Positions 1-64,000 of a stretch of 64,000 bases of DNA are shown piece after piece. Numbering within the stretch: the stretch's first letter is position 1; each line of letters begins with the position of its first letter. The stretch is taken from NCBI RefSeq assembly GCF_027247405.1, contig NZ_CP097463.1, positions 1,178,001 to 1,242,000 of the forward strand, read 5' to 3'. This DNA comes from Jatrophihabitans cynanchi (lineage in GTDB: Bacteria; Actinomycetota; Actinomycetes; Mycobacteriales; Jatrophihabitantaceae). Both the position numbers and the translations under genes were made by a program. The notes beneath the pieces were generated by a model. That model ran no database searches, was not told the origin of the DNA, and saw only the letters and a list, made by a program, of their open reading frames with translations.

Positions 1-389
1 GCGCCGGCGATCAGTGCGGCGGGGCTGCCCTGCTCGATCTGCGCGCTCTGACCGATGATCTTGCATCCCACCAGGCGCAGCCCGGGGACGGCGATGTTCG
101 CCGTCGGCAACTCGGTGGCCAGGTTGACGACCAGCGCTGCGCGGTCGACATGCGGAGCAATCCAGGCGGCCGCGGCGGCTACCTCGGGAGCCGGAACCGC
201 GAGCAGCACGATCGCGCAACCGGACGCTGCCGCGGGGTCCGAACCGACCTGCAGAACGCGGCCCGCACCGTCGGTCACCCGGCCCGGACGCCTCGAGACG
301 AGCACCACCTCATGCTCGCCGCCCAGGCGCGTGGCCAGCGCCCGCCCCATCCGGCCGGCCCCGACCACACAGACCCGCAGTCGGCTCAC
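1..389 (-). CDS. NAD(P)-binding oxidoreductase (partial, 3' end beyond window)
   Basis: The 129 visible residues start with a Rossmann fold: a beta strand followed by GAGRMG near residue 10 binds the dinucleotide. They resemble the N-terminus of ketopantoate-reductase or F420-dependent NADP-reductase-like proteins. The GTG start overlaps the stop of the upstream ABC ATPase by four bases (GTGA), so it is the last visible gene of the peptide-transporter operon and probably acts on the imported compound or its product. The catalytic domain lies outside the window, so neither substrate nor exact family can be assigned. Confidence 0.7.
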
Positions 390-1477
390 GCGCCCGAGGT
401 GTCGGCCGGTTGCGCGTCCTTCGCGGCGAGTTCTTCGGCGCGAAGGCACGCCGACCAGTGACCGGGCGTGAGCTGCTCGGCGCGCGGCACCAGCTCATGG
501 CAGCGCTCCACCGCCACCGGGCAGCGGGTGTGGAAGCGGCATCCGGGCGGCGGCTGTGTCGGGTTCGGCAGCTCACCCTTGATCACGATGCGGCGGCGCT
601 CTCGCTGGGCCGGCGGGTCGGGCACCGGGATCGCCGACAGCAGTGCCCGCGTGTACGGATGCGCGGGGTGCTCGTAGATCTCGGTGCGGTCGGCCATCTC
701 GACCAGCCGGCCCGCGTACATGATGCCGACCCGGTGCGAGATGTGCCGCACGACCGAGAGGTCGTGGGCGATGAACAGGTACGACAGCCCGAGCTGAGCC
801 TGCAGGTCCTGGAGCAGGTTGACCACCTGCGCCTGCACCGAGACGTCCAGGGCCGAGACCGGCTCGTCGCAGATCACCAGCTCCGGACGCAGCGCGAGTG
901 CTCGCGCGATCCCGATCCGTTGCCGCTGGCCGCCGCTGAACGCGTGCGGGTAGCGGTCAGCCGCGTCGGCAGGAAGGCCCACCAGAGTGAGCATCTCCGC
1001 CACCTGCTCGACGGCCTCGGCTGGGCGCTTCACCAGGCCGTGCACCAGCAGCGGCTCGGCCACGATCTCGCCGACCTTCATCCGCGGGTTCAAGCTGGCG
1101 TACGGGTCCTGGAAGACCAGTTGCAGGTTGCGCCGCACGACGCGGCGGTCCCGGGACGACAGATGCGTGATGTCGCGGCCCGCGAAGGTGATCCGCCCTG
1201 CCGTGATCGGCGCCTTGCCGAGGATCGCCCGCCCGGTCGTCGTCTTGCCGGAGCCGGTCTCGCCCACCAGGCCGAGTGTCTCGCCGCGCCGGATCTGGAA
1301 GCTGACGTCGGTGACCGCGTGGGCCAACCGTGCCTGCCGACCCCAGAAGCCGGAGTGGCCGAGCGGGTAGTCGACGGACAGCCCGTCGACGGACAGCAGC
1401 ACGTCAGCGTCCGCACGGTCGCCAGCGATCTGCGACTCGGCCTCCCCCGCGATGGCCTCTACTCGCTGTGCCAACAA
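386..1477 (-). CDS. Dipeptide/oligopeptide ABC transporter ATP-binding protein (OppF/DppF type)
   Basis: This is the second ATPase of the importer, hydrolysing ATP at the inner face of the membrane. Walker A GETGSGKT is at about residues 72-79, followed by the FSGGQRQR signature and a DEPVSALD Walker B. The C-terminus has the Cys-rich oligopeptide-transporter tail ([10 protein letters not shown]). The reading frame is open far upstream, but a TTG at 1477 is preceded five bases earlier by AAGGAGG and gives 363 residues, which suits the family. The start overlaps the upstream ATPase by 19 bases, so the two are translationally coupled. The ligand is probably a peptide or other amine-bearing small molecule. 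Confidence 0.88.
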
Positions 1478-2481
1478 GCCAGCCTCCTTCCGGTCTCGGC
1501 GTCCAGCAGCAGTGCGGGCGGCTCGGTGAGGCACCGGTCGATCTGCTGCGAGCAGCGTGCTGCGAACGCGCAGCCGGGCGGCGGCGCGTCCATTCTCGGC
1601 GGGCTGCCGGCGATCCCGGTCAGCCGGTGCGCGACGGAGTCCAGCCGCGGCGTCGAGGCGAGCAGGCCACGTGTGTACGGATGCCTGGGGTCGGCGAACA
1701 TCTCGTCGATGGGCCCCTCTTCGACGATCTTGCCGGCGTACATCACGGCCACCCGCTGGCACAGGCCGGCCACGACCCCCAGGTCGTGGGTGATCATCAG
1801 CACCGCCAGCCCCAGGCGATCGCGGATCTCGGCCACCAACTCCAGGATCTGGGCCTGGATCGTCACGTCCAGGGCGGTAGTGGGCTCATCGGCGATGAGC
1901 AGTTCCGGCTCGCAGGCGAGCGCCATCGCGATGAGCGCCCGCTGCCTCATGCCGCCGGAGAACTCGTGCGGGTACTGCCGCAGCCGCTCGCGCGGTGAGG
2001 AGATGCCGACCAGGTCGAGCAGCTCGGCGGCCCGCTCCTTGGCCTGCCCCTTGGTCATGTTCAGGTGGCGGCGCAGCACTTCGGTCAGTTGCGTCCCGAC
2101 GGTGAACAGCGGGTTGAGCGAGGTCATCGGGTCTTGGAACACGATCGCCAGGTCCTTGCCCCGCACCCTGCGCAGGGACTCCGCACCCGAGTCCCCGAGC
2201 AGGCTCGCGCCCTTCCACCGGATGTCACCGCCGCGGATCTTGCCGGGCAACTTCAGCAGCCCCATCGCCGCGAGTGCGGTCACGCTCTTGCCCGAGCCCG
2301 ACTCGCCGACCAGCGCAACCGATTCACCCGGGTAGATGCTCAACGACACGTCGCGTACCGCATGCACCACGCCGTGGCGGAGCACGAAGTCGATTTGCAG
2401 TCGGTCGATCTCCAGCAGCGGCTCGCGGGTGTCCGCCGCCGAGCGCGCGCGTGGGTCGGCCACGACCGCCGGTCCGCTCAT
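1459..2481 (-). CDS. Dipeptide/oligopeptide ABC transporter ATP-binding protein (OppD/DppD type)
   Basis: This is the first ATPase subunit of the importer, 340 residues. It has Walker A GESGSGKS, the signature FSGGMRQR, Walker B DEPTTALD, and the family's C-terminal Cys-containing tail ([10 protein letters not shown]). The ATG at 2481 overlaps the upstream permease stop (ATGA) and follows a GGAGG ribosome site. The longer upstream reading frame is antisense-free carry-over within the permease and was not used. OppD and OppF heterodimerise, which fits their adjacency here. Confidence 0.92.
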
Positions 2482-3446
2482 ATCGAGCCTCCTCCGAGTG
2501 CGCCGGCCGTGGCGGCGAACCGCTTCTCCCGCTCCTGGGGATCGGCGGCGACGCGCAGCCAACTGGCGAACATGTTGACACCGAGCACCGTCACCGCGAT
2601 GGCGATGCCCGGGAAGGTCACCAGCCACCAGGCGCTGTAGACGTAGTCCTGTCCCTCGGCGATCTCCAGGCCCCACGACATCTGTGGCGGCTGCACGCCG
2701 AGCCCCAGGAACGACAGCACCGCCTCGGCCAGGATGATGCGCGCGAACTCCAGGACCGCCACCGTCAGGATCGGCGAGGTCATGTTCGGGGCGACGTGGC
2801 GCACCATCACCCGCAGGGAGCGGCAGCCGACCAGTTCCGCCGCCTCCACGTAGGGCATCTCCCGTAGAGACAGCACGGTGCCGCGTGCGACGCGCGCGTA
2901 CATCAGCCAGCCGTCGAGGCAGAGCACGATGATCACGGTGTGCACGCTCGGCCCTACTGCCGCGAGGATGAGCAGGGCGAGCAGCAGTCCGGGGAAGGCA
3001 CCCTGGGTGTCGACGACTCGCATGATGAAGCCGTCGATCCGGCCGCCGAAGTAGCCCGAGATGACTCCGACCGTCGTCCCGACGGCCCCCGCGATGAGCA
3101 CCACCGACACCCCGACGAGCAGCGAGACCCGCGAGCCGTACATGATCCTCGAGAAGATGTCCCGGCCGAGCTGATCCGTACCGAGGATGTTGCGCATCGA
3201 GCCGCCGTGCTCCCAGAACGGAGGCGAGAGCCGATCGCCGAGCACCTGTGCGGACGGGTCGTGCGGGGCCAGCAACGGCGCGAACAAGGCGACCAGAACG
3301 AAGATCGCGACAAGTAGCAGGCCGACGAATCCGGCCTTGTCCGACCAGAGCTCACGCAGCCCGGAGCGAGCCATGGCCGCGAGCGAGCGCCGCTTCGCCG
3401 GCTCGCTCGGGGCCGGCACCTGAGGAGCGATCATCGTCGCACTCAT
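2478..3446 (-). CDS. Dipeptide/oligopeptide ABC transporter permease (OppC/DppC type)
   Basis: An integral membrane subunit of 322 residues. A basic cytoplasmic N-terminus precedes the first membrane segment (about 36-58). A periplasmic-side region follows with the family signature around GTDQLGRDIFSRIMYGSR, and then five more segments. The binding-protein-dependent transport EAA loop (EAAELVGCRSLRVMVRHVAPN) docks the ATPase. The start lies two bases after the OppB-type permease stop and the end overlaps the OppD-type ATPase by four bases. Confidence 0.9.
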   Translation of the reverse strand: MSATMIAPQVPAPSEPAKRRSLAAMARSGLRELWSDKAGFVGLLLVAIFVLVALFAPLLAPHDPSAQVLGDRLSPPFWEHGGSMRNILGTDQLGRDIFSRIMYGSRVSLLVGVSVVLIAGAVGTTVGVISGYFGGRIDGFIMRVVDTQGAFPGLLLALLILAAVGPSVHTVIIVLCLDGWLMYARVARGTVLSLREMPYVEAAELVGCRSLRVMVRHVAPNMTSPILTVAVLEFARIILAEAVLSFLGLGVQPPQMSWGLEIAEGQDYVYSAWWLVTFPGIAIAVTVLGVNMFASWLRVAADPQEREKRFAATAGALGGGSI

Positions 3447-3449
3447 CGG

Positions 3450-4373
3450 CTACGCACCTACCTTCACTCGCGGGTCGATGAGCCGGTAGACCATGTCCAT
3501 ACAGATGTTGATGATCACGACCAGGATCGCGACCAGGATGACGATCGCCTGCAGTTCGGTGAAGTCCTGACCGAGGATCGAGTCGTAGGCGAGGTGACCG
3601 ATCCCGGTCCAGCCGAACACCACCTCGACGACGACGTCGAACCCAGCAAGGGCCCGGACCAGATCCCAGCCGAACAGGGTCACCGCCGGGGCGAGGGCGT
3701 TGCGCAGCGTGTGGACGCCGATCCGGCGCCACGCGCTCAATCCCTTCGCCTCGGCGGTGAGCACGTACTGCTTGTTCAGCTCGTCGATCATCGACGAGCG
3801 CACCACCATCGCGGTTCGGCCGGTAGTGGGCGCGGCAAGCGTGATGGCCGGTAGCACGATCGCGGTCGCCCCGTCACGGCCGGACACCGGGAACCAGCCC
3901 AGCTTCACCCCGAACAAGATGATCAGCAACAGGCCGAGCCAGAACTGCGGCACGGACAGCCCGATCAGGCTGACGAACGTCACCGCCCGGTCGAGCAGGC
4001 GACCGGGACGCAGCGCCGCGATCACACCGATCGTGACCGCGAGGACGAACGCGATCGCCATCCCGACGAACACCAGTTCCAGCGTGGCCGGCAGGTAGTC
4101 CAGCGCCACGTGCAGCGCCGGCTGCTTGCGTACGTAGGACTCGCCGAAGTTGCCGTGCAGGATGCCCTTCCAGAAGTCGAAGTACTGCACGATCAACGGC
4201 TTGTCCAAGCCGAGCTGGTGATCGAACGCCTTGCGCTGGGCAGCCGTTGATGTCAGCGGCAGCATGACCTTCGCCGGATCGCCGACAACCCTGGTGACGA
4301 CGAACACCACCGTGACCACGCCGATGATGACGATCAGACCCTGACCGATCCTCTGGACTAGGTACCTGCCCAT
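3450..4373 (-). CDS. Dipeptide/oligopeptide ABC transporter permease (OppB/DppB type)
   Basis: A permease of 307 residues opening with the typical MGRYLVQRIGQGLIVIIGV segment. A large extracytoplasmic loop with HQLGLDKPLIVQY follows, then five further hydrophobic segments. An EAA-type loop (AEAKGLSAWRRIGVHTLRNAL) contacts the ATPase. It pairs with the OppC-type permease to form the pore. It sits 35 bases after the binding-protein gene in the same operon. Confidence 0.9.
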   Translation of the reverse strand: MGRYLVQRIGQGLIVIIGVVTVVFVVTRVVGDPAKVMLPLTSTAAQRKAFDHQLGLDKPLIVQYFDFWKGILHGNFGESYVRKQPALHVALDYLPATLELVFVGMAIAFVLAVTIGVIAALRPGRLLDRAVTFVSLIGLSVPQFWLGLLLIILFGVKLGWFPVSGRDGATAIVLPAITLAAPTTGRTAMVVRSSMIDELNKQYVLTAEAKGLSAWRRIGVHTLRNALAPAVTLFGWDLVRALAGFDVVVEVVFGWTGIGHLAYDSILGQDFTELQAIVILVAILVVIINICMDMVYRLIDPRVKVGA

Positions 4374-4408
4374 GCGCCGAGGCGTCCTCTCTGCTCAACC
4401 TGCCGGGT

Positions 4409-5929
4409 TCAGCTGACTGACATCTGGTTGAGGTAGATCTGACTATCCGCCCGCGGCGTCCAGTGCAGCCGCTTGGACGCGCCGTAAAGGTCCTCGACGT
4501 GCAAGCCGAAGTAGAACAGAGCCTGGTCGCAACCGGCCTGCAGGATCTTGTTGTAGTCCTGCAGCCGGCTGGTGGTGTCCAGGTCGCTGCGAGCTGCGTC
4601 GGCCAGCTGGCTGATCTGCGAGTCGTTGTTCGATGCACCCGAGCCACCGTGCTCGTAGTACGTGGAGATCGTCCGGTCGGCGTCGAACAACGAGTTGTCG
4701 GTGTAGACCATGACCGCGTCCGGCCGCGCCGGCTGGTTGAACAGCTTGTCCAGGTACTGGTTGAACTGGAGCAACTGGACGTTGACCTTCAGGCCGACGG
4801 ACCGCCAGGCCTGCGCGATCGCCTGGACGAAGTCGCGGTCAGCGAGCCACCGCCCGGATGCGTCACCGACGATGTTGATCGTCTTGCCCACGGCGCCCGC
4901 CTGCTGCAGCAACTCCTTGGCCTTGTCCTTGTTGTACTCGAACGGCTTCAGATCGGGGTTGTAGCCGAACCAGCTCTTGTCCATGACCTGGCAGGCATCC
5001 GGGGTGGCGTGGCCGTCGAACAGGCTCGTCGCCAGCTCCGGCGTGTTCACCGCGTAGTTCAAGGCCTGGCGAACCCGCACATCGGCGGTGACCCCGCTCT
5101 CCGCGTTCAGGATGAGCGTGGCGTGGTTGTCACCGGGCGCGACCAGCAACTGCGGCGCCGACTTGGCGTCGGTGGGCAGCAGGTTCGTCACCAGATCGGT
5201 CTTCCCCGACAGTAGTTGGGCAAGCCGGGTACCCGACTCCTGCGGGTAGTTGAAGGTGGCGGTCGTGATGCTCGGCTTGGAGCCCCAGTAGTCGGGGTTC
5301 GCCGTCAGCGTGATGTGATCACCATTCGCCCACGTCTTCAGCACGTAGGGTCCGGTGCCCACCGGGGTCTTGGCCGGGTCCTTCGCATTCGGGGCCATCA
5401 TCGAGATGAAGTACATGCGCGAGGGCAGGATCGGGTCGGGCGCCTTCGTGGTGACATCGAGGGTGTACTGCCCTGCCGCCTTGGCACCGGTGATGGTGCT
5501 GATGCTGCCCAGCAACTCGGAGTTGAACTTCGGCGCGATGATGCGATTGATGCTGTATGCGGCGCTGGCGGCGTCGAACGGCTCGCCGTCGGTGAACTTG
5601 ACGTCCTGGCGAAGCTGGAACTGCCAGGTGGTCGGGTCGATCCGGTTCGGCATCGCGCTTGCCAGCAAGGGCTCCAGCTTGGTGCCGTCGGGCGAGCGGG
5701 TCAGCAGCGTCTCGTAGATGTTGTCATCGACGTCGCGCAGGTTGCCGTCGTCTCGCGCCTGCGGGTCGAGCGTCGTCGGCTCCCCGTTGATCGTCAGGGT
5801 GACTGACGCACCCTGTGTCGCCTTGCCGTTGTTCGAACTCTGGTCGGCACCTTTGCTCGAACTGCACGCGGACAGACCGATCGCAACCACGATCGGAAGG
5901 CCGAGCGTCACCGTGATTCGCTTGCGCAT
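4409..5929 (-). CDS. ABC transporter substrate-binding lipoprotein (SBP family 5)
   Basis: A 506-residue extracytoplasmic receptor for the importer. The signal peptide ends in a lipobox (LSAC, acylated Cys22) followed by a Ser/Lys-rich linker. The body has family-5 features: the PTTLDPQ start, TWQFQLRQDVKFTDGEPFDA, and GTGPYVL around mid-protein. Family members bind di- or oligopeptides, nickel or related ligands, and the fold alone does not say which. As first gene of the operon it is likely the most abundant product. Confidence 0.92.
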   Translation of the reverse strand: MRKRITVTLGLPIVVAIGLSACSSSKGADQSSNNGKATQGASVTLTINGEPTTLDPQARDDGNLRDVDDNIYETLLTRSPDGTKLEPLLASAMPNRIDPTTWQFQLRQDVKFTDGEPFDAASAAYSINRIIAPKFNSELLGSISTITGAKAAGQYTLDVTTKAPDPILPSRMYFISMMAPNAKDPAKTPVGTGPYVLKTWANGDHITLTANPDYWGSKPSITTATFNYPQESGTRLAQLLSGKTDLVTNLLPTDAKSAPQLLVAPGDNHATLILNAESGVTADVRVRQALNYAVNTPELATSLFDGHATPDACQVMDKSWFGYNPDLKPFEYNKDKAKELLQQAGAVGKTINIVGDASGRWLADRDFVQAIAQAWRSVGLKVNVQLLQFNQYLDKLFNQPARPDAVMVYTDNSLFDADRTISTYYEHGGSGASNNDSQISQLADAARSDLDTTSRLQDYNKILQAGCDQALFYFGLHVEDLYGASKRLHWTPRADSQIYLNQMSVS

Positions 5930-6064
5930 CCTGTCTCCATTTCCTCACGCATCCGCGCCGGCCGCGCCGCTGGCCCAGGTCAGCGTCCGTGCGGGCACAG
6001 GCCGGCGAATGGCTCAAGCTTGGGGCCAAGAATCGCCGCGGCACGGGGGAATGTAAATGAAGCA

Positions 6065-6097
6065 AGTGCACAACCTGCGTCGACGTTTATGTGCACT
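6065..6097. promoter_or_regulatory. GTGCAC dyad upstream of the peptide-transporter operon
   Basis: Two 8-base arms, AGTGCACA (6065-6072) and TGTGCACT (6090-6097), form a perfect inverted repeat with a 17-base spacer, and each arm is itself palindromic at GTGCAC. On the minus strand a TACATT hexamer lies just downstream (around 6050), about 120 bases before the binding-protein start. This makes an operator plausible. The regulator is unknown. The rest of the 5930-6205 gap shows no gene. Confidence 0.4.
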
Positions 6098-6205
6098 GTC
6101 CCCGTCCGGAACATCCGGATTGCTCTCATGGCGTCACTCGCCCTGCGGACCCCGAAAGTCGTCCGCCGGACGGCTGAGACCGCGAGCTGTCGCGAGTCAG
6201 CCTGG

Positions 6206-7627
6206 CTAGGAAGGCGTCGCGACGGGCTCGGGATCGGGGCCCACAATGCTCACTACCAGCGCCAGGAGTACCAGGAGCGCCGCACCACCGAACAGCAGCA
6301 GCATCGCCCCGCGCGGATAGAGCACCGCCACCCAGGCTGCGCCGAACGCGGAGCCGCCGAAGCGCATCATGTTGAACAGGCCGAGCGCGCTGCCCTGCCT
6401 GCCCGCCGGCGATCGGGTGGCCCCCGTCGCAGCCGGCGTTTGTACGAGCGCGACGCCGGTGCCCAGCGCGAAGAGCAGCACGCACAGCAGTGGCAGGCTG
6501 CGCGCCTGCTGCTCGGTGAAGATGCCCATGGCGAGGCAGGAGGCGATGAGGACTACGAGGCCACAGCGCAGCACCAGTCGCGGACCTACCCGATCGCTCA
6601 GCGCACCGACCACCGGCGCCAGGACGGCCATCGCCGCCGGCAGCACGAAGAACAGCAGCCCGGTTATGCCGGCCGAGCGCCCGAGCGTGCCGGTGATGTA
6701 CAGCGGGACCGCGACCAGGAATGTCATCAGCGCGAACATCTGCGTCAAGGTGGCGATCGCGCTGCGCACGAACCGGATCTCGGTCAGCAGAGGCAACGGG
6801 ACGAGCGGGTGCGCAGTTCGTCGGGACGTCACGACGAAGCCGGCGATACAGCTCACGCCCGCCAACCCGAGTGCGCCGTCGACCCAGCCGGGCACGGCTC
6901 GCTGGGGTACCGCGGTCGCCGCCGTCATCACCAGGGTCGCCCCGATGGTCAACAGTGCTGCGCCCTGCCAGTGCAAGGGGGCCGGGCGCGGACTGTCGGA
7001 TCGGGGCAGGCTGCGGGTGAAGCCGATGACGAGCACGGTCAGCGGGGCAAGTAACCAGAAGATCGAGCGCCAGCCCCAGAGGCCGGTGAGCAGGCCGCCG
7101 AGCGGCGGCCCCACCGCCTGACCGGCGCCGTTCGCCGCCGCCCACGCCCCCATCATCCGGGCGCGCTGCCGAGCCGGGAAGATGTCGGCGAGCATCCCCA
7201 TGACCTGGGGCGGGATCGCCGAGCAGGCCAGGCCCTGCACGGCGCGGGTGGCGACGAGAACTCCCAGCGACGGGGCGAGCGCCGCGCCGACCTGGGCCGC
7301 GACCATCAGGATCAGGGCCGCGGTGAGCGTTCGGTTGCGACCGAACCGATCGCCGACCCAGCCGGTCAGCGCCATCCCGGCGGCCAGGACGAGCACGAAG
7401 CTGCTCACCACCAGAACCCCGGCCGATACCGAGGCATGGAAGGAGTCGGTCACGTTGCGCAGCGGGACGTTCAGGATGTTGTTGCTCAGCGTCCCGATGA
7501 TCGTTGCGCCCAGCAACGCAGGAAGCACGAGCGGCCCCGCGGGCCGGGCGCGCTCGGCGGTCGGGGCAGGGGCGAGCGCGACACTCGCGACCGGGGCTCG
7601 CGGTGCCTTCCGGAGCTGATAGGCCAC
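6206..7627 (-). CDS. MFS drug/compound exporter, DHA2 (EmrB/QacA) type
   Basis: A proton-coupled exporter of about 473 residues, the size of 14-helix DHA2 proteins. Motif A is present as GWVGDRFGRNRT after helix 2. Helix 5 carries the antiporter-type motif region (AWAAANGAGQAVGPPLGG). GTG at 7627 is preferred because an AGGGAG site lies seven bases upstream, and a second in-frame GTG at 7654 lacks a well-placed site. It is transcribed away from the decayed MFS gene, separated by about 370 bases that include GCAAAT repeats. The substrate is unknown. Confidence 0.85.
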   Translation of the reverse strand: MAYQLRKAPRAPVASVALAPAPTAERARPAGPLVLPALLGATIIGTLSNNILNVPLRNVTDSFHASVSAGVLVVSSFVLVLAAGMALTGWVGDRFGRNRTLTAALILMVAAQVGAALAPSLGVLVATRAVQGLACSAIPPQVMGMLADIFPARQRARMMGAWAAANGAGQAVGPPLGGLLTGLWGWRSIFWLLAPLTVLVIGFTRSLPRSDSPRPAPLHWQGAALLTIGATLVMTAATAVPQRAVPGWVDGALGLAGVSCIAGFVVTSRRTAHPLVPLPLLTEIRFVRSAIATLTQMFALMTFLVAVPLYITGTLGRSAGITGLLFFVLPAAMAVLAPVVGALSDRVGPRLVLRCGLVVLIASCLAMGIFTEQQARSLPLLCVLLFALGTGVALVQTPAATGATRSPAGRQGSALGLFNMMRFGGSAFGAAWVAVLYPRGAMLLLFGGAALLVLLALVVSIVGPDPEPVATPS

Positions 7628-7840
7628 GCAGGCTCCCTGACAGCGCGGCGGCACGTGGGATGCCGCTCAACTCCCGAGCCTGTGGCGCGCGGGCCGGTTC
7701 GGGCAACGGCAGAGTGCACACATTAGCCACGCGAACCCTGTGCAGTAGGCCGAAACCGTAACCCGGTGCGTCCGCGACGGGATCCACCCGGCGCCTCCGA
7801 CCTTTCCATAGCTGCCACGAGCCATAGAGCCTGTCATTAT

Positions 7841-7881
7841 GCAAATGCGCGTTAGGGCACACAATTTGCCGTTGCGCAAAT
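7841..7881. promoter_or_regulatory. GCAAAT/ATTTGC repeats, possible operator
   Basis: Three copies of one hexamer occur: GCAAAT at 7841 and an ATTTGC-N6-GCAAAT dyad at 7864-7881. The stretch lies between the MFS exporter and the MFS pseudogene, where TetR- or MarR-type operators are common. It is unusually AT-rich for this genome. No regulator gene survives nearby. I see no gene in the rest of 7628-8000. Confidence 0.3.
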
Positions 7882-8002
7882 CGCGGCGGAAGGCATATCG
7901 GCCCGGCACGCACGACGGTCTTGGTCGAGAATCTCAAAGATTGGCAGGCTTGCGAACTGTGTTCATCGTCCGGTCGCTCACATTCTCGCCCACCACATCT
8001 GC

Positions 8003-8490
8003 AGGGGTTTTACGACCGCGACGCCAGCCGGGCCCGGCCAACTGCAATGGGCGACCGGCTCGTACACGCTGGCCTTCGCCACCTTGATGTTCACTGCAGG
8101 TGCCTTGGCCGATCACCTGGGTCACCGGACCGTGTTCTCCGGCGGGCGGGCCGCGATGGGGTGGGCAGCGCGCTGATCACCCCCGCGATGTTGGCCATCC
8201 TCATATGGACCTTTACCGGCCACGCCCGAACTGCCGCGATCGGCATCTTCTCGACTTCGGTCGGTGTCGGAATGGCTGCCGGCCCGGTACTGGCCGGCTT
8301 TCTGCTCGATCATTTCTGGTGGGGCTCGGTCTTCCTGATTAATGCTCCGGTCGCGGCATCAGGGTTGGCCGGCCCCGCCGTGTTCGTCCTGAATTTCCGT
8401 AGCCCCACGCCGCGGGAACGGGACCCCGCCGGAATGCTGCTGTCGAGAAGCGGGCTCGTCGCGTTGGCATCCGGGCTGATCCGGGCGGGG
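8003..8490 (+). pseudogene. Decayed MFS transporter (DHA2 type)
   Basis: Two reading frames together spell the N-terminal half of a DHA2 exporter. The first (ending near 8180) has LQWATGSYTLAF and GALADHLGHRTVF, that is helix 2 with a motif A relative. A one-base shift leads into the second (GVGSALITPAMLAILIWTF, then MAAGPVLAGFLLDHFWWGSVFLINAPVA and GMLLSRSGLVALASGLIRAG). About 30 residues expected between motif A and GVGSALITPAM are missing. The C-terminal helices are absent. It is therefore a frameshifted, internally deleted and 3'-truncated gene, not a functional transporter. Confidence 0.75.
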
Positions 8491-8498
8491 CAGGTGGC

Positions 8499-8600
8499 TA
8501 CAGGTTCAGATACGAGCAGCGGCAACTGGCCGGCGTATTGGCGGCGCTGCGCCTCGACTGCGATCCGGAACGCCTGCTCGGCCCGCTGTCAGCCGAGTAA
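8499..8600 (+). pseudogene. Unassigned C-terminal gene fragment joined to the MFS pseudogene
   Basis: Directly after the MFS sequence stops, another frame reads 33 residues (YRFRYEQRQLAGVLAALRLD and onward) to a TAA at 8598. It has no resemblance to an MFS protein and has normal high-GC codon choice. It looks like the tail of a second gene brought next to the MFS remnant by a deletion. The stop overlaps the end of the M56 peptidase gene on the other strand. Its origin is unknown. Confidence 0.3.
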
Positions 8601-9473
8601 CCGCGGGACGACCTCGGTCAGCCACGGCACCGCGACCAGCGCGGTCGGCAGGCAGACCACGCCCAACGCGGCCAGGTAGGCGGCGGCCGCCACGATGGGG
8701 GCCGGGCGGGCGGGTTCGGCCAGCCGGTGCACGCGCCACAGCACGTCGCCGCCGCCGATGCCGAGTGCGGCGGCCGGCCTGCTGCCGCCTGCCAGCCGCA
8801 CCAGCGCCTGCGCCAGCGCACGCCGTCCGCAGCGGCGCACGGCGGCATCGTCGGCGAGGATCTCGATCAGCAGGCGGACCCGGTCGAGCGCGACCCGGCT
8901 GTGGACCACGCGCGGGAACGCCTCGTTGAGCACGGTGAACGCCTCGAGGACGAGGTCGTGGCGTGCCCGCAGGTGCGCCCGCTCATGGGCGAGCACCGCG
9001 TCGAGTTCGCTCGCGCCGAGCGAGTGCAAGGTCGAATCACTGAGCACGATGCGCGATCGGTGGAACCCGGGCAGGCAGTACGCGGTGGGGGTCTCGTGCG
9101 GCACGACCCGCACGCCGGCGGCGTCGTCGTCGGCGAGCAGGTCGACGAGTTCGCGGTGCCGGCGCCGCAACTGGCGGGTGCGCAGCCCGACCCGGTGCGC
9201 GGTCACCAGCAGCCGGCCGAGCACCACCGCGGTCACCAGCAGTGCGAAGCCGCGCGCCAGGTCCCCCGGCAACGCGAGGCGTTTGTCGAGCAGCACTTGT
9301 GACGCGACCGCGAGCCCGGCTCCCAGCCCGGCGAGAACGGCAGCCAGCGCCACGGCCTGCCACAGGGTGATCGCCGCGCGAGGAGCGCGCAGCAGGGCTC
9401 CGATCCTGCTCAGCGCCGCGGGCACCGGGCCGGCCAGCAGCACGGCCAGCACGCCGAGCACCAACGGCGTCAT
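8589..9473 (-). CDS. M56-family membrane metallopeptidase (BlaR1/MecR1 peptidase-like)
   Basis: A 294-residue protein with several N-terminal membrane segments and a zinc-protease motif HERAH in the stretch LDAVLAHERAHLRARHD. A further membrane segment lies at the C-terminus. The fold is the gluzincin domain of BlaR1/MecR1 without a penicillin-binding sensor, as is usual in actinobacteria. The ATG overlaps the repressor stop (ATGA), so the pair is coupled. By analogy with bla/mec it probably senses membrane or envelope stress and inactivates the adjacent repressor. That role is inferred. Confidence 0.88.
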   Translation of the reverse strand: MTPLVLGVLAVLLAGPVPAALSRIGALLRAPRAAITLWQAVALAAVLAGLGAGLAVASQVLLDKRLALPGDLARGFALLVTAVVLGRLLVTAHRVGLRTRQLRRRHRELVDLLADDDAAGVRVVPHETPTAYCLPGFHRSRIVLSDSTLHSLGASELDAVLAHERAHLRARHDLVLEAFTVLNEAFPRVVHSRVALDRVRLLIEILADDAAVRRCGRRALAQALVRLAGGSRPAAALGIGGGDVLWRVHRLAEPARPAPIVAAAAYLAALGVVCLPTALVAVPWLTEVVPRLLG

Positions 9474-9907
9474 GGTCGGGCGGAGGCCCTGCGCCTGCCG
9501 CGCCGCGTGGGACGCCCCGGATCGGAGGCCACGACCTGGGCCAGCACCGCCTGCAGCGCGGCGGCCTCCTCGGCGCTGACGCCCTCGGCGAAGCGGAGCA
9601 ATGCGGTGCGCCGCACGTCGGCGTCGGTGTCCTCGAGCACGTCCATCATCAGCCCGGCGATCATGGTCGCGCGCGGCTCGCTTGGTGCGTACCGATAAGC
9701 CCGCCCGTCGCGGTGCTGGACGACGATGCCCTTCTTGGCTAGGCGATCCAACACCGTCATCACGGTCGTGTAGGCGATGTCCCGTGCGGCGGACAGCTCG
9801 CTGTACACCTCGCGGACGGTGCACGGACCCTCCTCGCCGTGTGCCCAGAGGACGTCCATCACCGCTCGCTCGAGCTCACCGAGCTGTGGACGCGATCTGG
9901 TCGGCAT
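9470..9907 (-). CDS. BlaI/MecI/CopY-family transcriptional repressor
   Basis: A winged-helix repressor of 145 residues. The N-terminus (LGELERAVMDVLWAHGEEGP) and the recognition region (AYTTVMTVLDRLAKKGIV) are classic for BlaI/MecI. The C-terminal half holds the dimerisation region with the usual proteolysis area. It is divergent from cydA, and the 119 bases between them hold four operator-like heptamers, so it likely represses itself and the cytochrome bd operon. The ATG at 9907 follows GGAG. Confidence 0.92.
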   Translation of the reverse strand: MPTRSRPQLGELERAVMDVLWAHGEEGPCTVREVYSELSAARDIAYTTVMTVLDRLAKKGIVVQHRDGRAYRYAPSEPRATMIAGLMMDVLEDTDADVRRTALLRFAEGVSAEEAAALQAVLAQVVASDPGRPTRRGRRRASARP

Positions 9908-9941
9908 GGCTCCAGACTATCGCGTGAATGACAGCACGTCG

Positions 9942-9997
9942 TACTACGCGGTTCGTACTACGTACCGTCGTAGTAATCTCTGCTACAGAGCGTAGTA
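9942..9997. promoter_or_regulatory. BlaI-type operators between blaI-like gene and cydA
   Basis: The heptamer TACTACG occurs at 9942-9948 and 9956-9962, and its complement CGTAGTA at 9969-9975 and 9991-9997. The pair 9956-9975 is a perfect dyad TACTACG-N6-CGTAGTA. BlaI/MecI proteins bind TAC/GTA-containing dyads of this general kind. The sites cover the likely promoter of cydA (start 10027) and lie 35-90 bases upstream of the repressor start, so one protein could control both directions. Confidence 0.7.
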
Positions 9998-10026
9998 GAT
10001 CGGTCGGCTGGAAGGCAGCGCACGAC

Positions 10027-11469
10027 GTGAACACCCTCGACATCTCCCGGTGGCAGTTCGGGATCATCACGATCTACCACTTCCTGTTCGTGCCCATCAC
10101 GATCGGCCTGTCCGCGATCGTCGCCTGCTACCAGACCGCGTGGCTGCGCACCGGCACGGAGAGTTACCTGCGACTGACCAAGTTCTTCGGCAAGCTGTTC
10201 CTGATCAACTTCGCGATCGGCGTCGCGACCGGGATCGTCCAGGAGTTCCAGTTCGGCATGAACTGGAGCGAGTACTCACGCTTCGTGGGCGACGTGTTCG
10301 GCGCGCCGCTGGCGATGGAGGGCCTGCTCGCCTTCTTCCTGGAGTCGACCTTCCTGGGCCTGTGGATCTTCGGCTGGGACCGGCTGCCGAGGCGCATCCA
10401 CCTCGCCTGCATCTGGATCGTGCACGTCGGCACCCTGCTGAGCGCGTACTTCATCCTGGCCGCGAACTCGTGGATGCAGCATCCGGTCGGTTACGCGCTC
10501 AACCCGAAGACGCACCGGGCCGAGCTGAAGGACATCGGTGCGGTGCTGTTCAACTCCACCCAACTGGTCACCTTCCCGCACACGATCAGCGCCTGCTTCC
10601 TGACCGGCGGTGCGTTCGTGCTCGGCATCGGGCTGTGGCAGCTGATGCGCGCCAAGACACCCGACGTCGACCGCGTGATGTACCGCAACGCCGCCCGGGT
10701 CGGCGCCTGGGTCAGCCTGGTTTCCGGCGCGTTGGTGGCGATCACCGGCGACCTGCAGGGCAAGATCATGACCGAGCAGCAGCCGATGAAGATGGCCGCG
10801 GCCGAGGCGCTGTACAACACCCGCTCGGGTGCGTCGTTCTCGCTGTTCACGATCGGCTCGCTGGACGGCAAGCACGAGATCTGGTCACTGCGGCTGCCGA
10901 AGCTGCTCTCCTTCCTCGCGACCGGCAGCTTCAACGGCAAGGTCGACGGGATCAACCAGATCCAGGCCGCCTACGTCGAGCGGTACGGTCCGGGCAGCTA
11001 CCTGCCGGTCGTGCCCGCGACCTACTGGTCGTTCCGGCTGATGATCGGCCTCGGCGTGCTGGCGATGCTCGTCGCGGCCGCGACGCTGTGGGCGACGCGG
11101 CGCGGGCGGCAGCCTCGGTCCCGGCTATTGTTCGCCTCGGCCTTGGTGATCCCGGTGCTGCCGGTGGCCGCGAACAGCTTCGGCTGGCTGTTCACCGAGA
11201 TGGGGCGCCAGCCGTGGGCCGTGTTCGGCGTGCTGAGCACCAGGGACGGGGTCTCACCCGGCGTCAGCCCCGGCGCCGCGCTGACCTCGCTACTCGCGCT
11301 CACCGTCCTCTACGCGGTACTCGCCGTCGTCGAGTTCGGCCTGCTGGCCAAGTACATCCGGGCCGGCGCCGACCCGTACGCCGAACCGGCGGACCTGTCG
11401 CTGCGCGACCTGGCCGCCTCCGGCAGCGCGGGCGAGGACGCCGACCGCCCGCTCACCTTCGCCTACTGA
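10027..11469 (+). CDS. cydA: Cytochrome bd ubiquinol/menaquinol oxidase subunit I
   Basis: The quinol-oxidising and haem-bearing subunit of the high-affinity terminal oxidase, a multi-helix membrane protein. His18 in RWQFGIITIYHFLF is the conserved N-terminal haem ligand. FPHTISA supplies the second His. The C-terminal signature GWLFTEMGRQPW is intact. At 480 residues it is shorter than the E. coli protein, consistent with the short quinol loop typical of Gram-positives. The GTG at 10027 begins the conserved NTLDISRWQ segment. The frame is open to 9928, but that stretch covers the operators. It is first in cydABDC. Confidence 0.95.
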   Translation: MNTLDISRWQFGIITIYHFLFVPITIGLSAIVACYQTAWLRTGTESYLRLTKFFGKLFLINFAIGVATGIVQEFQFGMNWSEYSRFVGDVFGAPLAMEGLLAFFLESTFLGLWIFGWDRLPRRIHLACIWIVHVGTLLSAYFILAANSWMQHPVGYALNPKTHRAELKDIGAVLFNSTQLVTFPHTISACFLTGGAFVLGIGLWQLMRAKTPDVDRVMYRNAARVGAWVSLVSGALVAITGDLQGKIMTEQQPMKMAAAEALYNTRSGASFSLFTIGSLDGKHEIWSLRLPKLLSFLATGSFNGKVDGINQIQAAYVERYGPGSYLPVVPATYWSFRLMIGLGVLAMLVAAATLWATRRGRQPRSRLLFASALVIPVLPVAANSFGWLFTEMGRQPWAVFGVLSTRDGVSPGVSPGAALTSLLALTVLYAVLAVVEFGLLAKYIRAGADPYAEPADLSLRDLAASGSAGEDADRPLTFAY

Positions 11470-11484
11470 CACGGGAGATTCGCC

Positions 11485-12531
11485 ATGGACCTGGGCATCG
11501 TCTGGTTCTGCCTGATCGCGCTGCTGTGGATCGGCTACTTCACCTTGGAGGGTTTCGACTTCGGCGTCGGCATGCTGCTGCCGGTCCTCGGCCGCACCGA
11601 GACCGAACGGCGCGTGGTCGTCAACACGATCGGCCCGCTGTGGGACGGCAACGAGGTGTGGCTGCTGGTCGCCGGTGGCGCGACGTTCGCCGCGTTCCCC
11701 GAGTGGTACGCGGCGATGTTCTCCGGCTTCTTCCTGCCGCTGCTGGTGATCGTGCTGGCGCTCATCGTGCGCGGGCTGGCGTTCGAGTATCGCGCCAAGC
11801 GCGATTCGCCGCGCTGGAAGGCGCGCTGGGACGCGGTGATCATCACCGGCTCGCTGATCCCCGCGCTGTTGTGGGGCGTGGCGTTCGGCAACATCGTGCG
11901 CGGCGTGCGGCTTGGCCCGGACCAGGTGCTGCAGGGCTCGGTGCTGGATCTGCTCAACCCCTATGCGTTGCTCGGTGGGCTCACCACGCTGTTGCTGTTC
12001 CTGACGCACGGCGCGATGTTCCTGGCCCTGAAGACGACGGGCGACATCCAGGTGCGGGCCCGCCGGCTCTCCGACCAGGTCGGCCTGGCTGCCGCCGTGG
12101 TGGCGGTGGCCTTCCTGGCCTGGAGCTTCGCGCTACGCGGCAGCCCCGGCTCGGCGGTGCTGTCCGTGATCGCCGCTGGCGCGTTGGTGGCCGGGCTGGT
12201 GGCGTCCCGGCTCGGTCGCGACGGCTGGGCGTTCCTCGGCACCTTCGTGACGATCGGAGCGGCCGTCGCCGCGCTGTTCACGGGTCTGTACCCGGACGTG
12301 CTGCCCTCGCGGCTGAACGACGCGTGGTCGCTGACGGTCACGAACGCGGCGTCCAGCGCGTACACGTTGAAGATCATGACGATCGTCGCGGTGGCGTTCA
12401 CCCCGCTCGTCCTGCTCTACCAGGGCTGGTCGTACTGGGTGTTCCGACGGCGGATCGGCACCCAGCACATTCCGGCCGCACCTGCGTCCGGGCCGCCCGC
12501 GGCTCCTGCCCACTCCCCCGCCGTGCGATGA
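11485..12531 (+). CDS. cydB: Cytochrome bd oxidase subunit II
   Basis: The partner membrane subunit of CydA, 348 residues. It opens with the conserved FTLEGFDFGVGMLLP motif. The helix with PLWDGNEVWLLVAGGATFAAFPEWYA is highly conserved in the family. It starts 15 bases after cydA with a GGGAGA ribosome site, and its stop overlaps the start of cydD (ATGA). Confidence 0.95.
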   Translation: MDLGIVWFCLIALLWIGYFTLEGFDFGVGMLLPVLGRTETERRVVVNTIGPLWDGNEVWLLVAGGATFAAFPEWYAAMFSGFFLPLLVIVLALIVRGLAFEYRAKRDSPRWKARWDAVIITGSLIPALLWGVAFGNIVRGVRLGPDQVLQGSVLDLLNPYALLGGLTTLLLFLTHGAMFLALKTTGDIQVRARRLSDQVGLAAAVVAVAFLAWSFALRGSPGSAVLSVIAAGALVAGLVASRLGRDGWAFLGTFVTIGAAVAALFTGLYPDVLPSRLNDAWSLTVTNAASSAYTLKIMTIVAVAFTPLVLLYQGWSYWVFRRRIGTQHIPAAPASGPPAAPAHSPAVR

Positions 12532-14249
12532 AGCCGCTCGACCCCCGTCTGGTGCGCTACGCCACGCGAGCATGTGCCCCGCTGGCGGCGGTGGTGGCAC
12601 TCGGCGTGGGGCAGGCGGTCCTGGTGATCGCGCAGGCGTACGCGCTCGCCGACGTGATCGTCGAACCGGTCCGCCACGGCGTCACGCTGCACACCGTCGC
12701 CGTCCCGCTCGTCGCGCTTGCCGGGATCGGGCTGGCACGCGGTTGCCTCACCTGGCTCACCGACGTGCTGGCGCAGAAGGCGGGGCTGCGTGTCACCGAG
12801 CAGTTGCGCAGCCGGTTGCTGCAGCACTGCCTGGACCTCGGGCCGGCCTGGCTGTCCGGGGCGCGGCGCGGCGAACTCACCGCGCTGCTCACGCGCGGCG
12901 TCAGCGCGCTGGAGCCGTACGTCGCGCGGTACCTCCCGACGCTCGCGCTCGCCGCGATCGTCCCACCGCTGTCCATCGCGGTGATCGCCTACCAGGACGG
13001 GTGGTCAGCGGTGATCATCGTATTGACGTTGCCGCTGATCCCGGTGTTCGGTGCGCTCGTCGGCTGGGCGACCCAGCGCCGCAGTGAGCGGCAGTGGCGC
13101 AGTATGGCCACCCTGGCCGGCCACTTCGCCGACGTCACAGCGGGCCTGCCCACGCTGGTGGCCTACCGGCGCGCCCGGTCGCAGTCCGAGCGGATCCGGG
13201 AGGTCACCCGCAAGCACGCCGAGGCGAGCATGGCCACGCTGCGGCTGGCGTTCGCCTCCTCGGCGGTGCTGGAACTGGTCGCCACCATCTCCGTCGCGTT
13301 GATCGCCGTGTCGGTCGGGCTGCGACTGATCGACTCGGCGATCGACTTCCGCGCCGCGCTGGTCGTGCTGCTGCTGGCGCCCGAGGCCTACTGGCCGCTG
13401 CGCCGGGTCGGTGCCGAGTTCCACGCGTCCGCCGAGGGCCTCGCCGCGATGTCGCAGGTCGCCGCGGTACTGGAGACGCCGCTGCCGTCGCGCGGGACCC
13501 GCACCGACGTCCCCGACCTGCGGACCGCCGTCATCGAGGTGCGCGACCTGGTGGTCCGCTATCCCGATCGCGCCACAGCGGCGCTCGGTCCGCTCACCCT
13601 GACGCTGCGGCCGCGCACCCTGCACGCGCTCACCGGCCCGTCCGGATGCGGCAAGTCCACCGTGCTCGCGGCAATGCTGGGGTTCGCGCCGATCGAGTCG
13701 GGGGCGATCACGGTCGGTGGCGTCGACCTGGCCGAGTTCGACCCCGACCGGCTGCGTTCACAACTCGCGTGGCTACCGCAACACCCGGCGATCCCGGCCG
13801 GAACGCTGGGCGACTCGCTGCGCCTGATGCGGCCGGACGCAACCGAGGAGCAACTGCACGGGGCACTCGAGCAGGTCGGACTGGGCCAGGTCATCGCCCG
13901 GCTGCCGGACGGCTTGGACACCGTGCTCGCCGGGCCGTCCGCCGACGCCGAAGACGGGGAGTCGGCCGCCGGGCTGTCCGCCGGCGAGCGCGCACGGCTC
14001 GCGCTGGCCAGGGTGCTGGTCTCGGAGCGTCCCGTGGTGCTGCTGGACGAGCCGTCGGCTCGGTTGGATGCGGCGACCGAGCAGGCCATCGTCGAGGTAA
14101 TGCACCGGCTACGCCGGAACGCGACGGTGCTGATGGTGACGCATCGTGCGGGCACCGCGGCCGCGGCCGACGTCCGCATCGAACTCGAACCTGCAGGCGC
14201 CGCGGAGACGCCCGCGTCCGGCCGGTGCCCCGTCGGGAGCGCCGCGTGA
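12528..14249 (+). CDS. cydD: Thiol reductant ABC exporter subunit CydD
   Basis: One half of the CydDC exporter, which exports glutathione/cysteine-type reductants and haem-linked material needed to assemble cytochrome bd. The 573 residues comprise an N-terminal six-helix membrane domain and an ATPase domain with Walker A GPSGCGKS, a signature variant LSAGERARLALAR, and Walker B LLDEPSARLD. The start overlaps cydB (ATGA) and the end overlaps cydC (GTGA). In some mycobacteria CydD and CydC are one chain, but here they are separate. Confidence 0.92.
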   Translation: MKPLDPRLVRYATRACAPLAAVVALGVGQAVLVIAQAYALADVIVEPVRHGVTLHTVAVPLVALAGIGLARGCLTWLTDVLAQKAGLRVTEQLRSRLLQHCLDLGPAWLSGARRGELTALLTRGVSALEPYVARYLPTLALAAIVPPLSIAVIAYQDGWSAVIIVLTLPLIPVFGALVGWATQRRSERQWRSMATLAGHFADVTAGLPTLVAYRRARSQSERIREVTRKHAEASMATLRLAFASSAVLELVATISVALIAVSVGLRLIDSAIDFRAALVVLLLAPEAYWPLRRVGAEFHASAEGLAAMSQVAAVLETPLPSRGTRTDVPDLRTAVIEVRDLVVRYPDRATAALGPLTLTLRPRTLHALTGPSGCGKSTVLAAMLGFAPIESGAITVGGVDLAEFDPDRLRSQLAWLPQHPAIPAGTLGDSLRLMRPDATEEQLHGALEQVGLGQVIARLPDGLDTVLAGPSADAEDGESAAGLSAGERARLALARVLVSERPVVLLDEPSARLDAATEQAIVEVMHRLRRNATVLMVTHRAGTAAAADVRIELEPAGAAETPASGRCPVGSAA

Positions 14250-15898
14250 TCGGCGGGCGGTACGCGGCGTCGCTCGCACTGGGCACGCTCGCGCTCGCGT
14301 CCGGCGCGGCGCTGTCCGGAACCGCGGCATGGCTGATCACCAGGGCGTCGCAGCACCCCGCCGTGCTCGCGGTTACGGTCGCGGTCGTCGGCGTGCGGCT
14401 GTTCGGCATCGCCCGGCCGGCGCTGCGTTACGCGGAGCGGCTGACCGCGCACCGCGCCGCCTTCGCGGTGCTGGCCCGCGTGCGGGCGAACGTGTACGAC
14501 GCGCTCGTACCGCTCACACCGGCGCGGCTGGGGTCACGGCGCAGGGGCGACGCGCTCGGCGCGGTCGTGGACGACGTCGACGCCGAACTGGACCGACTGC
14601 TGCGCGTGATCGCCCCGGCGATCGTGGCGCTGTTGGTGTGCGCGGGCACGATCGGGTTCCAGCTCGCCGTCCTTCCCGCGGCCGGCGCGGTGCTGGCCGG
14701 CGGCCTGTTCGTCTCGGCGGTGCTGGGGCCCGCGCTGAGCTACCGCCATGCCCGCGACGCCGAACGGCGCTTCGCTGTCGAGCGCGCCCGGCTGTCCACC
14801 GAGGTGCTCGACGTGCTCGGCGCCGCCGACGAGCTGATCGCCGCCGGTGCCGCGCCTCGAGCCGTGGCCGCTCTGCAATCGCGCGACCGGCAGGTGACGG
14901 CGGCGAAGGCGCGCGCCGCATGGGCGAACGGGCTCGGTGCCGGGCTGGCGAGCGCCGCTGTCGTGCTCACCGTGACCGGGACGGCGCTGGTGTGCATCCC
15001 CGCGCTGGCCGCGCACCGGATCAACGCCCCCACCGCTGCAGCGCTGGTCCTCCTGCCACTCGCACTGGCCGAGGTCCTTGCCCCGCTGCCGGAGGCCGCG
15101 ACGGTTGCGGTGCGGGTCGCGGCGGCGCGGCGCCGACTGCGCCGCCTGCTGTCCGCTCGGCCGGCGGTGGCGCCCTGTCACGACCCGCGGCCGCTGCCCG
15201 CGGGGCCGGTGCACCTGCGCCTGACCCAGGTCAGCGCACGCTGGTCCGACGGCGGGCCTGTCGCGTTGCAGCCGATCGATCTGGACCTACCGCCCCGGCG
15301 CAGGGTCGCGGTGGTGGGGCGGTCCGGCTGCGGGAAGTCGACGCTCGCCGCGGTGCTGCTGCGTTTCCTCGACCCAGCGGGCGGGCAGTACACCGTGAAC
15401 GGCCAGGACGTGCGCACCCTCGATCCCGACGATGTCCGCGCCGTGGTCGGGCTGGTCGACGATGCGCCGTACCTGTTCGCGACCACCCTCGCCGAGAACG
15501 TCCGGCTGGCCCGTCCGGATGCGGACGACGCGGCGGTCGAGGCGGCGTTACGACGGGCCCGACTCGGTGACTGGCTGGACGCGCTGCCGCACGGGCTGGC
15601 CACCCGGCTCGGCGACGGCGCGGCCGCGGTGTCCGGCGGCGAGCGGGCGCGCATCGCGCTGGCTCGCGCGTTCCTGGCCGACCAGCCGGTGCTGGTGCTC
15701 GACGAGCCCACCGCCGCGCTCGACACCGCCGCGGCGCAGGCCCTGCTCGAGGACATCCTGGCAGCCGCGGCCGACCGGACCGTCGTGCTGATCACGCACC
15801 GGCTCGAGGGGCTGGATCAGGTCGACCAGGTCATCGATCTGAGCCGCGACCGGATCGGGCGGCCCCGGAACTCGAGCTCGGTGCGGTCAACCAGGTAG
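14246..15898 (+). CDS. cydC: Thiol reductant ABC exporter subunit CydC
   Basis: The second half of the CydDC transporter, 550 residues. A membrane domain begins at LALGTLALASGAALSGTAAW. The ATPase domain has Walker A GRSGCGKS, the canonical signature VSGGERARIALARA, and Walker B VLDEPTAALD. GTG at 14246 overlaps the cydD stop and has GGGAG six bases upstream. The last 15 residues (after DLSRDR) read into a glyoxalase-like remnant in another frame, so the natural C-terminus may have been altered. Confidence 0.92.
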   Translation: MIGGRYAASLALGTLALASGAALSGTAAWLITRASQHPAVLAVTVAVVGVRLFGIARPALRYAERLTAHRAAFAVLARVRANVYDALVPLTPARLGSRRRGDALGAVVDDVDAELDRLLRVIAPAIVALLVCAGTIGFQLAVLPAAGAVLAGGLFVSAVLGPALSYRHARDAERRFAVERARLSTEVLDVLGAADELIAAGAAPRAVAALQSRDRQVTAAKARAAWANGLGAGLASAAVVLTVTGTALVCIPALAAHRINAPTAAALVLLPLALAEVLAPLPEAATVAVRVAAARRRLRRLLSARPAVAPCHDPRPLPAGPVHLRLTQVSARWSDGGPVALQPIDLDLPPRRRVAVVGRSGCGKSTLAAVLLRFLDPAGGQYTVNGQDVRTLDPDDVRAVVGLVDDAPYLFATTLAENVRLARPDADDAAVEAALRRARLGDWLDALPHGLATRLGDGAAAVSGGERARIALARAFLADQPVLVLDEPTAALDTAAAQALLEDILAAAADRTVVLITHRLEGLDQVDQVIDLSRDRIGRPRNSSSVRSTR

Positions 15899-16083
15899 AG
15901 ATCGGCGTCTGCGACGTGGCGCGCAGCGCTCGCTGGTGCGCCGAGACGCTCGGCCTGGCCCGCGTGGGGGCTGGAGGTCGCGCGCTTCGCCCCGGCGCCG
16001 AGGTGATGTCCGCCTGCTCGCCCCGGCCGGATCGGGACCTTGGCCCCTACGCGTGCGATCGCCGGTTACCTACCGTGACCTAG
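15886..16083 (+). pseudogene. VOC (glyoxalase/bleomycin-resistance) domain remnant
   Basis: One frame reads VNQVEIGVCDVARSARWCAE followed by TLGLARVG, the first strand and helix of a vicinal-oxygen-chelate domain (compare the typical V-D-ARS-FY-LGL pattern). It then runs about 40 unrelated-looking residues to a TAG. It has no start codon with a ribosome site and overlaps the 3' end of cydC. I read it as the N-terminal scrap of a lost VOC gene. Nothing else is seen between 16084 and the next gene. Confidence 0.5.
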
Positions 16084-16115
16084 GTTTCCGCATCCGCAGA
16101 TCAGAGGGGTCACGT

Positions 16116-17282
16116 ATGGCCGAGCCGGCGCTACCGCGGCGGACGCGTTCGGCTGTCCGGCGCCTGCGGCACGATCCAGGGGCTCAGCCGTTCATCGTGA
16201 TCTGGGAGGTCACCCGCGCCTGCCAGTTGGCATGCGTGCACTGCCGGGCCGACGCGATCCGGCACCGCGACCCGCTGGAGCTCAGCACTGCCGAGGGCAA
16301 GAACCAGTTGGCCGACCTCGCCGCGTTCCCGCCGCCGCACCCGCTGGTCGTGCTCACAGGCGGTGACCCACTCGAGCGTGCCGACCTGACCGAACTGGTC
16401 GCCTACGGCACCGGCCTCGGGCTCAGCGTCGCGTTCTCCCCCTCGGTCACCCCGCGGCTGACCCGCGACGCCCTGGTCGAGTTGCGGGACGCGGGGATCA
16501 AGGCCGTGTCGCTGTCGCTGGACGGCGCAACCGCACGAAGTCACGACGCGTTCCGCCAGGTTCCCGGCGTGTTCGACGCGACCCAGGACGCCATCGCCAC
16601 CGTCCGCAGTCTCGGGTTGCGGCTGCAGCTCAACACCACGGTGACCGCGAACAACGTCGCCGAACTGCCGGCGATCCTGCGCCGGGTGCTGAGCGCCGGG
16701 GCCGGATTGTGGAGCGTGTTCTTCCTGGTGCCGACCGGGCGCGGCAGCCGGCTGCGTCCGCTGTCGGCCGTCGAGGAGGAGGACGTCTTGCACTGGCTCT
16801 ACGACGTTTCCGAACTCGTCGCGGTGAAGGCGACCGAGGCGCCACACTACCGGCGCATCGCGATCCAGCGCACGCAGCAGCCGAGGCCGCCCTGCGGCGA
16901 GCTCGGCGCCCGGCTGCGCGACGCCACGTCCGACCTGCTCGCCGGGCAGGTCTCGACCAGGCCGCGGCGCCCGCCGATCGATGTCAACTCCGGCCGCGGG
17001 TTCGCGTTCATCGACCATCGCGGCGAGGTCTACCCGAGCGGATTCCTGCCGGTGACGGTGGGTTCGGTCCGTACGGCGCCGTTTGCCGACATCTACCGCG
17101 ACGCGCCGTTGCTGCGCGCCCTTCGCGACCCCGACGCGCTCGGCGGCAAGTGCGGGCGCTGCGAATTCCGCGACGTGTGCGGCGGATCCCGCTCCCGCGC
17201 CTATGCCGCGACGGGCGACCCGTTGGCCGAGGACCCCAGCTGCCCGTACCAGGCTGCCGTCGGCGTGATCACCTCGCGCTGA
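16116..17282 (+). CDS. Radical SAM/SPASM domain protein (TIGR04053-like)
   Basis: A 388-residue radical SAM enzyme. The cluster-binding motif is C-x3-C-x2-C in VTRACQLACVHCRA near residue 38, and GGDPLER is the SAM-contacting strand. A C-terminal SPASM-like region has GKCGRCEFRDVCGGSRSRA and a last Cys in SCPYQ, giving auxiliary Fe-S clusters. The overall architecture matches the TIGR04053 group related to haem d1/AhbC-D and peptide-modifying enzymes. The substrate is unknown, and no precursor-peptide gene is visible next to it. The ATG at 16116 follows AGAGGGG, and the upstream open frame lies in the VOC remnant. Confidence 0.85.
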   Translation: MAEPALPRRTRSAVRRLRHDPGAQPFIVIWEVTRACQLACVHCRADAIRHRDPLELSTAEGKNQLADLAAFPPPHPLVVLTGGDPLERADLTELVAYGTGLGLSVAFSPSVTPRLTRDALVELRDAGIKAVSLSLDGATARSHDAFRQVPGVFDATQDAIATVRSLGLRLQLNTTVTANNVAELPAILRRVLSAGAGLWSVFFLVPTGRGSRLRPLSAVEEEDVLHWLYDVSELVAVKATEAPHYRRIAIQRTQQPRPPCGELGARLRDATSDLLAGQVSTRPRRPPIDVNSGRGFAFIDHRGEVYPSGFLPVTVGSVRTAPFADIYRDAPLLRALRDPDALGGKCGRCEFRDVCGGSRSRAYAATGDPLAEDPSCPYQAAVGVITSR

Positions 17283-17300
17283 ACTCGCGGGCGCCCCGCG

Positions 17301-17313
17301 TAAATTCGCGTGA
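17301..17313 (+). promoter_or_regulatory. Possible leaderless promoter of the MFS gene
   Basis: A TAAATT hexamer (17301-17306) sits seven bases before the ATG at 17314, in a stretch otherwise nearly all G and C. There is no ribosome-binding sequence. This spacing is typical of actinobacterial leaderless transcripts that start at the initiation codon. No clear -35 element is seen. Confidence 0.35.
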
Positions 17314-18492
17314 ATGGCGCTGTCCCGCAAGGCCGGCTTCGTCGCGGTGGCCTACGCGTTCGGCGTGACCATGTTGAGCACGACCCTGCCGACCCCGCTG
17401 TACCCGCTGTACCGCGGCGCGTTCGGGTTCTCCGAGCTGACGGTGACCCTGGTGTACGCGGCCTACGCCGTCGGCGTGCTCGCCGCGCTGGTCGCGTTCG
17501 GCAACGTGTCGGACGCGGTCGGCAGGCGGCGCGTGCTGCTGCCCGGTCTTGCGGCCGCACTGCTCAGCGCGGTCGTGTTCCTCACCGCGGCGGACCTGCC
17601 GATGCTGTTCGTCGGTCGGGTGCTGTCCGGGCTTGCCGCCGGGCTGTTCACCGGCACCGCGACAGCGACGCTCGTCGACCTCGTCCCCGATCGCGACCGG
17701 GCGCTCGGAAGTCTGGTCGCGACCCTGGTCAACATGGGCGGGCTCGGCGTCGGCCCGCTGCTCGCCGGGGTGCTCGCCGAGTACGTCGGTGCGCCGTTGC
17801 GGGTGACGTTCGTCGTCGATCTCATGTTGCTCGTTCCGGCGTTCATCGGCGTGTTGCTCGCCCCGGAGACCGTGACCGAGACCTCGCGGTCGCGCCGCCC
17901 GCCGCTGGCGGTGCCGCGGCAGGTGCGCGCGGTCTTCGGGCAGGCGGCGCTGACCGGGTTCGCCGGCTTCGTCGTGCTCGGCACGTTCACAGCCGTCAGC
18001 CCCGCGGCGTTGAGTCAGTTGCTGCACCAGCACAATCTCGCTGTCGTGGGCGTGGTCGTCTTCGTGGTGTTCGCGGCGTCGACGGCGGGCCAGCTCGCGC
18101 TGCCGCTGTTCACCACTCGCGTCGGCCTGCCGGCGGGGGCGGCCACGCTGACGCTCGGCGCGACGCTTATCGCGGCCGCGCTGTGGCGCGAGCCGCTGGC
18201 GCTGCTGATCGTGGGCGGCGTCGTCGCGGGGTTCGGCCAGGGCCTGGGCTTTCGCGCCGGGATCGCCGCCGTGAGCACCGCGGTGTCGGCCGAGCGTCGC
18301 GCCGGCGTCACGTCCGCGCTGTTCGCCGTGCTCTACATCGGCATCTCGGTGCCGGTCGTCGGCATCGGGATCGCGGCGCAGAGCGCCGGGCTGAAGACCG
18401 CCAGCGTCGGTGCCGCACTCGCGGTCGCCGTGCTCAAACTGCTCGCGGCGACCAGCCTGCTGGTCCGCCCGGTTGCCGAGGCCGAGCGGTAG
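17314..18492 (+). CDS. MFS transporter (12-helix type)
   Basis: A 392-residue permease with the usual twelve hydrophobic segments. Helix 2 is followed by a motif A relative (FGNVSDAVGRRRVL), and helix 4 has FVGRVLSGLAAGLFTGTATA. It resembles sugar-efflux or drug-efflux MFS proteins of actinobacteria. There is no adjacent regulator or enzyme to suggest a substrate. The start is supported by the likely leaderless promoter just upstream. Confidence 0.87.
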   Translation: MALSRKAGFVAVAYAFGVTMLSTTLPTPLYPLYRGAFGFSELTVTLVYAAYAVGVLAALVAFGNVSDAVGRRRVLLPGLAAALLSAVVFLTAADLPMLFVGRVLSGLAAGLFTGTATATLVDLVPDRDRALGSLVATLVNMGGLGVGPLLAGVLAEYVGAPLRVTFVVDLMLLVPAFIGVLLAPETVTETSRSRRPPLAVPRQVRAVFGQAALTGFAGFVVLGTFTAVSPAALSQLLHQHNLAVVGVVVFVVFAASTAGQLALPLFTTRVGLPAGAATLTLGATLIAAALWREPLALLIVGGVVAGFGQGLGFRAGIAAVSTAVSAERRAGVTSALFAVLYIGISVPVVGIGIAAQSAGLKTASVGAALAVAVLKLLAATSLLVRPVAEAER

Positions 18493-18563
18493 TTCCGCCC
18501 GCCACGTCGGTCCGCTAGCCTGGCGCACACAGCCGGGCTATGACGTTGGCGTTGGGGGCCGCG

Positions 18564-20468
18564 ATGCGTCGCAGGTTGGGTAGGTTCGGCGCACTTACGG
18601 CCGTCGCCCTCTTCCTCTGCGCCGGGCCTGCCGCGGCGCAGCCGAACGGTGCCGCTGTTGCTGCGCTCTCCTTCGACGACGCGGCGGCGATCACGCTGGC
18701 GCCCGGCGACGACCCGCAACCGGTGCTCGTCCTCAACGCGACGACGACCCTGCATCACGTCTTCATCTCACTACAGGCGACGACCTCATCGCCGGCGAGG
18801 ACGCCGACGCTCGCAGTGTCGGCAACGCTGGACACCCGGACGATCGGTACCACTCCGGTCGCCGCCGAGGTCCCGGTCTCCGGATCGCTCACCGTGTTCG
18901 TGAAGCCGACCGGTACCAAGGGCGACGCGTACCTCGTCGTGTCCGACGTCCAGGACGACCTGACGATCCGGCGCGCGCTCCACGTCGCGACGGCCGCGAC
19001 CGGCAAGCCGGCGGTGACCAGCTGGAAGCGCACCGTCTCGGACACCGGAAGCGACGGTCGCATCGGCACGATCCCGCTCGCCGCCGGCCAATCGTGCGGC
19101 ACTCCCGCGGAATCGTCGGCGGTCGTCGTAAGCGGCGACGACGACCAGCTCACCGTGACCGGCACCTGTACCGCCGGGCTGGTGACGCTGCGCGCGAAGG
19201 GCATCGACGGTGCGCCGGTCGGCGTGTACTCGGGCTCGCTGAAGATCGGCGACGCCGACACCAGCCTGGAACTCACCGTTCGGGCCCCGTGGTGGCAGGC
19301 GGTGATCGCGCTCGCCATCGGCATCGTGCTGGCGCTGCTGCTGCGTTCGATCGCGGGACGGCGTGCGCTGTGGTCGCTGCGCAGGCGCATCCGCGAGCTG
19401 CCCGACCCGACGCACCCGCCGGACACGAAGTGGCACAAACGCGCCGGCGCCGAGGTGGCGACGACCCGGACGGAGCTGGCAACGCGTTGCGCCGACACGC
19501 AGGTCTATCCGAGCTGGCAGCGTGGCGCGGTGCGGTGGCTGCGGTGCCTGTTCGTGCCGACACCGGCGGCCGCGAAGCTGACGGCCGACGTCGAGACGGA
19601 GCGCGCGGATGCCGAGGCGAAGATCGCCGCCTGGGACGCGGGCGCCGCGGCCAAGCTCGACGCCCTCGGTGCGCTGACCGTGCCGGCGGGCACGCCGATG
19701 AGCAAGCTCGCCGCGCGGGCAGCCGACATCGCCGGCGATCCGGGCAAGGGCATGCTCGCGCCGAGCGACTCGGCGCAGACACCGGCGGCGCAGCGGGCGG
19801 GCGTCGACGGATTGGCGGCCGTCCTGGACGAGGCCGAGGCGATTCTCACCGTTGCCGAGACCGCCCGCCGGGTAACGGTGATGCTGCAGCAACTGGCCGG
19901 CGCGACTCCACCCGCGTCGTCCGACGACCCCGCGCTGGCCGCGGCCGTGCTGCGCGCCTGGCGGCAGAACTACGCGGACGCCGAACTGCGCCTGACCGGT
20001 GCCGAGCAGGAGATCGCCCGCACCGTAGACGCCCGTGCGCTGCTCACCGACGGATTCGAGGACCGCGTCCACGACGCGACGCTGATCTTCGACCGGCTCG
20101 CCGTCGTACCGCCCGTCGACGCGCACACCCGCACGCTCGCCGCGTCGCAGAGCGGTGGTGTCACGGCGATGTGGTGGCAGTCGATTCCCGCGCGGCTGAA
20201 GGAGGTCGCGGCGGACGCCGGCCGGTTGGTGGCCGGGCGCGCCGTGCTGATCAGCGACCTGCTCGCGGTCGGCGTGGCGACACTGGTCGTCCTCGTCGCC
20301 GGCCTGACCAGCCTCTACGTCGGCAAGGACTGGGGAAGCGGCCTCGACTGGTTCACCGCGATCATCGCTGCGGCAGGCGGCACGCTCACGATCGCGCCGC
20401 TGGTCGCTGCCCTGGACCGGCTCGGCGCGGGCACCGACCCGGCGGCGCCGTCCGGCGGTGACGCGTGA
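18564..20468 (+). CDS. Secreted/membrane-anchored protein of unknown function, coupled to an S8 protease
   Basis: I do not recognise the family. From the ATG at 18564 there is a clear signal peptide (MRRRLGRFGALTAVALFLCA, cut after AAAQ); an ATG at 18540 would add eight residues. An extracytoplasmic region of about 220 residues, rich in Thr and beta-type sequence, is followed by a membrane segment (WQAVIALAIGIVLALLL). A long Ala/Glu-rich, probably helical cytoplasmic region comes next, then two more hydrophobic segments at the C-terminus (ISDLLAVGVATLVVLVAG and a second). The end overlaps the protease start (GTGA), so the two proteins are made together and may form one membrane complex. Confidence 0.75.
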   Translation: MRRRLGRFGALTAVALFLCAGPAAAQPNGAAVAALSFDDAAAITLAPGDDPQPVLVLNATTTLHHVFISLQATTSSPARTPTLAVSATLDTRTIGTTPVAAEVPVSGSLTVFVKPTGTKGDAYLVVSDVQDDLTIRRALHVATAATGKPAVTSWKRTVSDTGSDGRIGTIPLAAGQSCGTPAESSAVVVSGDDDQLTVTGTCTAGLVTLRAKGIDGAPVGVYSGSLKIGDADTSLELTVRAPWWQAVIALAIGIVLALLLRSIAGRRALWSLRRRIRELPDPTHPPDTKWHKRAGAEVATTRTELATRCADTQVYPSWQRGAVRWLRCLFVPTPAAAKLTADVETERADAEAKIAAWDAGAAAKLDALGALTVPAGTPMSKLAARAADIAGDPGKGMLAPSDSAQTPAAQRAGVDGLAAVLDEAEAILTVAETARRVTVMLQQLAGATPPASSDDPALAAAVLRAWRQNYADAELRLTGAEQEIARTVDARALLTDGFEDRVHDATLIFDRLAVVPPVDAHTRTLAASQSGGVTAMWWQSIPARLKEVAADAGRLVAGRAVLISDLLAVGVATLVVLVAGLTSLYVGKDWGSGLDWFTAIIAAAGGTLTIAPLVAALDRLGAGTDPAAPSGGDA

Positions 20469-21661
20469 CCTCGACGGTCGACGGCGGCGGCACGCTGTCC
20501 AACCCCGCGCCGGAGCCGCCCCGCGACTGGATGCGGCGTCGGCGGCTCGTGCACCTGACGGCGGCCGCGCGCAGCATGTTCTCCCGCCGGGACAGGCGAA
20601 TCGTCCGCGGTGCGGTGCTCGTGCTGTGCCGTGGAGACGGTTCGGACTTCCTGGTCCGGCTGTTCGGCTACCAGCGGCGCCGGCCGGTCCAGATCGCCGA
20701 GGCAGAACGGCTGCAGATCTGGGAGGTCCGCTGCCTCGAGGGGGCCGAGCGTGCCGTCATGGAGACCATCAGCCTCAGTTGGCGCGAGTACGGCGATGAC
20801 TCGTTCGGCGACATCCGCACCACCCGGTTGCCCGGCGTCCGCTACGAGACGGCGCAGGTGTCGAGCCAGGTCCTTGCAGGCGCCTTCGCGCAGATGAACC
20901 TGGCCCCCGAGCCGGACTCCGGTGCCGGGGTCGTGGTGGCCGTGATCGACAGCGACGTGCGCCGAGAACTGGTTCCCGGCCTGCACGTGCACCGGGTCGA
21001 TCCCGAACGCACGCGCATCAGGAAGCCGTTCCGGCCGTTCCGCGACCCGAACCGGTTCCACGGCACCGCGGTCGCCGCGCTGATCGGGCAAGGCGCCCCA
21101 GGAGCCGAGCTGGTGTGGTCGCCGCGCCCGGTCGACGTCGAGTTCTGGCTGAACAAGCAGGTCCGCGCCGTCGTCAAGCGTGCGGGCGGACGCCCGGTCG
21201 TCGCCAATCTGAGCTGGACCTACCTCGACGAGGCGCTGACCGAACAGGAGCTGATCGACTTCCGCTATGCGGTCGACACCGTGCTGTCCGACCTGATGTC
21301 CGACTGCGTGCTCGTCGCAGCCGCGGGGAACATCACGGCCGGTGTAACCGGTTCGCCGATGGGTTACCCGGCGGGTTCGGAGTACGTGCTGGCGGTGGCC
21401 GGCGCGAACGCCGACGGCGCGCCGTCGCCACAGTCACGGCACGGCAAGGACTACGGACCGTGGTGCCTGGCTCCATCCGGAGCCGATCGCTCCGCGGGGC
21501 TGATCGAGGTCGCGAACAAGGCGTTCGGCGGGACGTCGATGGCCTGCGCGCTGGCGAGCGCACTGGTCGCGGCAGAGTTCGAGTCGCGCACGCCGGTGGC
21601 GATGCTCGCACACCTGGAGGCGCTGATCGCGCGAGATCCCGAGCGGCTCCTGCGCCGCTGA
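20465..21661 (+). CDS. S8 (subtilisin-like) serine protease, apparently intracellular
   Basis: The C-terminal 250 residues are a subtilase domain. The catalytic Asp is in VVVAVIDSDV, the His in NRFHGTAVAALIG, the oxyanion-hole Asn in VAAAGN, and the Ser in FGGTSMACALASAL. The N-terminal 150 residues are basic and not recognised. There is no signal peptide, no propeptide of the usual kind and no membrane anchor. It therefore probably acts in the cytoplasm, perhaps recruited by the upstream membrane protein with which it is co-translated. Its target is unknown. Downstream is a SpoIIE phosphatase, but 82 bases with a separate promoter-like element lie between. Confidence 0.85.
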   Translation: MTSTVDGGGTLSNPAPEPPRDWMRRRRLVHLTAAARSMFSRRDRRIVRGAVLVLCRGDGSDFLVRLFGYQRRRPVQIAEAERLQIWEVRCLEGAERAVMETISLSWREYGDDSFGDIRTTRLPGVRYETAQVSSQVLAGAFAQMNLAPEPDSGAGVVVAVIDSDVRRELVPGLHVHRVDPERTRIRKPFRPFRDPNRFHGTAVAALIGQGAPGAELVWSPRPVDVEFWLNKQVRAVVKRAGGRPVVANLSWTYLDEALTEQELIDFRYAVDTVLSDLMSDCVLVAAAGNITAGVTGSPMGYPAGSEYVLAVAGANADGAPSPQSRHGKDYGPWCLAPSGADRSAGLIEVANKAFGGTSMACALASALVAAEFESRTPVAMLAHLEALIARDPERLLRR

Positions 21662-21731
21662 ACGAATTCGTCCGATCCGTGCAGCGACCGCGCAACGGCG
21701 CCGCTCGACCGACCGAGCCCGGCAATCTGGT

Positions 21732-21743
21732 TACGATCAAAGT
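21732..21743 (+). promoter_or_regulatory. Possible leaderless promoter of the SpoIIE phosphatase gene
   Basis: TACGAT (21732-21737) lies six bases before the GTG at 21744 with no ribosome-binding site, so transcription probably starts at the initiation codon. No convincing -35 element is present. Confidence 0.35.
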
Positions 21744-22952
21744 GTGTCGGACCAGCAGGCAGCCGAGCGGTTGGAAGCGTTGACGGCCCTGACCGACTCT
21801 GCCCTGTCCCGGTTGGACATGGACGATCTTCTCGACGAACTGCTCGACCGGGTGCGGCTGATCCTCGATGCCGACACCGCTGCCGTCCTACTGATCGATG
21901 ACGGATCGAGCTACGTCACCGCCCGTGCCGCTCGCGGGCTGGAGGAGGAGGTGCGGCAGGGCGTCAAGGTGCCCTTCGGCGCGGGGTTCGCAGGTTCGAT
22001 CGCGGCCCGCAAGGAACCCGTGCTCCTCGACCACGTCGACGCCACGACGGTCACGAATCCGCTGCTGTGGGAAAAGGGCATCCGAACGATGCTCGGCGTG
22101 CCGCTGCTCAGCGCGGATCGGGTCACCGGGGTGCTGCACGTCGGTCGCCTCGAGCCACGCTCGTTCACCTCGCAGGACGCCGAACTGCTGCAGGTCGCCG
22201 CCGACCGGGTGGCCAACGCTCTGCAGGCCACCCAGCTGGCCGTCGAATCGGCTGCGGCGCAGATGCTCGAACGTGGGCTGATGCCCACCCACCTACCGGA
22301 GGTTCCCGGGATCGAGTTCGCGTCGCGTTATGTGGCGGCGGACAGCCGGATCATCGGCGGCGATTGGTTCGACGCCTTCGTCCTGCCTTCGGGCCGGCTG
22401 TGGCTCGTCACCGGTGATGTCGCCGGACACGGTCTGGACGCCGCGGTGATCATGGGGCGGGTCCGGAGCTCGCTGCGTGCCTATGCCCTCACCGAGGCGC
22501 CCGTTGCCGACGTCGTGCGACTCACCGACGCGAAGGTCCTGCACTTCGAGATGGGCGCCATGGTGACCGTCGTCGGCGCGGTCGCCGAGCCACCATACGA
22601 TCGTTTCGACGTCTGCACCGCGGGACACCTGCCTCCGGTGCTGGCGGTTCCGGGCGCGCACGGCGCACTGCTGGACCTACCCGTCGGACCACCGATGGGC
22701 GTCGAACCGAACCTCGCCCGCAGCTCAGCCGCAGTGGAGTTGCCGAGCGGAGCCGTGTTGATCCTGTACACCGACGGCTTGGTGGAACGACGCGACCGCC
22801 CGCTCGACGAACAACTCGAGGTGCTGTGCCGCGCCGCGTACGCCGACAAACCGGAGGCCGTCTGCCGCGAGGTCATGCACACCATGATCGGTACCGATCC
22901 CACGGGCGACGACATCGCCGTGCTCGCGGTCCGCCGGACGCACGACGTCTAG
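21744..22952 (+). CDS. GAF domain-containing PP2C phosphatase (SpoIIE/RsbU type)
   Basis: A signalling phosphatase of 402 residues. Residues about 25-160 form a GAF sensor (LLDELLDRVRLILDADTAAVLL and VTGVLHVGR). Residues about 185-400 form a SpoIIE domain with the metal-binding motifs GGDWFDAF and VTGDVAGHGLDAA, then ILYTDGLVERR and the final GDDIAVLAVR. Such enzymes dephosphorylate anti-sigma-factor antagonists in the sigma-B-like partner-switching pathways common in actinobacteria. No anti-sigma factor or STAS protein lies beside it, so its partner is elsewhere. Confidence 0.92.
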   Translation: MSDQQAAERLEALTALTDSALSRLDMDDLLDELLDRVRLILDADTAAVLLIDDGSSYVTARAARGLEEEVRQGVKVPFGAGFAGSIAARKEPVLLDHVDATTVTNPLLWEKGIRTMLGVPLLSADRVTGVLHVGRLEPRSFTSQDAELLQVAADRVANALQATQLAVESAAAQMLERGLMPTHLPEVPGIEFASRYVAADSRIIGGDWFDAFVLPSGRLWLVTGDVAGHGLDAAVIMGRVRSSLRAYALTEAPVADVVRLTDAKVLHFEMGAMVTVVGAVAEPPYDRFDVCTAGHLPPVLAVPGAHGALLDLPVGPPMGVEPNLARSSAAVELPSGAVLILYTDGLVERRDRPLDEQLEVLCRAAYADKPEAVCREVMHTMIGTDPTGDDIAVLAVRRTHDV

Positions 22953-22953
22953 G

Positions 22954-22983
22954 ACCGCCTCGGACGCGCCCTCACGCGGCGGT
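22954..22983. terminator. Weak inverted repeat between convergent genes
   Basis: ACCGCC (22954-22959) and GGCGGT (22978-22983) form a six-pair GC stem with an 18-base loop between two converging genes. There is no U-tract. It may act as a bidirectional terminator, but evidence is thin. Confidence 0.25.
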
Positions 22984-23844
22984 TCAGGGGGCGGCGACGC
23001 ACTCCTGCCGCTGCCGGCCCAACCCGTCGATCCCGAGCTCGACCACGTCGCCGGCGCGGAGGTAACGAGGTTCACGCTGGCCCATCGCGACCCCGGGTGG
23101 CGTTCCCGTGTTGATGATGTCGCCGGGCTCCAGGACCATGAACCGGCTCAGGTAGGCGATGATCGCCCCGACGCCGAAGATCATGGTCGCGGTGTTCCCG
23201 GTCTGCCGCCGCTCACCGTTGACGTCCAACCACAGTCCCAGCGCCTGCGGATCGGGGACCTCGTCAGCCGTCACCAGCCACGGACCGGCGGGGTTGAACG
23301 TCTCGCACGACTTGCCCTTGATCCATTGGCCACCGCGCTCGAGCTGGAATTCGCGCTCGGACACGTCGTTGCACACGAGATATCCCGCGACGGCCTCGAG
23401 TGCCTCCTGCTCCGAGGACAGGTAACGGCACTGCCGGCCGATGACGACCCCGAGCTCGACCTCCCAGTCGGTCTTGGTCGAACCTCGCGGTATCCGAACC
23501 TGGTCGTTCGGTCCGACCAGAGTGTTCGGCGCCTTGGCGAACACGATCGGTTCTGTGGGCAAGGCCTGCCCCGTCTCGGCCGCGTGGTCGGCGTAGTTCA
23601 GCCCGATGCAGATGATCTTCTCGGGCTTCGCCACCGGAGCACCGACACGCAGACCGCTGGAGGACAGCGAACCGGCCCGCGCCGCGAGCCCGGCCGAGTC
23701 GCGTCGTAGTGCGGTCAGCGCATCGCTGCCGAAGAACCTTCCGTCGAAGTCGCCGACCTCCGCGCTCACGTCGACGACCAGGTCCTCACCGACGAGCAGG
23801 TGTGCACGTTCCTGTCCGGGTGCGCCCAGTCGCATCAGCCGCAT
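22984..23844 (-). CDS. Fumarylacetoacetate hydrolase (FAH) family protein
   Basis: A 286-residue cytoplasmic hydrolase or decarboxylase of the FAH superfamily. The core starts at KIICIGLNYADHAAE. Metal ligands are in KTDWEVELGVVIG and NDVSEREFQ, the substrate loop is GQWIKGKSCETFNP, and the C-terminus has NTGTPPGVAMG. Family members cleave C-C bonds of beta-diketo acids or act on 2-keto-3-deoxy acids such as 2,4-diketo-3-deoxy-sugar acids. ATG at 23844 follows GAGGAG, and the frame upstream overlaps the previous gene. It is last in the minus-strand catabolic operon. Confidence 0.9.
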   Translation of the reverse strand: MRLMRLGAPGQERAHLLVGEDLVVDVSAEVGDFDGRFFGSDALTALRRDSAGLAARAGSLSSSGLRVGAPVAKPEKIICIGLNYADHAAETGQALPTEPIVFAKAPNTLVGPNDQVRIPRGSTKTDWEVELGVVIGRQCRYLSSEQEALEAVAGYLVCNDVSEREFQLERGGQWIKGKSCETFNPAGPWLVTADEVPDPQALGLWLDVNGERRQTGNTATMIFGVGAIIAYLSRFMVLEPGDIINTGTPPGVAMGQREPRYLRAGDVVELGIDGLGRQRQECVAAP

Positions 23845-23855
23845 CGAATCGCTCC

Positions 23856-24974
23856 TCAGTCCGGTTCGGTGCCCGCCGCCGTCAGGCGCAGGCGGAGTAC
23901 TCGGATCCCGTACAGATCCTCTTCCTTGCACCAGAACGCGAGGGCGGCGGACCGCTCGTTCTCCACGACGATGCTGGGGTATCCGAACTGCAGGGCGCTC
24001 AGCTCACTGCCGACCGCACCCGAACCGGCCATTCCCGATCCGGCGCCGAGCCAGAGCGGGCAGGTCTGCTCGGTCACCCAGCTCGTGCCGATCTCGGCGG
24101 TGCTGGCCCACAGCCCGGGAGTGTCGTGACGCCGGTACACGGCGAGAATCCGATCTCCGCCGAGGGGCGCGAGCTTCATCGTCTGCGCACGGATCCCGTT
24201 CTCGCGCGCGGGTCCGAAGCGTTCCCGCTGCGCAGCGACGGCGTAGGTCGACGGCAGCGTCCTCCCGGTCCGGGTGTCCAGGGACCACACGACGGCCACG
24301 AGCCGACCGTCGGCCAGTTCGGCGATCGACTGCTCCCAGCTGACGATCCCCTCGGCCCAGCGATCGAACTCGTCGAGGTGCGTCGACCACGTGTGGCCGC
24401 CGTCGCAGGAGACGAAGGCAACGGCCCGCATCCCTTCCGCGCCCTCGCCGTCCCAACCGATCCAGGTGGAGGTGGGGAGCAGGATGCGCCCGTCCGACAA
24501 TTCGACCGGTGCGTGGCAGGTCTCGAAGGCGGGAGCGCGCAGCGGCGGCACGGCCACGGCCGGGGTGCTCCACGTCCGTCCCCCATCATCGCTGCGCGTG
24601 CTGATCAACTCGCAGTCGCAGTAGCCGAGGCCGGGGTGGTTGATCAGGCCCTGCGCGGGGTCGGACCGGACGAACCGTGCCCCGAACCCGAGCAGGGTTC
24701 CGTCGCGTAGCCGCGCCACGCGCACGGTGTGGGTCGCCCGTGGCGGCGGTTCGGGCTCGAGCATCGGCGCGGGCTCGGACCAGGTGTCGCCGCCGTCGAG
24801 CGAACGGCTGGTGTAGGTGCGGTAGTCGTGAGCTTCCGGCCCCTGTCCGAGGTCGAACGTGCAGAGCCATTCGTCGGCGCCGAGCCGGATCAGGGACGGG
24901 TGCCACGCGTGGCGGGCGACAAGCTCCGGGCGCGGGTTGCGATACACGGCTACCGAACGCTCAACGGTGATCAA
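23856..24974 (-). CDS. Sialidase-fold (BNR repeat) protein
   Basis: A beta-propeller protein of about 372 residues with Asp-box repeats SxDxGxTW: SLDGGDTWS, SDDGGRTWS and SCDGGHTWS. It belongs to the exo-alpha-sialidase/BNR_2 family. No signal peptide is visible, so an intracellular location is likely and true extracellular sialidase action is doubtful. The start is uncertain: TTG at 24974 overlaps the upstream stop (TTGA), and a later GTG is possible. Proteins of this group often sit in catabolic operons with aldolases and Gfo/Idh enzymes, as here, with unclear substrates. Confidence 0.8.
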   Translation of the reverse strand: MITVERSVAVYRNPRPELVARHAWHPSLIRLGADEWLCTFDLGQGPEAHDYRTYTSRSLDGGDTWSEPAPMLEPEPPPRATHTVRVARLRDGTLLGFGARFVRSDPAQGLINHPGLGYCDCELISTRSDDGGRTWSTPAVAVPPLRAPAFETCHAPVELSDGRILLPTSTWIGWDGEGAEGMRAVAFVSCDGGHTWSTHLDEFDRWAEGIVSWEQSIAELADGRLVAVVWSLDTRTGRTLPSTYAVAAQRERFGPARENGIRAQTMKLAPLGGDRILAVYRRHDTPGLWASTAEIGTSWVTEQTCPLWLGAGSGMAGSGAVGSELSALQFGYPSIVVENERSAALAFWCKEEDLYGIRVLRLRLTAAGTEPD

Positions 24975-25939
24975 ACCGGCTGTCCCGCCAGCTCCAGCCC
25001 GGCCGCGCGGCAGTCGTCGATGAATGCGTACAGCGGATCGTCGCTGAGCGCCAGACCCGGGACCCCCGCGACGATACGTGCGAGGCCCTGCTCCTGCCAG
25101 GTTGCGAACGCTTCGGCCCGGCTGGGCAGGTCCGACGCCGACGCGGCGTCGGTGAACGCGATCTCGTCCGGCCGCATCATCCGCTGCCCGCCGCTCGCCA
25201 GGCCGCGCCAGGCCAGGCTGGGCGGCACGCTGATCGAGATCGCCAGGGTCTGCGGGTCGCGTCCGATCTCCTCGCACCGGTGCCTCAACAGGGCACACGC
25301 CTGCGCGGTCGCGGCCGGCAGCACGTCCAGGTTGATCTCGTCGCAGTACTTGGCGGCGAGTCGGAAGGTGACGTTCGGCCCATGTCCGCCGATCAAGATC
25401 GGGATGCGCGGCCGCTGCACCGACCGCGGGTTGTTGACGACCTGGCGGACCGTCGCGTACCTGCCGTGGAACTCGACCGGCGGCTCGTCGGCAGTCACCA
25501 TCTTGCTGATGATCTCCAGATGCTCGGCCAGCGTCGCCAGCCGGTCCTTGAGCGGCAGGAAGTCATAGCCGAAGGCGTCGGCCTCGTCGGCCCGGAACCC
25601 GCAACCCAGACCCAGGGTGAGCCGGCCGCGACTGATCACATCGAGCGTCGAGGCCATCTTCGCAGTGAGCGCCGGATTGCGGAACGTCGAGTTGAGCACC
25701 GTGAATCCGAGTTCGGCACGCGGTGCCTCGACTGCGAGCGCGGCGGTGAGCGTGACGCATTCGAAGAGCACCTGCTCGCCGCCCCACTTGGTGAGCACGT
25801 GCTCCCCGGTCCACAACGACTCGATGCCGAGGCCTTCAGCGAGCTTCGCCAGCTCGATGATCCGGTCATAGGCGCGCAGCGGGTCCCAACCCTCGAACTC
25901 GCCGAACCAGCCCTGAGGCAGGATGAGCCCGGCCTTCAT
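24971..25939 (-). CDS. LLM-class (luciferase-like) oxidoreductase
   Basis: A TIM-barrel flavin/F420-dependent enzyme of 322 residues. Recognisable are the N-terminal AEGLGIESLWTGEHVL, the central SRGRLTLGLGCGFRADE, and PILIGGHGP near residue 185. In actinobacteria many members use F420H2 and others FMN; the sequence does not settle which. It lies between RidA and the sialidase-fold gene with four-base overlaps on both sides, so it is part of the same pathway. Confidence 0.9.
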   Translation of the reverse strand: MKAGLILPQGWFGEFEGWDPLRAYDRIIELAKLAEGLGIESLWTGEHVLTKWGGEQVLFECVTLTAALAVEAPRAELGFTVLNSTFRNPALTAKMASTLDVISRGRLTLGLGCGFRADEADAFGYDFLPLKDRLATLAEHLEIISKMVTADEPPVEFHGRYATVRQVVNNPRSVQRPRIPILIGGHGPNVTFRLAAKYCDEINLDVLPAATAQACALLRHRCEEIGRDPQTLAISISVPPSLAWRGLASGGQRMMRPDEIAFTDAASASDLPSRAEAFATWQEQGLARIVAGVPGLALSDDPLYAFIDDCRAAGLELAGQPV

Positions 25940-26352
25940 GACGCACCCGGACGGTGTTCGGGACGGCTCGGCGGCAGTGCGACCACCGCGTCGATCTCGA
26001 TGGCTATTCCGAGCGTCGGCACGGGAACCGTCGTGCGCGCCGGGTACGGCGGACGAAGGTAGCTGCGCATGATCTCGTTGTATTCGGCGAAGTTGCCGTA
26101 GTCCTCGATGTAGGCGCCGATCTTGACGGCGTCGTGAATGTCGCCGCCCGCGGCCGCGGCGATGACCGCGATGTTGTCGAAGACCGCGCGTACCTTCTCG
26201 GCGAACGTCTCGCCGCGCGGCCGGCCGTGTTCGTCGAACGGGCCCTGCCCGGAGATGAACAGCAGATCACCACTGCGCACAGCGTGCGAGTAGGGCCCGG
26301 CAGGCAACGATCCACCCGGTGCGATGACCGCTTGGCGGTCAGCCGTGGGCAT
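25936..26352 (-). CDS. RidA/YjgF family deaminase
   Basis: A 138-residue protein of the Rid family, which hydrolyses reactive enamine/imine intermediates released by PLP or flavin amine enzymes. Typical are GPYSHAVRSGDLLFISGQ at the N-terminus and the substrate-binding Arg in YPARTTVPV. Its presence with two aminotransferases, a DadA-like oxidase and a threonine-synthase-like enzyme in the island argues that the degraded compound carries an amino group. It is coupled to both neighbours (ATGA and TGATG overlaps). Confidence 0.92.
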   Translation of the reverse strand: MPTADRQAVIAPGGSLPAGPYSHAVRSGDLLFISGQGPFDEHGRPRGETFAEKVRAVFDNIAVIAAAAGGDIHDAVKIGAYIEDYGNFAEYNEIMRSYLRPPYPARTTVPVPTLGIAIEIDAVVALPPSRPEHRPGAS

Positions 26353-27319
26353 CAGGCACCCCTTCGCGCCGGAGCGCGGCCCGCGCGCTCGAGCAGCTCG
26401 ATCGCCCGCCGCGCGGCGAAGACGTGCAGGTCGTCGCGCGCCTCCTGCGAGGTCGCCGCCATGTGCTGGGTCAGGACGACATTGGGCAGTTCTCGCAGCG
26501 GGTCGTCGTCAGGAGGTGGCTCCTGAGCGCGCACGTCCAGCCCGGCAGCCCCGATCCGGCCGGCCGCCAGCGCCTCCAGCAACGCGGCCTCGTCGATCAA
26601 TGCGCCACGTGCGACGTTGACGATCACTGCTCCTGGTCGTAGCGTGGCGATCCGCGCGGCGTCCAGCAGCCGCCGGGACGAGTCGGTCAGCGCACTGCAC
26701 AGGACCACGACCTCGCTGCGTCCCAGGAGGTCGTCGAGGCCACACAACCGGACGAAATCGAGCGGTGACGACTCGAGATACGGGTCGTGCGCGAGCACGG
26801 TCATCCCGAAGGCGGCGCACTTGACGGCGACCTGGCTACCGATCCGGCCAAGCCCGACGATTCCCACGGTCTGACCGCGCAGGCGCCGGATGCCGAAGAA
26901 GTCGGGACCGGAGTAGACCTTCCATTCACCGCTTTCGGCCTTGCGGGCAAAGGGAATCAGTCGGCGCTGGATCGCGAGCAGCAGCGCCATCGCGTGATCG
27001 GACACCTCGTCCGTGCAGTAGCCGGCCACGTTGGTGACCGGGATCGAGGCGGCCGCGGCAGCGGCGGCGTCGACCGCGTCCATGCCGACGCTGTAGCAGA
27101 TGACGCCGGCGCAGCGGGTCAGGTGGGCGAAGAGCTCGGACGGGAACGGACCGGAGACGATGAGGACGTCGGCACGCTGCAACTGCTCGATGCTCGCGCG
27201 CTCGGTGTCCGGCACCACGAGGGCCACCCCTTCGGCTGCCAGCAGTTCACGCTCACGGTCGTACACCCAGTCCAGGTCGCGGATCGGGTCCCAGATGAGG
27301 ACGCTCGGATCGTCCGGTG

Positions 27320-27323
<4 letters not shown>
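26352..27323 (-). CDS. D-isomer-specific 2-hydroxyacid dehydrogenase
   Basis: A 323-residue NAD(P)-dependent dehydrogenase interconverting 2-hydroxy and 2-keto acids. The nucleotide site is GIVGLGRIGSQVA. Catalytic Arg (in NVARGALIDE), Glu (in RAQEPPPDDD) and His (in LTQHMAATS) are all present. The sequence leans to the phosphoglycerate-dehydrogenase/CtBP-like branch. It overlaps the RidA start by one base and the ABC ATPase stop upstream by four bases. Confidence 0.9.
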
Positions 27324-28426
<1,103 letters not shown>

Positions 28427-28427
28427 G

Positions 28428-29453
28428 TCAGGCCTCCTGATCGATCTGCACCGGGGCGCCACTTCGTGCGGACAACGCCACGGCGTCCAGCATGAGCTGC
28501 GTCCGCACGCCTTCCGAGCCGCTCACCAGTGGATCGGTGCCGTGCTCGACCGCCGCGACGAGATCGTCCAGTTCCCGGCGATAGGCCTCCAGTCGGACCG
28601 AGTTCACCGCATCGAGAGGGTCGAACGGCGGCTGGCTGTAGACCGTCTCCCACTTGTCGTCCTTGCCGAGCCGCACCTCGCCGTAGGCGTCGACGTCGAG
28701 CAGCCCCTCCGAGCCGGTGACGAGGAACTGCAACGCCGATCCCAGCCCGGGCCGCGGTACCTCGTATGTCATCCAGACACTGGCCAGCACACCGTCTTCG
28801 AACCGGTACTGGGCCATCACGCTCTGGGCCTCCGGACCGGTCCGGCTGTAGTGCGCCGCCTGCGCGAAGGCCGTCACCACGCGTGATCCCACCAGCCAGC
28901 GCAGCACGTCGCAGCCGTGGGCACCCCAGTCGTCGAACACGCGCATCTGCTCGGTGTCGAGCTTCCACTCGTCCGCTGTCTCGGTCATGTCCCACCAGTG
29001 GTCGACCCCGGTGACCCGCACCATGCGCACCTGGCCGATGGCCCCGGAGTCGATCACCTGCTTGGCCGTCATCGGTGCGTTCCGGAACCGGTGCTGCGAG
29101 ACGACCGCCAGCTTGACTCCGGCGTCGCGGCAGGCGGCGACCATGGTGCGGCAGTCGTCGGCGTCCGGTGCCATCGGCTTCTCCACCAGCACGTGCTTGC
29201 CCGCGCGCGCGGCCGCCACCACCTGGTCCCGATGGGCCCGGGGTGGCGAGGTGATGATCACGGCGGCGACGTCCGCGCGCTCGATCAGGGCCTGGACACT
29301 GCTCTCCTCGGGGACGCCGTAGTCGCCGGCCAGGCCGGCTGCTCGGCGGCCCCCGGCCACCGCCCGCAGCGGTGTGCCCGGAGCCATTCGGGCGACCTGG
29401 GACCAGGTTCGCCCCATGAACCCCCCACCGACGACGCCGATGCCGAACTCCAT
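28428..29453 (-). CDS. Gfo/Idh/MocA family oxidoreductase
   Basis: A 341-residue NAD(P)-dependent sugar or cyclitol dehydrogenase. It has the nucleotide motif GVVGGGFMG at the N-terminus and the family's EKP motif (VLVEKPMAPD) with its catalytic Lys. The C-terminal alpha/beta domain has GVDHWWDMTETADEW. It lies between the binding-protein gene and the ATPase gene, so it probably acts on the imported compound. Confidence 0.9.
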   Translation of the reverse strand: MEFGIGVVGGGFMGRTWSQVARMAPGTPLRAVAGGRRAAGLAGDYGVPEESSVQALIERADVAAVIITSPPRAHRDQVVAAARAGKHVLVEKPMAPDADDCRTMVAACRDAGVKLAVVSQHRFRNAPMTAKQVIDSGAIGQVRMVRVTGVDHWWDMTETADEWKLDTEQMRVFDDWGAHGCDVLRWLVGSRVVTAFAQAAHYSRTGPEAQSVMAQYRFEDGVLASVWMTYEVPRPGLGSALQFLVTGSEGLLDVDAYGEVRLGKDDKWETVYSQPPFDPLDAVNSVRLEAYRRELDDLVAAVEHGTDPLVSGSEGVRTQLMLDAVALSARSGAPVQIDQEA

Positions 29454-29493
29454 ATCGATCCTTTCGTTCTAGCCGCGGCGTCGCCGGTCCCGT

Positions 29494-30882
29494 TCAGTTC
29501 GAGGCGATGTAGTCGACGACGAGCTTCTTTACCGCCTTCACGGTTTCCGACTGGGCCTTCGCCGCGTCCCAAGTCCCCTTGGAGATGTTGGTCAGGCCGA
29601 GCAGGAACGGCGCGTTCCAGTTGAACGGGGCGTTGCCCGGCCAGGTCAGCTGGTGCTTGGACTGCTCGGCGAGCAGCGGCGCGATCGGGAACGAGGCGGC
29701 GACGTCCTTGTCGCCGCTGACCGAGATACTGCTCGTCGGCAGCACGGTGCCCGCCTTGCCGAGCACCAGTTGCTTCTGGAAGTCCGGCGACACCGTGTAC
29801 TTCACGAAGTCGAGCGCGGCGTCCTTGTTCTTGCCGAACTTGTTCACCCCGAGGCCCTCGGCAACGATGACGCTGCCGGACGTCCCCGGATCGATGCCGG
29901 GCATGATGACGACGCCGACGTCCTCCTTCTTGATCTTCAGCTTGAAGGCGGGATCCGAGCCGAGGACCTGGCTCCAGAAGCCGGCTGTGTTGATCTCCGA
30001 CGCGCCGAGGTTCTGGTTGAACAGGAGCTGGGTGTCCGCGTCACCGGTCGCGTTGGCCGCCGCGATCCCGAAGAACTGCTTCTTGAACCCGTCCTCGACC
30101 GTCTGCCAGGTCTTGAGCGCCTTGTCGTTGTCGAACAGGACCTCGGTCTTGTCATCGTTGAACATCTGGCCGCCGAGGGAGTTGTACATGCTGATCCAGT
30201 ACGGAACTCCGATGGTGTTCCACGGCGTGACGTTCGCGGCGCGTCCCCCGGTGTTCAGCTTGGGCGCGAGGTCGTACAGCTCGGACCAGGTCGTCGGTAC
30301 CTTCTCCGGGTCCAGGCCGGCGTCCTTCCAGTCCTGCTTGTTGTAGATGAAGAACTCCATGTCCGCGAACAGCGGAGCTGCGTACAGCTTGCCGCCCTTC
30401 TTCAGCTGGTTCAGCGCCGCCGGAATGAGGTCCTTGGTGATGCCACCCAGGTCGCCCAGGTCGTCGTAGATCCGGTCACCGAAGTTGGAGACGAAGTCGA
30501 CCGAGCCGAACAGGACGTCGAAATGCGGGTCCTTGGACACGATCATCGTCGCGTAGTCGGTGGCTCGCTCGGCGTACGGGATCACGACGGCGTTGACCTT
30601 GCCGCCGGTCTTGGCGGCCCACAGCGCCCCCGCCGCCTGCGCCGGCTGGACTCCGGTGGGGTTGCAGCCGACGTTGAGGGTGACGCCCTGGAACGCGTTC
30701 GGTCCGGTCTTGACCGGCTTCGAGCTCTTGTCGGCGTTGTTGCTCTTCTTGTCGCTGCTGCAGGCGGCCAGCAGCGTGCTGGCGCCGAGCGTGGCGAGAG
30801 CGCCGGCGGTCAGGAAACCGCGCCGGCTGACGCCGGACCCACTGACGGATGCAACGTGCGTGATCAGATCTCTTTCGGTCAT
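29494..30882 (-). CDS. Extracellular solute-binding lipoprotein (SBP family 1)
   Basis: A 462-residue receptor for a CUT1-type importer. The N-terminus has a twin-arginine-like SRRGFLTAG followed by a hydrophobic stretch and a lipobox (LLAAC), so it is a lipoprotein possibly exported by Tat. The body has the family-1 pattern, for example KLYAAPLFADMEFFIYNKQD and TWSELYDLAPKL. Family 1 binds oligosaccharides, glycerol-phosphate and related polyols. ATG at 30882 follows GAAGGG. The frame is open upstream through the permease region, which is antisense-frame noise. Confidence 0.9.
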   Translation of the reverse strand: MTERDLITHVASVSGSGVSRRGFLTAGALATLGASTLLAACSSDKKSNNADKSSKPVKTGPNAFQGVTLNVGCNPTGVQPAQAAGALWAAKTGGKVNAVVIPYAERATDYATMIVSKDPHFDVLFGSVDFVSNFGDRIYDDLGDLGGITKDLIPAALNQLKKGGKLYAAPLFADMEFFIYNKQDWKDAGLDPEKVPTTWSELYDLAPKLNTGGRAANVTPWNTIGVPYWISMYNSLGGQMFNDDKTEVLFDNDKALKTWQTVEDGFKKQFFGIAAANATGDADTQLLFNQNLGASEINTAGFWSQVLGSDPAFKLKIKKEDVGVVIMPGIDPGTSGSVIVAEGLGVNKFGKNKDAALDFVKYTVSPDFQKQLVLGKAGTVLPTSSISVSGDKDVAASFPIAPLLAEQSKHQLTWPGNAPFNWNAPFLLGLTNISKGTWDAAKAQSETVKAVKKLVVDYIASN

Positions 30883-30941
30883 GTCGGCGCCCTTCGTGAT
30901 CGTTGAGTGCTCTGGGACGGCTGCCGCGTCGAGGTGACGGG

Positions 30942-32852
30942 TCAGCCCTTGAGGTAGCTGTCGGCGAGGCCGGAGCTGATCCGGCGGTGGAAGAACATGA
31001 CGAGCAGGATGACCGGCAGCACCGCGACGATGCCGGCAGCCGCCTGGTACGTGTAGGGCGGTTCGCCGCCGATTCCGGTGGGCGAGTTGATGTAGCCGAT
31101 CCGCCGCGTGATCGTGACGGCACCGTGGTTGCCGAGCACGACGGCGAACAAGAACTCGTTCCAGACACTGATCAGGAGCAGTAGGCCGGTGGCAGCGATG
31201 CCGGAGCTCGCGGCCGGGACGGTGACCCGGAACAAGGTGCCGATGCGGGAACAGCCATCGATACGAGCCGACTTCTCCAGTGCCTCCGGCACGTTCTCGA
31301 AGATGGCCTTGAGCAGCCAGATGGCGAGGGGTAGGCAGAAGGCGACGTTGGCGATCACCAGACCTTGGATGGTGTCGGTCAGGCCCACATGGTTGTAGAC
31401 CAGCAGCAGCGGGATCGCCAGCACGAGCGCCGGCACTGTGTAGGTGAACATCAGCAGGCCGATGATCACGTTCTTGCCGCGGATGCGCAGCCGCGCCAGC
31501 GGGTAGGCGGCAAGCGCACCCAGCAGCAGCGTGATCAGCGTGGTGGCGATCGTGACGACGAAGCTGACCTTGAACGAGGAGATCCACTCGTGGCTGGTGA
31601 ACAGCTCGCGGTAGTGGCTGAAGTCCAGTCGCCACGTCGGGGTCGGCGGGCTGGAGGTCACCGCGCTCTCCGGCTGCAGGCTCGCAATGAGGATCCACAG
31701 CGTCGGCCCGACCGACCAGATGAGCAGCAGGACCACCGACACGCCCATTCCCAGCCGGCGCACGCGCGCGGGCACCAACCGGCGACGGCGCTTGGGCTCG
31801 GCGTAGTCGGTTCGCGGTAGCGCTGACACCGCACTCTGCGGCAGCGCGTGCAGCTGCATGTCGACGAGCTCGTCGTCGGTGACCTCGACCTTCGGCCGGC
31901 GGTTGCGGCCGAGGTAGGCCGCCGCCAGGCTGAAGACGATGATCACCGCCATCAGGAACAGCGCCAGCATCGCCGAGTAGCCGAGACTGAGATTGTTGAA
32001 GGCGGCGTTGTAGATGTAGTACGCGACCGTCGTGGTCTCCAGGCCGGGTCCACCACGCGTCAGCTGGAACAGCAGGTCGAAGACCTGAAGCGAGATGATG
32101 ATCTGCAGGATCGTCGAGATGAACAGCGTGGTCCGGATGGCCGGCAACGTAACCGCACGGAACGCCTGCAGGCCGGTCGCGCCGTCCATCGCGGCCGCGC
32201 GATACAACGACGGCGGAATCGACTTCAACGCGCCGAGCATGATCAGCGCCAGCAGCGGCGCGGAGCGCCAGGCCGTGGCCAGGATCGCGATGCCGAACGC
32301 CTTGCCCGGGTCCTGCAACCACGCGACCGGCCCGTGCACGATGCCGAGCGCGCGCAGGATGCTGGTGATCACGCCGAAGCTGGGCTGGAACATGAACCGC
32401 CAGAAGAACCCGGTCACAATCGGCGCGATCGCCCACGGCAGCAGGAGCGCTACCGACAACCCCGCCGAGTAGCGGGTCTTGGCCTTGTTCATCAGCAACG
32501 CCGTCGCCAGTGCGAGCGGCACGGTGAGCACCGTCGTGCCGATGGCGAAGAGCATCGTGCGCGGGATCGACGCGGTGAAGTTCGAGTCCGCGACGAGCCG
32601 GTGGAAGTTCTTGAGCGCGACGTAACGGTCCGGGCCGTCGCGCAGCAGTTCGATCCGGAACAGGCTCATCCCGAACACGGCCGCGATCGGCGGCACCGCC
32701 ACCAGCGCCACCAGCAGTCCGGCCGGCAGGAACAGCAGCACCGCGAACTTGCGCTCGCTGAGATAGTCGATCCGGCGCGAGAGTCGTCCGGGCAGTCGTC
32801 TGCGCGGCTCGAGCGGCGTGACCCGCTCGCGCGTGTCGACTGCTGAACCCAC
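30942..32852 (-). CDS. Fused double permease of a sugar-type ABC importer (UgpA-UgpE/MalF-MalG in one chain)
   Basis: A 636-residue protein that contains two complete CUT1 permeases in tandem. Residues about 35-312 are the UgpA/MalF-type half with an EAA loop at about 218-227 (RAAAMDGATG). Residues about 367-636 are the UgpE/MalG-type half with a second EAA loop at about 526-535 (EKSARIDGCS). A charged linker of about 55 residues joins them. Both ends at the junction are normally cytoplasmic, so no extra helix is required. GTG at 32852 has AGGAGG five bases upstream. These halves are normally separate genes of about 300 residues each. Confidence 0.9.
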   Translation of the reverse strand: MGSAVDTRERVTPLEPRRRLPGRLSRRIDYLSERKFAVLLFLPAGLLVALVAVPPIAAVFGMSLFRIELLRDGPDRYVALKNFHRLVADSNFTASIPRTMLFAIGTTVLTVPLALATALLMNKAKTRYSAGLSVALLLPWAIAPIVTGFFWRFMFQPSFGVITSILRALGIVHGPVAWLQDPGKAFGIAILATAWRSAPLLALIMLGALKSIPPSLYRAAAMDGATGLQAFRAVTLPAIRTTLFISTILQIIISLQVFDLLFQLTRGGPGLETTTVAYYIYNAAFNNLSLGYSAMLALFLMAVIIVFSLAAAYLGRNRRPKVEVTDDELVDMQLHALPQSAVSALPRTDYAEPKRRRRLVPARVRRLGMGVSVVLLLIWSVGPTLWILIASLQPESAVTSSPPTPTWRLDFSHYRELFTSHEWISSFKVSFVVTIATTLITLLLGALAAYPLARLRIRGKNVIIGLLMFTYTVPALVLAIPLLLVYNHVGLTDTIQGLVIANVAFCLPLAIWLLKAIFENVPEALEKSARIDGCSRIGTLFRVTVPAASSGIAATGLLLLISVWNEFLFAVVLGNHGAVTITRRIGYINSPTGIGGEPPYTYQAAAGIVAVLPVILLVMFFHRRISSGLADSYLKG

Positions 32853-32951
32853 GCTGTCCTCCTGTGTCCGGTTTCCGCGCCGACCCGGTGCGCGGCCCCT
32901 ACCCTCAGCCCGCCGTGAGGTGGCAGCAGTCTGTCCGCCCGCCACCTACCG

Positions 32952-32983
32952 TGTCAACAGGCGACATGCGAGTTTCATTTTCA
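32952..32983 (-). promoter_or_regulatory. Promoter and TTTCA repeats before the fused-permease operon
   Basis: On the minus strand TTGACA (32957-32952) is a perfect -35 hexamer, with only a weak -10 about 17 bases further. Just upstream, GTTTCA (32972-32977) and TTTTCA (32978-32983) are direct repeats of the motif also seen at the divergent promoter. An IclR-type regulator is the best candidate to bind here. Confidence 0.45.
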
Positions 32984-33029
32984 AGCAAGCGGGAGCGCCG
33001 TTGTGCCGCGAGCACCAATGCCCAGGCTG

Positions 33030-33097
33030 TTGACACTGCCAAAGAACGCCCGAGATACTGTTTCACGCAATAACATTTCAGTCTCATAGAATGAAAC
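33030..33097 (+). promoter_or_regulatory. Promoter with overlapping TTTCA/TGAAA operator before the DapA-like gene
   Basis: TTGACA (33030-33035) and GATACT (33054-33059) are spaced 18 bases and make the best sigma-70-like promoter in the window. GTTTCA begins at 33060, directly after the -10, a second TTTCA lies at 33076-33080, and TGAAAC at 33092-33097 completes an inverted repeat. A protein bound here would block transcription. The TTTCAGTCT core recurs upstream of the IclR gene. Confidence 0.6.
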
Positions 33098-33150
33098 TTG
33101 TTGGCCCAGCCGTCAGCATCTATCGGCACCCTCGAGGAGCAGCACACGAC

Positions 33151-34170
33151 ATGACGAACCACGTCGAGCGCCCCACGGATCCGGGGCCGGCCGCGAGTTC
33201 GAGCCGGCTGGCTCTGCCCGCGCCCGGGGTTCTGGTCCCGATCGTCACCCCCCTGCTCCCGAGCGGCAGTCCGGACCTGGAGTCCTTCGACTCGCTGCTC
33301 GAGTTCGGTATCGCGGCCGGCGTCGACGGCTTCCTGGTGCTCGGGTCATCGGGCGAAGCCGTGGCACTCAGCGCGGACGAGCGTTACCAAGTTGCAACGC
33401 GCGCACAGGCGTACTGCCGCGGCCGCGCCCACATCATGCTCGGCGTGGTCGCGCACGGCACCAAGGACGCCGGAGCAGACGCGCAGCGGCTGGATGCGAT
33501 CGGAGCGGACAGTCTGCTTCTCACCGCACCGGCCGGTTTCGCGATGTCGCAGACGGAGCTCGGCGGCCACTTCCGCACCGTCGCGGGGCTGGTCGACACA
33601 CCCGTCGTGGCGTACGAGGTTCCCACGCGCGTCGGCGTGTCGCTGTCCGCCGAACTCATCGCCGAGCTGGGCGCCGACGGCACGATCGTCGCGGTCAAGG
33701 ACTCCTCCGGCGATCTCGTCCGCGGCCGGGCGGTGTCCGAGGCGACGCGCGGCCTGCCGGGATTCGTCCGCTACACCGGCTGTGAGCAGTGCATAGACGG
33801 GGCGATCCTCGGCGGCTACGACGGCGCGATCGCGGGGCTGGCCAACGTGTTCCCGCAGTTCCACGTCGAGCTCATCCGCCGCGTGGCCGCCGGCGACTGG
33901 CCCGGCGCGTCCAGGGTGCAGGGCTTGATCATGCGGCTGCTCGAGCTGTACTTCCACCCGTTGGAGTACGCGAGCTTCTCGGCGCAGTTCTTCGCAGTCG
34001 TCAAGGAAGCGCTCGTGCAGCGCGGCGTCATCGCCCACGGCACCACCAGCGCGCCGCTCGTCCAGGCCGACGAATCGATCCGGGTCCACGTGGCGAAGAT
34101 CCTCGAGCTCGGCAGGGAACTCGAGGCCGAGCTGCGCGACAGCCGCCCGGCGGCCACGACCCTCGGGTGA
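33151..34170 (+). CDS. Dihydrodipicolinate synthase/N-acetylneuraminate lyase family aldolase
   Basis: A 339-residue class I aldolase. The pyruvate-binding motif appears as LGSSGEAVALS, the Schiff-base Lys as AVKDSSGD, and the Tyr as VAYEVPTRV. The second and third match the DapA/NanA superfamily. Members cleave or make 2-keto-3-deoxy acids, sialic acids or dihydrodipicolinate. In this context a catabolic aldolase giving pyruvate is more likely than lysine synthesis. ATG at 33151 is chosen because GAGGAG precedes it; the open frame to 33091 runs through the operator. Confidence 0.9.
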   Translation: MTNHVERPTDPGPAASSSRLALPAPGVLVPIVTPLLPSGSPDLESFDSLLEFGIAAGVDGFLVLGSSGEAVALSADERYQVATRAQAYCRGRAHIMLGVVAHGTKDAGADAQRLDAIGADSLLLTAPAGFAMSQTELGGHFRTVAGLVDTPVVAYEVPTRVGVSLSAELIAELGADGTIVAVKDSSGDLVRGRAVSEATRGLPGFVRYTGCEQCIDGAILGGYDGAIAGLANVFPQFHVELIRRVAAGDWPGASRVQGLIMRLLELYFHPLEYASFSAQFFAVVKEALVQRGVIAHGTTSAPLVQADESIRVHVAKILELGRELEAELRDSRPAATTLG

Positions 34171-35099
34171 TCGAGCAGCACGATCTCGACGGGGAGCACA
34201 CCCTCGAGATCAATGTCTTCGGGCCGGATGCCGGGCCCACCCTCGCGGTCCTCGGCGGGGTCCACGGCGACGAGCTGGAGGGTGTTCTCGCCGCGCGCAT
34301 GCTCACCGCGCACCTCGGCGCGCTGCCGTCCGGCTCGCTGAGCGGCCGGGTGAAGGTCGTCCCCGTCAGCAACCCGCTCGCCTTCGCCGCGCGGTCGCGG
34401 ACCAGCCCGGCCGACGGCGCGAACCTGGCCCGGGTGTTTCCCGGCCGGCCGGACGGGCAGGTCACCGAACGGATCGCCGACCTGCTGAGCACGCAGGTGA
34501 TCGCGGGAGCCGATCTGCTCGTCGATCTGCACTCGGCCGGGGCGCGTTACGAGATGCCGGTGTTCGCCGGATACGTGGCCGACGCGCCGCTCGGAGAGCG
34601 TTCGGCAGCCGCCACGTACGCCTTCGGGGCACCCGTCGTGTGGGAGCACCGGGGGACCGGGCCGGGCCGCTCGCTGTCGGCTGCCGAGGAGCTCGGGGTC
34701 GCGTCGCTCTACGTCGAGGGCAGCGGTGGTGGCGGCCTGGTCGGCAGCGATCTCGACATCTACCTGCACGGCCTCCTGCGCCTGCTGTCCTGGCTCGGCC
34801 TGACGTCGACGCAGCACCCGCCGCCGGCCGAACCGCTCGTTCTCCGTGGCGACGACGGGAACGTCGATGCCTCGCTGGCCTGCTCGATCGGGGGCTATTG
34901 CGTCACCCGGGTCCGCTCGGGCCAGCAGGTCGAGTCCGGTCAGCTGCTCGCCGAAATCCTCGACGAGACGGGCAACAGCATCCAGCAGATCCGCAGCCCG
35001 CGGCGCGGTTCCGTCATGATGCTGCGGCGCCGCGCGGAGGTCGAGCCGGGGGACGGGATCGCGATGCTCGGCCCGGTCCCGCAGGGTCGCACATCATGA
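34167..35099 (+). CDS. Succinylglutamate desuccinylase/aspartoacylase family metallohydrolase
   Basis: A 310-residue zinc amidohydrolase of the M14-like AstE/AspA group. Zinc ligands appear as His and Glu in GGVHGDELEG and His in LLVDLHSAG. The C-terminus has a small biotinyl-like barrel (SGQQVESGQLLAEILDE). Such enzymes remove acyl groups from N-acyl amino acids. The GTG overlaps the aldolase stop (GTGA) and the end overlaps the SDR start (ATGA). This suggests that an N-acylated intermediate is deacylated. Confidence 0.87.
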   Translation: MIEQHDLDGEHTLEINVFGPDAGPTLAVLGGVHGDELEGVLAARMLTAHLGALPSGSLSGRVKVVPVSNPLAFAARSRTSPADGANLARVFPGRPDGQVTERIADLLSTQVIAGADLLVDLHSAGARYEMPVFAGYVADAPLGERSAAATYAFGAPVVWEHRGTGPGRSLSAAEELGVASLYVEGSGGGGLVGSDLDIYLHGLLRLLSWLGLTSTQHPPPAEPLVLRGDDGNVDASLACSIGGYCVTRVRSGQQVESGQLLAEILDETGNSIQQIRSPRRGSVMMLRRRAEVEPGDGIAMLGPVPQGRTS

Positions 35100-35881
35100 C
35101 CGCGAACGAGCGGGCCGGCTCGTTGGCCGGGCAGGTCGCACTGGTTACCGGCGGTGGCACCGGCATCGGCGCGGCGATCACCGCCCGGTTGGCCGACACC
35201 GGCGCCTCGGTCGTGCTCGGTCAGTCGACACAGGATCGCGCCGACGCCGCCGTAGCCGCACTGGCCGCACCAGGGCGGGCGATCAGCGGTATCGGTGCCG
35301 ACCTCGCCGACGCCGCGGCGTGCCGCGACCTCGTGGCCGCGGTGCTGAGCCGCCACGGCCGGATCGACATCCTCGTGAACAACGCGGGGGTCACCGGCGC
35401 CCCCGCGACCGGCCCGTTCCTCGAATTCACCGACGAGCACCTCGACCGGGTCATCGACGTCAACCTCAAGGCGGCGTTCCGGTGCGGACGGGACGCGGCT
35501 CGCGACATGGCGCGCCGGGGCGCGGGCGTCATCGTCAACGTCTCGTCGGTCGCCGCCTACGCCGCGCAACGCGACGCCAGCGCCTACGTAGCATCCAAGG
35601 CGGGCCTGGTCGGGCTCACCCGCGGCATGGCGTTCGAGCTCGCGCCGACGGGCGTCCGCGTCGTCGGCGTCGCGCCGGGCGACATCGTCGTCGGTGCTAC
35701 CAACAGTGCTGGCCGGAGCCCTGCCGCGGGGCCGGACCGGGCCTGGCTCCGCGACACTCCGCTCGGGCGCCGCGGGACACCCGAGGACGTCGCCTCCGTC
35801 GTCGCCTTCCTGTGTTCGGACGGTGCCGGCTTCATCACGGGCGAGACGATCCTCGTCGACGGCGGCTGGCTCTCTTACTAG
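35096..35881 (+). CDS. Short-chain dehydrogenase/reductase (SDR)
   Basis: A 261-residue classical SDR. It has the nucleotide motif VTGGGTGIG, the NNAGV stretch, catalytic Ser in NVSSVAAY and Tyr/Lys in YVASKAG, and the C-terminal GFITGETILVDGGW. It likely oxidises a hydroxyl group of the island's substrate. It is coupled to the upstream deacylase by ATGA. The frame reaches far upstream in antisense-free carry-over, but the Met at 35096 begins the conserved fold. Confidence 0.92.
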   Translation: MTANERAGSLAGQVALVTGGGTGIGAAITARLADTGASVVLGQSTQDRADAAVAALAAPGRAISGIGADLADAAACRDLVAAVLSRHGRIDILVNNAGVTGAPATGPFLEFTDEHLDRVIDVNLKAAFRCGRDAARDMARRGAGVIVNVSSVAAYAAQRDASAYVASKAGLVGLTRGMAFELAPTGVRVVGVAPGDIVVGATNSAGRSPAAGPDRAWLRDTPLGRRGTPEDVASVVAFLCSDGAGFITGETILVDGGWLSY

Positions 35882-35918
35882 TTCACCGATCACCAACGAC
35901 GTGCTGGAGACGATGGCG

Positions 35919-36974
35919 ATGCGCATTCTGCAGATCGGCGGCGGCTCGATGGGTACGCGACGCATGCGCGACCTCCGCGGCCCGGACCACGCCGGCTCCC
36001 CCACCTCGATCTGGCTGCTCGATGCCCGCGAGGACCGCCGCGCCGCCGCGCTCGATCGATTCGGCATACCCGGCGTCGCGAACCTGGACGAGGCGCTCGC
36101 GCTCGAGCCCGACGCGTTCGTGATCTCGACGCCGCCACACCTGCACCAGCAGTTCGTCCGCACCGCACTGGAGTCGGGCAAACACGTGTTCTGCGAGGCG
36201 GACATCTGGCCGTTCGAGCTGGACCTGGTCGAACGTGCGCAGGCGGCGCACCCCGGTCTCGTCGCGGCACCTTCGGCAACGCTGCGTTTCCAGCCCGTGG
36301 TGCGCGAGGTCGCGCGCATCGTCGCCGAGGAGCTGGGACAACTGCACGCCTTCGGTTACGTGCTCTCGGTCGACGCGGCGTCCTGGCATCCGGGCGAGGG
36401 CAGCGAGTACTACGCGCGCCATCGCTCGACGGCCCCGGCGCGGGAGATGACCGCGTTCGAGCTGATCGCCCTGCAGCACATCTTCGGGCCGGCAGCGAGC
36501 GTGTCCGGGCTGGTGCAGCAGCGCGGAAGCCGCGCCTCGGACACCGAGGACACCTTCAGCCTGCAGTACCGGACCGAAGCCGGTGCCGCCGGGCAGCTCA
36601 CCGTGCTGATGGCCTCGCCGCAGGTCGCGCGTCGCGGGTGGGCGGCCGGGGAGAACGGCATGGTGCACTTCGACCTGCTCACCGGCCTCGTCGACCGGCA
36701 GCTCCCGAGCCGCGGCCTGGAGGACTCGCGCAAGATCTGCGATTGGGCCGGCACCCTTGAAGCCGTCTACCTCGACGAGATCTCGACGTTCGTCGCCGCG
36801 GTCGCCGGCACCGCCGTCTGGCCGTACAGCTACCGCGAGTCGCGACTGGTCTGCGGCACCCTCGCCGCTGCCGAGCTCAGCACGATGACGGGGAACGTCG
36901 AAGCCGTGCGGTCGGACCTCGCGCCGGCAGCGGTCCCCGACGCGTATGCGCCGAGTGCGAGCATGCCCGGATGA
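35919..36974 (+). CDS. Gfo/Idh/MocA-like oxidoreductase with altered EKP motif
   Basis: A 351-residue protein starting MRILQIGGGSMGTRRMRDL, a Gfo/Idh/MocA nucleotide-binding domain. Where the family has EKP, this protein reads HVFCEADIWPF, so the usual catalytic Lys is absent. It may act on an unusual substrate or bind it without standard chemistry. The ATG at 35919 has GGAG nine bases upstream, and an ATG two codons earlier is possible. The end overlaps the next gene (ATGA). Confidence 0.82.
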   Translation: MRILQIGGGSMGTRRMRDLRGPDHAGSPTSIWLLDAREDRRAAALDRFGIPGVANLDEALALEPDAFVISTPPHLHQQFVRTALESGKHVFCEADIWPFELDLVERAQAAHPGLVAAPSATLRFQPVVREVARIVAEELGQLHAFGYVLSVDAASWHPGEGSEYYARHRSTAPAREMTAFELIALQHIFGPAASVSGLVQQRGSRASDTEDTFSLQYRTEAGAAGQLTVLMASPQVARRGWAAGENGMVHFDLLTGLVDRQLPSRGLEDSRKICDWAGTLEAVYLDEISTFVAAVAGTAVWPYSYRESRLVCGTLAAAELSTMTGNVEAVRSDLAPAAVPDAYAPSASMPG

Positions 36975-37711
36975 GGCTGCTCCCGGGCGTTCACCTGGTC
37001 GGCAGTGGTTGGCTCGGCTTCGGTCTGAGCGACCGCGACGACAGCCACGTCTTCCTGGTCCACGACGGCGACGACGCGGTGCTCGTCGACGCCGGCTGCG
37101 GCCTGGCGAGCGAGCGGATCGCCCAGCACATCGACGACGCCGGGGTCCCGGGCGGCACCGTGTCGCGGATCCTGCTCACCCATGCCCACCCCGACCATGC
37201 CGCCGGCGCGAGCTCGCTGGCCGAGCTGCTCGGGGCGCAGGTGCTTGCCGCCCCGGTCACGGCGGACATCCTGCGTCGCGGGGACGAGGATGCGGCCGGG
37301 CTCACCGTGGCCCGCGCCGCCGGCCTCTATCCGCCACCGGTGCGGCTGCAGGCCGGCGAGGTGCACGAGATCGACGACGGCGACATTGTGCGCGTCGGCG
37401 GTATCGAGCTCCGGATCATCGCCACGCCGGGCCACGCGGCCGGGCACCTGTGCTTCGCTGCCCAGCTGGGCGGGCGCACCGTGCTGTTCTCCGGTGACCT
37501 GGTGTTCTCGCGCGGGCGGGTCGCCGTACTCGGCACGCCGGACACCGACCTGCGCCAACTCGCCACGAGCCTGCGCCGCGTCGCCGCGCTTCGGCCGGAC
37601 GTGCTGCTGCCCGGGCACGGAACGCCGGTGCTCGACGACGCCTTCGCGCATCTCGACGCCGCCGTCGCCGCGCTGGACCGGCAACAACTACCGCCGCCGC
37701 TGCTGCCGTGA
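36971..37711 (+). CDS. Metallo-beta-lactamase-fold hydrolase
   Basis: A 246-residue MBL-fold protein with the dinuclear-metal motif THAHPDHAAG near residue 73, a later His in TPGHAAGHLCF, an Asp in FSGDLVFS, and a final His in LLPGHGTP. It resembles glyoxalase II and lactonase-like hydrolases. In this operon a lactonase or thioester hydrolase role is plausible. It has four-base overlaps with both neighbouring oxidoreductase genes. Confidence 0.88.
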   Translation: MRLLPGVHLVGSGWLGFGLSDRDDSHVFLVHDGDDAVLVDAGCGLASERIAQHIDDAGVPGGTVSRILLTHAHPDHAAGASSLAELLGAQVLAAPVTADILRRGDEDAAGLTVARAAGLYPPPVRLQAGEVHEIDDGDIVRVGGIELRIIATPGHAAGHLCFAAQLGGRTVLFSGDLVFSRGRVAVLGTPDTDLRQLATSLRRVAALRPDVLLPGHGTPVLDDAFAHLDAAVAALDRQQLPPPLLP

Positions 37712-38682
37712 CCGTCATCGGTGTCACCGGCGTCGGTTCGATCGGGGCCCGGCACGCCCGGGTGTTCGGCGAGCTGGCAGGCGTCGAGGTCGTGGTGCAC
37801 GACGCCGTGGCGAGTCCGGCCGACCTCGCGACGCGGCTCGGGCCGGTGGTGCGTGTCGTGCCCACCCTCGCCGCGCTGCTGGATGCGGGAGTCGACGGGC
37901 TCGTCGTCGCGTCACCGGACGAGGTCCACGCCGAAGCCGCACTCGCCGCCTGCGAACGATCCGTCCCGGTCCTGCTCGAGAAACCGATCGCCGACACGGT
38001 CGAGGCGGCCGAACTGATCGCAGGTGCCGCAACTGCGACCGGCACCCCGGTCCTGATGGGGTACGTACTGCGTCACGTGCGCTGTCTGCACCGCGTGCGG
38101 GCCCTGCTCGACGTCGGCACGATCGGCCTCCCCGTCTCGTTCCAGGTGATGCTGGGGGCCTACGAGACGTTGCAGGTGGCACGGAACCGCTTCGATCGAT
38201 CCGGCTACGGCGCCCTGTTCCGCGACTACAGCCACGAATGGGACTACCTGCGCTGGCTGCTCGCCCCGATCACCGGCGGGTTCGCGCTGGCGCGCGCCGC
38301 CGGCACCCTGGACCTGATGCAGGATCCGAACGTGGTCGACGTGGTGCTGCGGCTGGCCGACGGCACTACGGGCACGGCGCACCTGGACTACGTGCAGTCG
38401 CCGGGCACACGTGGGTTCACGATCGTCGGCGACCGGGGCACCGTGCAGGTCGACGTGCCCCGCGGTGAGGTCCGCGTCCGTCGTCCCGACGCGGACGAGA
38501 CCGTCGAGTACGACGTCGAATCGCGCGACGACGCCTTCCGTGCACAGGCCGCGCACTTCGTCGCGGTAGCGGCGCGAACGGCCGAGCCGGTCGTGGACGT
38601 CGCCGACGGACTGGCGGCGCTGAAGGTCGCGGATGCGCTGCGGCGATCGGCGATGCAGCACCGCTGGGTCGACGTCGGCTGA
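37708..38682 (+). CDS. Gfo/Idh/MocA family oxidoreductase
   Basis: A 324-residue NAD(P)-dependent dehydrogenase. It has the motif GVTGVGSIGARHARVF at the N-terminus and a standard EKP (LLEKPIADT). The C-terminal domain contains RDYSHEWDYLRWL. It is the third member of this family in the island and the last gene of the plus-strand aldolase operon. The GTG start overlaps the MBL gene. It ends only three bases before the convergent SDR gene, with no obvious terminator. Confidence 0.9.
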   Translation: MTVIGVTGVGSIGARHARVFGELAGVEVVVHDAVASPADLATRLGPVVRVVPTLAALLDAGVDGLVVASPDEVHAEAALAACERSVPVLLEKPIADTVEAAELIAGAATATGTPVLMGYVLRHVRCLHRVRALLDVGTIGLPVSFQVMLGAYETLQVARNRFDRSGYGALFRDYSHEWDYLRWLLAPITGGFALARAAGTLDLMQDPNVVDVVLRLADGTTGTAHLDYVQSPGTRGFTIVGDRGTVQVDVPRGEVRVRRPDADETVEYDVESRDDAFRAQAAHFVAVAARTAEPVVDVADGLAALKVADALRRSAMQHRWVDVG

Positions 38683-38685
38683 GCG

Positions 38686-39480
38686 CTACTTGGCCGTCCA
38701 ACCGCCGTCGACCGGGAGGTTCACTCCGGTGACGTACGCCGACGCCGCCGAGGCGAGGAACACGACCGGGCCCTTGATGTCCTCCGGTCCGGCGAGCCGT
38801 CCGAGCGGCACGGCCGCGGTGTAGTTGGCCACGAACTCCGCGGGCTGGTCCGGCGTTGCCAGGCCGCCGGGGCTGATGCAGTTCGCCCGTATCCCGTAGG
38901 GTGCATAGGCCATGGCGAGGTAGCGGGTGAAGTTGATCAGGCCGCCCTTGTCGTAGGCATAGAACGCCGGGTTGGTCATTCCCGTGTCCCCGTAGATCGA
39001 GAAGTCCGGCCCGACCATGCCGTAGATCGATGCGATATTGACGAACACGCCGGAGCCCTGCGCGATCATCTGCTCGCCGCATTCGCGACTGATCAGGAAC
39101 GTACCCAACGAGTTGACGGTGGACGTCGCCGTCCAATCCGCCGCCGTGGTGTCGCGGACCGTTCCGCCGCCCCGCGCGACCGCGTTGTTCACCAGGATGT
39201 CGATGCGGCCGTGCCGGGCAACCACCGTGTCGCGCAGCCGGACGATCGACTCCTCCGACGTCAGGTCCAGCTCGGCCGAATCCGCTCCGAAGCCGCGCTG
39301 CCGAAGGTCGCGAGCGACGGTCTCGCAGGCGTCGACACCGCGTGCCGCCAGCACGACGTGGGCGCCGGCCCCCGCCAGCGCCTCGGCGATGTGTTGCCCG
39401 TATAGCCCCGCTCCCCCGGTGACGATCGCGACCTTGCCGTTGAGCGAGAAGGTTCCGGCCGGAGACTTAGGCATGACCAT
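38686..39480 (-). CDS. Short-chain dehydrogenase/reductase (SDR)
   Basis: A 264-residue SDR. The cofactor motif is VTGGAGLYGQ, a variant of TGxxxGxG, and NNAVARGG replaces the usual NNAG. The active-site Tyr/Lys is in FYAYDKGGL and the C-terminus reads YVTGVNLPVDGGW. The variants suggest a specialised subgroup, similar to gluconate-5-dehydrogenase-like SDRs. ATG at 39480 follows GAGG and overlaps the preceding gene by 14 bases. Confidence 0.88.
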   Translation of the reverse strand: MVMPKSPAGTFSLNGKVAIVTGGAGLYGQHIAEALAGAGAHVVLAARGVDACETVARDLRQRGFGADSAELDLTSEESIVRLRDTVVARHGRIDILVNNAVARGGGTVRDTTAADWTATSTVNSLGTFLISRECGEQMIAQGSGVFVNIASIYGMVGPDFSIYGDTGMTNPAFYAYDKGGLINFTRYLAMAYAPYGIRANCISPGGLATPDQPAEFVANYTAAVPLGRLAGPEDIKGPVVFLASAASAYVTGVNLPVDGGWTAK

Positions 39481-40705
39481 CGAGCACCTCGCGAATCCGG
39501 GCCGGGCCCACGCGCGGTAGCGCCTCGAGCCCGGCCAGTTGTTGGAGCGCGCCGGTGTCCTTGTAGCCGGCGCCGGTACCGATGACGATCACGCGATCGG
39601 CCGGATCGAGCGCGCCGCGTTCGGCGTCGGCCCGCGCGCCGGCGTAAGCCGTCGCCCCGGCGGGCTCGACCAGCAGCCCGTCGGAGCGGGCAAGGACGGC
39701 CTGTGCGGCATGCACCTGCGCGTCGCTCACCTCGATGACGTGCCCGTTACCGGCGTCGATCGCGTCCACCGCGCCGAAGGCGTCGAACAGCTGCGCCACC
39801 TGCAGTCCCGAGATCGTGGTGTCACAGTCGCCGGACAGGCCGCGCATGTCGCCGCGCAGGGCAGCAGCCAGCGTGGCGCAACCCTTCGGCTGGACCGCGA
39901 CGAGGCGCGGAACCCGCTGACCCGAGCGCGCGACCTCCGCGAATCCGCGGCCGAGCCCGGCCAGCAGCCCGCCGCCGCCGACCGGCGCGTACACCACGGT
40001 CGTCTCCGGCCGCTGGCGGGCGATCTCGTGCGCGATCGTCTTGGCGCCCTCCATCGCCTCCGGGGAGTAGCGGCCACCCGTCAGGAAGGGGAACAGGCCC
40101 GCCGCCGCCGCGTGCTGCGAGATCGTCGTGGCGGCCGTCTCGGTGGCGGTGGCGTCGTGTCCCAGGCCGTCGACCAGGAACACGCGGGCGCCGAAGGCCC
40201 TGATCTGGAGCAGCTTCTGCGGCACGACGTCGCTGAGCGCGAACAAAGTCAGCGCGAGGCCGGCCCGCGCGCAGTACGCGGCCGCGGCGGCACCCCCGTT
40301 ACCCGAGGACGTGCCCACCAGCCCGGTCACGCCGCGCTCGACCGCGAGCGACACAGCGACCGAGGCGATCCGGTCCTTGAACGATCCGGTCGGATTGAGG
40401 TGCTCGCACTTCATCGCGACAGAGCCGATGTGCAGCTCCGCGGCGGCGTCGAGGTCGACCACCGGCGTGTCACCCTCGCCGAGCGACACCACGGCACCGC
40501 GATCGTCGACCGGCAGCCAGGCCGAGTCGCGCCACATCCCGACGTCGGAGTAGGCCGGACCGGACCGTGGCTCGCCGATGCGCACGACGAATTCGCCGCC
40601 ACAGATGTGGCACCGGTAGTCGAGCGATCCCCGTTCCCGGGTCGCCGTGCAGCCCCGGCACAGCAGCACCGACGCGCCCGCGCTACCGACAGCCGACGGC
40701 ACCAT
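39467..40705 (-). CDS. Threonine-synthase-like PLP-dependent enzyme
   Basis: A 412-residue fold-type II PLP enzyme. The N-terminus has a Cys-x2-Cys pair twice (CRGC and CHIC), forming the small zinc-ribbon-like lobe of class II threonine synthases. The cofactor Lys is in NPTGSFKDR and the phosphate cup in SSGNGGAAAAA, followed by GGGGLLAGLG. The surroundings lack homoserine kinase or other threonine genes, so a catabolic beta/gamma-elimination or replacement on an amino-acid intermediate is more likely. The start is six bases after the M81 gene. Confidence 0.88.
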   Translation of the reverse strand: MVPSAVGSAGASVLLCRGCTATRERGSLDYRCHICGGEFVVRIGEPRSGPAYSDVGMWRDSAWLPVDDRGAVVSLGEGDTPVVDLDAAAELHIGSVAMKCEHLNPTGSFKDRIASVAVSLAVERGVTGLVGTSSGNGGAAAAAYCARAGLALTLFALSDVVPQKLLQIRAFGARVFLVDGLGHDATATETAATTISQHAAAAGLFPFLTGGRYSPEAMEGAKTIAHEIARQRPETTVVYAPVGGGGLLAGLGRGFAEVARSGQRVPRLVAVQPKGCATLAAALRGDMRGLSGDCDTTISGLQVAQLFDAFGAVDAIDAGNGHVIEVSDAQVHAAQAVLARSDGLLVEPAGATAYAGARADAERGALDPADRVIVIGTGAGYKDTGALQQLAGLEALPRVGPARIREVLDGHA

Positions 40706-40711
40706 CGGCCG

Positions 40712-42151
40712 CTACACCGACATCGGTTCGCTGAGCCGGGGAAGGGTCGACACGTCCACCGGGCACACGCCGGGTGTTGCCACCTCGATGATCTCCCCGG
40801 CGACGTCTTCGTACGCCCCGCGCCAGGCCAACGCTCCCTTGACCACCACGATCGAGGCGGCGCGCACGTCGACACCGACGGACGAGAGCTGCTCGGCATG
40901 AAACGGCGGCACGGCCGTCTCGGTCACCACGACCGTGTTGCCGGCGATCGACAACACGGCTGTGATGCCCATCGAGAACGTCTGGCCGGTCATGTAGTAG
41001 CCCGTGGTGCGGTAGGTCCCGTCACTGATCCGCTCCACCCGTCCCGAGACCCGCAGCGGTTCGCCGTGCATCCGGTCGGTCTTGGCGCCCAGCACGGTGT
41101 CGATACCGGCCCCCTCGCCGAGCCGTTCGGCGAGCCGGGCGACCTCGCGGTCGGCGATGGTCACGACTGCACCGGTCGCCCCGACCGCCAGCAGTTCGCG
41201 CAGCAGCGCGGTGCCGTCTCCGGGACTGCCTCCGCCGACGTTGTCGGCGACGTCGGCCAGAAAGACCGGTCGCCGGGTCGATGCGATCGCGCGCGCGACC
41301 GCCGTCCTGACATCGTCCCTCGCCACCGCGAACTCACCGGCGTGCTCCGCGATGTCCGCCACCGTGGCGTCGAGCACCGCATCGGCTGCCGCCGCGGAGT
41401 CGGCGTCGTGCACCGCGAGCACGCTCATCCCGGCGCGGTCGACGTCGCTGTAGGCGAACCCGCCGACGACGCAGAGGCGGGCCAGGTCGGCCGCGGCGGC
41501 GCGCGCCGCCGCGGCCTGCTGCACCCGCCGCATCGGGCCGCTCTCGGTTGCCTGCGCGAGTGGACAGACGAGCAACGGCACCTTGCGCACGCTGGTGCGC
41601 AGCTGCCGCCCGGCGAGCAGTTGGGTGACGAGGCCGCCGACCTCGCGCCCGCGCTCTCGCATGTCGACGTGCGGATAGGTGTCGTAGCTGACGAGGACGT
41701 CGCAGTTCTCCACGAGCGCGGGTGACGGGTTGGCGTGCAGGTCCAGCACCGCCCCGATCGGCACGTCACCGACGACGTCGCGCACCGTGGCGACAACGGC
41801 CGCCTCGACGTCGGCCGTGCCGACGGCCACCATCGCGCCGTGCAGGTTGAGCAGCACCGCGTCCAGGGGGCCCGCCCGACGCAGCTCGTCGTGCACGTCC
41901 TGGAGGATCCGCGCCATCGCTTCGGGCTCGGCCGGACCGGAGGGCCACGCGCCGGCCGAGAACACCGGCACCAGGTCGACGTCAGGCGTGTCGTAGAACC
42001 CGCCGATCACCGTGCCGATGCCGCGATTGTGTGCCTCGAGAGCATCGCCGGTGCGCAGCTCGAAGGCTTCGAAGTCGGCGAGGGTGGTGGCGCGAGCGGA
42101 GTATGTGTTGGTCTCGTGCCAGACACCGACTATCCCGACCCGTCCGGTCAT
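40712..42151 (-). CDS. M81 family metallopeptidase (MlrC-like)
   Basis: A 479-residue protein of the microcystinase C family. Metal and substrate motifs include VWHETNTYS at the N-terminus, LNLHGAMVAVG and LDLHANPS in the N-terminal domain, and a C-terminal MlrC domain beginning with DVADNVGGGSPGDG. The prototype degrades the linear tetrapeptide of microcystin, but most relatives sit in unknown catabolic operons. ATG at 42151 overlaps the aminotransferase stop (ATGA). Confidence 0.9.
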   Translation of the reverse strand: MTGRVGIVGVWHETNTYSARATTLADFEAFELRTGDALEAHNRGIGTVIGGFYDTPDVDLVPVFSAGAWPSGPAEPEAMARILQDVHDELRRAGPLDAVLLNLHGAMVAVGTADVEAAVVATVRDVVGDVPIGAVLDLHANPSPALVENCDVLVSYDTYPHVDMRERGREVGGLVTQLLAGRQLRTSVRKVPLLVCPLAQATESGPMRRVQQAAAARAAAADLARLCVVGGFAYSDVDRAGMSVLAVHDADSAAAADAVLDATVADIAEHAGEFAVARDDVRTAVARAIASTRRPVFLADVADNVGGGSPGDGTALLRELLAVGATGAVVTIADREVARLAERLGEGAGIDTVLGAKTDRMHGEPLRVSGRVERISDGTYRTTGYYMTGQTFSMGITAVLSIAGNTVVVTETAVPPFHAEQLSSVGVDVRAASIVVVKGALAWRGAYEDVAGEIIEVATPGVCPVDVSTLPRLSEPMSV

Positions 42152-43422
42152 GGCAGTTGCTCGGCGAGCGCCGCCTCGACTCGCTCGACGGTGTCGGTGA
42201 GTTCCTGCTCGCCGTGTGCGGCCGACACGTACCAGATGCCGCGTTGCGCCAGCCACAGCCCGTGGTCGGCCAGGCGCGTGGCGAAGCCGGCGTACCGGTC
42301 GAGGTCGAGGCGGTCCAGGCTGCGCAGGTCGCGCACCGGCGCGGGGTCACCGAAGCTGACGTGGAAGGCGGCCGCGACGCCCTGCACGCGCAACGGGATC
42401 TCGTATCGCTCGGCGAGCTTGGCCAGCTGCGCCATCAGTTCGGTGCCGTACGCGTCGACGCGCTCGTACGGCGGATCGGACTGCAGCAGTTGCTGCGTGG
42501 CGACGACGGCTGCGGCCGCCATGACGGAGCCGTTGAAGGTCCCGGAATGGTTCACGACCCCCGTCCCGAACGGCTCCATAAGGTCGCGGCGGCCGGCGAG
42601 GCCGGCCACCGGCCAGCCGCCGGCCATCGCCTTGCCGTACGTCGCCAGGTCGGGCGTGACGCCGTACTTCTCGGCCGCACCGCCGAGGGCGATCCGGAAG
42701 CCCGTGATGACCTCGTCGAAGATCAGCACCACGCCATGCTGATCGCACAGCTCGCGGACACGTTGCAGGTAGCCCGGCAACGGTTCGATGCCGCCCGCGT
42801 TGACCATCATCGGCTCCATGATCACCGCCGCGATGGTGTCGCCCGAGACGCTCAGCAGCGCGGCCAACGCCTCGGCGTCGTTCCACGGCAGCATGTGGCT
42901 GTCGGCGAGGTGGCTGCTCAACTGGCCTGCGCTGGCGACGCCCGACTGCTGCCCGGACGTATGCACCAGGACGTTGTCGAGCCAGCCGTGGTAGTGACCC
43001 TCGAAGTGCACGAACGTCGATCGCCCGGTCGCGGCACGCGCGGCCCGCAAGGCTGCCTGGACGCACTCGGTACCCGTCATCCCGAGCCGGATCATGTCGG
43101 CCCAGCCGAGGGCGGCGAGGGTCAGCTCGCAGGCCTGCACCTCCAGCGCGTTCTGGCCGCCGAACAGCATCCCGCGAGTGCACGCGTCACTGACCGCCTC
43201 GTTGACAGCCGCGTTGGCGTGACCGAGGAAGTGCGGCCCCTGGCCGAGCACGTAGTCGATGTACTCGTTGTCGTCGACGTCCCAGAGCCGCGCACCCGCG
43301 CCACGCGCGAAGAAGACCGGCGGGGCCGAAAGGCGCACGTTGGAGTTCACGCCGCCGGGAACGCTGATCAGGGCTCGCTGCCGGAACGCCTCGGAGTGCG
43401 TCCGCACCGGGGTACCTGTCAT
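42148..43422 (-). CDS. Class III aminotransferase (glutamate-1-semialdehyde aminomutase-like)
   Basis: A 424-residue PLP enzyme. The N-terminus VPGGVNSNVR is typical of the GSA-aminomutase-like branch. The cofactor Asp is in LIFDEVITGFR and the Schiff-base Lys in ATYGKAMAGG. It is not expected to be HemL because no haem genes are near and the island is catabolic; it probably transaminates an amino sugar or beta-amino acid. ATG at 43422 follows GAAGGG. It is the first gene of the minus-strand operon that runs to the SDR at 38686. Confidence 0.9.
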   Translation of the reverse strand: MTGTPVRTHSEAFRQRALISVPGGVNSNVRLSAPPVFFARGAGARLWDVDDNEYIDYVLGQGPHFLGHANAAVNEAVSDACTRGMLFGGQNALEVQACELTLAALGWADMIRLGMTGTECVQAALRAARAATGRSTFVHFEGHYHGWLDNVLVHTSGQQSGVASAGQLSSHLADSHMLPWNDAEALAALLSVSGDTIAAVIMEPMMVNAGGIEPLPGYLQRVRELCDQHGVVLIFDEVITGFRIALGGAAEKYGVTPDLATYGKAMAGGWPVAGLAGRRDLMEPFGTGVVNHSGTFNGSVMAAAAVVATQQLLQSDPPYERVDAYGTELMAQLAKLAERYEIPLRVQGVAAAFHVSFGDPAPVRDLRSLDRLDLDRYAGFATRLADHGLWLAQRGIWYVSAAHGEQELTDTVERVEAALAEQLP

Positions 43423-43526
43423 CTGTGATCCCTTCACGACGTCCGACCGGCGAGCTACGAGTGCGCCCGCGCCGCGGGTAGCCCGCGGTGGTCCAGCCGG
43501 CGACGGTTCTGCCGAATGGAACCGCC

Positions 43527-43557
43527 CACTCACTAGGTGAAACCACGTCAAGTTAGC
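43527..43557 (-). promoter_or_regulatory. Candidate promoter/operator before the GSAM-like aminotransferase
   Basis: On the minus strand TTGACG (about 43552-43547) resembles a -35 element. It is followed at once by GTTTCAC, the same TTTCA core seen near 33060 and 44500, and a short TCAC-CTA-GTGA dyad. The rest of 43423-43620 carries no gene. Recognition by the IclR protein encoded next door is plausible but unproven. Confidence 0.35.
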
Positions 43558-43620
43558 CGGAAGCGCCGGACGCCGTCAACACTCGCATGGATGCGCCGCG
43601 GTAATTCGGCTGCCGTCAGC

Positions 43621-44400
43621 TCAGGTCGGCAGCCGCCGGTAACCGTCGGTGAGGCTGGTGGCACTTGCCCGCAGCGCGCGCACGACGTCCGGCACCAGGT
43701 TGCGAGGCAGTCGATTGGCCGGTGCGCTGACGCTGAGTCCGGCCGCGACCGGCAGCCCCAACAGCGGGACGGCCACGCACCGGCCGTCGTCCTGCGCCTC
43801 CAGGTCGTCGATCGCGTAGTGCGTCGTCTTGACCTTCTTCACCTCGGCGAGGAAGTCCTCGGGGGTGGTCAGCGTCCGGTTCGTCAACGGCGGCATGCCT
43901 TCCGCGGCGAGGATCGCGGCGACCCGTTCGGGTTCGAGCTGGGCGGCGATCACCTTGCCCAGCGCGGTCGCGTGCAGCGGTGAACGCTCTCCGATCCGGG
44001 CCGCGAGACGCATCATCTGGGTACACTCGACCACCGCGACGTGCACGATCTGGCCACCGTCCAGGACGCCGATGTTCACCGTCTCGTTCAGGTCGTCGCG
44101 CAGCCGCTCCAGCTGCGACTGGGCGCGTTCGATGAACAGCTCCATCTGCCGGCTGCGCTGCGGGCGGAACGCCAGGCCCAGCCGGAACAGGCCGGATTCG
44201 GCGTCGCGCTGCACGTACCGTCGGCCCTCCAGGGCGAGCAGGTAGCGGTATGCCGAGCTCTTCGGGAGCTTGGCCTCGCGCGCCACGTCCGCCAGCGCGA
44301 CGCCCTGTTCCTGGTCATGCAGGATGTCCAGGATGTCGCACACGCGCTCGACGGCGCGGATCGGGTAGATGGCGCCGTCGCTGGTCTCCGCACTCGTCAT
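43621..44400 (-). CDS. IclR-family transcriptional regulator
   Basis: A 259-residue regulator. Residues about 15-75 form the winged helix (AVERVCDILDILHDQEQGVA, then LADVAREAKLPKSSAYRYLL). The rest is the IclR effector domain, with ATALGKVIAAQL and AAGLSVSAP characteristic. IclR proteins sense small carboxylic or aromatic metabolites. It lies between two aminotransferase operons and is the only transcription factor in the 25-kb catabolic island, so it is the likely controller. ATG at 44400 follows GGAGG. Confidence 0.93.
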   Translation of the reverse strand: MTSAETSDGAIYPIRAVERVCDILDILHDQEQGVALADVAREAKLPKSSAYRYLLALEGRRYVQRDAESGLFRLGLAFRPQRSRQMELFIERAQSQLERLRDDLNETVNIGVLDGGQIVHVAVVECTQMMRLAARIGERSPLHATALGKVIAAQLEPERVAAILAAEGMPPLTNRTLTTPEDFLAEVKKVKTTHYAIDDLEAQDDGRCVAVPLLGLPVAAGLSVSAPANRLPRNLVPDVVRALRASATSLTDGYRRLPT

Positions 44401-44489
44401 TGCGCCTCCGTCGAACCTGCGGTGAGCCCGTTCGTCGGGCTCATGTCCTGCGTCCAGTCCTCCCCCTGCCGTACCAGCTGTTGGCACGA

Positions 44490-44508
44490 TTCATCCGAAG
44501 ACTGAAAC
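44490..44508. promoter_or_regulatory. TTCAT/TGAAAC site between iclR-like gene and divergent aminotransferase
   Basis: TTCAT (44490-44494) and TGAAAC (44503-44508) form an imperfect dyad. Read on the minus strand the site is TTTCAGTCT-N4-ATGAA, closely matching TTTCAGTCT-N6-ATGAA at 33076 upstream of the aldolase operon. It sits in the 212-base divergent region, as an autoregulatory IclR operator would. No gene is otherwise present in 44401-44612. Confidence 0.5.
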
Positions 44509-44612
44509 ATTGCGCTACTCTACTGCTCGCTGGCACGCACCACATCCCTCCCTCGGTCCCGAGGCGACACTCGCGCGCCCCGGCGAGTCCGGTCGGTCGA
44601 AAGGCACATCGC

Positions 44613-45947
44613 ATGAGCTCACCCGCGCAGGCGACCTCATCCCCCGCCGGCGTCGACGTCGAACGCCGGCTGCTGGCCCGGATCCCGGGCGGCACGCAGC
44701 TGCTGAGCAAGCGCCCCGAGCAGTTCGCGCCCGGGCAGTGGCCGCGCTTCTACGCCCGCGCCAAGGGCGTGGAGGTCTGGGACCTGGACGGCCGCCGGTA
44801 TCTCGACATGAGCATCACCGGCGTCGGGACGTGCGTTCTGGGTTTCGCCGACGACGAGGTCAACGCAGCCGTGCACGCGGCGGTGGAGCGCGGTTCGATG
44901 TCGACGCTCAACTGCGTCGAGGATCTCGTCCTCGCCGACCTGCTGGTGGAACTGCATCCGTGGGCCGACATGGTGCGCTACGCGCGCACCGGCGGCGAGG
45001 CGCTGTCGGTCGCGGTCCGCCTGGCGCGTGCCGCGACCGGACGCAGCGCGGTGGCGTTCTGCGGGTACCACGGCTGGAGCGACTGGTACATCGCGGCGAA
45101 CCTCGCCGACAGCCGCGAACTCGACGGCCACCTCTTACCCGGGCTCGATCCGGCCGGCGTGCCGCGCGAGCTGCAGGCGACTGCCCTGCCGTTCCGTTAC
45201 AACCAGCCGGACGACCTACGCCGCATCGTTGCCGATCACGGGCACGACCTCGCCGCCATCGTGATGGAACCGGTGCGGGGCAACAACCCCGATCCGGGCT
45301 TCCTGGAGCAGGTGCGGCGGATCGCCACCGAGTCCGGCGCCGTCCTGATCTTCGACGAGGTGACGAGCGGGCTGCGCCTGAACACCGGCGGGGCGCATCT
45401 GACGTTCGGGGTGCATCCGGACGTCGCAGTGTTCGCCAAGGCACTGAGCAACGGCTACCCGATGGCGGCCGTGATCGGCATCGGCGCGGTCATGGAGGCC
45501 GCGCAGCGTTCGTTCGTCAGCAGCTCGTACTGGACCGAACTGATCGGCCCGACGGCGGCGATCGCGACGCTGACCAAGCACCGCCGGCTCGACGTAGGAG
45601 CACGCCTGACCGCGATCGGCGTGCGAGTGCAGCAGGGCTGGCGCTCGGCCGCGGCGACCAGCGGGCTGGCGATCGAGGTGTCGGGCATTCCGCCACTGAG
45701 CCATCTCGCGTTCGAGCACCATCCGCAGGCTACGGCGACCCTGTACACGCAACTCATGCTCGAGCGCGGTTTCCTTGCTGGTAAGGCGTTCTATGCCTCG
45801 TACGCCCACGAGGACCACCTGATCGACGCGTATCTCGAGTCGGTGCACGAGGTCTTCGGGCTGCTCGCCACCGCCGTTGCGCAGGAGTCTGTCGAGGCGC
45901 AGCTGCGTGGGCCGGTCGCTCAGACCGGTTTTGCCCGACTGACGTGA
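44613..45947 (+). CDS. Class III aminotransferase (glutamate-1-semialdehyde aminomutase-like)
   Basis: A 444-residue PLP enzyme related to the aminotransferase at 42148 but clearly distinct. The N-terminus has RIPGGTQLLSKRPEQF, the cofactor Asp is in LIFDEVTSGLR and the Lys in VFAKALSNGYP. The IPGG-QLLSKRP opening occurs in spore-coat/NeuB-linked and amino-sugar aminotransferases, hinting at a sugar-like substrate. It is divergent from the IclR gene and heads a three-gene operon with GTGA overlaps. Confidence 0.9.
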   Translation: MSSPAQATSSPAGVDVERRLLARIPGGTQLLSKRPEQFAPGQWPRFYARAKGVEVWDLDGRRYLDMSITGVGTCVLGFADDEVNAAVHAAVERGSMSTLNCVEDLVLADLLVELHPWADMVRYARTGGEALSVAVRLARAATGRSAVAFCGYHGWSDWYIAANLADSRELDGHLLPGLDPAGVPRELQATALPFRYNQPDDLRRIVADHGHDLAAIVMEPVRGNNPDPGFLEQVRRIATESGAVLIFDEVTSGLRLNTGGAHLTFGVHPDVAVFAKALSNGYPMAAVIGIGAVMEAAQRSFVSSSYWTELIGPTAAIATLTKHRRLDVGARLTAIGVRVQQGWRSAAATSGLAIEVSGIPPLSHLAFEHHPQATATLYTQLMLERGFLAGKAFYASYAHEDHLIDAYLESVHEVFGLLATAVAQESVEAQLRGPVAQTGFARLT

Positions 45948-47218
45948 GTGCCGGGCGCGCCGGCCGCCCACCCGAGCGCGTCGCGGTGATCGGCGCCGGG
46001 GTGGCCGGGCTGAGTACGGCGTGGTTCCTGCAGGAGCGCGGCGCCGGTGTCACGGTCTACGACCGCGGCGAGGTCGGTGCCGGGTCGTCGCGCGGCAACG
46101 CCGGCTGGATCGTGCCGGGCCTGGTCGAGCCGTTGCCGGGCCCGGCCGCGGCGCGCAGCGCGATCGGCGCGCTGCTTCGGCCGTCAGGCGCGGTGCGGAT
46201 ACCGCTGCTTCCGCACCGGACGCCCTGGCGCTTTCTCACCGCGTCGGCCCGGCAGTGCACCAGTGCGCGCTGGCACGAGTCGATGCGGGCTTTCGCGGCT
46301 GTCACGCCATCGGCGCGCGCCGCGTTCGAGGCACTCGGCGAGGCGGGCGTGGACTTTACGGTGGCCGAGGCGAGCCCGCTGCTCGCGTGCTTCCGGACCC
46401 CGGGTCAGCGCGATGCGATGGCGCACGAGCTGGCACGCATGCGCGACGCAGGTCAGCCGGTCGAGTTCGACGTGCTGACCGGCGACGACGCGCGGTCGAT
46501 CGAGCCCTGCCTGGCGGCGCCGGTGACTGCTGCGATCGCGGTGCACGGGCAGCAATACGTGGACCCGTTGGCGTTCGTCACGGAACTTGCGGCGTCGGTC
46601 CGCACTCGCGGCGCGGACCTGTGTTTCGGTGCCGAAGTTCTCGACGTCACCGATCACGGCTCGCACGTGCTGGTGACTACGGCCGAGCGTGCCGCGCCCT
46701 ATGACGCCGCGGTGCTCGCGAGCGGCGCGTGGCTCGGCCGGCTCGGCCGCCCGTTCGGGGTGCGCCTGCCCGTCCAGGCCGGGCGGGGGTACAGCTTCAG
46801 CGTCGCCGTGCAGCCGGCCCCGACGCACCCGCTGTACTTTCCGCGCCAGCGGGTGGCGTGCACGCCGATGGATGGCCGGTTGCGCGTTGCCGGGATGATG
46901 GAGTTCACCGACGCGGACGACCCGTTCCGGGACCGACGCAGCCGCGCGCTCGGCCGGACGGCGGCCGCACTGCTCGACGGTGCGGACTGGGCGGGGCGGC
47001 GCCAGGAGTGGGTAGGGGCGCGGCCATGCACCGCGGACGGGCTTCCGCTGGTCGGTGCGACCTCGTCACGCCGGGTGTTCGTGTGCGGTGGCCACGGGAT
47101 GTGGGGCATGGTCCTCGGCCCGGTCTCCGGTCAGTTGCTGGCCGGGCTGATGTCCACCGGGGAGGCGCCGTCCCTTGCGGCGTTCGACCCGCGCCGGCGA
47201 ACGAAGGCCGCTGCGTGA
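45944..47218 (+). CDS. FAD-dependent amine/amino-acid oxidase (DadA/DAO family)
   Basis: A 424-residue flavoprotein. The dinucleotide motif is VIGAGVAGLSTAWFLQERGAGV near the N-terminus. The family's RGNAGWIVPG and C-terminal GHGMWGMVLGPVSGQL are present. It probably dehydrogenates a D-amino acid or secondary amine to an imine, which RidA elsewhere in the island could hydrolyse. The GTG start overlaps the aminotransferase stop (GTGA). Confidence 0.9.
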   Translation: MSAGRAGRPPERVAVIGAGVAGLSTAWFLQERGAGVTVYDRGEVGAGSSRGNAGWIVPGLVEPLPGPAAARSAIGALLRPSGAVRIPLLPHRTPWRFLTASARQCTSARWHESMRAFAAVTPSARAAFEALGEAGVDFTVAEASPLLACFRTPGQRDAMAHELARMRDAGQPVEFDVLTGDDARSIEPCLAAPVTAAIAVHGQQYVDPLAFVTELAASVRTRGADLCFGAEVLDVTDHGSHVLVTTAERAAPYDAAVLASGAWLGRLGRPFGVRLPVQAGRGYSFSVAVQPAPTHPLYFPRQRVACTPMDGRLRVAGMMEFTDADDPFRDRRSRALGRTAAALLDGADWAGRRQEWVGARPCTADGLPLVGATSSRRVFVCGGHGMWGMVLGPVSGQLLAGLMSTGEAPSLAAFDPRRRTKAAA

Positions 47219-47955
47219 TCGAACAAGACCGCGTGATCGAGCCGGAGATGGTCGCGATCCCTGCCGGGGAGGTGCGGATGGGCGTGCCGCAGTTCCCGGC
47301 CGGCGCGGCGTTGCCGCACCCGTGGCAACGGACGAGGCGTGCGGTTGGCGCGTTCGCGCTGGCGGCACGCGCCGTGACGGTGGGCGAGTATCGCGCATTC
47401 GCTCGCGCCACTCGTTACCCGATTGCCGAGGAACTCTCGGTCGATCCGCGATTCGGTGACCCGCTGGCACCGGCCGGTTTCGTGAGCTGGATCGACGCGA
47501 CCTCGTACGTCCAGTGGCTGGCGCGCGAAACCGGTAAGCCGTACCGCCTCGTCCGTGACGCGGAGTACGAGTACGCGGCGCGCGGCGGCTTGGACGGTGC
47601 ACGTTTTCCGTGGGGCGATGCAGAGCCGGCCGGATACGCCGACTTCGGCAATTCGGACGGCGCCCCGCTGCCCGTCGCCAGCTTTGCCGCCAACGGGTTC
47701 GGGCTCTATGACATGGCCGGGTCGATGTGGTGCTGGTGCGAGGAACGCTTCGACGAGGTCGTGGCCTTCGATCGTGCGCGGATGAGTTACGACGAGACGA
47801 TGATCCGCGACGTCCGGCACAACCGCATCTGTCGCGGTGGCTCGTTCAAGACGGCCGACCTGACCGCGTTGTACTGCGCGCACCGGCACGAGGACCCGAT
47901 GGACTCGCGCTTCGACTGCATCGGCTTTCGCGTAGCGCTCAGCCTGCCCAGTTGA
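47215..47955 (+). CDS. FGE/SUMF1-fold protein without the FGE cysteine pair
   Basis: A 246-residue formylglycine-generating-enzyme-sulfatase domain. The fold markers EMVAIPAGEVRMG, YRLVRDAEYEYAARG, FGLYDMAGSMWCW and ICRGGSF are clear. In true FGEs a Cys follows GGSY and another follows five residues later. Here GGSFKTADLTALYC has only one Cys, out of register, so sulfatase activation is unlikely and no sulfatase is nearby. Related folds also serve in ergothioneine-type sulfoxide synthases and as ligand-binding domains. The GTG overlaps the oxidase stop. Confidence 0.82.
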   Translation: MIEQDRVIEPEMVAIPAGEVRMGVPQFPAGAALPHPWQRTRRAVGAFALAARAVTVGEYRAFARATRYPIAEELSVDPRFGDPLAPAGFVSWIDATSYVQWLARETGKPYRLVRDAEYEYAARGGLDGARFPWGDAEPAGYADFGNSDGAPLPVASFAANGFGLYDMAGSMWCWCEERFDEVVAFDRARMSYDETMIRDVRHNRICRGGSFKTADLTALYCAHRHEDPMDSRFDCIGFRVALSLPS

Positions 47956-48103
47956 CGGCCGTACCCGCGAGGGAAGAACGCGGTGTTGACGTGGGTCGGC
48001 CAGCAACAACTGCACCTCGACAACACGGGCCTCGATTCTCGGGGTCAGGTTCTCGACGGGCATCGCCGCGATCGCATAGGTGGAGGTGAGGGTGTGACCC
48101 GTC

Positions 48104-48472
48104 ATGTTCGCCAGCCGGGTGATGCTCGCGTACGAGACGCGTTGCGCCGTGTGCGCACTTGGCCACCGCGAGTTGCTCGACGCCGCGCACATCATTCCCG
48201 ACGGCGACCCGCGCGGCCTGCCAGTCGTGCCCAACGGTCTCGCACTGTGCAAGATCCACCATGCCGCCTACGACCAGAACATCCTCGGCATCCGTCCGGA
48301 CTACATCATCGAGATCCACCACCGTCTTCTCGACGAGCTGGACGGCCCGATGCTGCTCCATGGGCTGCAAGAGCACCACGCCAGGCCGCTGATGCAACTG
48401 CCCCACCGGCACGCCGACCAACCCGACCGAAGCCGACTCGAAGAACGCTACGCCCAGTTCCGCGCGGCCTGA
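48104..48472 (+). pseudogene. HNH endonuclease, N-terminally truncated
   Basis: Only the C-terminal nuclease part remains, 122 codons. It contains CAVCALGHRELLDAAHI, then NGLALCKIHHAAYD and LGIRPDYIIEIHHRLLDE. The Cys pairs and the His of the HNH beta-beta-alpha metal site are intact. The family's usual length is about 300 residues, and a stop at 48095 cuts the frame just upstream. The 148 bases before it (47956-48103) hold no complete gene; a short minus-strand stretch there has high-GC codon choice but no identity I can name. Confidence 0.65.
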
Positions 48473-48498
48473 CAAGATCTGTGGAGGGGACAATCGCC

Positions 48499-48789
48499 GC
48501 GCTGGGCGTCGCGCTCCCGGCGCCGCTGGCGTACCTCGCTGTCGGCGAGACACTCCTGCTCGTCCGGCTCCGCGAGCACGCTTTGGCGCTCGTAGCGCTT
48601 GCGGGTTCGGCTCCACTGCGCCACCACCGCGGGCAGCCGGCTGGCCCTGCGCGCACGTCGGGTCAGCGCCGCGTCGCCGCAAGCAGGAACAGCAGATGTC
48701 CGAGATCGGCGCAGGTCAGGCTTACTGGCCGCGATCACGAGCAGCTCCGACGAGCGTTCCTCAGTCACGAGGATCGCAATCGCCGTTGT
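48499..48789 (-). pseudogene. DUF2293-like gene fragment
   Basis: The frame reads ILVTEERSSELLVIAASKPD, then LTRRARRASRLPAVVAQWSR, and KRYERQSVLAEP followed by ECLADSEVRQRRRERDAQR. This matches the N-terminal half of actinobacterial DUF2293 proteins as I remember them. The signature DUF2293 C-terminal domain is missing: the similarity ends at about 48499, close to the end of the HNH fragment on the opposite strand. No start codon is evident, and the upstream end overlaps the pRiA4b-like gene. It is a remnant. Confidence 0.5.
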
Positions 48790-50090
48790 CGAGTGTGCCG
48801 GTCGTAGAGCTCCAATGCGACGTTGACCGAGTCGATGTCGAACGCGCCAGGGTCGTAGGAGCCGCCGACCCACTCCAGCATCTCTGCGTGCTCTTCGTCG
48901 CTCGGGTCGGCGAGCACCTCGAGCAGGTGCTCGAACCCGCCGGTTCCTCCGCAGTCTTCGGGTGGGCACGCGCCGGCGCCGTCGACCAGGTGCGGAGTAC
49001 CGGTCCTCACGCTCGGCATCGCCTGCTCGATGACGATGTCGTGGTGCCAGCTGTCGCCGAAGTCGTACTCATAGACGAACTCGCGTACCGCGTCGGCAGC
49101 CTGGGCGAGGGTGAAGGTCGCCTCATCGCCCAGCGGCTGGCCCTCGATCTCCTCGACGTCGCCATACAGCACGCTGTCGACGTCGAACACGTGCAGGTGG
49201 TAGTCCTCCCACCCGATCGCGGTCTGCAGCACCGCGTGCAGCTCTCGCAGCGTCAATGACGAGGGCACCACGAGACGACGCCAGACGCCGGTGTCACGCA
49301 ACGACACGCGAAGCTGCAGCGCGCTCTCGGACGCCCGGCGCCGAGGTGCGGGCGTCGCCTCAACAGTCCGCTGTTCTCGCCCCAGCAGCGCAGCCCGCGC
49401 GAGGCGACGCGCCGCCCGGGTCGGTAGGCCATCCTCGAGTCGGCGGGTGCGCGGCACGAGACCGAGCCGCCGGAACACCGCCCAGGTGTCGCGTGCCGCA
49501 CCGAACGCCGCGGTTGGACTCAACTCCTGGTAGGTGCCGCGCTCCGTCCATCCCAGGATGGTCATGCCCTCGGCCAGCATCACGTCGTTCTCCGCGAGCC
49601 CGGCGGCTACGGTGATCAAGTACAGAACGCCCGCGTGGCGCTGCGGCTCCGATAGTGCATCCGGCAACACGCCCGCCAGATGCCACCACAGGCCGGCTGG
49701 ATCGTCGGCCAACGTGCGACCGATCCTGGTGGGCACCAGCTGTCCGCGATACTTGCGGACCAACCCGAACCGCTGCGCGGACTCCCGCAGCTCGAGCACC
49801 GGCAGTGTCACGTCCTCTCGGTTGTTCTTGCCGTACCAATCCTCCGCCCACCCCAGTTCGGTCATCGCGGCCTTCACGACCGTAGGCGGCAGGTAGCCGG
49901 CCTGCGTCAGCTTGACGCCGTCGCCCACACGATCGAGCAACCATCGGTAGGGAGTCACGACCACATCGGCGTCCGGCTCCTCCCCCACAGGCGCGTCCAG
50001 GTCCGCGGCATCGATCGCCCGCAACCACGACAGCGAGCGAACCGATCGAAGACGATCGACAATCTCTGCGGCGAGCTCATCCACCCCCAC
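48765..50090 (-). CDS. Plasmid pRiA4b ORF-3 family protein
   Basis: A 441-residue protein. The C-terminal 180 residues (from ALQLRVSLRDTGVWRRLVVP) are the pRiA4b ORF-3/IS1096-passenger domain, with HAVLQTAIGWEDYHLHVF, FVYEYDFGDSWHHDI and ACPPEDCGG as its conserved blocks. The N-terminal 250 residues are an additional, mostly helical domain I do not recognise, seen in larger actinobacterial members. Biochemical function is unknown; such genes are frequent on plasmids, transposons and genomic islands, which suits its surroundings. Confidence 0.85.
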   Translation of the reverse strand: MGVDELAAEIVDRLRSVRSLSWLRAIDAADLDAPVGEEPDADVVVTPYRWLLDRVGDGVKLTQAGYLPPTVVKAAMTELGWAEDWYGKNNREDVTLPVLELRESAQRFGLVRKYRGQLVPTRIGRTLADDPAGLWWHLAGVLPDALSEPQRHAGVLYLITVAAGLAENDVMLAEGMTILGWTERGTYQELSPTAAFGAARDTWAVFRRLGLVPRTRRLEDGLPTRAARRLARAALLGREQRTVEATPAPRRRASESALQLRVSLRDTGVWRRLVVPSSLTLRELHAVLQTAIGWEDYHLHVFDVDSVLYGDVEEIEGQPLGDEATFTLAQAADAVREFVYEYDFGDSWHHDIVIEQAMPSVRTGTPHLVDGAGACPPEDCGGTGGFEHLLEVLADPSDEEHAEMLEWVGGSYDPGAFDIDSVNVALELYDRHTRQRRLRSS

Positions 50091-50401
50091 AGTCCATCAC
50101 GGCACTCGGTCGGCTGCCCGTGCACCGTCGACGCCGAAGTCCCATCCTCGACCATGAGGACCGATTGACCCGACCACCACACGGCCTCGACTCGACGCCC
50201 GTCCAAACGTCGTTCGCCGGGCGCCCTTCACTGCGAGGAGAGTCGTCGAGCAGCGGATCGACGAACGGCCTCACGGTCTCGACAGCGGCGCTCGCAGAAT
50301 GCTCCCATCGCCGCCGCCGCGCGGCGATCAGGTCAGCGTCTGCGATCTGCCGGGCTACGTCGCGGCAGACGGTCCACGTTTAGCTCCGCGTGGGTTCGCG
50401 C
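50091..50401. other. Intergenic stretch with no assignable gene
   Basis: The 311 bases between the pRiA4b-like gene and hipA hold no convincing gene. A minus-strand frame near 50200-50370 has coding-like codon choice (RDVARQIADADLIAARRRR) but no start or recognisable family, so it may be another decayed gene. Confidence 0.4.
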
Positions 50402-51628
50402 TCATTTCGTCAGCCGGCTTCGTCGATGCTGGATCACGCGACGTAGCTTGCTCACCTGGCCGCGATCGAAGGGAAGCGCATCGAGTTCGGGAAGCCAGCG
50501 GTCGGCACGATCCGTCAGGTCGATCAGAGCTCGGCGCGTCGCTCGTTCCGGCACACCGAGAGCAGTGCCCAAGGCGACGAAGTCGCGGGCTCTGAAGTCG
50601 GAGCCTGCTCGGCCGCTGAGTGACATCGCCATGGTCGAGTCGCCGTACACTTGCGAGCACGGCACGTCGTAGACCGGCGACACTCGCCATTCCCCCGATT
50701 GGTCCTGCAGGACGGAGAAGTTCTTCGCATGAGCGTCGCCGTTCCCGGTCAGGTACGCGAAGGCCAGCTGGCGGATCAGCTCGCGGCCGGCCAGCACCGG
50801 CGCATCGCATACAGCGGTCAGCGCGGCGAAGGTCCGGTCCGTGCCAAGCAGGTACTTGTCCGCCGGCGGACGATCGGCGACCTGACAACCGTCCTCGACT
50901 GCGAGCGCACGCAGCTCACCGTCGACGGTGATCCGATCGAACCGACGCACCAGCAGTCCCGACGCGCCGTCGCGATCGACGACGAGATCGTGCGGCGGAA
51001 CGGTCAGTCCCGACGCTCGGGCGGCGCCGAGGAAGAACGCTTCGTTCTCAACGAGCTTCGGGTAGTCGTTGGTCGGATTCAGCTTCAGGATGAACCGCTC
51101 TCCGGCGCGGGCGACCGGGAGGTTGATCATCGCGGCGCTGGTCTTGTCCTGCACGCCGGGCAATGCCATTCGCTGCGCACGGATGCCGAGCTCAGTCAAC
51201 AGGTCGGCGAAACTCGCGTCGCCGATCTCGTCGATCGCAATCCGCGGCGGCACCTCCGCCGGGCTGACACCCGCGGGTACAACCTGGACGTCACCAATGG
51301 CGTCCGCACCGACCGCGAGCAATAGGGAGAGCTCATCGTCAGCGGAAGTCTTGACTGCCCGTCTCAGCACTCGCAGCCGGCGTCCTTCAGGTAGCAGTCC
51401 AGCGAAGTAGGACGGTAGTGCGCCGGCGGGGCGAAGTACGGGCTCGGCACGCACCGGCAAGGTTGTCGCCACTGCCGCGCCGCCGCCGGCAATCCACTCA
51501 TCGAGGTAGCCGAACTCAAGCCCATCCGCGGTCCTGGTCAGGGTCGCGGCGCGATCGCCGCACTTGTAGACGTCGGCTTGCTGGACGTCTCGAAGGTGCT
51601 CGAGCCTGTCGTCGGCGGGCCCGGTCAT
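50402..51628 (-). CDS. hipA: HipA-family serine/threonine kinase toxin
   Basis: A 408-residue HipA-like kinase. E. coli HipA phosphorylates glutamyl-tRNA synthetase and causes dormancy; the target here is unknown. The N-terminal lobe has the couple-HipA region (FAGLLPEGRRLRVL) and AIGDVQVVP. LPGVQDKTS is the Gly/Ser-rich ATP loop, GNGDAHAKNFSV the catalytic loop with its Asp and Asn, and SPVYDVPC the metal-binding Asp. All key motifs are intact, so it is probably active. ATG at 51628 overlaps the hipB stop (ATGA). Confidence 0.92.
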   Translation of the reverse strand: MTGPADDRLEHLRDVQQADVYKCGDRAATLTRTADGLEFGYLDEWIAGGGAAVATTLPVRAEPVLRPAGALPSYFAGLLPEGRRLRVLRRAVKTSADDELSLLLAVGADAIGDVQVVPAGVSPAEVPPRIAIDEIGDASFADLLTELGIRAQRMALPGVQDKTSAAMINLPVARAGERFILKLNPTNDYPKLVENEAFFLGAARASGLTVPPHDLVVDRDGASGLLVRRFDRITVDGELRALAVEDGCQVADRPPADKYLLGTDRTFAALTAVCDAPVLAGRELIRQLAFAYLTGNGDAHAKNFSVLQDQSGEWRVSPVYDVPCSQVYGDSTMAMSLSGRAGSDFRARDFVALGTALGVPERATRRALIDLTDRADRWLPELDALPFDRGQVSKLRRVIQHRRSRLTK

Positions 51629-51852
51629 CGGATCTCGGAATCGGCACCGCGATGGAGCTCCAAGTGCAACCCCAACGCGTTGAGGACGGCGAGCACCTTG
51701 TCCAGCTGTACGGTCTGCTTGCCGTTCTCCAATGCATAGACGAACCGCTCCGACACCCCAGCGAGGTCGGCAAGCTCTTCCTGTCGCAGGCGCAGCTGAG
51801 TTCGGCGAGCGCGAACCTCCCCGGCCAGGCTGCTGACATCTTCTGCCACCAT
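51625..51852 (-). CDS. hipB: HipB-like XRE-family antitoxin/repressor
   Basis: A 75-residue DNA-binding antitoxin with a Cro/C1 helix-turn-helix: RRTQLRLRQEELADLAGVSE, then FVYALENGKQTVQLDKVLAV. It would bind HipA and repress the operon. ATG at 51852 is chosen because GGAGA precedes it and the operator at 51865 lies just upstream; an ATG at 51903 would translate that operator. It is coupled to hipA by ATGA. Confidence 0.9.
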   Translation of the reverse strand: MVAEDVSSLAGEVRARRTQLRLRQEELADLAGVSERFVYALENGKQTVQLDKVLAVLNALGLHLELHRGADSEIR

Positions 51853-51864
51853 GGTCTCCGTCCG

Positions 51865-52002
51865 CCGTACGTACGTGCGGCCAAGGTCGAGAATAGCTGC
51901 CATCCGCGGAGGCCGCTGCCAATTTCCGCACGTTCATGCGGCGAAACATCTGCGCGCGACACTGGGCGACCCATCGAGCGCGCAAACCGTTCGTACGTGC
52001 GG
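51865..52002. promoter_or_regulatory. Three evenly spaced 16-bp HipB-type operators
   Basis: Three related imperfect palindromes precede hipB: CCGTACGTACGTGCGG (51865-51880), CCGCACGTTCATGCGG (51926-51941) and CCGTTCGTACGTGCGG (51987-52002). The shared half-site is CCGCACGT/ACGTGCGG. Their centres are exactly 61 bases apart in both intervals, about six DNA turns, so repressor dimers on all three would face the same side. E. coli hipBA also has several operators, though with a different sequence. Confidence 0.72.
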
Positions 52003-52043
52003 CCAGCGTATCGGACCGATCGCCTGGGTTGTCTCGTGTCTTG

Positions 52044-52200
52044 CTAGTGCCCCGCGCCGTTGATTCGTCTACGAAGTCGTCCGCGTGAGTCGAGGATCTG
52101 TTCGCCCGGCTTGGTCCAGACGAACGGTTTCGGGTTCTCGTTCCAGGCCTTGACCCGGGCGCGGATGTCGCGTTCGAGGCTTGGACCGAGGCGGTGGTCG
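52044..52200 (-). mobile_element. IS630-family transposase C-terminal fragment
   Basis: The minus-strand frame ends with LERDIRARVKAWNENPKPFV followed by WTKPGEQILDSRGRLRRRIN and a stop at 52044. This is the highly conserved C-terminus of IS630-type transposases (WNENPKPFVWTK). The DDE catalytic region is absent, so the element is dead. It marks an old insertion or recombination point just upstream of the Wadjet operon. The remainder of 52201-52434 contains no gene. Confidence 0.75.
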
Positions 52201-52422
52201 CTCGTCTGGATACGGCGAGCCCGGTGCCGCGCTGCCGACTCCCGACACCGCCGTTCGACGCGCCGTAGGCTGTACTCGGCGACAACGATCTTCACTGTCA
52301 TCCGCACCTGATATCTCGTACGAATTACACGGAAGAAGGTTGCGCCCTCACGTGAGGCCGCCGTCGCGGTGTTGGACGCGGCGGCGATGGCGCGGCCTGT
52401 CGAGTCTGTCGGTGGACTCGCC

Positions 52423-52434
52423 TAGCCTGTCGCT
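52423..52434 (+). promoter_or_regulatory. Possible leaderless promoter of the jet operon
   Basis: TAGCCT (52423-52428) is a fair actinobacterial -10 and lies six bases before the GTG of the first jet gene. There is no Shine-Dalgarno sequence, so the mRNA may begin at the start codon. A clear -35 is not seen. Confidence 0.35.
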
Positions 52435-53931
52435 GTGGAATCTGCAGGCGCACCGGACGCAGGGCGGCGCCGCGATCTGTTCCGCTACCTGACAGCTGAG
52501 GAGTCGGACGATTACCTGGCGGTCATGGATCTGTTCGCCGCCACCCTGCTGACCGATCTGTCAGCCACGGAGGTCGCCGCCCAGCTCGCCGATCGCGGTC
52601 GCGTGCTCGAGCGTGATGTCGCCGAGGCCCGCTGCCGCCAGCTCGTCGAGTGGGGCAATCTCGTGCCGTCGATCCGCGATGCCCGGGTCAGCTCCGTCGC
52701 CGAGTACATCCGCTCGCGATCGCGGTACCAGGTGTCCAAACTCGGCGGTCGCGTGCACCGTGACGCTGTCGAGATCCTGCAGGCCACCGACGGCGCACGT
52801 GAGGTCGCCCGGGAGCTGCTCGGCCAGATCGTGCAGTCCCTCGATCGGATCATCGCCCAACTGACGCGCGCCGATATCGACGTTGACGCGCTGGCCGGCG
52901 AGGTCACCACGGTGTTCGGCAACCAAAGGGTGTTCACCGACAGCGTCCGCGACTTCTACGCCTACCTCGCCGGTATCCTCACCCGCTACGACCTCGGCGG
53001 CGAGGAGTACGCGCAGTTCAAGGAGCTGCTGCTCGTCTACATCGACCTCATCACCGCCGACGTCAACCGGCACGCGCCGGCCGTGTCCGGTCGCGTCCGG
53101 CAGGTCATCAGCCGGCTCGACGCGCTGCTGGCAACCCTCGCGGGCCTCCCCGGCCTGGTCCTGCCCGACGGCACGCCGATCGAGCGGGCGCGGGGACGCA
53201 CCCGAGCCGACTGGTCCGAGCTCGCGTCCTGGTACGACGCCGAGCACGGCCGGTCCGGCCCCGAGCAACTGCGCACCGCCGCGGCCCAGGCCCTCAGCCA
53301 GCTGATCACCAACGCCAAGCGGCTGCTCGATTCGTCCGGTACTGGTTTCTCGCGCCGAGCCGACTTCCTGCGACTGGCCCGCTGGTTCCACGCCGCGACC
53401 GACGACGACGCGCACCGGCTGTACGCGGCGACCTTCGGCGCCTACCCGGCGCGGCACCTGCTGTTCGGGCCGGACGAGCCGGACCCGCGGATCGGGCCGA
53501 CGACGTCGTGGTGGAACGCCGACCCGGTCCAGGTGCCGGTGTCACTGCGCGAGCGCGGCGACCGCGCGTTGCGCGGCAAGACGTCGCGGGTCCCCGACCC
53601 GACCGCCGACCGGCGGCGGCTGATCGCCGAGGCCCGGCGCGAGGCCGACCAACGTCGAGCGGCCGCGTCCGAGCTGGCGATCACCGGCGCGCTGCACGGC
53701 GCCGCCATCTCCCCGGCCGCCCGTGACCTGCTGCTCGACCTGCTCGGCGATTTGCTCACCCGCGGCGACGCCGAGACCGTCGACCACGACCTGGGCCTCC
53801 GGCTGACCGCCGCACCCGGTCCGGACACGGTGATCTCGAGCGCGGATGGCACCACCACCGTGTACGGCCACCGCCTGGTCATCGAGGGCATCGCAGCCTG
53901 GTCCACCGTCGACGACGAGGCGGTGCCATGA
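52435..53931 (+). CDS. jetA: Wadjet component JetA (DUF2397/TIGR02677)
   Basis: A 498-residue protein of the DUF2397 family, recognised by its start (RRRDLFRYLTAEESDDYLAVMDLF) and by its position as first of four coupled genes. In Wadjet it is the kleisin-like subunit that links the SMC heads. The complex recognises and cuts closed circular DNA such as plasmids. The middle part is strongly helical. The end overlaps jetB (ATGA). I believe this DUF2397-2398-2399 version is the subtype called Wadjet type III. Confidence 0.9.
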   Translation: MESAGAPDAGRRRDLFRYLTAEESDDYLAVMDLFAATLLTDLSATEVAAQLADRGRVLERDVAEARCRQLVEWGNLVPSIRDARVSSVAEYIRSRSRYQVSKLGGRVHRDAVEILQATDGAREVARELLGQIVQSLDRIIAQLTRADIDVDALAGEVTTVFGNQRVFTDSVRDFYAYLAGILTRYDLGGEEYAQFKELLLVYIDLITADVNRHAPAVSGRVRQVISRLDALLATLAGLPGLVLPDGTPIERARGRTRADWSELASWYDAEHGRSGPEQLRTAAAQALSQLITNAKRLLDSSGTGFSRRADFLRLARWFHAATDDDAHRLYAATFGAYPARHLLFGPDEPDPRIGPTTSWWNADPVQVPVSLRERGDRALRGKTSRVPDPTADRRRLIAEARREADQRRAAASELAITGALHGAAISPAARDLLLDLLGDLLTRGDAETVDHDLGLRLTAAPGPDTVISSADGTTTVYGHRLVIEGIAAWSTVDDEAVP

Positions 53932-55127
53932 GCATCGTCGCCACCGCCGGTCTCGACGCGGGCGAGCGGCGGATCGCCGCCCGGCACCTGATGTCGTCAC
54001 CGATCCTGACCGCCGCGCGACAGCCGGGCGAGCTCGACCTCGTCCGCCGGCACGCCTCCGCGCTCAAGTCGATGTTCGCCACCCAGCTCGGCTACGCGCT
54101 CGTCGTCGAGTCCAGCTTCGCCCGGCTGGTCAAGGCGCCACTACCCGCATCCGCCCCGGTGCGCCCGGCCCGCCGCCCCACTGACGGCGCCGCGTTCACG
54201 CCGAACACCTACGTCCACCTCGCCCTTGTGTGCGCGGCGCTGCTCGCGCCCGGCGTCGGCGAGCAAATCCTGATCTCGGCCCTCGTCGACCAGATCCGCG
54301 CCGACGCCGCCGAACAGGCGATCACGATCACCGACGGGCTCAGCGACCGCCGCCAGCTGGTCACCACACTGAGCCTGCTCGCCGGCTGGGGCGCGATCAG
54401 CGAGACCGACGGGTCGCTCACCGCCTGGGGCGAGCGGCGCGAGGACGAAGCGCTGCTCACCGTCAACCGCGCGCTGCTCCTTCACCTGCTGCCCCATCGA
54501 CTGCACGAGTACGACGAGCCCGACGCCACCTGGACGCGGCCCGAGCTCGACAACCCGCGGCGGCGGTTGAGGCGGCGCCTCGTCGAGAGCCCCGCGGTCT
54601 TCCGGGCCGAGCTGCCGGCCGACGAGCTGGATGTCCTTTCCCGCGAGCGGCACGACCTGGCCAAGCACCTGGACGAGAACTTCGGGCTCGTGCTCGAGGT
54701 GCGGGCCGAGGGAGCGCTGGCCTACGACCCGGCCGGTGGGCTCACCGACGTCGACTTCCCCGGCAGCGGCAGCGCGAAGCAGGCCGCGCTGCTGCTGCTC
54801 GACGAACTTGTCGTCGCGCTGCAGCCGACTGCGGAGTCGACGGTGACGATTGGCGATCAGGTGCTGCCGGGGGTGATGGCGCCGTGGCCGCAGGTCGACG
54901 CCGTTCTCGCCGGCCTGACCTCCCGCTACCGCACGATGTGGAAGAACGCCTACGTCGAGTCCGGCGACGTGCTCCGTGCCGACGCCGTCGAGCTGCTGAC
55001 GTCGCTGCGGCTCGCGGCGGGCACCGACGACGGGTTGGCGATCTTCCCGTTCGCCGCGCGCTACCAACCCCAGGTCACGACCCGTCCGGCCGTGCAGGGA
55101 TCGCTGTTCGAGGGAGATCCGCCATGA
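53928..55127 (+). CDS. jetB: Wadjet component JetB (DUF2398/TIGR02678)
   Basis: A 399-residue protein of the DUF2398 family, containing the typical YVHLALVCAALL and REPRGLPGR-region equivalents in a helical, winged-helix-rich chain. JetB is the KITE-like subunit binding the kleisin. ATG at 53928 overlaps jetA's stop and its own stop overlaps jetC (ATGA). Confidence 0.9.
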   Translation: MSIVATAGLDAGERRIAARHLMSSPILTAARQPGELDLVRRHASALKSMFATQLGYALVVESSFARLVKAPLPASAPVRPARRPTDGAAFTPNTYVHLALVCAALLAPGVGEQILISALVDQIRADAAEQAITITDGLSDRRQLVTTLSLLAGWGAISETDGSLTAWGERREDEALLTVNRALLLHLLPHRLHEYDEPDATWTRPELDNPRRRLRRRLVESPAVFRAELPADELDVLSRERHDLAKHLDENFGLVLEVRAEGALAYDPAGGLTDVDFPGSGSAKQAALLLLDELVVALQPTAESTVTIGDQVLPGVMAPWPQVDAVLAGLTSRYRTMWKNAYVESGDVLRADAVELLTSLRLAAGTDDGLAIFPFAARYQPQVTTRPAVQGSLFEGDPP

Positions 55128-58100
55128 CCCGGCCCGCCGCCCCGCGCCGCTTCGACGAGCGCTGGCGCCTGTCCCGCGCCGGCATCGTCAACGTGTGGCA
55201 CTACCTCGACAACGAGTTCGACGTCAGTGGCGGGCGGATGATCCTGCGCGGGACGAACGGATCCGGAAAGTCCCGCGCGCTGGAGATGCTGCTCCCGTTC
55301 CTGCTCGACGCCGACCGCCGCAAGATGGACGCCACCGGCGCCGCCCGGGTCAACCTGGACGAGCTGATGCGCACCGGGGCCCGCGAGCAGGCGAACCGGA
55401 CCGGGTACCTCTGGCTCGAGCTCGCCCGCCCCGGTGAGTACCTGACGGTCGGCGCGTTGGTTCGGCACAGCCGGTCCGCGAGCAGCACGAAGGTCTGGTA
55501 CTTCACGACGCCGCTGCGCGTGGGTGACGAGCTGGCCCTGCTCTCCGACACGCGCGAACCGCTGTCCCGCGATGCGCTGACCGAGCTGGTCGGGGTCGAG
55601 CGAATCACCGACTCGGCGGCCGTGCATCGCGATCGCGTCCGGGTCGAGGTGTTCGGCCTCGACGGCGACACCGGGCGGGACCGCTACGACGGGCTGCTGC
55701 AGCTGCTACACACGCTGCGGGCACCGGACGTAGGCAACCGGATCGACGAGGGGCGGCTGCCGCAGATCCTGGTCGACTCGCTGCCCCCGCTGCACGAGCA
55801 GGCGCTGACCCGGGCCGGCGAGCAGCTCGACGGCCTCACCGAGACCCGCGCGGCGCAGGAACGCCTGGAGCAGTCCGCGGCCCAGGTCTCGTCCTTCCTG
55901 GCGGTGTACGAACGCTATGCCGCGGCGACGTTGCGGGCCACCGCCCACGAAGCGGTCGCGGCAGCCGATGCCGTCGTCGCGGCCGAACGCGCAGCGGCCG
56001 ACCGGGCCCGTCAGGTCGCCGCCCTTGACGCTAAGTACGGGCAGTTGCAGTCGCGCGAACAGGAACTGTCCGAAGGGCTCGCCGAGCTCGACCACGCCCT
56101 CCGCGCGATCGAAGCCCGGGAGATCTTCAAGACGGCCGACGACCTCGTCCAGCGGGATCGCGCCGTCGCGGCACTCGCTCGATCAGCCGATCAAGCTCTG
56201 GCCGGCGCCGAGCGGGAGCGGGCCAACCATCGCCGCACCGTCGACGATGCCGAGCAGGCGCTGGCTGAGGTGCGGCAGGCCGCAGCCGACGCGGCGACCG
56301 TCCTCGCGTCCACCCGCGAGGCCGTGCAGGACGCTCGCCTGCCGGCCGGCCGACTGCCCGACGACGTCCGGGCGGTCGATCGGCCATCGGCCGCCGCGTC
56401 CGTCGTGCTGCGGGTGACTCGTGACGGCGAGGCGCAGGCAATCGCCCGCCCGTTCGCCGCGCACGTCGACGTCGTCCCGGCCGACCTCGACGAAGCCCGG
56501 CAGGCGGCCGAGTCGGCCCGCTCCGGCGCAACCGACCGGCAAGGCCTCGCCGGACGGCGCTTAGCCGAAGCCCGGCGGCTGGCCAAGACCGAGGAAGCGA
56601 TCGCGCGGCTCGCGGCCGAGGCGGATCGGCTCGCCAACGCCGCCGAGCTCGACGCGCAGGCCGCCGACGACCGCGCCACCGAGCGGGACGCCATCGCCGC
56701 CGAACTCGCCCACGCCTGGCGAGCGTGGACCAGCGACCCCACCGCCGCCGAGCTGCTCGGCCCGATCAACTGGGTCGAGCACCCGCTGATCGGTGCGTTG
56801 CTGCTCGACGCCAACGCCCTGGCCGGCCACCGCACCGACCCCCTCGATGACCTCGACGAGGTCGCCGAGGCCGCCGCCCGCCCGGCGCGAGCAGCGGTCG
56901 ATGCCGAACGGGCGCGGCTCGCCACCGAAGAGAGCAACGACCGTGACCGGGAGCAGACCCTGCAGGCCGAGCGGGCCGAGCTCGCCGCCGCACACGACCC
57001 GCTTCCGACCGACCCGCCCTGGCTCACCCCGGACCGTCCGGGTGAGCCGCTGTGGCGCTGCATCGACTTCGGCCCCGACGTGCCGGCTGCGGCGCAGGCA
57101 GGTCTCGAGGGCGCGCTGCTCGCGTCCGGGCTGTTGACTGCAGTGATCACGGCCGACGGTGCCGTCCGCGCGGCTGACGGCGAACTGCTGGTCAGCGCCG
57201 GCTCGGCGCGCGCGGCGCGTCCGCTGAGCACAATCCTCCGCCCCGACTCCGCCGCCACGCTCCCCGCCGCGACGATCTCAGCCGTCCTGTCCAGCATCGG
57301 CGTCGACGACCCCGCCGCCGCAACCTCGGTATCGACCGACGGCAGCTGGCGCAACGGACCGCTGCGCGGCCGGCACCGCGTCGACCGCGCACGCCACATC
57401 GGCGCGGCCGCCCGGGCGGCCCATCGGCAGGAGCGGATCGCGGCGATCGACGGCGACCTGACCGTTCTGGTCGACCTCGCCGGCCGGCGCGCACGGCGGC
57501 GGACGGAGCTCAACGAGACCGACCGACGCCTCGCGGACCTCGTACGCGCCGCGCCGCGAAGTTCGCGGCTCTACGCCGCCCGCCGCCTGGCCACCGACGC
57601 AGTGAGCCGGGCCGAACGCAGCAGCGCCGAGGCCTCGCGGGCCGCCGCCGCGGCCCGCGAGGCTCGCGCGTCCTGGGTCGCGCAGGTCGACGCGCACCGC
57701 AGCGTCTGCCTGCACCACGACCTGCCGGTCGAGGCCGACGCGCTTCAGCAGGCCGTGGATGCCGCCCGCCACGCAGCCGAGCGCAGCGCGCAGCTCATTC
57801 GCGAGCTCACCCGGCTCGCCGAAGCAGTGACGCGACACGACGCCCGGCTCGCGCGCGCCGACGCGGCCGCCGGCGTGCGCGACGATGCCGAGCGCGACGC
57901 GGACGATCGGTGGGCCGAGTGGCACGCCGCGGCCAGCGAGCTCGCTGCCCAGCATCAAGCGCTCGACCTCTCGATCGAGCAGGCCCGCGACGAGCTCGAG
58001 CGCACGCAGCGGGCCCGGGACACGACCGAGGCCGATCACCGCGCCGCGCTCAAGGCGGTGGCCGACATCGGCCCGCAGCTCGGTGAGGCACGCATGGCCG

Positions 58101-59251
58101 CGGAGAATGCATCCGCACACGTCCTCGCCGAGGTCGAGCAGCTGGTCTCCGCAGCGCACCGATTGACTCGGCGGATCGCGCTGCCCGGGCTGGCCGCGGC
58201 CGCGACCACCGGACGGCTCGCCGGCATCGTCCACCCCGAGCAGGTGGACGAGGTCCGCGCCGGAGCGGTCGCTGTCCTGGACGCCGTCGCCGAGCCCCGC
58301 CAACCCGCGTCCGCGTCTCGGGTCTTCGACGCCTTCCGCGAGTTCGACCGTGAGGTGTCCGGCCAGCTCGACGCCCGGCACTGGCTCGACGACGACGTGC
58401 ACCTGGTCGAGATCGCCGGCGCCGGCGACGAACACACCCTGGCCGGCGCCGCCCGCCTGCTGGCAGCGCGAGTCGAGCAGGGCCGCGCCGCGCTCAGCGA
58501 GCGCGAACGCGAGGTGTTCACCCGCTTCGTCCTCGGCGGGGTCGCCGAGGAACTCCGGCGTCGCGTCAACCAGGCCGGCCAGCTCATTGCCGCGATGAAC
58601 ACCAGCCTGGGCGGGATCACCACCACCAACGGCATCGGCGTCAAACTCGGCTGGGGGCTGCGCGAGGAGCACGCGGCGCTCGGCCGGGTGCTCGAACTGG
58701 TCGCCACCTCCGACGCCGTCCGATCCGAGGCCCAGAACGCCGAGCTGACCGAGTTGCTGCGCAAGCGCGTCGAACTGCACTACGCCGCGGACCCGAGCAG
58801 CGGCTACGCCAGCCATCTTGCGGCGGCTCTCGACTACCGCACCTGGCACGAGGTGAGCGTGACGATCCTGGGACCGGACGCCGGCCAGCAGCGGCGACTG
58901 TCCCGGCGAGCCAAGCTCTCCCAGGGTGAGACCCGGTTCGTCTCCTACGTCACGCTGTTCGCTGCCGCCGACGGCTACCTGACCAGCCTTGGCGACGACA
59001 GCCGGGCGTTGCGGTTGATCCTGCTCGACGACGCGTTCGCGAAGGTCGACGACACCACCGTCGCCGAGCTCATGGGTCTGTTGGTCACGCTCGATCTGGA
59101 CTTCGTGATGACCGGCCACGCGCTGTGGGGCTGCTTCCCGCAGGTTCCCGCGCTCGACGTGTACGAGGTCCGGCGCAGCGACGGCAGCTCGGCGGTGACC
59201 ACGCACGTGCACTGGGACGGCCGCAACCGCCACCTGCGCAGCACGGCATGA
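55124..59251 (+). CDS. jetC: Wadjet SMC-like ATPase JetC (TIGR02680)
   Basis: A 1375-residue SMC/Rad50-like motor. Walker A GTNGSGKS is at residues 43-50. The ABC signature is LSQGE at about 1265-1269, and Walker B LILLDDAF lies at about 1298-1305, with a switch His in MTGHALWG. Between them about 1,000 residues of Ala/Arg/Glu-rich coiled coil form the arms, with a hinge-like break around the GINWVEHPLIGALLLDANAL area. It would extrude DNA loops until JetD cleaves. ATG at 55124 overlaps jetB; the much longer upstream frame is only open by GC bias. Confidence 0.94.
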   Translation: MTRPAAPRRFDERWRLSRAGIVNVWHYLDNEFDVSGGRMILRGTNGSGKSRALEMLLPFLLDADRRKMDATGAARVNLDELMRTGAREQANRTGYLWLELARPGEYLTVGALVRHSRSASSTKVWYFTTPLRVGDELALLSDTREPLSRDALTELVGVERITDSAAVHRDRVRVEVFGLDGDTGRDRYDGLLQLLHTLRAPDVGNRIDEGRLPQILVDSLPPLHEQALTRAGEQLDGLTETRAAQERLEQSAAQVSSFLAVYERYAAATLRATAHEAVAAADAVVAAERAAADRARQVAALDAKYGQLQSREQELSEGLAELDHALRAIEAREIFKTADDLVQRDRAVAALARSADQALAGAERERANHRRTVDDAEQALAEVRQAAADAATVLASTREAVQDARLPAGRLPDDVRAVDRPSAAASVVLRVTRDGEAQAIARPFAAHVDVVPADLDEARQAAESARSGATDRQGLAGRRLAEARRLAKTEEAIARLAAEADRLANAAELDAQAADDRATERDAIAAELAHAWRAWTSDPTAAELLGPINWVEHPLIGALLLDANALAGHRTDPLDDLDEVAEAAARPARAAVDAERARLATEESNDRDREQTLQAERAELAAAHDPLPTDPPWLTPDRPGEPLWRCIDFGPDVPAAAQAGLEGALLASGLLTAVITADGAVRAADGELLVSAGSARAARPLSTILRPDSAATLPAATISAVLSSIGVDDPAAATSVSTDGSWRNGPLRGRHRVDRARHIGAAARAAHRQERIAAIDGDLTVLVDLAGRRARRRTELNETDRRLADLVRAAPRSSRLYAARRLATDAVSRAERSSAEASRAAAAAREARASWVAQVDAHRSVCLHHDLPVEADALQQAVDAARHAAERSAQLIRELTRLAEAVTRHDARLARADAAAGVRDDAERDADDRWAEWHAAASELAAQHQALDLSIEQARDELERTQRARDTTEADHRAALKAVADIGPQLGEARMAAENASAHVLAEVEQLVSAAHRLTRRIALPGLAAAATTGRLAGIVHPEQVDEVRAGAVAVLDAVAEPRQPASASRVFDAFREFDREVSGQLDARHWLDDDVHLVEIAGAGDEHTLAGAARLLAARVEQGRAALSEREREVFTRFVLGGVAEELRRRVNQAGQLIAAMNTSLGGITTTNGIGVKLGWGLREEHAALGRVLELVATSDAVRSEAQNAELTELLRKRVELHYAADPSSGYASHLAAALDYRTWHEVSVTILGPDAGQQRRLSRRAKLSQGETRFVSYVTLFAAADGYLTSLGDDSRALRLILLDDAFAKVDDTTVAELMGLLVTLDLDFVMTGHALWGCFPQVPALDVYEVRRSDGSSAVTTHVHWDGRNRHLRSTA

Positions 59252-60489
59252 CGGCGCTGCCGCCTCCGCTGCACGACCACCTGGCCGCGCCGTCGCTCGC
59301 GCCGATGTGGACGGTCCTGCGGGAGCGGCTGGAACGGACTGGGCACGCAATCCGGGGCGCGATCGTCACCGACCTCGATGAGGACGGCGCCGACCGGCTC
59401 GGCGGCCTCCTCGGCCGCAACCTTCAACGCGGAACCTTCCGGGTGCAGCTCGCGGATCTCGACGTGGCCCTGCGCTCCAGCGCCGCCGGGCGCGGGCTCG
59501 TCGCGGTCGTCGCCGAGCTGACCGGCGGGGCGCTGCGCGATCGACTGGCCGAGCGCGCACAATCGCAGGCCGGCCGCGAGCAGCTCTGGGCCCACCTCGA
59601 CGCACTGCTCGTCGCCGCCGGGCTGGCCGATCAGGACTGGGTGGCGCCGTGGACGGACTGGCTGCACCGCGGCGGCGTGCTGACCCGGTTGTCGGCGCCG
59701 GCCGCGGAACCCGCGCTGTCCATGGCGGTGCGGGTGATCGCTGCAGTCCTGTCCGGGGGCGGTGTGTCGCGCGGCCTGGCCGCGCTCGCGACCGAACACA
59801 CCGGCACAGCGCATGGCCTCGACGACGGAACCCCGGCCGGGACGCTCGCACTGCGGGGCCTGGCGTTCGCCGTGCAGGCGCCGGCTCCCGCTTCGGCCGC
59901 CGAGCGCCGCGCTCTGTGGCAGCGCGTCGGCGTCAGCACCGACGAGATCTCCGGGACAGTCCTCGTCTGGGCACTCCGTCCGCCCGGCACCGATCGCTGG
60001 TCGGCGATGATGCGCGAGCGTGCCGAGCTCGGGCTGGTCACGCATCTCACCGTCCACGAGCTTGAGCGCGCACCGACGCTGACTGCACCCGGCGAGGTCA
60101 TGCACGCCTGCGAGAACCCGCAAGTGCTGCAGCAACTGTCGGCGGCGGGGGTCGACCGGCCCGTGATCTGCACCTCCGGCAACCCCGCCGCTGCCGGCTC
60201 GCTGCTCCTCGACCGCTTATCCGTGCGCTACCACGGCGACTTCGACTGGCCAGGCATCGCCATCGCCCGGCGAATTATCCTGCGCGGCGCGACACCGTGG
60301 CGCCTCGGAAGCGACGACTACCTCGAAGCGGCGGCGCGGATACCGGAAGACCATCGACTCGCGCTCACCGGTCGCCCTGAGACGACGCCGTGGGATGAGC
60401 GCCTGCAGTCCGTCATGATGGCAACCGACGTCGCCGTCCATGAGGAAGCGATCGTCGACGTACTGCTGGCCGATCTCGGGGCCACGTGA
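59248..60489 (+). CDS. jetD: Wadjet nuclease subunit JetD (DUF2399/TIGR02679)
   Basis: A 413-residue TOPRIM-type nuclease subunit. The C-terminal domain (DUF2399) carries the TOPRIM Glu in HACENPQVL (Glu289) and the acidic pair in YHGDFDWPG (Asp331, Asp333). The N-terminal half is the arm that contacts DNA and JetC (DUF3323-like). All catalytic acids are present, so the system should be able to cut. The start overlaps the jetC stop (ATGA). Confidence 0.92.
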   Translation: MTALPPPLHDHLAAPSLAPMWTVLRERLERTGHAIRGAIVTDLDEDGADRLGGLLGRNLQRGTFRVQLADLDVALRSSAAGRGLVAVVAELTGGALRDRLAERAQSQAGREQLWAHLDALLVAAGLADQDWVAPWTDWLHRGGVLTRLSAPAAEPALSMAVRVIAAVLSGGGVSRGLAALATEHTGTAHGLDDGTPAGTLALRGLAFAVQAPAPASAAERRALWQRVGVSTDEISGTVLVWALRPPGTDRWSAMMRERAELGLVTHLTVHELERAPTLTAPGEVMHACENPQVLQQLSAAGVDRPVICTSGNPAAAGSLLLDRLSVRYHGDFDWPGIAIARRIILRGATPWRLGSDDYLEAAARIPEDHRLALTGRPETTPWDERLQSVMMATDVAVHEEAIVDVLLADLGAT

Positions 60490-60958
60490 GTCCTGCGGCC
60501 GGCACGCAGCGCGTTGCTGTTCAGCACTGGCCTATCCCCCACGCGGCCGGTTCCTCGGTGCGACATCGTCTGCGCACAGCCAGCCATTCCTCGGGCGCAC
60601 ATCTCAGGACACGTTTGCCCGGCGAACAGATGAGCGCGAGGTAGACGACGCGCGGGCACGTATTGCCTTGGAGCGACCCGTGTCGCAACATCAGACAATC
60701 AAGGCCGCATCTGCGACCACCACATGTCCCGAAACGACAGTCGGTGAGTGCTGAAGCCCGGCGAGGGCCGCTGCTTTCCATGGACGTCCGCAGAAGTCCG
60801 CGTCCAACCTGCCAGGCGACTGTTCGATTATCCGCATGCGTCCGTCGACGTCCAATATGCCTACACCATAAGGGATTGCGGACAAATATCGAACAGCGCG
60901 AACAACCGCGAACGAAGCGAATAGCTACCAAGTTGGCTACAGATGATCATGAAGGTCG
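60490..60958. other. Intergenic stretch between jetD and the DUF2075 gene
   Basis: About 470 bases separate two converging genes. GC content and third-position bias are lower than in flanking genes and the only open frames are short, without ribosome sites. I see no terminator hairpin of note. It may be recombination debris. Confidence 0.45.
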
Positions 60959-62686
60959 CTAATCGATCGGCTGAGGGAAGAGAGGGCGCAGATGATCGCG
61001 TAGGGCGGGGTCGCAGACGTAGATGTACGTGCCTCGGATGCCACGGGTAAGCAGCACCGCGTAGATGTTTGTGACAAACTGCAGCAGGTCGCTGTCGTCG
61101 TAGCTGATACCGAGGATGCGGTTGTTCTCCGTGCCCTTCTTGTCGAAGTAGGAGCTGCGGTTGAAGACCAGGCCACCGTTGCGTGAATCGAACCGCAGGT
61201 CATTGCCGATGATTACGCCGGCGTAGTTGAGGTCGTAGCCCTGGATCGTGTGGATGGAGCCGACTTCATCGACGGATGTCGCCGAGCTCACCCAATCGAC
61301 GGCAGACCGGTTCCACTGGAGCCGGACGCCAGCGATCTCGATGTCGTGAGCAGACGGGTCACGCTTACTCCGCCACGGCCAGGCATAGCCCGCCAGCAGA
61401 CGAGCCAAACCGTCCTGTTGCTCGCGGCGGCGCAAAGCTCTCTGCATGGCCGCGAAGTCATCGAAGAAGCGAAGGTCGTATCCCGGGAACTCTTGGGGCG
61501 CGGGCGCGCAGCCGGTCAGTAGCGCTCTGATGTAGCCGACGTAGTCGGCGCCTGCCTGCACGCGCATCTGTGACGTAAGTACGTACATCCGATGTTGCTC
61601 GTCGGCCGGGCGGACGAGGCTGTCCAGGGCTGCTACCGGAACGTCGGCCGGCCGGACTCTTTGGGCCGCATCGAGGAGGAAGATCTGGTGATTGCTCTGG
61701 GTCGTTATCCAGTCCAGTTGCGTGAGGCCCGGCTCGTCCCTGCCGAAGAGGCGGTGATTGATGTCGGCGAACTTCTTGTTCTGCACCCCAGAGGGTTGAT
61801 TCGCGCGTTGGTTCAGCCGGTGCGCCTCGTCGACGATGAGTAGATCGAACTTCTCCCGGCTCTCCCCTACTTGGAAGGGCGTTAGCACCATACTTTCGTC
61901 CAACCCCGGGGTCTTTCGAAAGACCTTTTGAATCGACCTGCGCAGCGATTGCTGAGGTACCACCAGGCCGAAGCGGAAGCCCGCAAGCAACTCGGGGTAC
62001 CCCGGAACGAAGAACTCGGACAGAATTGAGTCGGTGTCCGGTGGCACTGTCGTGTCGGCCGTTCTGATGTCGCTCAGCAACTTCATGAGGAAGATCGCGA
62101 CGACCGTCTTACCTGTACCGGGATCGCCTCGGATGACGATCCGACTTCCGACGCCTGCTTCGAGATCGTCGAATAGGCCGTTCAGGATGTCTTCGATCGC
62201 GCCGGCCTGGTCGGGGGTGAGCGCCTTGAACGGCGACAGCTTGAAGAGATCAGTGTTCTGGATCTGGCGGACGGTCCGTGTGAAGATGCCCTGCTCGCGC
62301 AGTTCGTCGAAGATCGCATCGAACGTCTTCCGGTAGTCCTCGCGTCCGAAGTAGTTCGCGTTGGTGATGCCTTCGTTGCGGTTCAGCACCTCGTATTTGC
62401 CGTCGCCGGCGAGCAAGCGGATGAGGAACGATTCGAGGTCGAGGCACGCAGACTTGTTGAAGGTCTCATCGATCACGACACGGGCAGTCGTCAGACGGGC
62501 CTTCGCCGCCGTATCGAGGTGCTGGCGCATACGCGCTGTCGCGTTGAGCGACTCGCCTACGTAGATTTCGTCGCGACCGTCGAGCGTATAGACGACAGGC
62601 CAGTTGCTGTGTCGGGGGTCGAGCAGAGACCAGGTCGTAAGCTGCCCATCCCGAAGGTTCAGGCGTTCAATCCGGAAGCTCGTCAT
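60959..62686 (-). CDS. GIY-YIG nuclease-like plus DUF2075 helicase protein
   Basis: A 575-residue candidate defence protein. Residues about 28-100 resemble a GIY-YIG nuclease (VVYTL at 31-35, IYVGES at 41-46, then Arg53, His57 and Glu85). Residues about 150-575 are a superfamily-1-like DUF2075 helicase/ATPase with Walker A GDPGTGKT (187-194) and DLLIVDEAH (281-289). SIHTIQGYDLNYAGV near 490 and AVLLTRGIRGTYIYV are its C-terminal helicase motifs. Codons are less GC-biased than in neighbours, suggesting recent transfer. ATG at 62686 overlaps the MazG-like gene by 20 bases. Confidence 0.85.
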   Translation of the reverse strand: MTSFRIERLNLRDGQLTTWSLLDPRHSNWPVVYTLDGRDEIYVGESLNATARMRQHLDTAAKARLTTARVVIDETFNKSACLDLESFLIRLLAGDGKYEVLNRNEGITNANYFGREDYRKTFDAIFDELREQGIFTRTVRQIQNTDLFKLSPFKALTPDQAGAIEDILNGLFDDLEAGVGSRIVIRGDPGTGKTVVAIFLMKLLSDIRTADTTVPPDTDSILSEFFVPGYPELLAGFRFGLVVPQQSLRRSIQKVFRKTPGLDESMVLTPFQVGESREKFDLLIVDEAHRLNQRANQPSGVQNKKFADINHRLFGRDEPGLTQLDWITTQSNHQIFLLDAAQRVRPADVPVAALDSLVRPADEQHRMYVLTSQMRVQAGADYVGYIRALLTGCAPAPQEFPGYDLRFFDDFAAMQRALRRREQQDGLARLLAGYAWPWRSKRDPSAHDIEIAGVRLQWNRSAVDWVSSATSVDEVGSIHTIQGYDLNYAGVIIGNDLRFDSRNGGLVFNRSSYFDKKGTENNRILGISYDDSDLLQFVTNIYAVLLTRGIRGTYIYVCDPALRDHLRPLFPQPID

Positions 62687-62993
62687 ACTTCGTGCTCCGG
62701 CCGCGTGCCTGCTCCACCGGATACTTGGCTCGCGTGACCTCGAGCTTGTCCAGCACGATCCGGTCGACGTTCAGCCCCAGCTTGTCCGCGAGAAGATGGC
62801 CGTAGGTCAGTACGTCCGCCAGCTCGTCCCGCACTTTCTCTATGTCGGCTGACTCGCCCCATTGGAAGCATTCGAGCAGCTCCGCTGCTTCGATCACGAT
62901 GCTCTTCGCAAGGTTGGCCGGCGAGTGGAACTGGCCCCAGTCCCGCTCTGACGAGAACGCGCGGAGCGCGCCCTGAATCGAGTCGCTTTCCAC
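62667..62993 (-). CDS. MazG-like nucleotide pyrophosphohydrolase
   Basis: A 108-residue all-alpha NTP pyrophosphohydrolase. The metal motif is EAAELLECFQW followed by RDELADVLTYGHLLAD, the E-x3-E/D-x3-D arrangement of MazG/iMazG proteins. FHSPANLAKSIVIEAAELLE is the usual opening. It removes pyrophosphate from (d)NTPs or modified nucleotides. The overlap with the DUF2075 helicase gene implies a two-gene operon and a joint role, possibly nucleotide-based defence. Confidence 0.9.
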   Translation of the reverse strand: MESDSIQGALRAFSSERDWGQFHSPANLAKSIVIEAAELLECFQWGESADIEKVRDELADVLTYGHLLADKLGLNVDRIVLDKLEVTRAKYPVEQARGRSTKYDELPD

Positions 62994-63102
62994 GGTAGAA
63001 GCCTATGCGACTCCCGGCAGCCGCCGGCGGCTCCCCTGCGTGTCAGGGTGAGTTGAGGCCAGCGGCTCTTAGCAAGTCCGCTCCGGCAGGGCGAGATTCA
63101 GG

Positions 63103-63549
63103 ATGATGACCATGTCGAGTTCCGTGCTTTCTGCCCCTGTCGTCGATGATGGGTTCATGAGTGGTTCCCAGCCGCGGGCCGGTGGTCCGTCTCGGCGGAG
63201 ATCCTTTGCCCCAGCGGAGAAGTTGCAGCATCTGGCCGCCTATGACGAGGCGTGCCGGGTTGGTCAGGGCGGGGCGTATCTGCGGGAGCAGGGGCTGTAC
63301 TCGTCTCAGGTCACCGAGTGGCGCAAGCTGCGTGACGCCGGTGTGCTCGAGGGCCGTGCGGCCGGCGCGAAGGTGGGCCGGTTGAGCGCGGAGCAGGCGG
63401 AGATCGCCCGGCTGCGGGGCCAGCTGGACAAGGCGCAGCGGCGTCTGGTGCGGACCGAGGTGGCGTTGGACATCATGGGAAAAGCGCACGCGCTCTTGGA
63501 GGAGATCTCCGAGAGCGCGCAGGACGATCCGCCGTCCACGCGGCGTTGA
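63103..63549 (+). CDS. IS3-family transposase OrfA
   Basis: A 148-residue helix-turn-helix and leucine-zipper protein. RRRSFAPAEKLQHLAAYDEA, then GAYLREQGLYSSQVTEWRKL is the insertion-sequence HTH, and LSAEQAEIARLRGQLDKAQR the zipper with following VALDIMGKAHALLEE. Later starts (63112, 63157) are possible. The stop overlaps the OrfB start by one base (TGATG) in the -1 frame, as in IS3 elements, but no A-rich slippery site is visible, so coupling rather than frameshifting may operate. Confidence 0.85.
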   Translation: MMTMSSSVLSAPVVDDGFMSGSQPRAGGPSRRRSFAPAEKLQHLAAYDEACRVGQGGAYLREQGLYSSQVTEWRKLRDAGVLEGRAAGAKVGRLSAEQAEIARLRGQLDKAQRRLVRTEVALDIMGKAHALLEEISESAQDDPPSTRR

Positions 63550-64000
63550 TGGCCGCCTACCGGGCGCTGACCCTGGCTGGGATGACAACCCGCGACGCGG
63601 CTGGTCTGACCGGTGTCGCCCGAGCCACCGCCGGGCGCCCTGAGGCCCGGCCGGCCTCGACGACGTCGCGGCCGTCGCCACGCACCGCGCCGGCGAACCG
63701 GCTCAGCGTCGCTGAGCGGATCGAGGTGCTGGCCGTGCTCAACAGTGCGGAGTTCGTGGACCGCACGCCGCTGCAGATCTATGCGGTGCTGCTCGACCGC
63801 GGCCGGTATCTGTGTTCGGTGTCGAGCATGTATCGGGTGTTGGCCGCCAACGCCCAGGTCAAGGACCGGCGCCGGCTGGCCCGTCATCCGGCGCGGGTGC
63901 GCCCAGAACTGGTTGCGACCGGACCCGGTGAGGTGTTCACCTGGGACATCACCAAACTGCGGGGCCCGGTCAAGGGCTCCTACTTCGACGCCTACGTGAT
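63549..64000 (+). CDS. IS3-family transposase OrfB (partial, runs off window)
   Basis: The 150 residues visible comprise the N-terminal HTH_21 region (LQIYAVLLDRGRYLCSVSSM followed by YRVL) and the start of the rve integrase domain. The first catalytic Asp is in FTWDITKLRGP. The rest of the DDE domain is beyond the edge. Whether the element is intact cannot be judged. Confidence 0.83.
   Translation, partial: MAAYRALTLAGMTTRDAAGLTGVARATAGRPEARPASTTSRPSPRTAPANRLSVAERIEVLAVLNSAEFVDRTPLQIYAVLLDRGRYLCSVSSMYRVLAANAQVKDRRRLARHPARVRPELVATGPGEVFTWDITKLRGPVKGSYFDAYV

Follow-up and report, generated by a model that had tools for sequence, protein, structure and literature searches.

The window, a stretch of 64,000 nucleotides from Jatrophihabitans cynanchi (contig NZ_CP097463.1, positions 1,178,001 to 1,242,000), contains a predicted hipBA operon with a set of palindromic sites in front of it (Table 1). 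A small helix-turn-helix (HTH) gene of the Cro/C1 type lies upstream of a hipA-like gene and overlaps it by 4 bp, and the HipA product carries an N-terminal Couple_hipA domain and a C-terminal kinase domain. The original prediction had placed a HipB-like gene downstream of the sites, and an HTH_3 match (E 2e-11) agrees with this. In the predicted HipB, residues 35-42, including Arg36, Phe37 and Tyr39, would form the recognition helix. The longest hipB frame begins at 51903 and runs through operator 1; we prefer the ATG at 51852 as the start, which would place operator 1 just upstream of the gene, its near edge 12 bp from that codon.

Table 1 Predicted genes and operator sites of the hipBA locus and its neighbors (window coordinates)
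Feature	Position	Strand	Basis or remark
hipA-like Ser/Thr kinase toxin gene, 408 aa	50402..51628	-	HipA_C E 1e-43, Couple_hipA E 2e-19
hipB-like antitoxin/repressor gene, 75 aa	51625..51852	-	HTH_3; start codon inferred
Operator 1 (proximal), CCGTACGTACGTGCGG	51865..51880	.	pattern match, palindrome search, counterparts in orthologues
Spacer of operators 1/2, 45 bp	51881..51925	.	
Operator 2 (middle), CCGCACGTTCATGCGG	51926..51941	.	centre 61 bp from operator 1
Spacer of operators 2/3, 45 bp	51942..51986	.	
Operator 3 (distal), CCGTTCGTACGTGCGG	51987..52002	.	centre 61 bp from operator 2
IS630-like frame, 87 aa	52044..52307	-	matches to transposase annotations
Genes matching JetA2, JetB2 and JetC2	52435..59251	+	PADLOC

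We re-examined the claim that three 16-bp sites of the pattern CCG-Y-W-CGT-W-C-R-TGCGG recur here at an exact 61-bp period. All three matched the pattern with 0 mismatches, their centres were found again at 51872.5, 51933.5 and 51994.5, and both intervals measured 61 bp. The sites depart from a single palindrome, CCGCACGNNCGTGCGG, at 1, 1 and 2 places, respectively. Nowhere else in the genome (4,515,412 bases) is the pattern matched without a mismatch. With up to 2 mismatches, the genome held 69 forward and 53 reverse matches, compared with 70 and 74 for a reversed control pattern; because near matches were no commoner than those of the control, nothing suggested that HipB has a wider regulon in this genome, and that idea was dropped. 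When the 450 bp surrounding the sites were searched for three similar 16-bp palindromes without regard to spacing, the top set scored 74.2, and none of 2000 dinucleotide shuffles of the same 450 bp reached this value (maximum 65.0). Judged from their sequence and arrangement, the three sites upstream of Jatrophihabitans hipB are very probably HipB operators. The letters of the E. coli-type TATCC-N8-GGATA operator are absent from all three, which instead resemble CCGCACGNNCGTGCGG.

The predicted kinase has the fold and the catalytic residues of a HipA. Full-length HipA structures match the fold of the window HipA with Z 30.9-33.6, the catalytic loop GNGDxHxKN is retained, and D298, H300, K302, N303 and D321 are conserved without exception across the aligned family and also in E. 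coli HipA. The autophosphorylated serine that adjoins the Gly-rich loop in E. coli HipA (Ser150 column) is absent from the window HipA, which has Ala155 at this place, and Ala155 is nearly invariant among 12 aligned HipA sequences. Because alanine takes the place of Ser150, the Ser150-type autophosphorylation switch is probably absent from this HipA family. Since some HipA-homologous kinases, the HipG group, are reported to lack that serine (PMC8262856), Ala155 would mark a subfamily and the assignment to hipBA stands. One scan of viral contigs found no relative of the window HipA.

Two further features lie upstream of the array. Just past operator 3, a frame matching IS630-family transposase annotations on actinobacterial plasmids (45.9-70% identity among the matches listed) looks like the remnant of an IS630 transposase. 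Beyond the operators, genes match JetA2, JetB2 and JetC2 (E 3e-186, 6e-103 and 0); by these profile matches they are a predicted Wadjet-type defence operon, so that hipBA adjoins a defence system.

We analyzed the conservation of the array in relatives of the window HipA. Searches with this protein gave a match in 19 of 298 genomes of the order at E 1e-20 and in 30 of 394 genomes of the class at E 1e-40, and from GTDB contigs the best 80 of at least 537 HipA-related stretches were used. The matches listed, which favour Actinobacteria, yielded 129 loci, 117 of them with a HipB match adjoining hipA. The 12 loci with no HipB match next to hipA were left out (L045 at 59% HipA identity, the other 11 at ≤34%), as were three duplicates (L108, L109 and L116), leaving 114 loci; setting aside 10 loci with HipA at ≤35% identity gave 104 core loci (HipA 39-100%). 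The core loci included no near-identical pairs (97%), and the interval counts were unchanged by this check. We then scanned the 450 bp preceding the HTH-coding part of each hipB for the highest-scoring triple and pair of similar, even 16-bp palindromes at any interval of 18-140 bp, with 100 dinucleotide shuffles per locus as the control, and each significant set of sites was extended with its own weight matrix.

In 94 of the 114 loci the best triple scored above every one of the 100 shuffles, and in 100 loci the best pair did. Significant sites, as triple or pair, were present in 95 of the 104 core loci and were not found by the blind search in the other nine; the expectation that motif and spacing should recur upstream of hipB orthologues thus held. 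Every one of these 95 core loci had at least one interval of 48-52, 59-62 or 70-73 bp (the 5-, 6- and 7-turn classes), and 70 had at least three sites so linked. The closest orthologue among the matches listed, L009 (HipA 76%), carries three such sites 60 bp apart, L028 and L029 (HipA 68%) carry three variant sites 60 and 61 bp apart, and L110 (HipA 64%) carries three perfect sites 62 bp apart. When the 14 loci missed by the blind search, these nine and five of the new loci described below, were retested with the spacing fixed at 59-62 bp, triples beat all 60 shuffles in eight (L015, L035, L039, L049, L102, L140, L143 and L156), L111 and L113 were marginal, and L019, L089, L138 and L145 failed against the same 60 shuffles. 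The recognition helix of L035, identical to L150, is a different one (ARTSVAALEAG), and its 60/61 triple is weak; this locus may have an operator of another design. The contig of L030 is titled Acidobacteria bacterium, and the locus is identical over 887 bp to L139, a locus from the window's own phylum; the phylum in the title looks wrong, and because of this conflict we claim no spread over phyla from contig titles.

The spacing in these relatives followed a rule. Taking as strong those sites that scored at least 0.8 of the matrix maximum, a cut set after weaker extra sites had been seen, we obtained 147 intervals between strong neighbors in the core loci: 123 at 59-62 bp, 20 at 70-72 bp, two at 50-51 bp and two at 122 bp, which is twice 61. 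By single lengths there were one each at 50 and 51 bp, 3 at 59, 74 at 60, 41 at 61 and 5 at 62 bp, and in the longer class 5 at 70, 9 at 71 and 6 at 72 bp. Weaker extra sites at other distances are also present in the relatives. Control triples sought inside hipA gave only 4 of 228 intervals at 59-62 bp. By this sequence comparison the 61-bp period is a rule of this HipBA family and is not particular to the window locus. On a HipA tree of 86 rows, from which 9 of the 95 rows were left out as shorter than 250 residues, the spacing class changes four times, each time by about one turn; with so few changes, the one-turn rule rests on few independent events. The operator spacing is very probably kept in steps of about one helical turn. 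The original prediction of a six-turn phasing stood in part: where strong sites leave the 59-62 bp range, they do so by roughly one turn of the helix, but with 10.5 bp per turn an interval of 61 bp amounts to 5.8 turns and not exactly 6.

Additional sites were seen at some loci. A fourth site lies at 60-62 bp in L046, L047 and L152 and at 72 bp in L018 and L112. Among the loci with HipA at ≤35% identity, palindromic sites are 26 bp apart in L124-L126, 37 bp apart in L129 and L131 and 38 bp apart in L021; every HipA branch may have its own pitch.

We next compared the letters of the operators with the residues of the adjacent HipB. The loci were grouped into 53 clusters (70% HipA identity, single linkage), and HipB residues 18-50 were scored against the 8 half-site positions, giving 264 pairs with 300 permutations per score. 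The strongest covariation joined residue 39 with position -7 (z 18.5), followed by 37 with -3 (16.4) and 36 with -6 (15.9); in the AlphaFold model of HipB (mean pLDDT 88), residues 35-42 form the third helix. Where HipB has Arg36, the operators carry G at -6 (47 cluster votes, with a mean share that rounds to 1.00); the lowest share seen was 0.83, in L117. At -7, Arg39 goes with G (share 0.94, 29 votes), His39 with T (0.74, 16 votes), Tyr39 with C (0.69, 3 votes), Gln39 with C (2 votes) and Leu39 with T (2 votes), and Gly39 and Ser39 stand with a mixture of bases. With Phe37, position -3 is C or T and position -2 is G. Exceptions are the Thr37-His39 loci (e.g. L066, L070 and L087), which are mixed at -7, L038, where Arg39 stands with A, and L028, where Tyr39 stands with T. 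Because the permutations ignore the tree, other high-scoring pairs, such as 45 and 49 with -3, may reflect clade structure. After tree correction, residue 39 and position -7 left 4 independent pairs on well-supported branches (6 on all), of which 2.8 ran in the same direction, 0 in the opposite direction and the rest neutral (median p 0.25), and residue 36 and position -6 left 2 pairs (3 on all), both in the same direction (p 0.5); these numbers are too few to reach significance, and none of them contradicts the code. E. coli HipB differs from the window HipB at all three of residues 36, 37 and 39. The suggestion of a distinct HipB specificity therefore gained ground, since the sites are without the TATCC-N8-GGATA letters and the operator letters covary with these three residues.

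Expected spacings and letters were written down before 19 further loci were inspected. Two of these, L139 (identical to L030) and L150 (identical to L035), had already been seen and were left out, leaving 17 new distinct loci. The array was detected in 12 of the 17, and all 23 strong intervals fell at 60-62 bp (2, 18 and 3 at 60, 61 and 62 bp, respectively). The letters agreed with the code for Arg36 and G (11 of 11), Arg39 and G (11 of 11) and Phe37 and G at -2 (10 of 10). With L139 and L150 included, arrays were found in 13 of 19 loci and 24 of 24 strong intervals agreed. The sole new locus with His39 was L139, so the pairing of His39 with T gained no independent case. L141 has Lys36 with C at -6, a combination outside the prediction. 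The blind search found no significant sites in the remaining five new loci (L138, L140, L143, L145 and L156), of which L145 has a HipA of only 33% identity.

The closest published case is the Legionella HipBST system, in which three evenly spaced inverted-repeat operators, O1-O3, lie upstream of hipB and the gel shift of each fragment by HipB requires its operator (PMC10653801). The window has an array of this type, three equally spaced inverted repeats upstream of hipB, to which HipB binding is predicted here. The gaps of 53 bp between 18-nt sites reported for Legionella (PMC10653801) sum, by our own calculation, to a period of about 71 bp, which resembles the 70-72 class of the relatives, whereas 60-61 bp is usual here. 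Legionella HipBST divides its kinase between HipS and HipT; in the window a single 408-aa HipA holds both domains. HipB(Lp) is also the best sequence match to the window HipB among solved structures (E 9e-8) and leads the fold list (Z 11.0, rmsd 3.9, 70 aligned), within 1 of Shewanella HipB (Z 10.7). The folds of the Shewanella oneidensis HipBA structures (PDB 4pu3 and 4pu4, titled as complexes of HipA, HipB and operator DNA) match those of the window proteins (HipB Z 9.7-10.7, HipA Z 30.9-32.0), with aligned parts 22-29% identical.

Like the window, E. coli K-12 hipBA has several palindromic HipB operators upstream of hipB-hipA; in MG1655 four sites have centre spacings of 28, 39 and 28 bp. 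The E. coli system differs in its operator letters, and the window HipB and HipA are 25% and 28% identical to those of E. coli. E. coli HipB is reported to bind its four palindromic operators cooperatively and to bend the DNA by 70 degrees, with HipA flanking the HipB dimer and acting as corepressor (PMC3920265). In E. coli HipBST, the HipB dimer is described as separating two HipST units, and HipB alone can repress (PMC10627512).

The sites, their period, its conservation, the stepwise deviations and the covariation with the recognition helix were computed here. We consider it likely that the sites are autoregulatory hipBA operators bound by HipB, with the 61-bp interval acting as a ruler for cooperative repression. 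Each site would be bound by one HipB dimer through both arms of the palindrome, Arg36 being matched to G at -6 of the half-site and Tyr39 to C at -7. By analogy with known HipBA biology, HipB, probably with HipA on both flanks, would occupy all three sites and the operon would be repressed, HipA acting as corepressor. At 5.8 turns per interval, the three HipBA complexes would sit on nearly one face of the DNA. Held in one rotational setting, neighboring complexes would touch or bridge and thereby bind cooperatively, either through short loops of about 45 bp or by packing side by side. HipA molecules of neighboring HipBA complexes may be in contact, and such side-by-side contact would demand the same spacing as looping. 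If one rotational setting is required, only changes of about one helical turn would be tolerated. Contact between bound complexes is the likely reason for the kept spacing. The available text of the Legionella report counts against cooperative repression, in that its authors raise intermediate occupancy and contrast it with the cooperativity of E. coli (PMC10653801).

A less probable reading, to which we give perhaps a minor share of belief, is that HipB binds independent operators and that 61 bp merely fits the sites around a promoter and a start codon, with no contact between complexes. Indeed, in 55 of 95 loci the distance between the proximal centre and the first in-frame start codon that follows is 18-26 bp. 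A sigma-70 consensus scan of 51600-52450 found no promoter in the window, and in the relatives -10-like hexamers are modestly enriched downstream of the centre of the next site: TAnnnT lies at +26 from the centre of the upstream partner in 10 of 75 loci and at +38 in 7 of 75, against a mean of 1.08 per offset. As the modest excess falls in the interval equivalent to the operator 1/2 spacer, the core promoter may sit between the two proximal operators. However, independent binding leaves unexplained why the distal interval, farther from the start, is equally 60-61 bp, and why strong sites deviate by about one helical turn.

We regard it as very improbable that the period was left behind by a 61-bp tandem duplication or reflects recent common ancestry and owes nothing to selection. 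A duplication would initially give equal intervals and alike sites, and the spacing class is clustered on the tree; the spacers, however, are at background identity. Between loci the median identity was 0.30 against 0.28 when shuffled (75 loci with a 60/61-bp interval, 2775 pairs), the two spacers of one locus shared 0.29 against 0.27 when shuffled (n = 61), and in the window the inner parts of both spacers are 17% identical. Background identity between and within loci means that neither ancestry nor duplication explains the period; the interval persists all the same, so the spacing has outlived the sequence. In most of the relatives examined the spacing is the same or is shifted by about one turn although the remaining control DNA has diverged, which suggests that the repressor complex holds a physical ruler.

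We attach just as little weight to the possibility that a regulator other than HipB binds the sites or that they are part of the upstream IS630 remnant. HipB binding is itself a prediction and a transposase fragment does adjoin the array, but the operator letters track the recognition helix of the adjacent HipB across the 53 clusters and in the out-of-sample loci. A chance repeat can practically be dismissed: GC-rich DNA is rich in imperfect palindromes and the window holds the pattern at chance level with up to 3 mismatches (16 matches against 17.7 expected), but no shuffle matched the score of the triple and the arrangement recurs in relatives. Shuffles, spacer identity and covariation thus leave chance, duplication, recent ancestry and a foreign regulator as unlikely explanations.

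The excerpts of open-licence PMC literature surveyed, which lie outside the primary E. coli and Shewanella HipBA-DNA papers, contained the Legionella array as the only evenly spaced HipB array, and no 60/61-bp hipBA array, one-turn steps or residue-base code. The available text of the Legionella report covers one genus and proposes neither one-turn steps nor such a code (PMC10653801). Relative to these sources, the idea of an array was known in one genus; the present analysis adds that the array extends across single-chain hipBA and that its interval changes by single turns while the spacers drift, and it adds the code.

More tentatively, HipA2B2 may form a three-unit assembly on DNA with a protein-determined pitch (about 61 bp, give or take one turn), in which the array would act as a scaffold that silences the operon and gathers six kinases, possibly inactive; HipB specificity would then evolve through residues 36, 37 and 39 with the geometry fixed.

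E. coli hipBA is the textbook persistence module, and the present results indicate that its operator layout is not representative of the hipBA family. A broad, mainly actinobacterial branch keeps an array in which the interval is fixed to about one helical turn as the spacer letters drift, and this combination makes a geometry imposed by the protein directly testable. The covariation between HipB residues and operator bases provides a partial code by which operators may be predicted from the HipB sequence.
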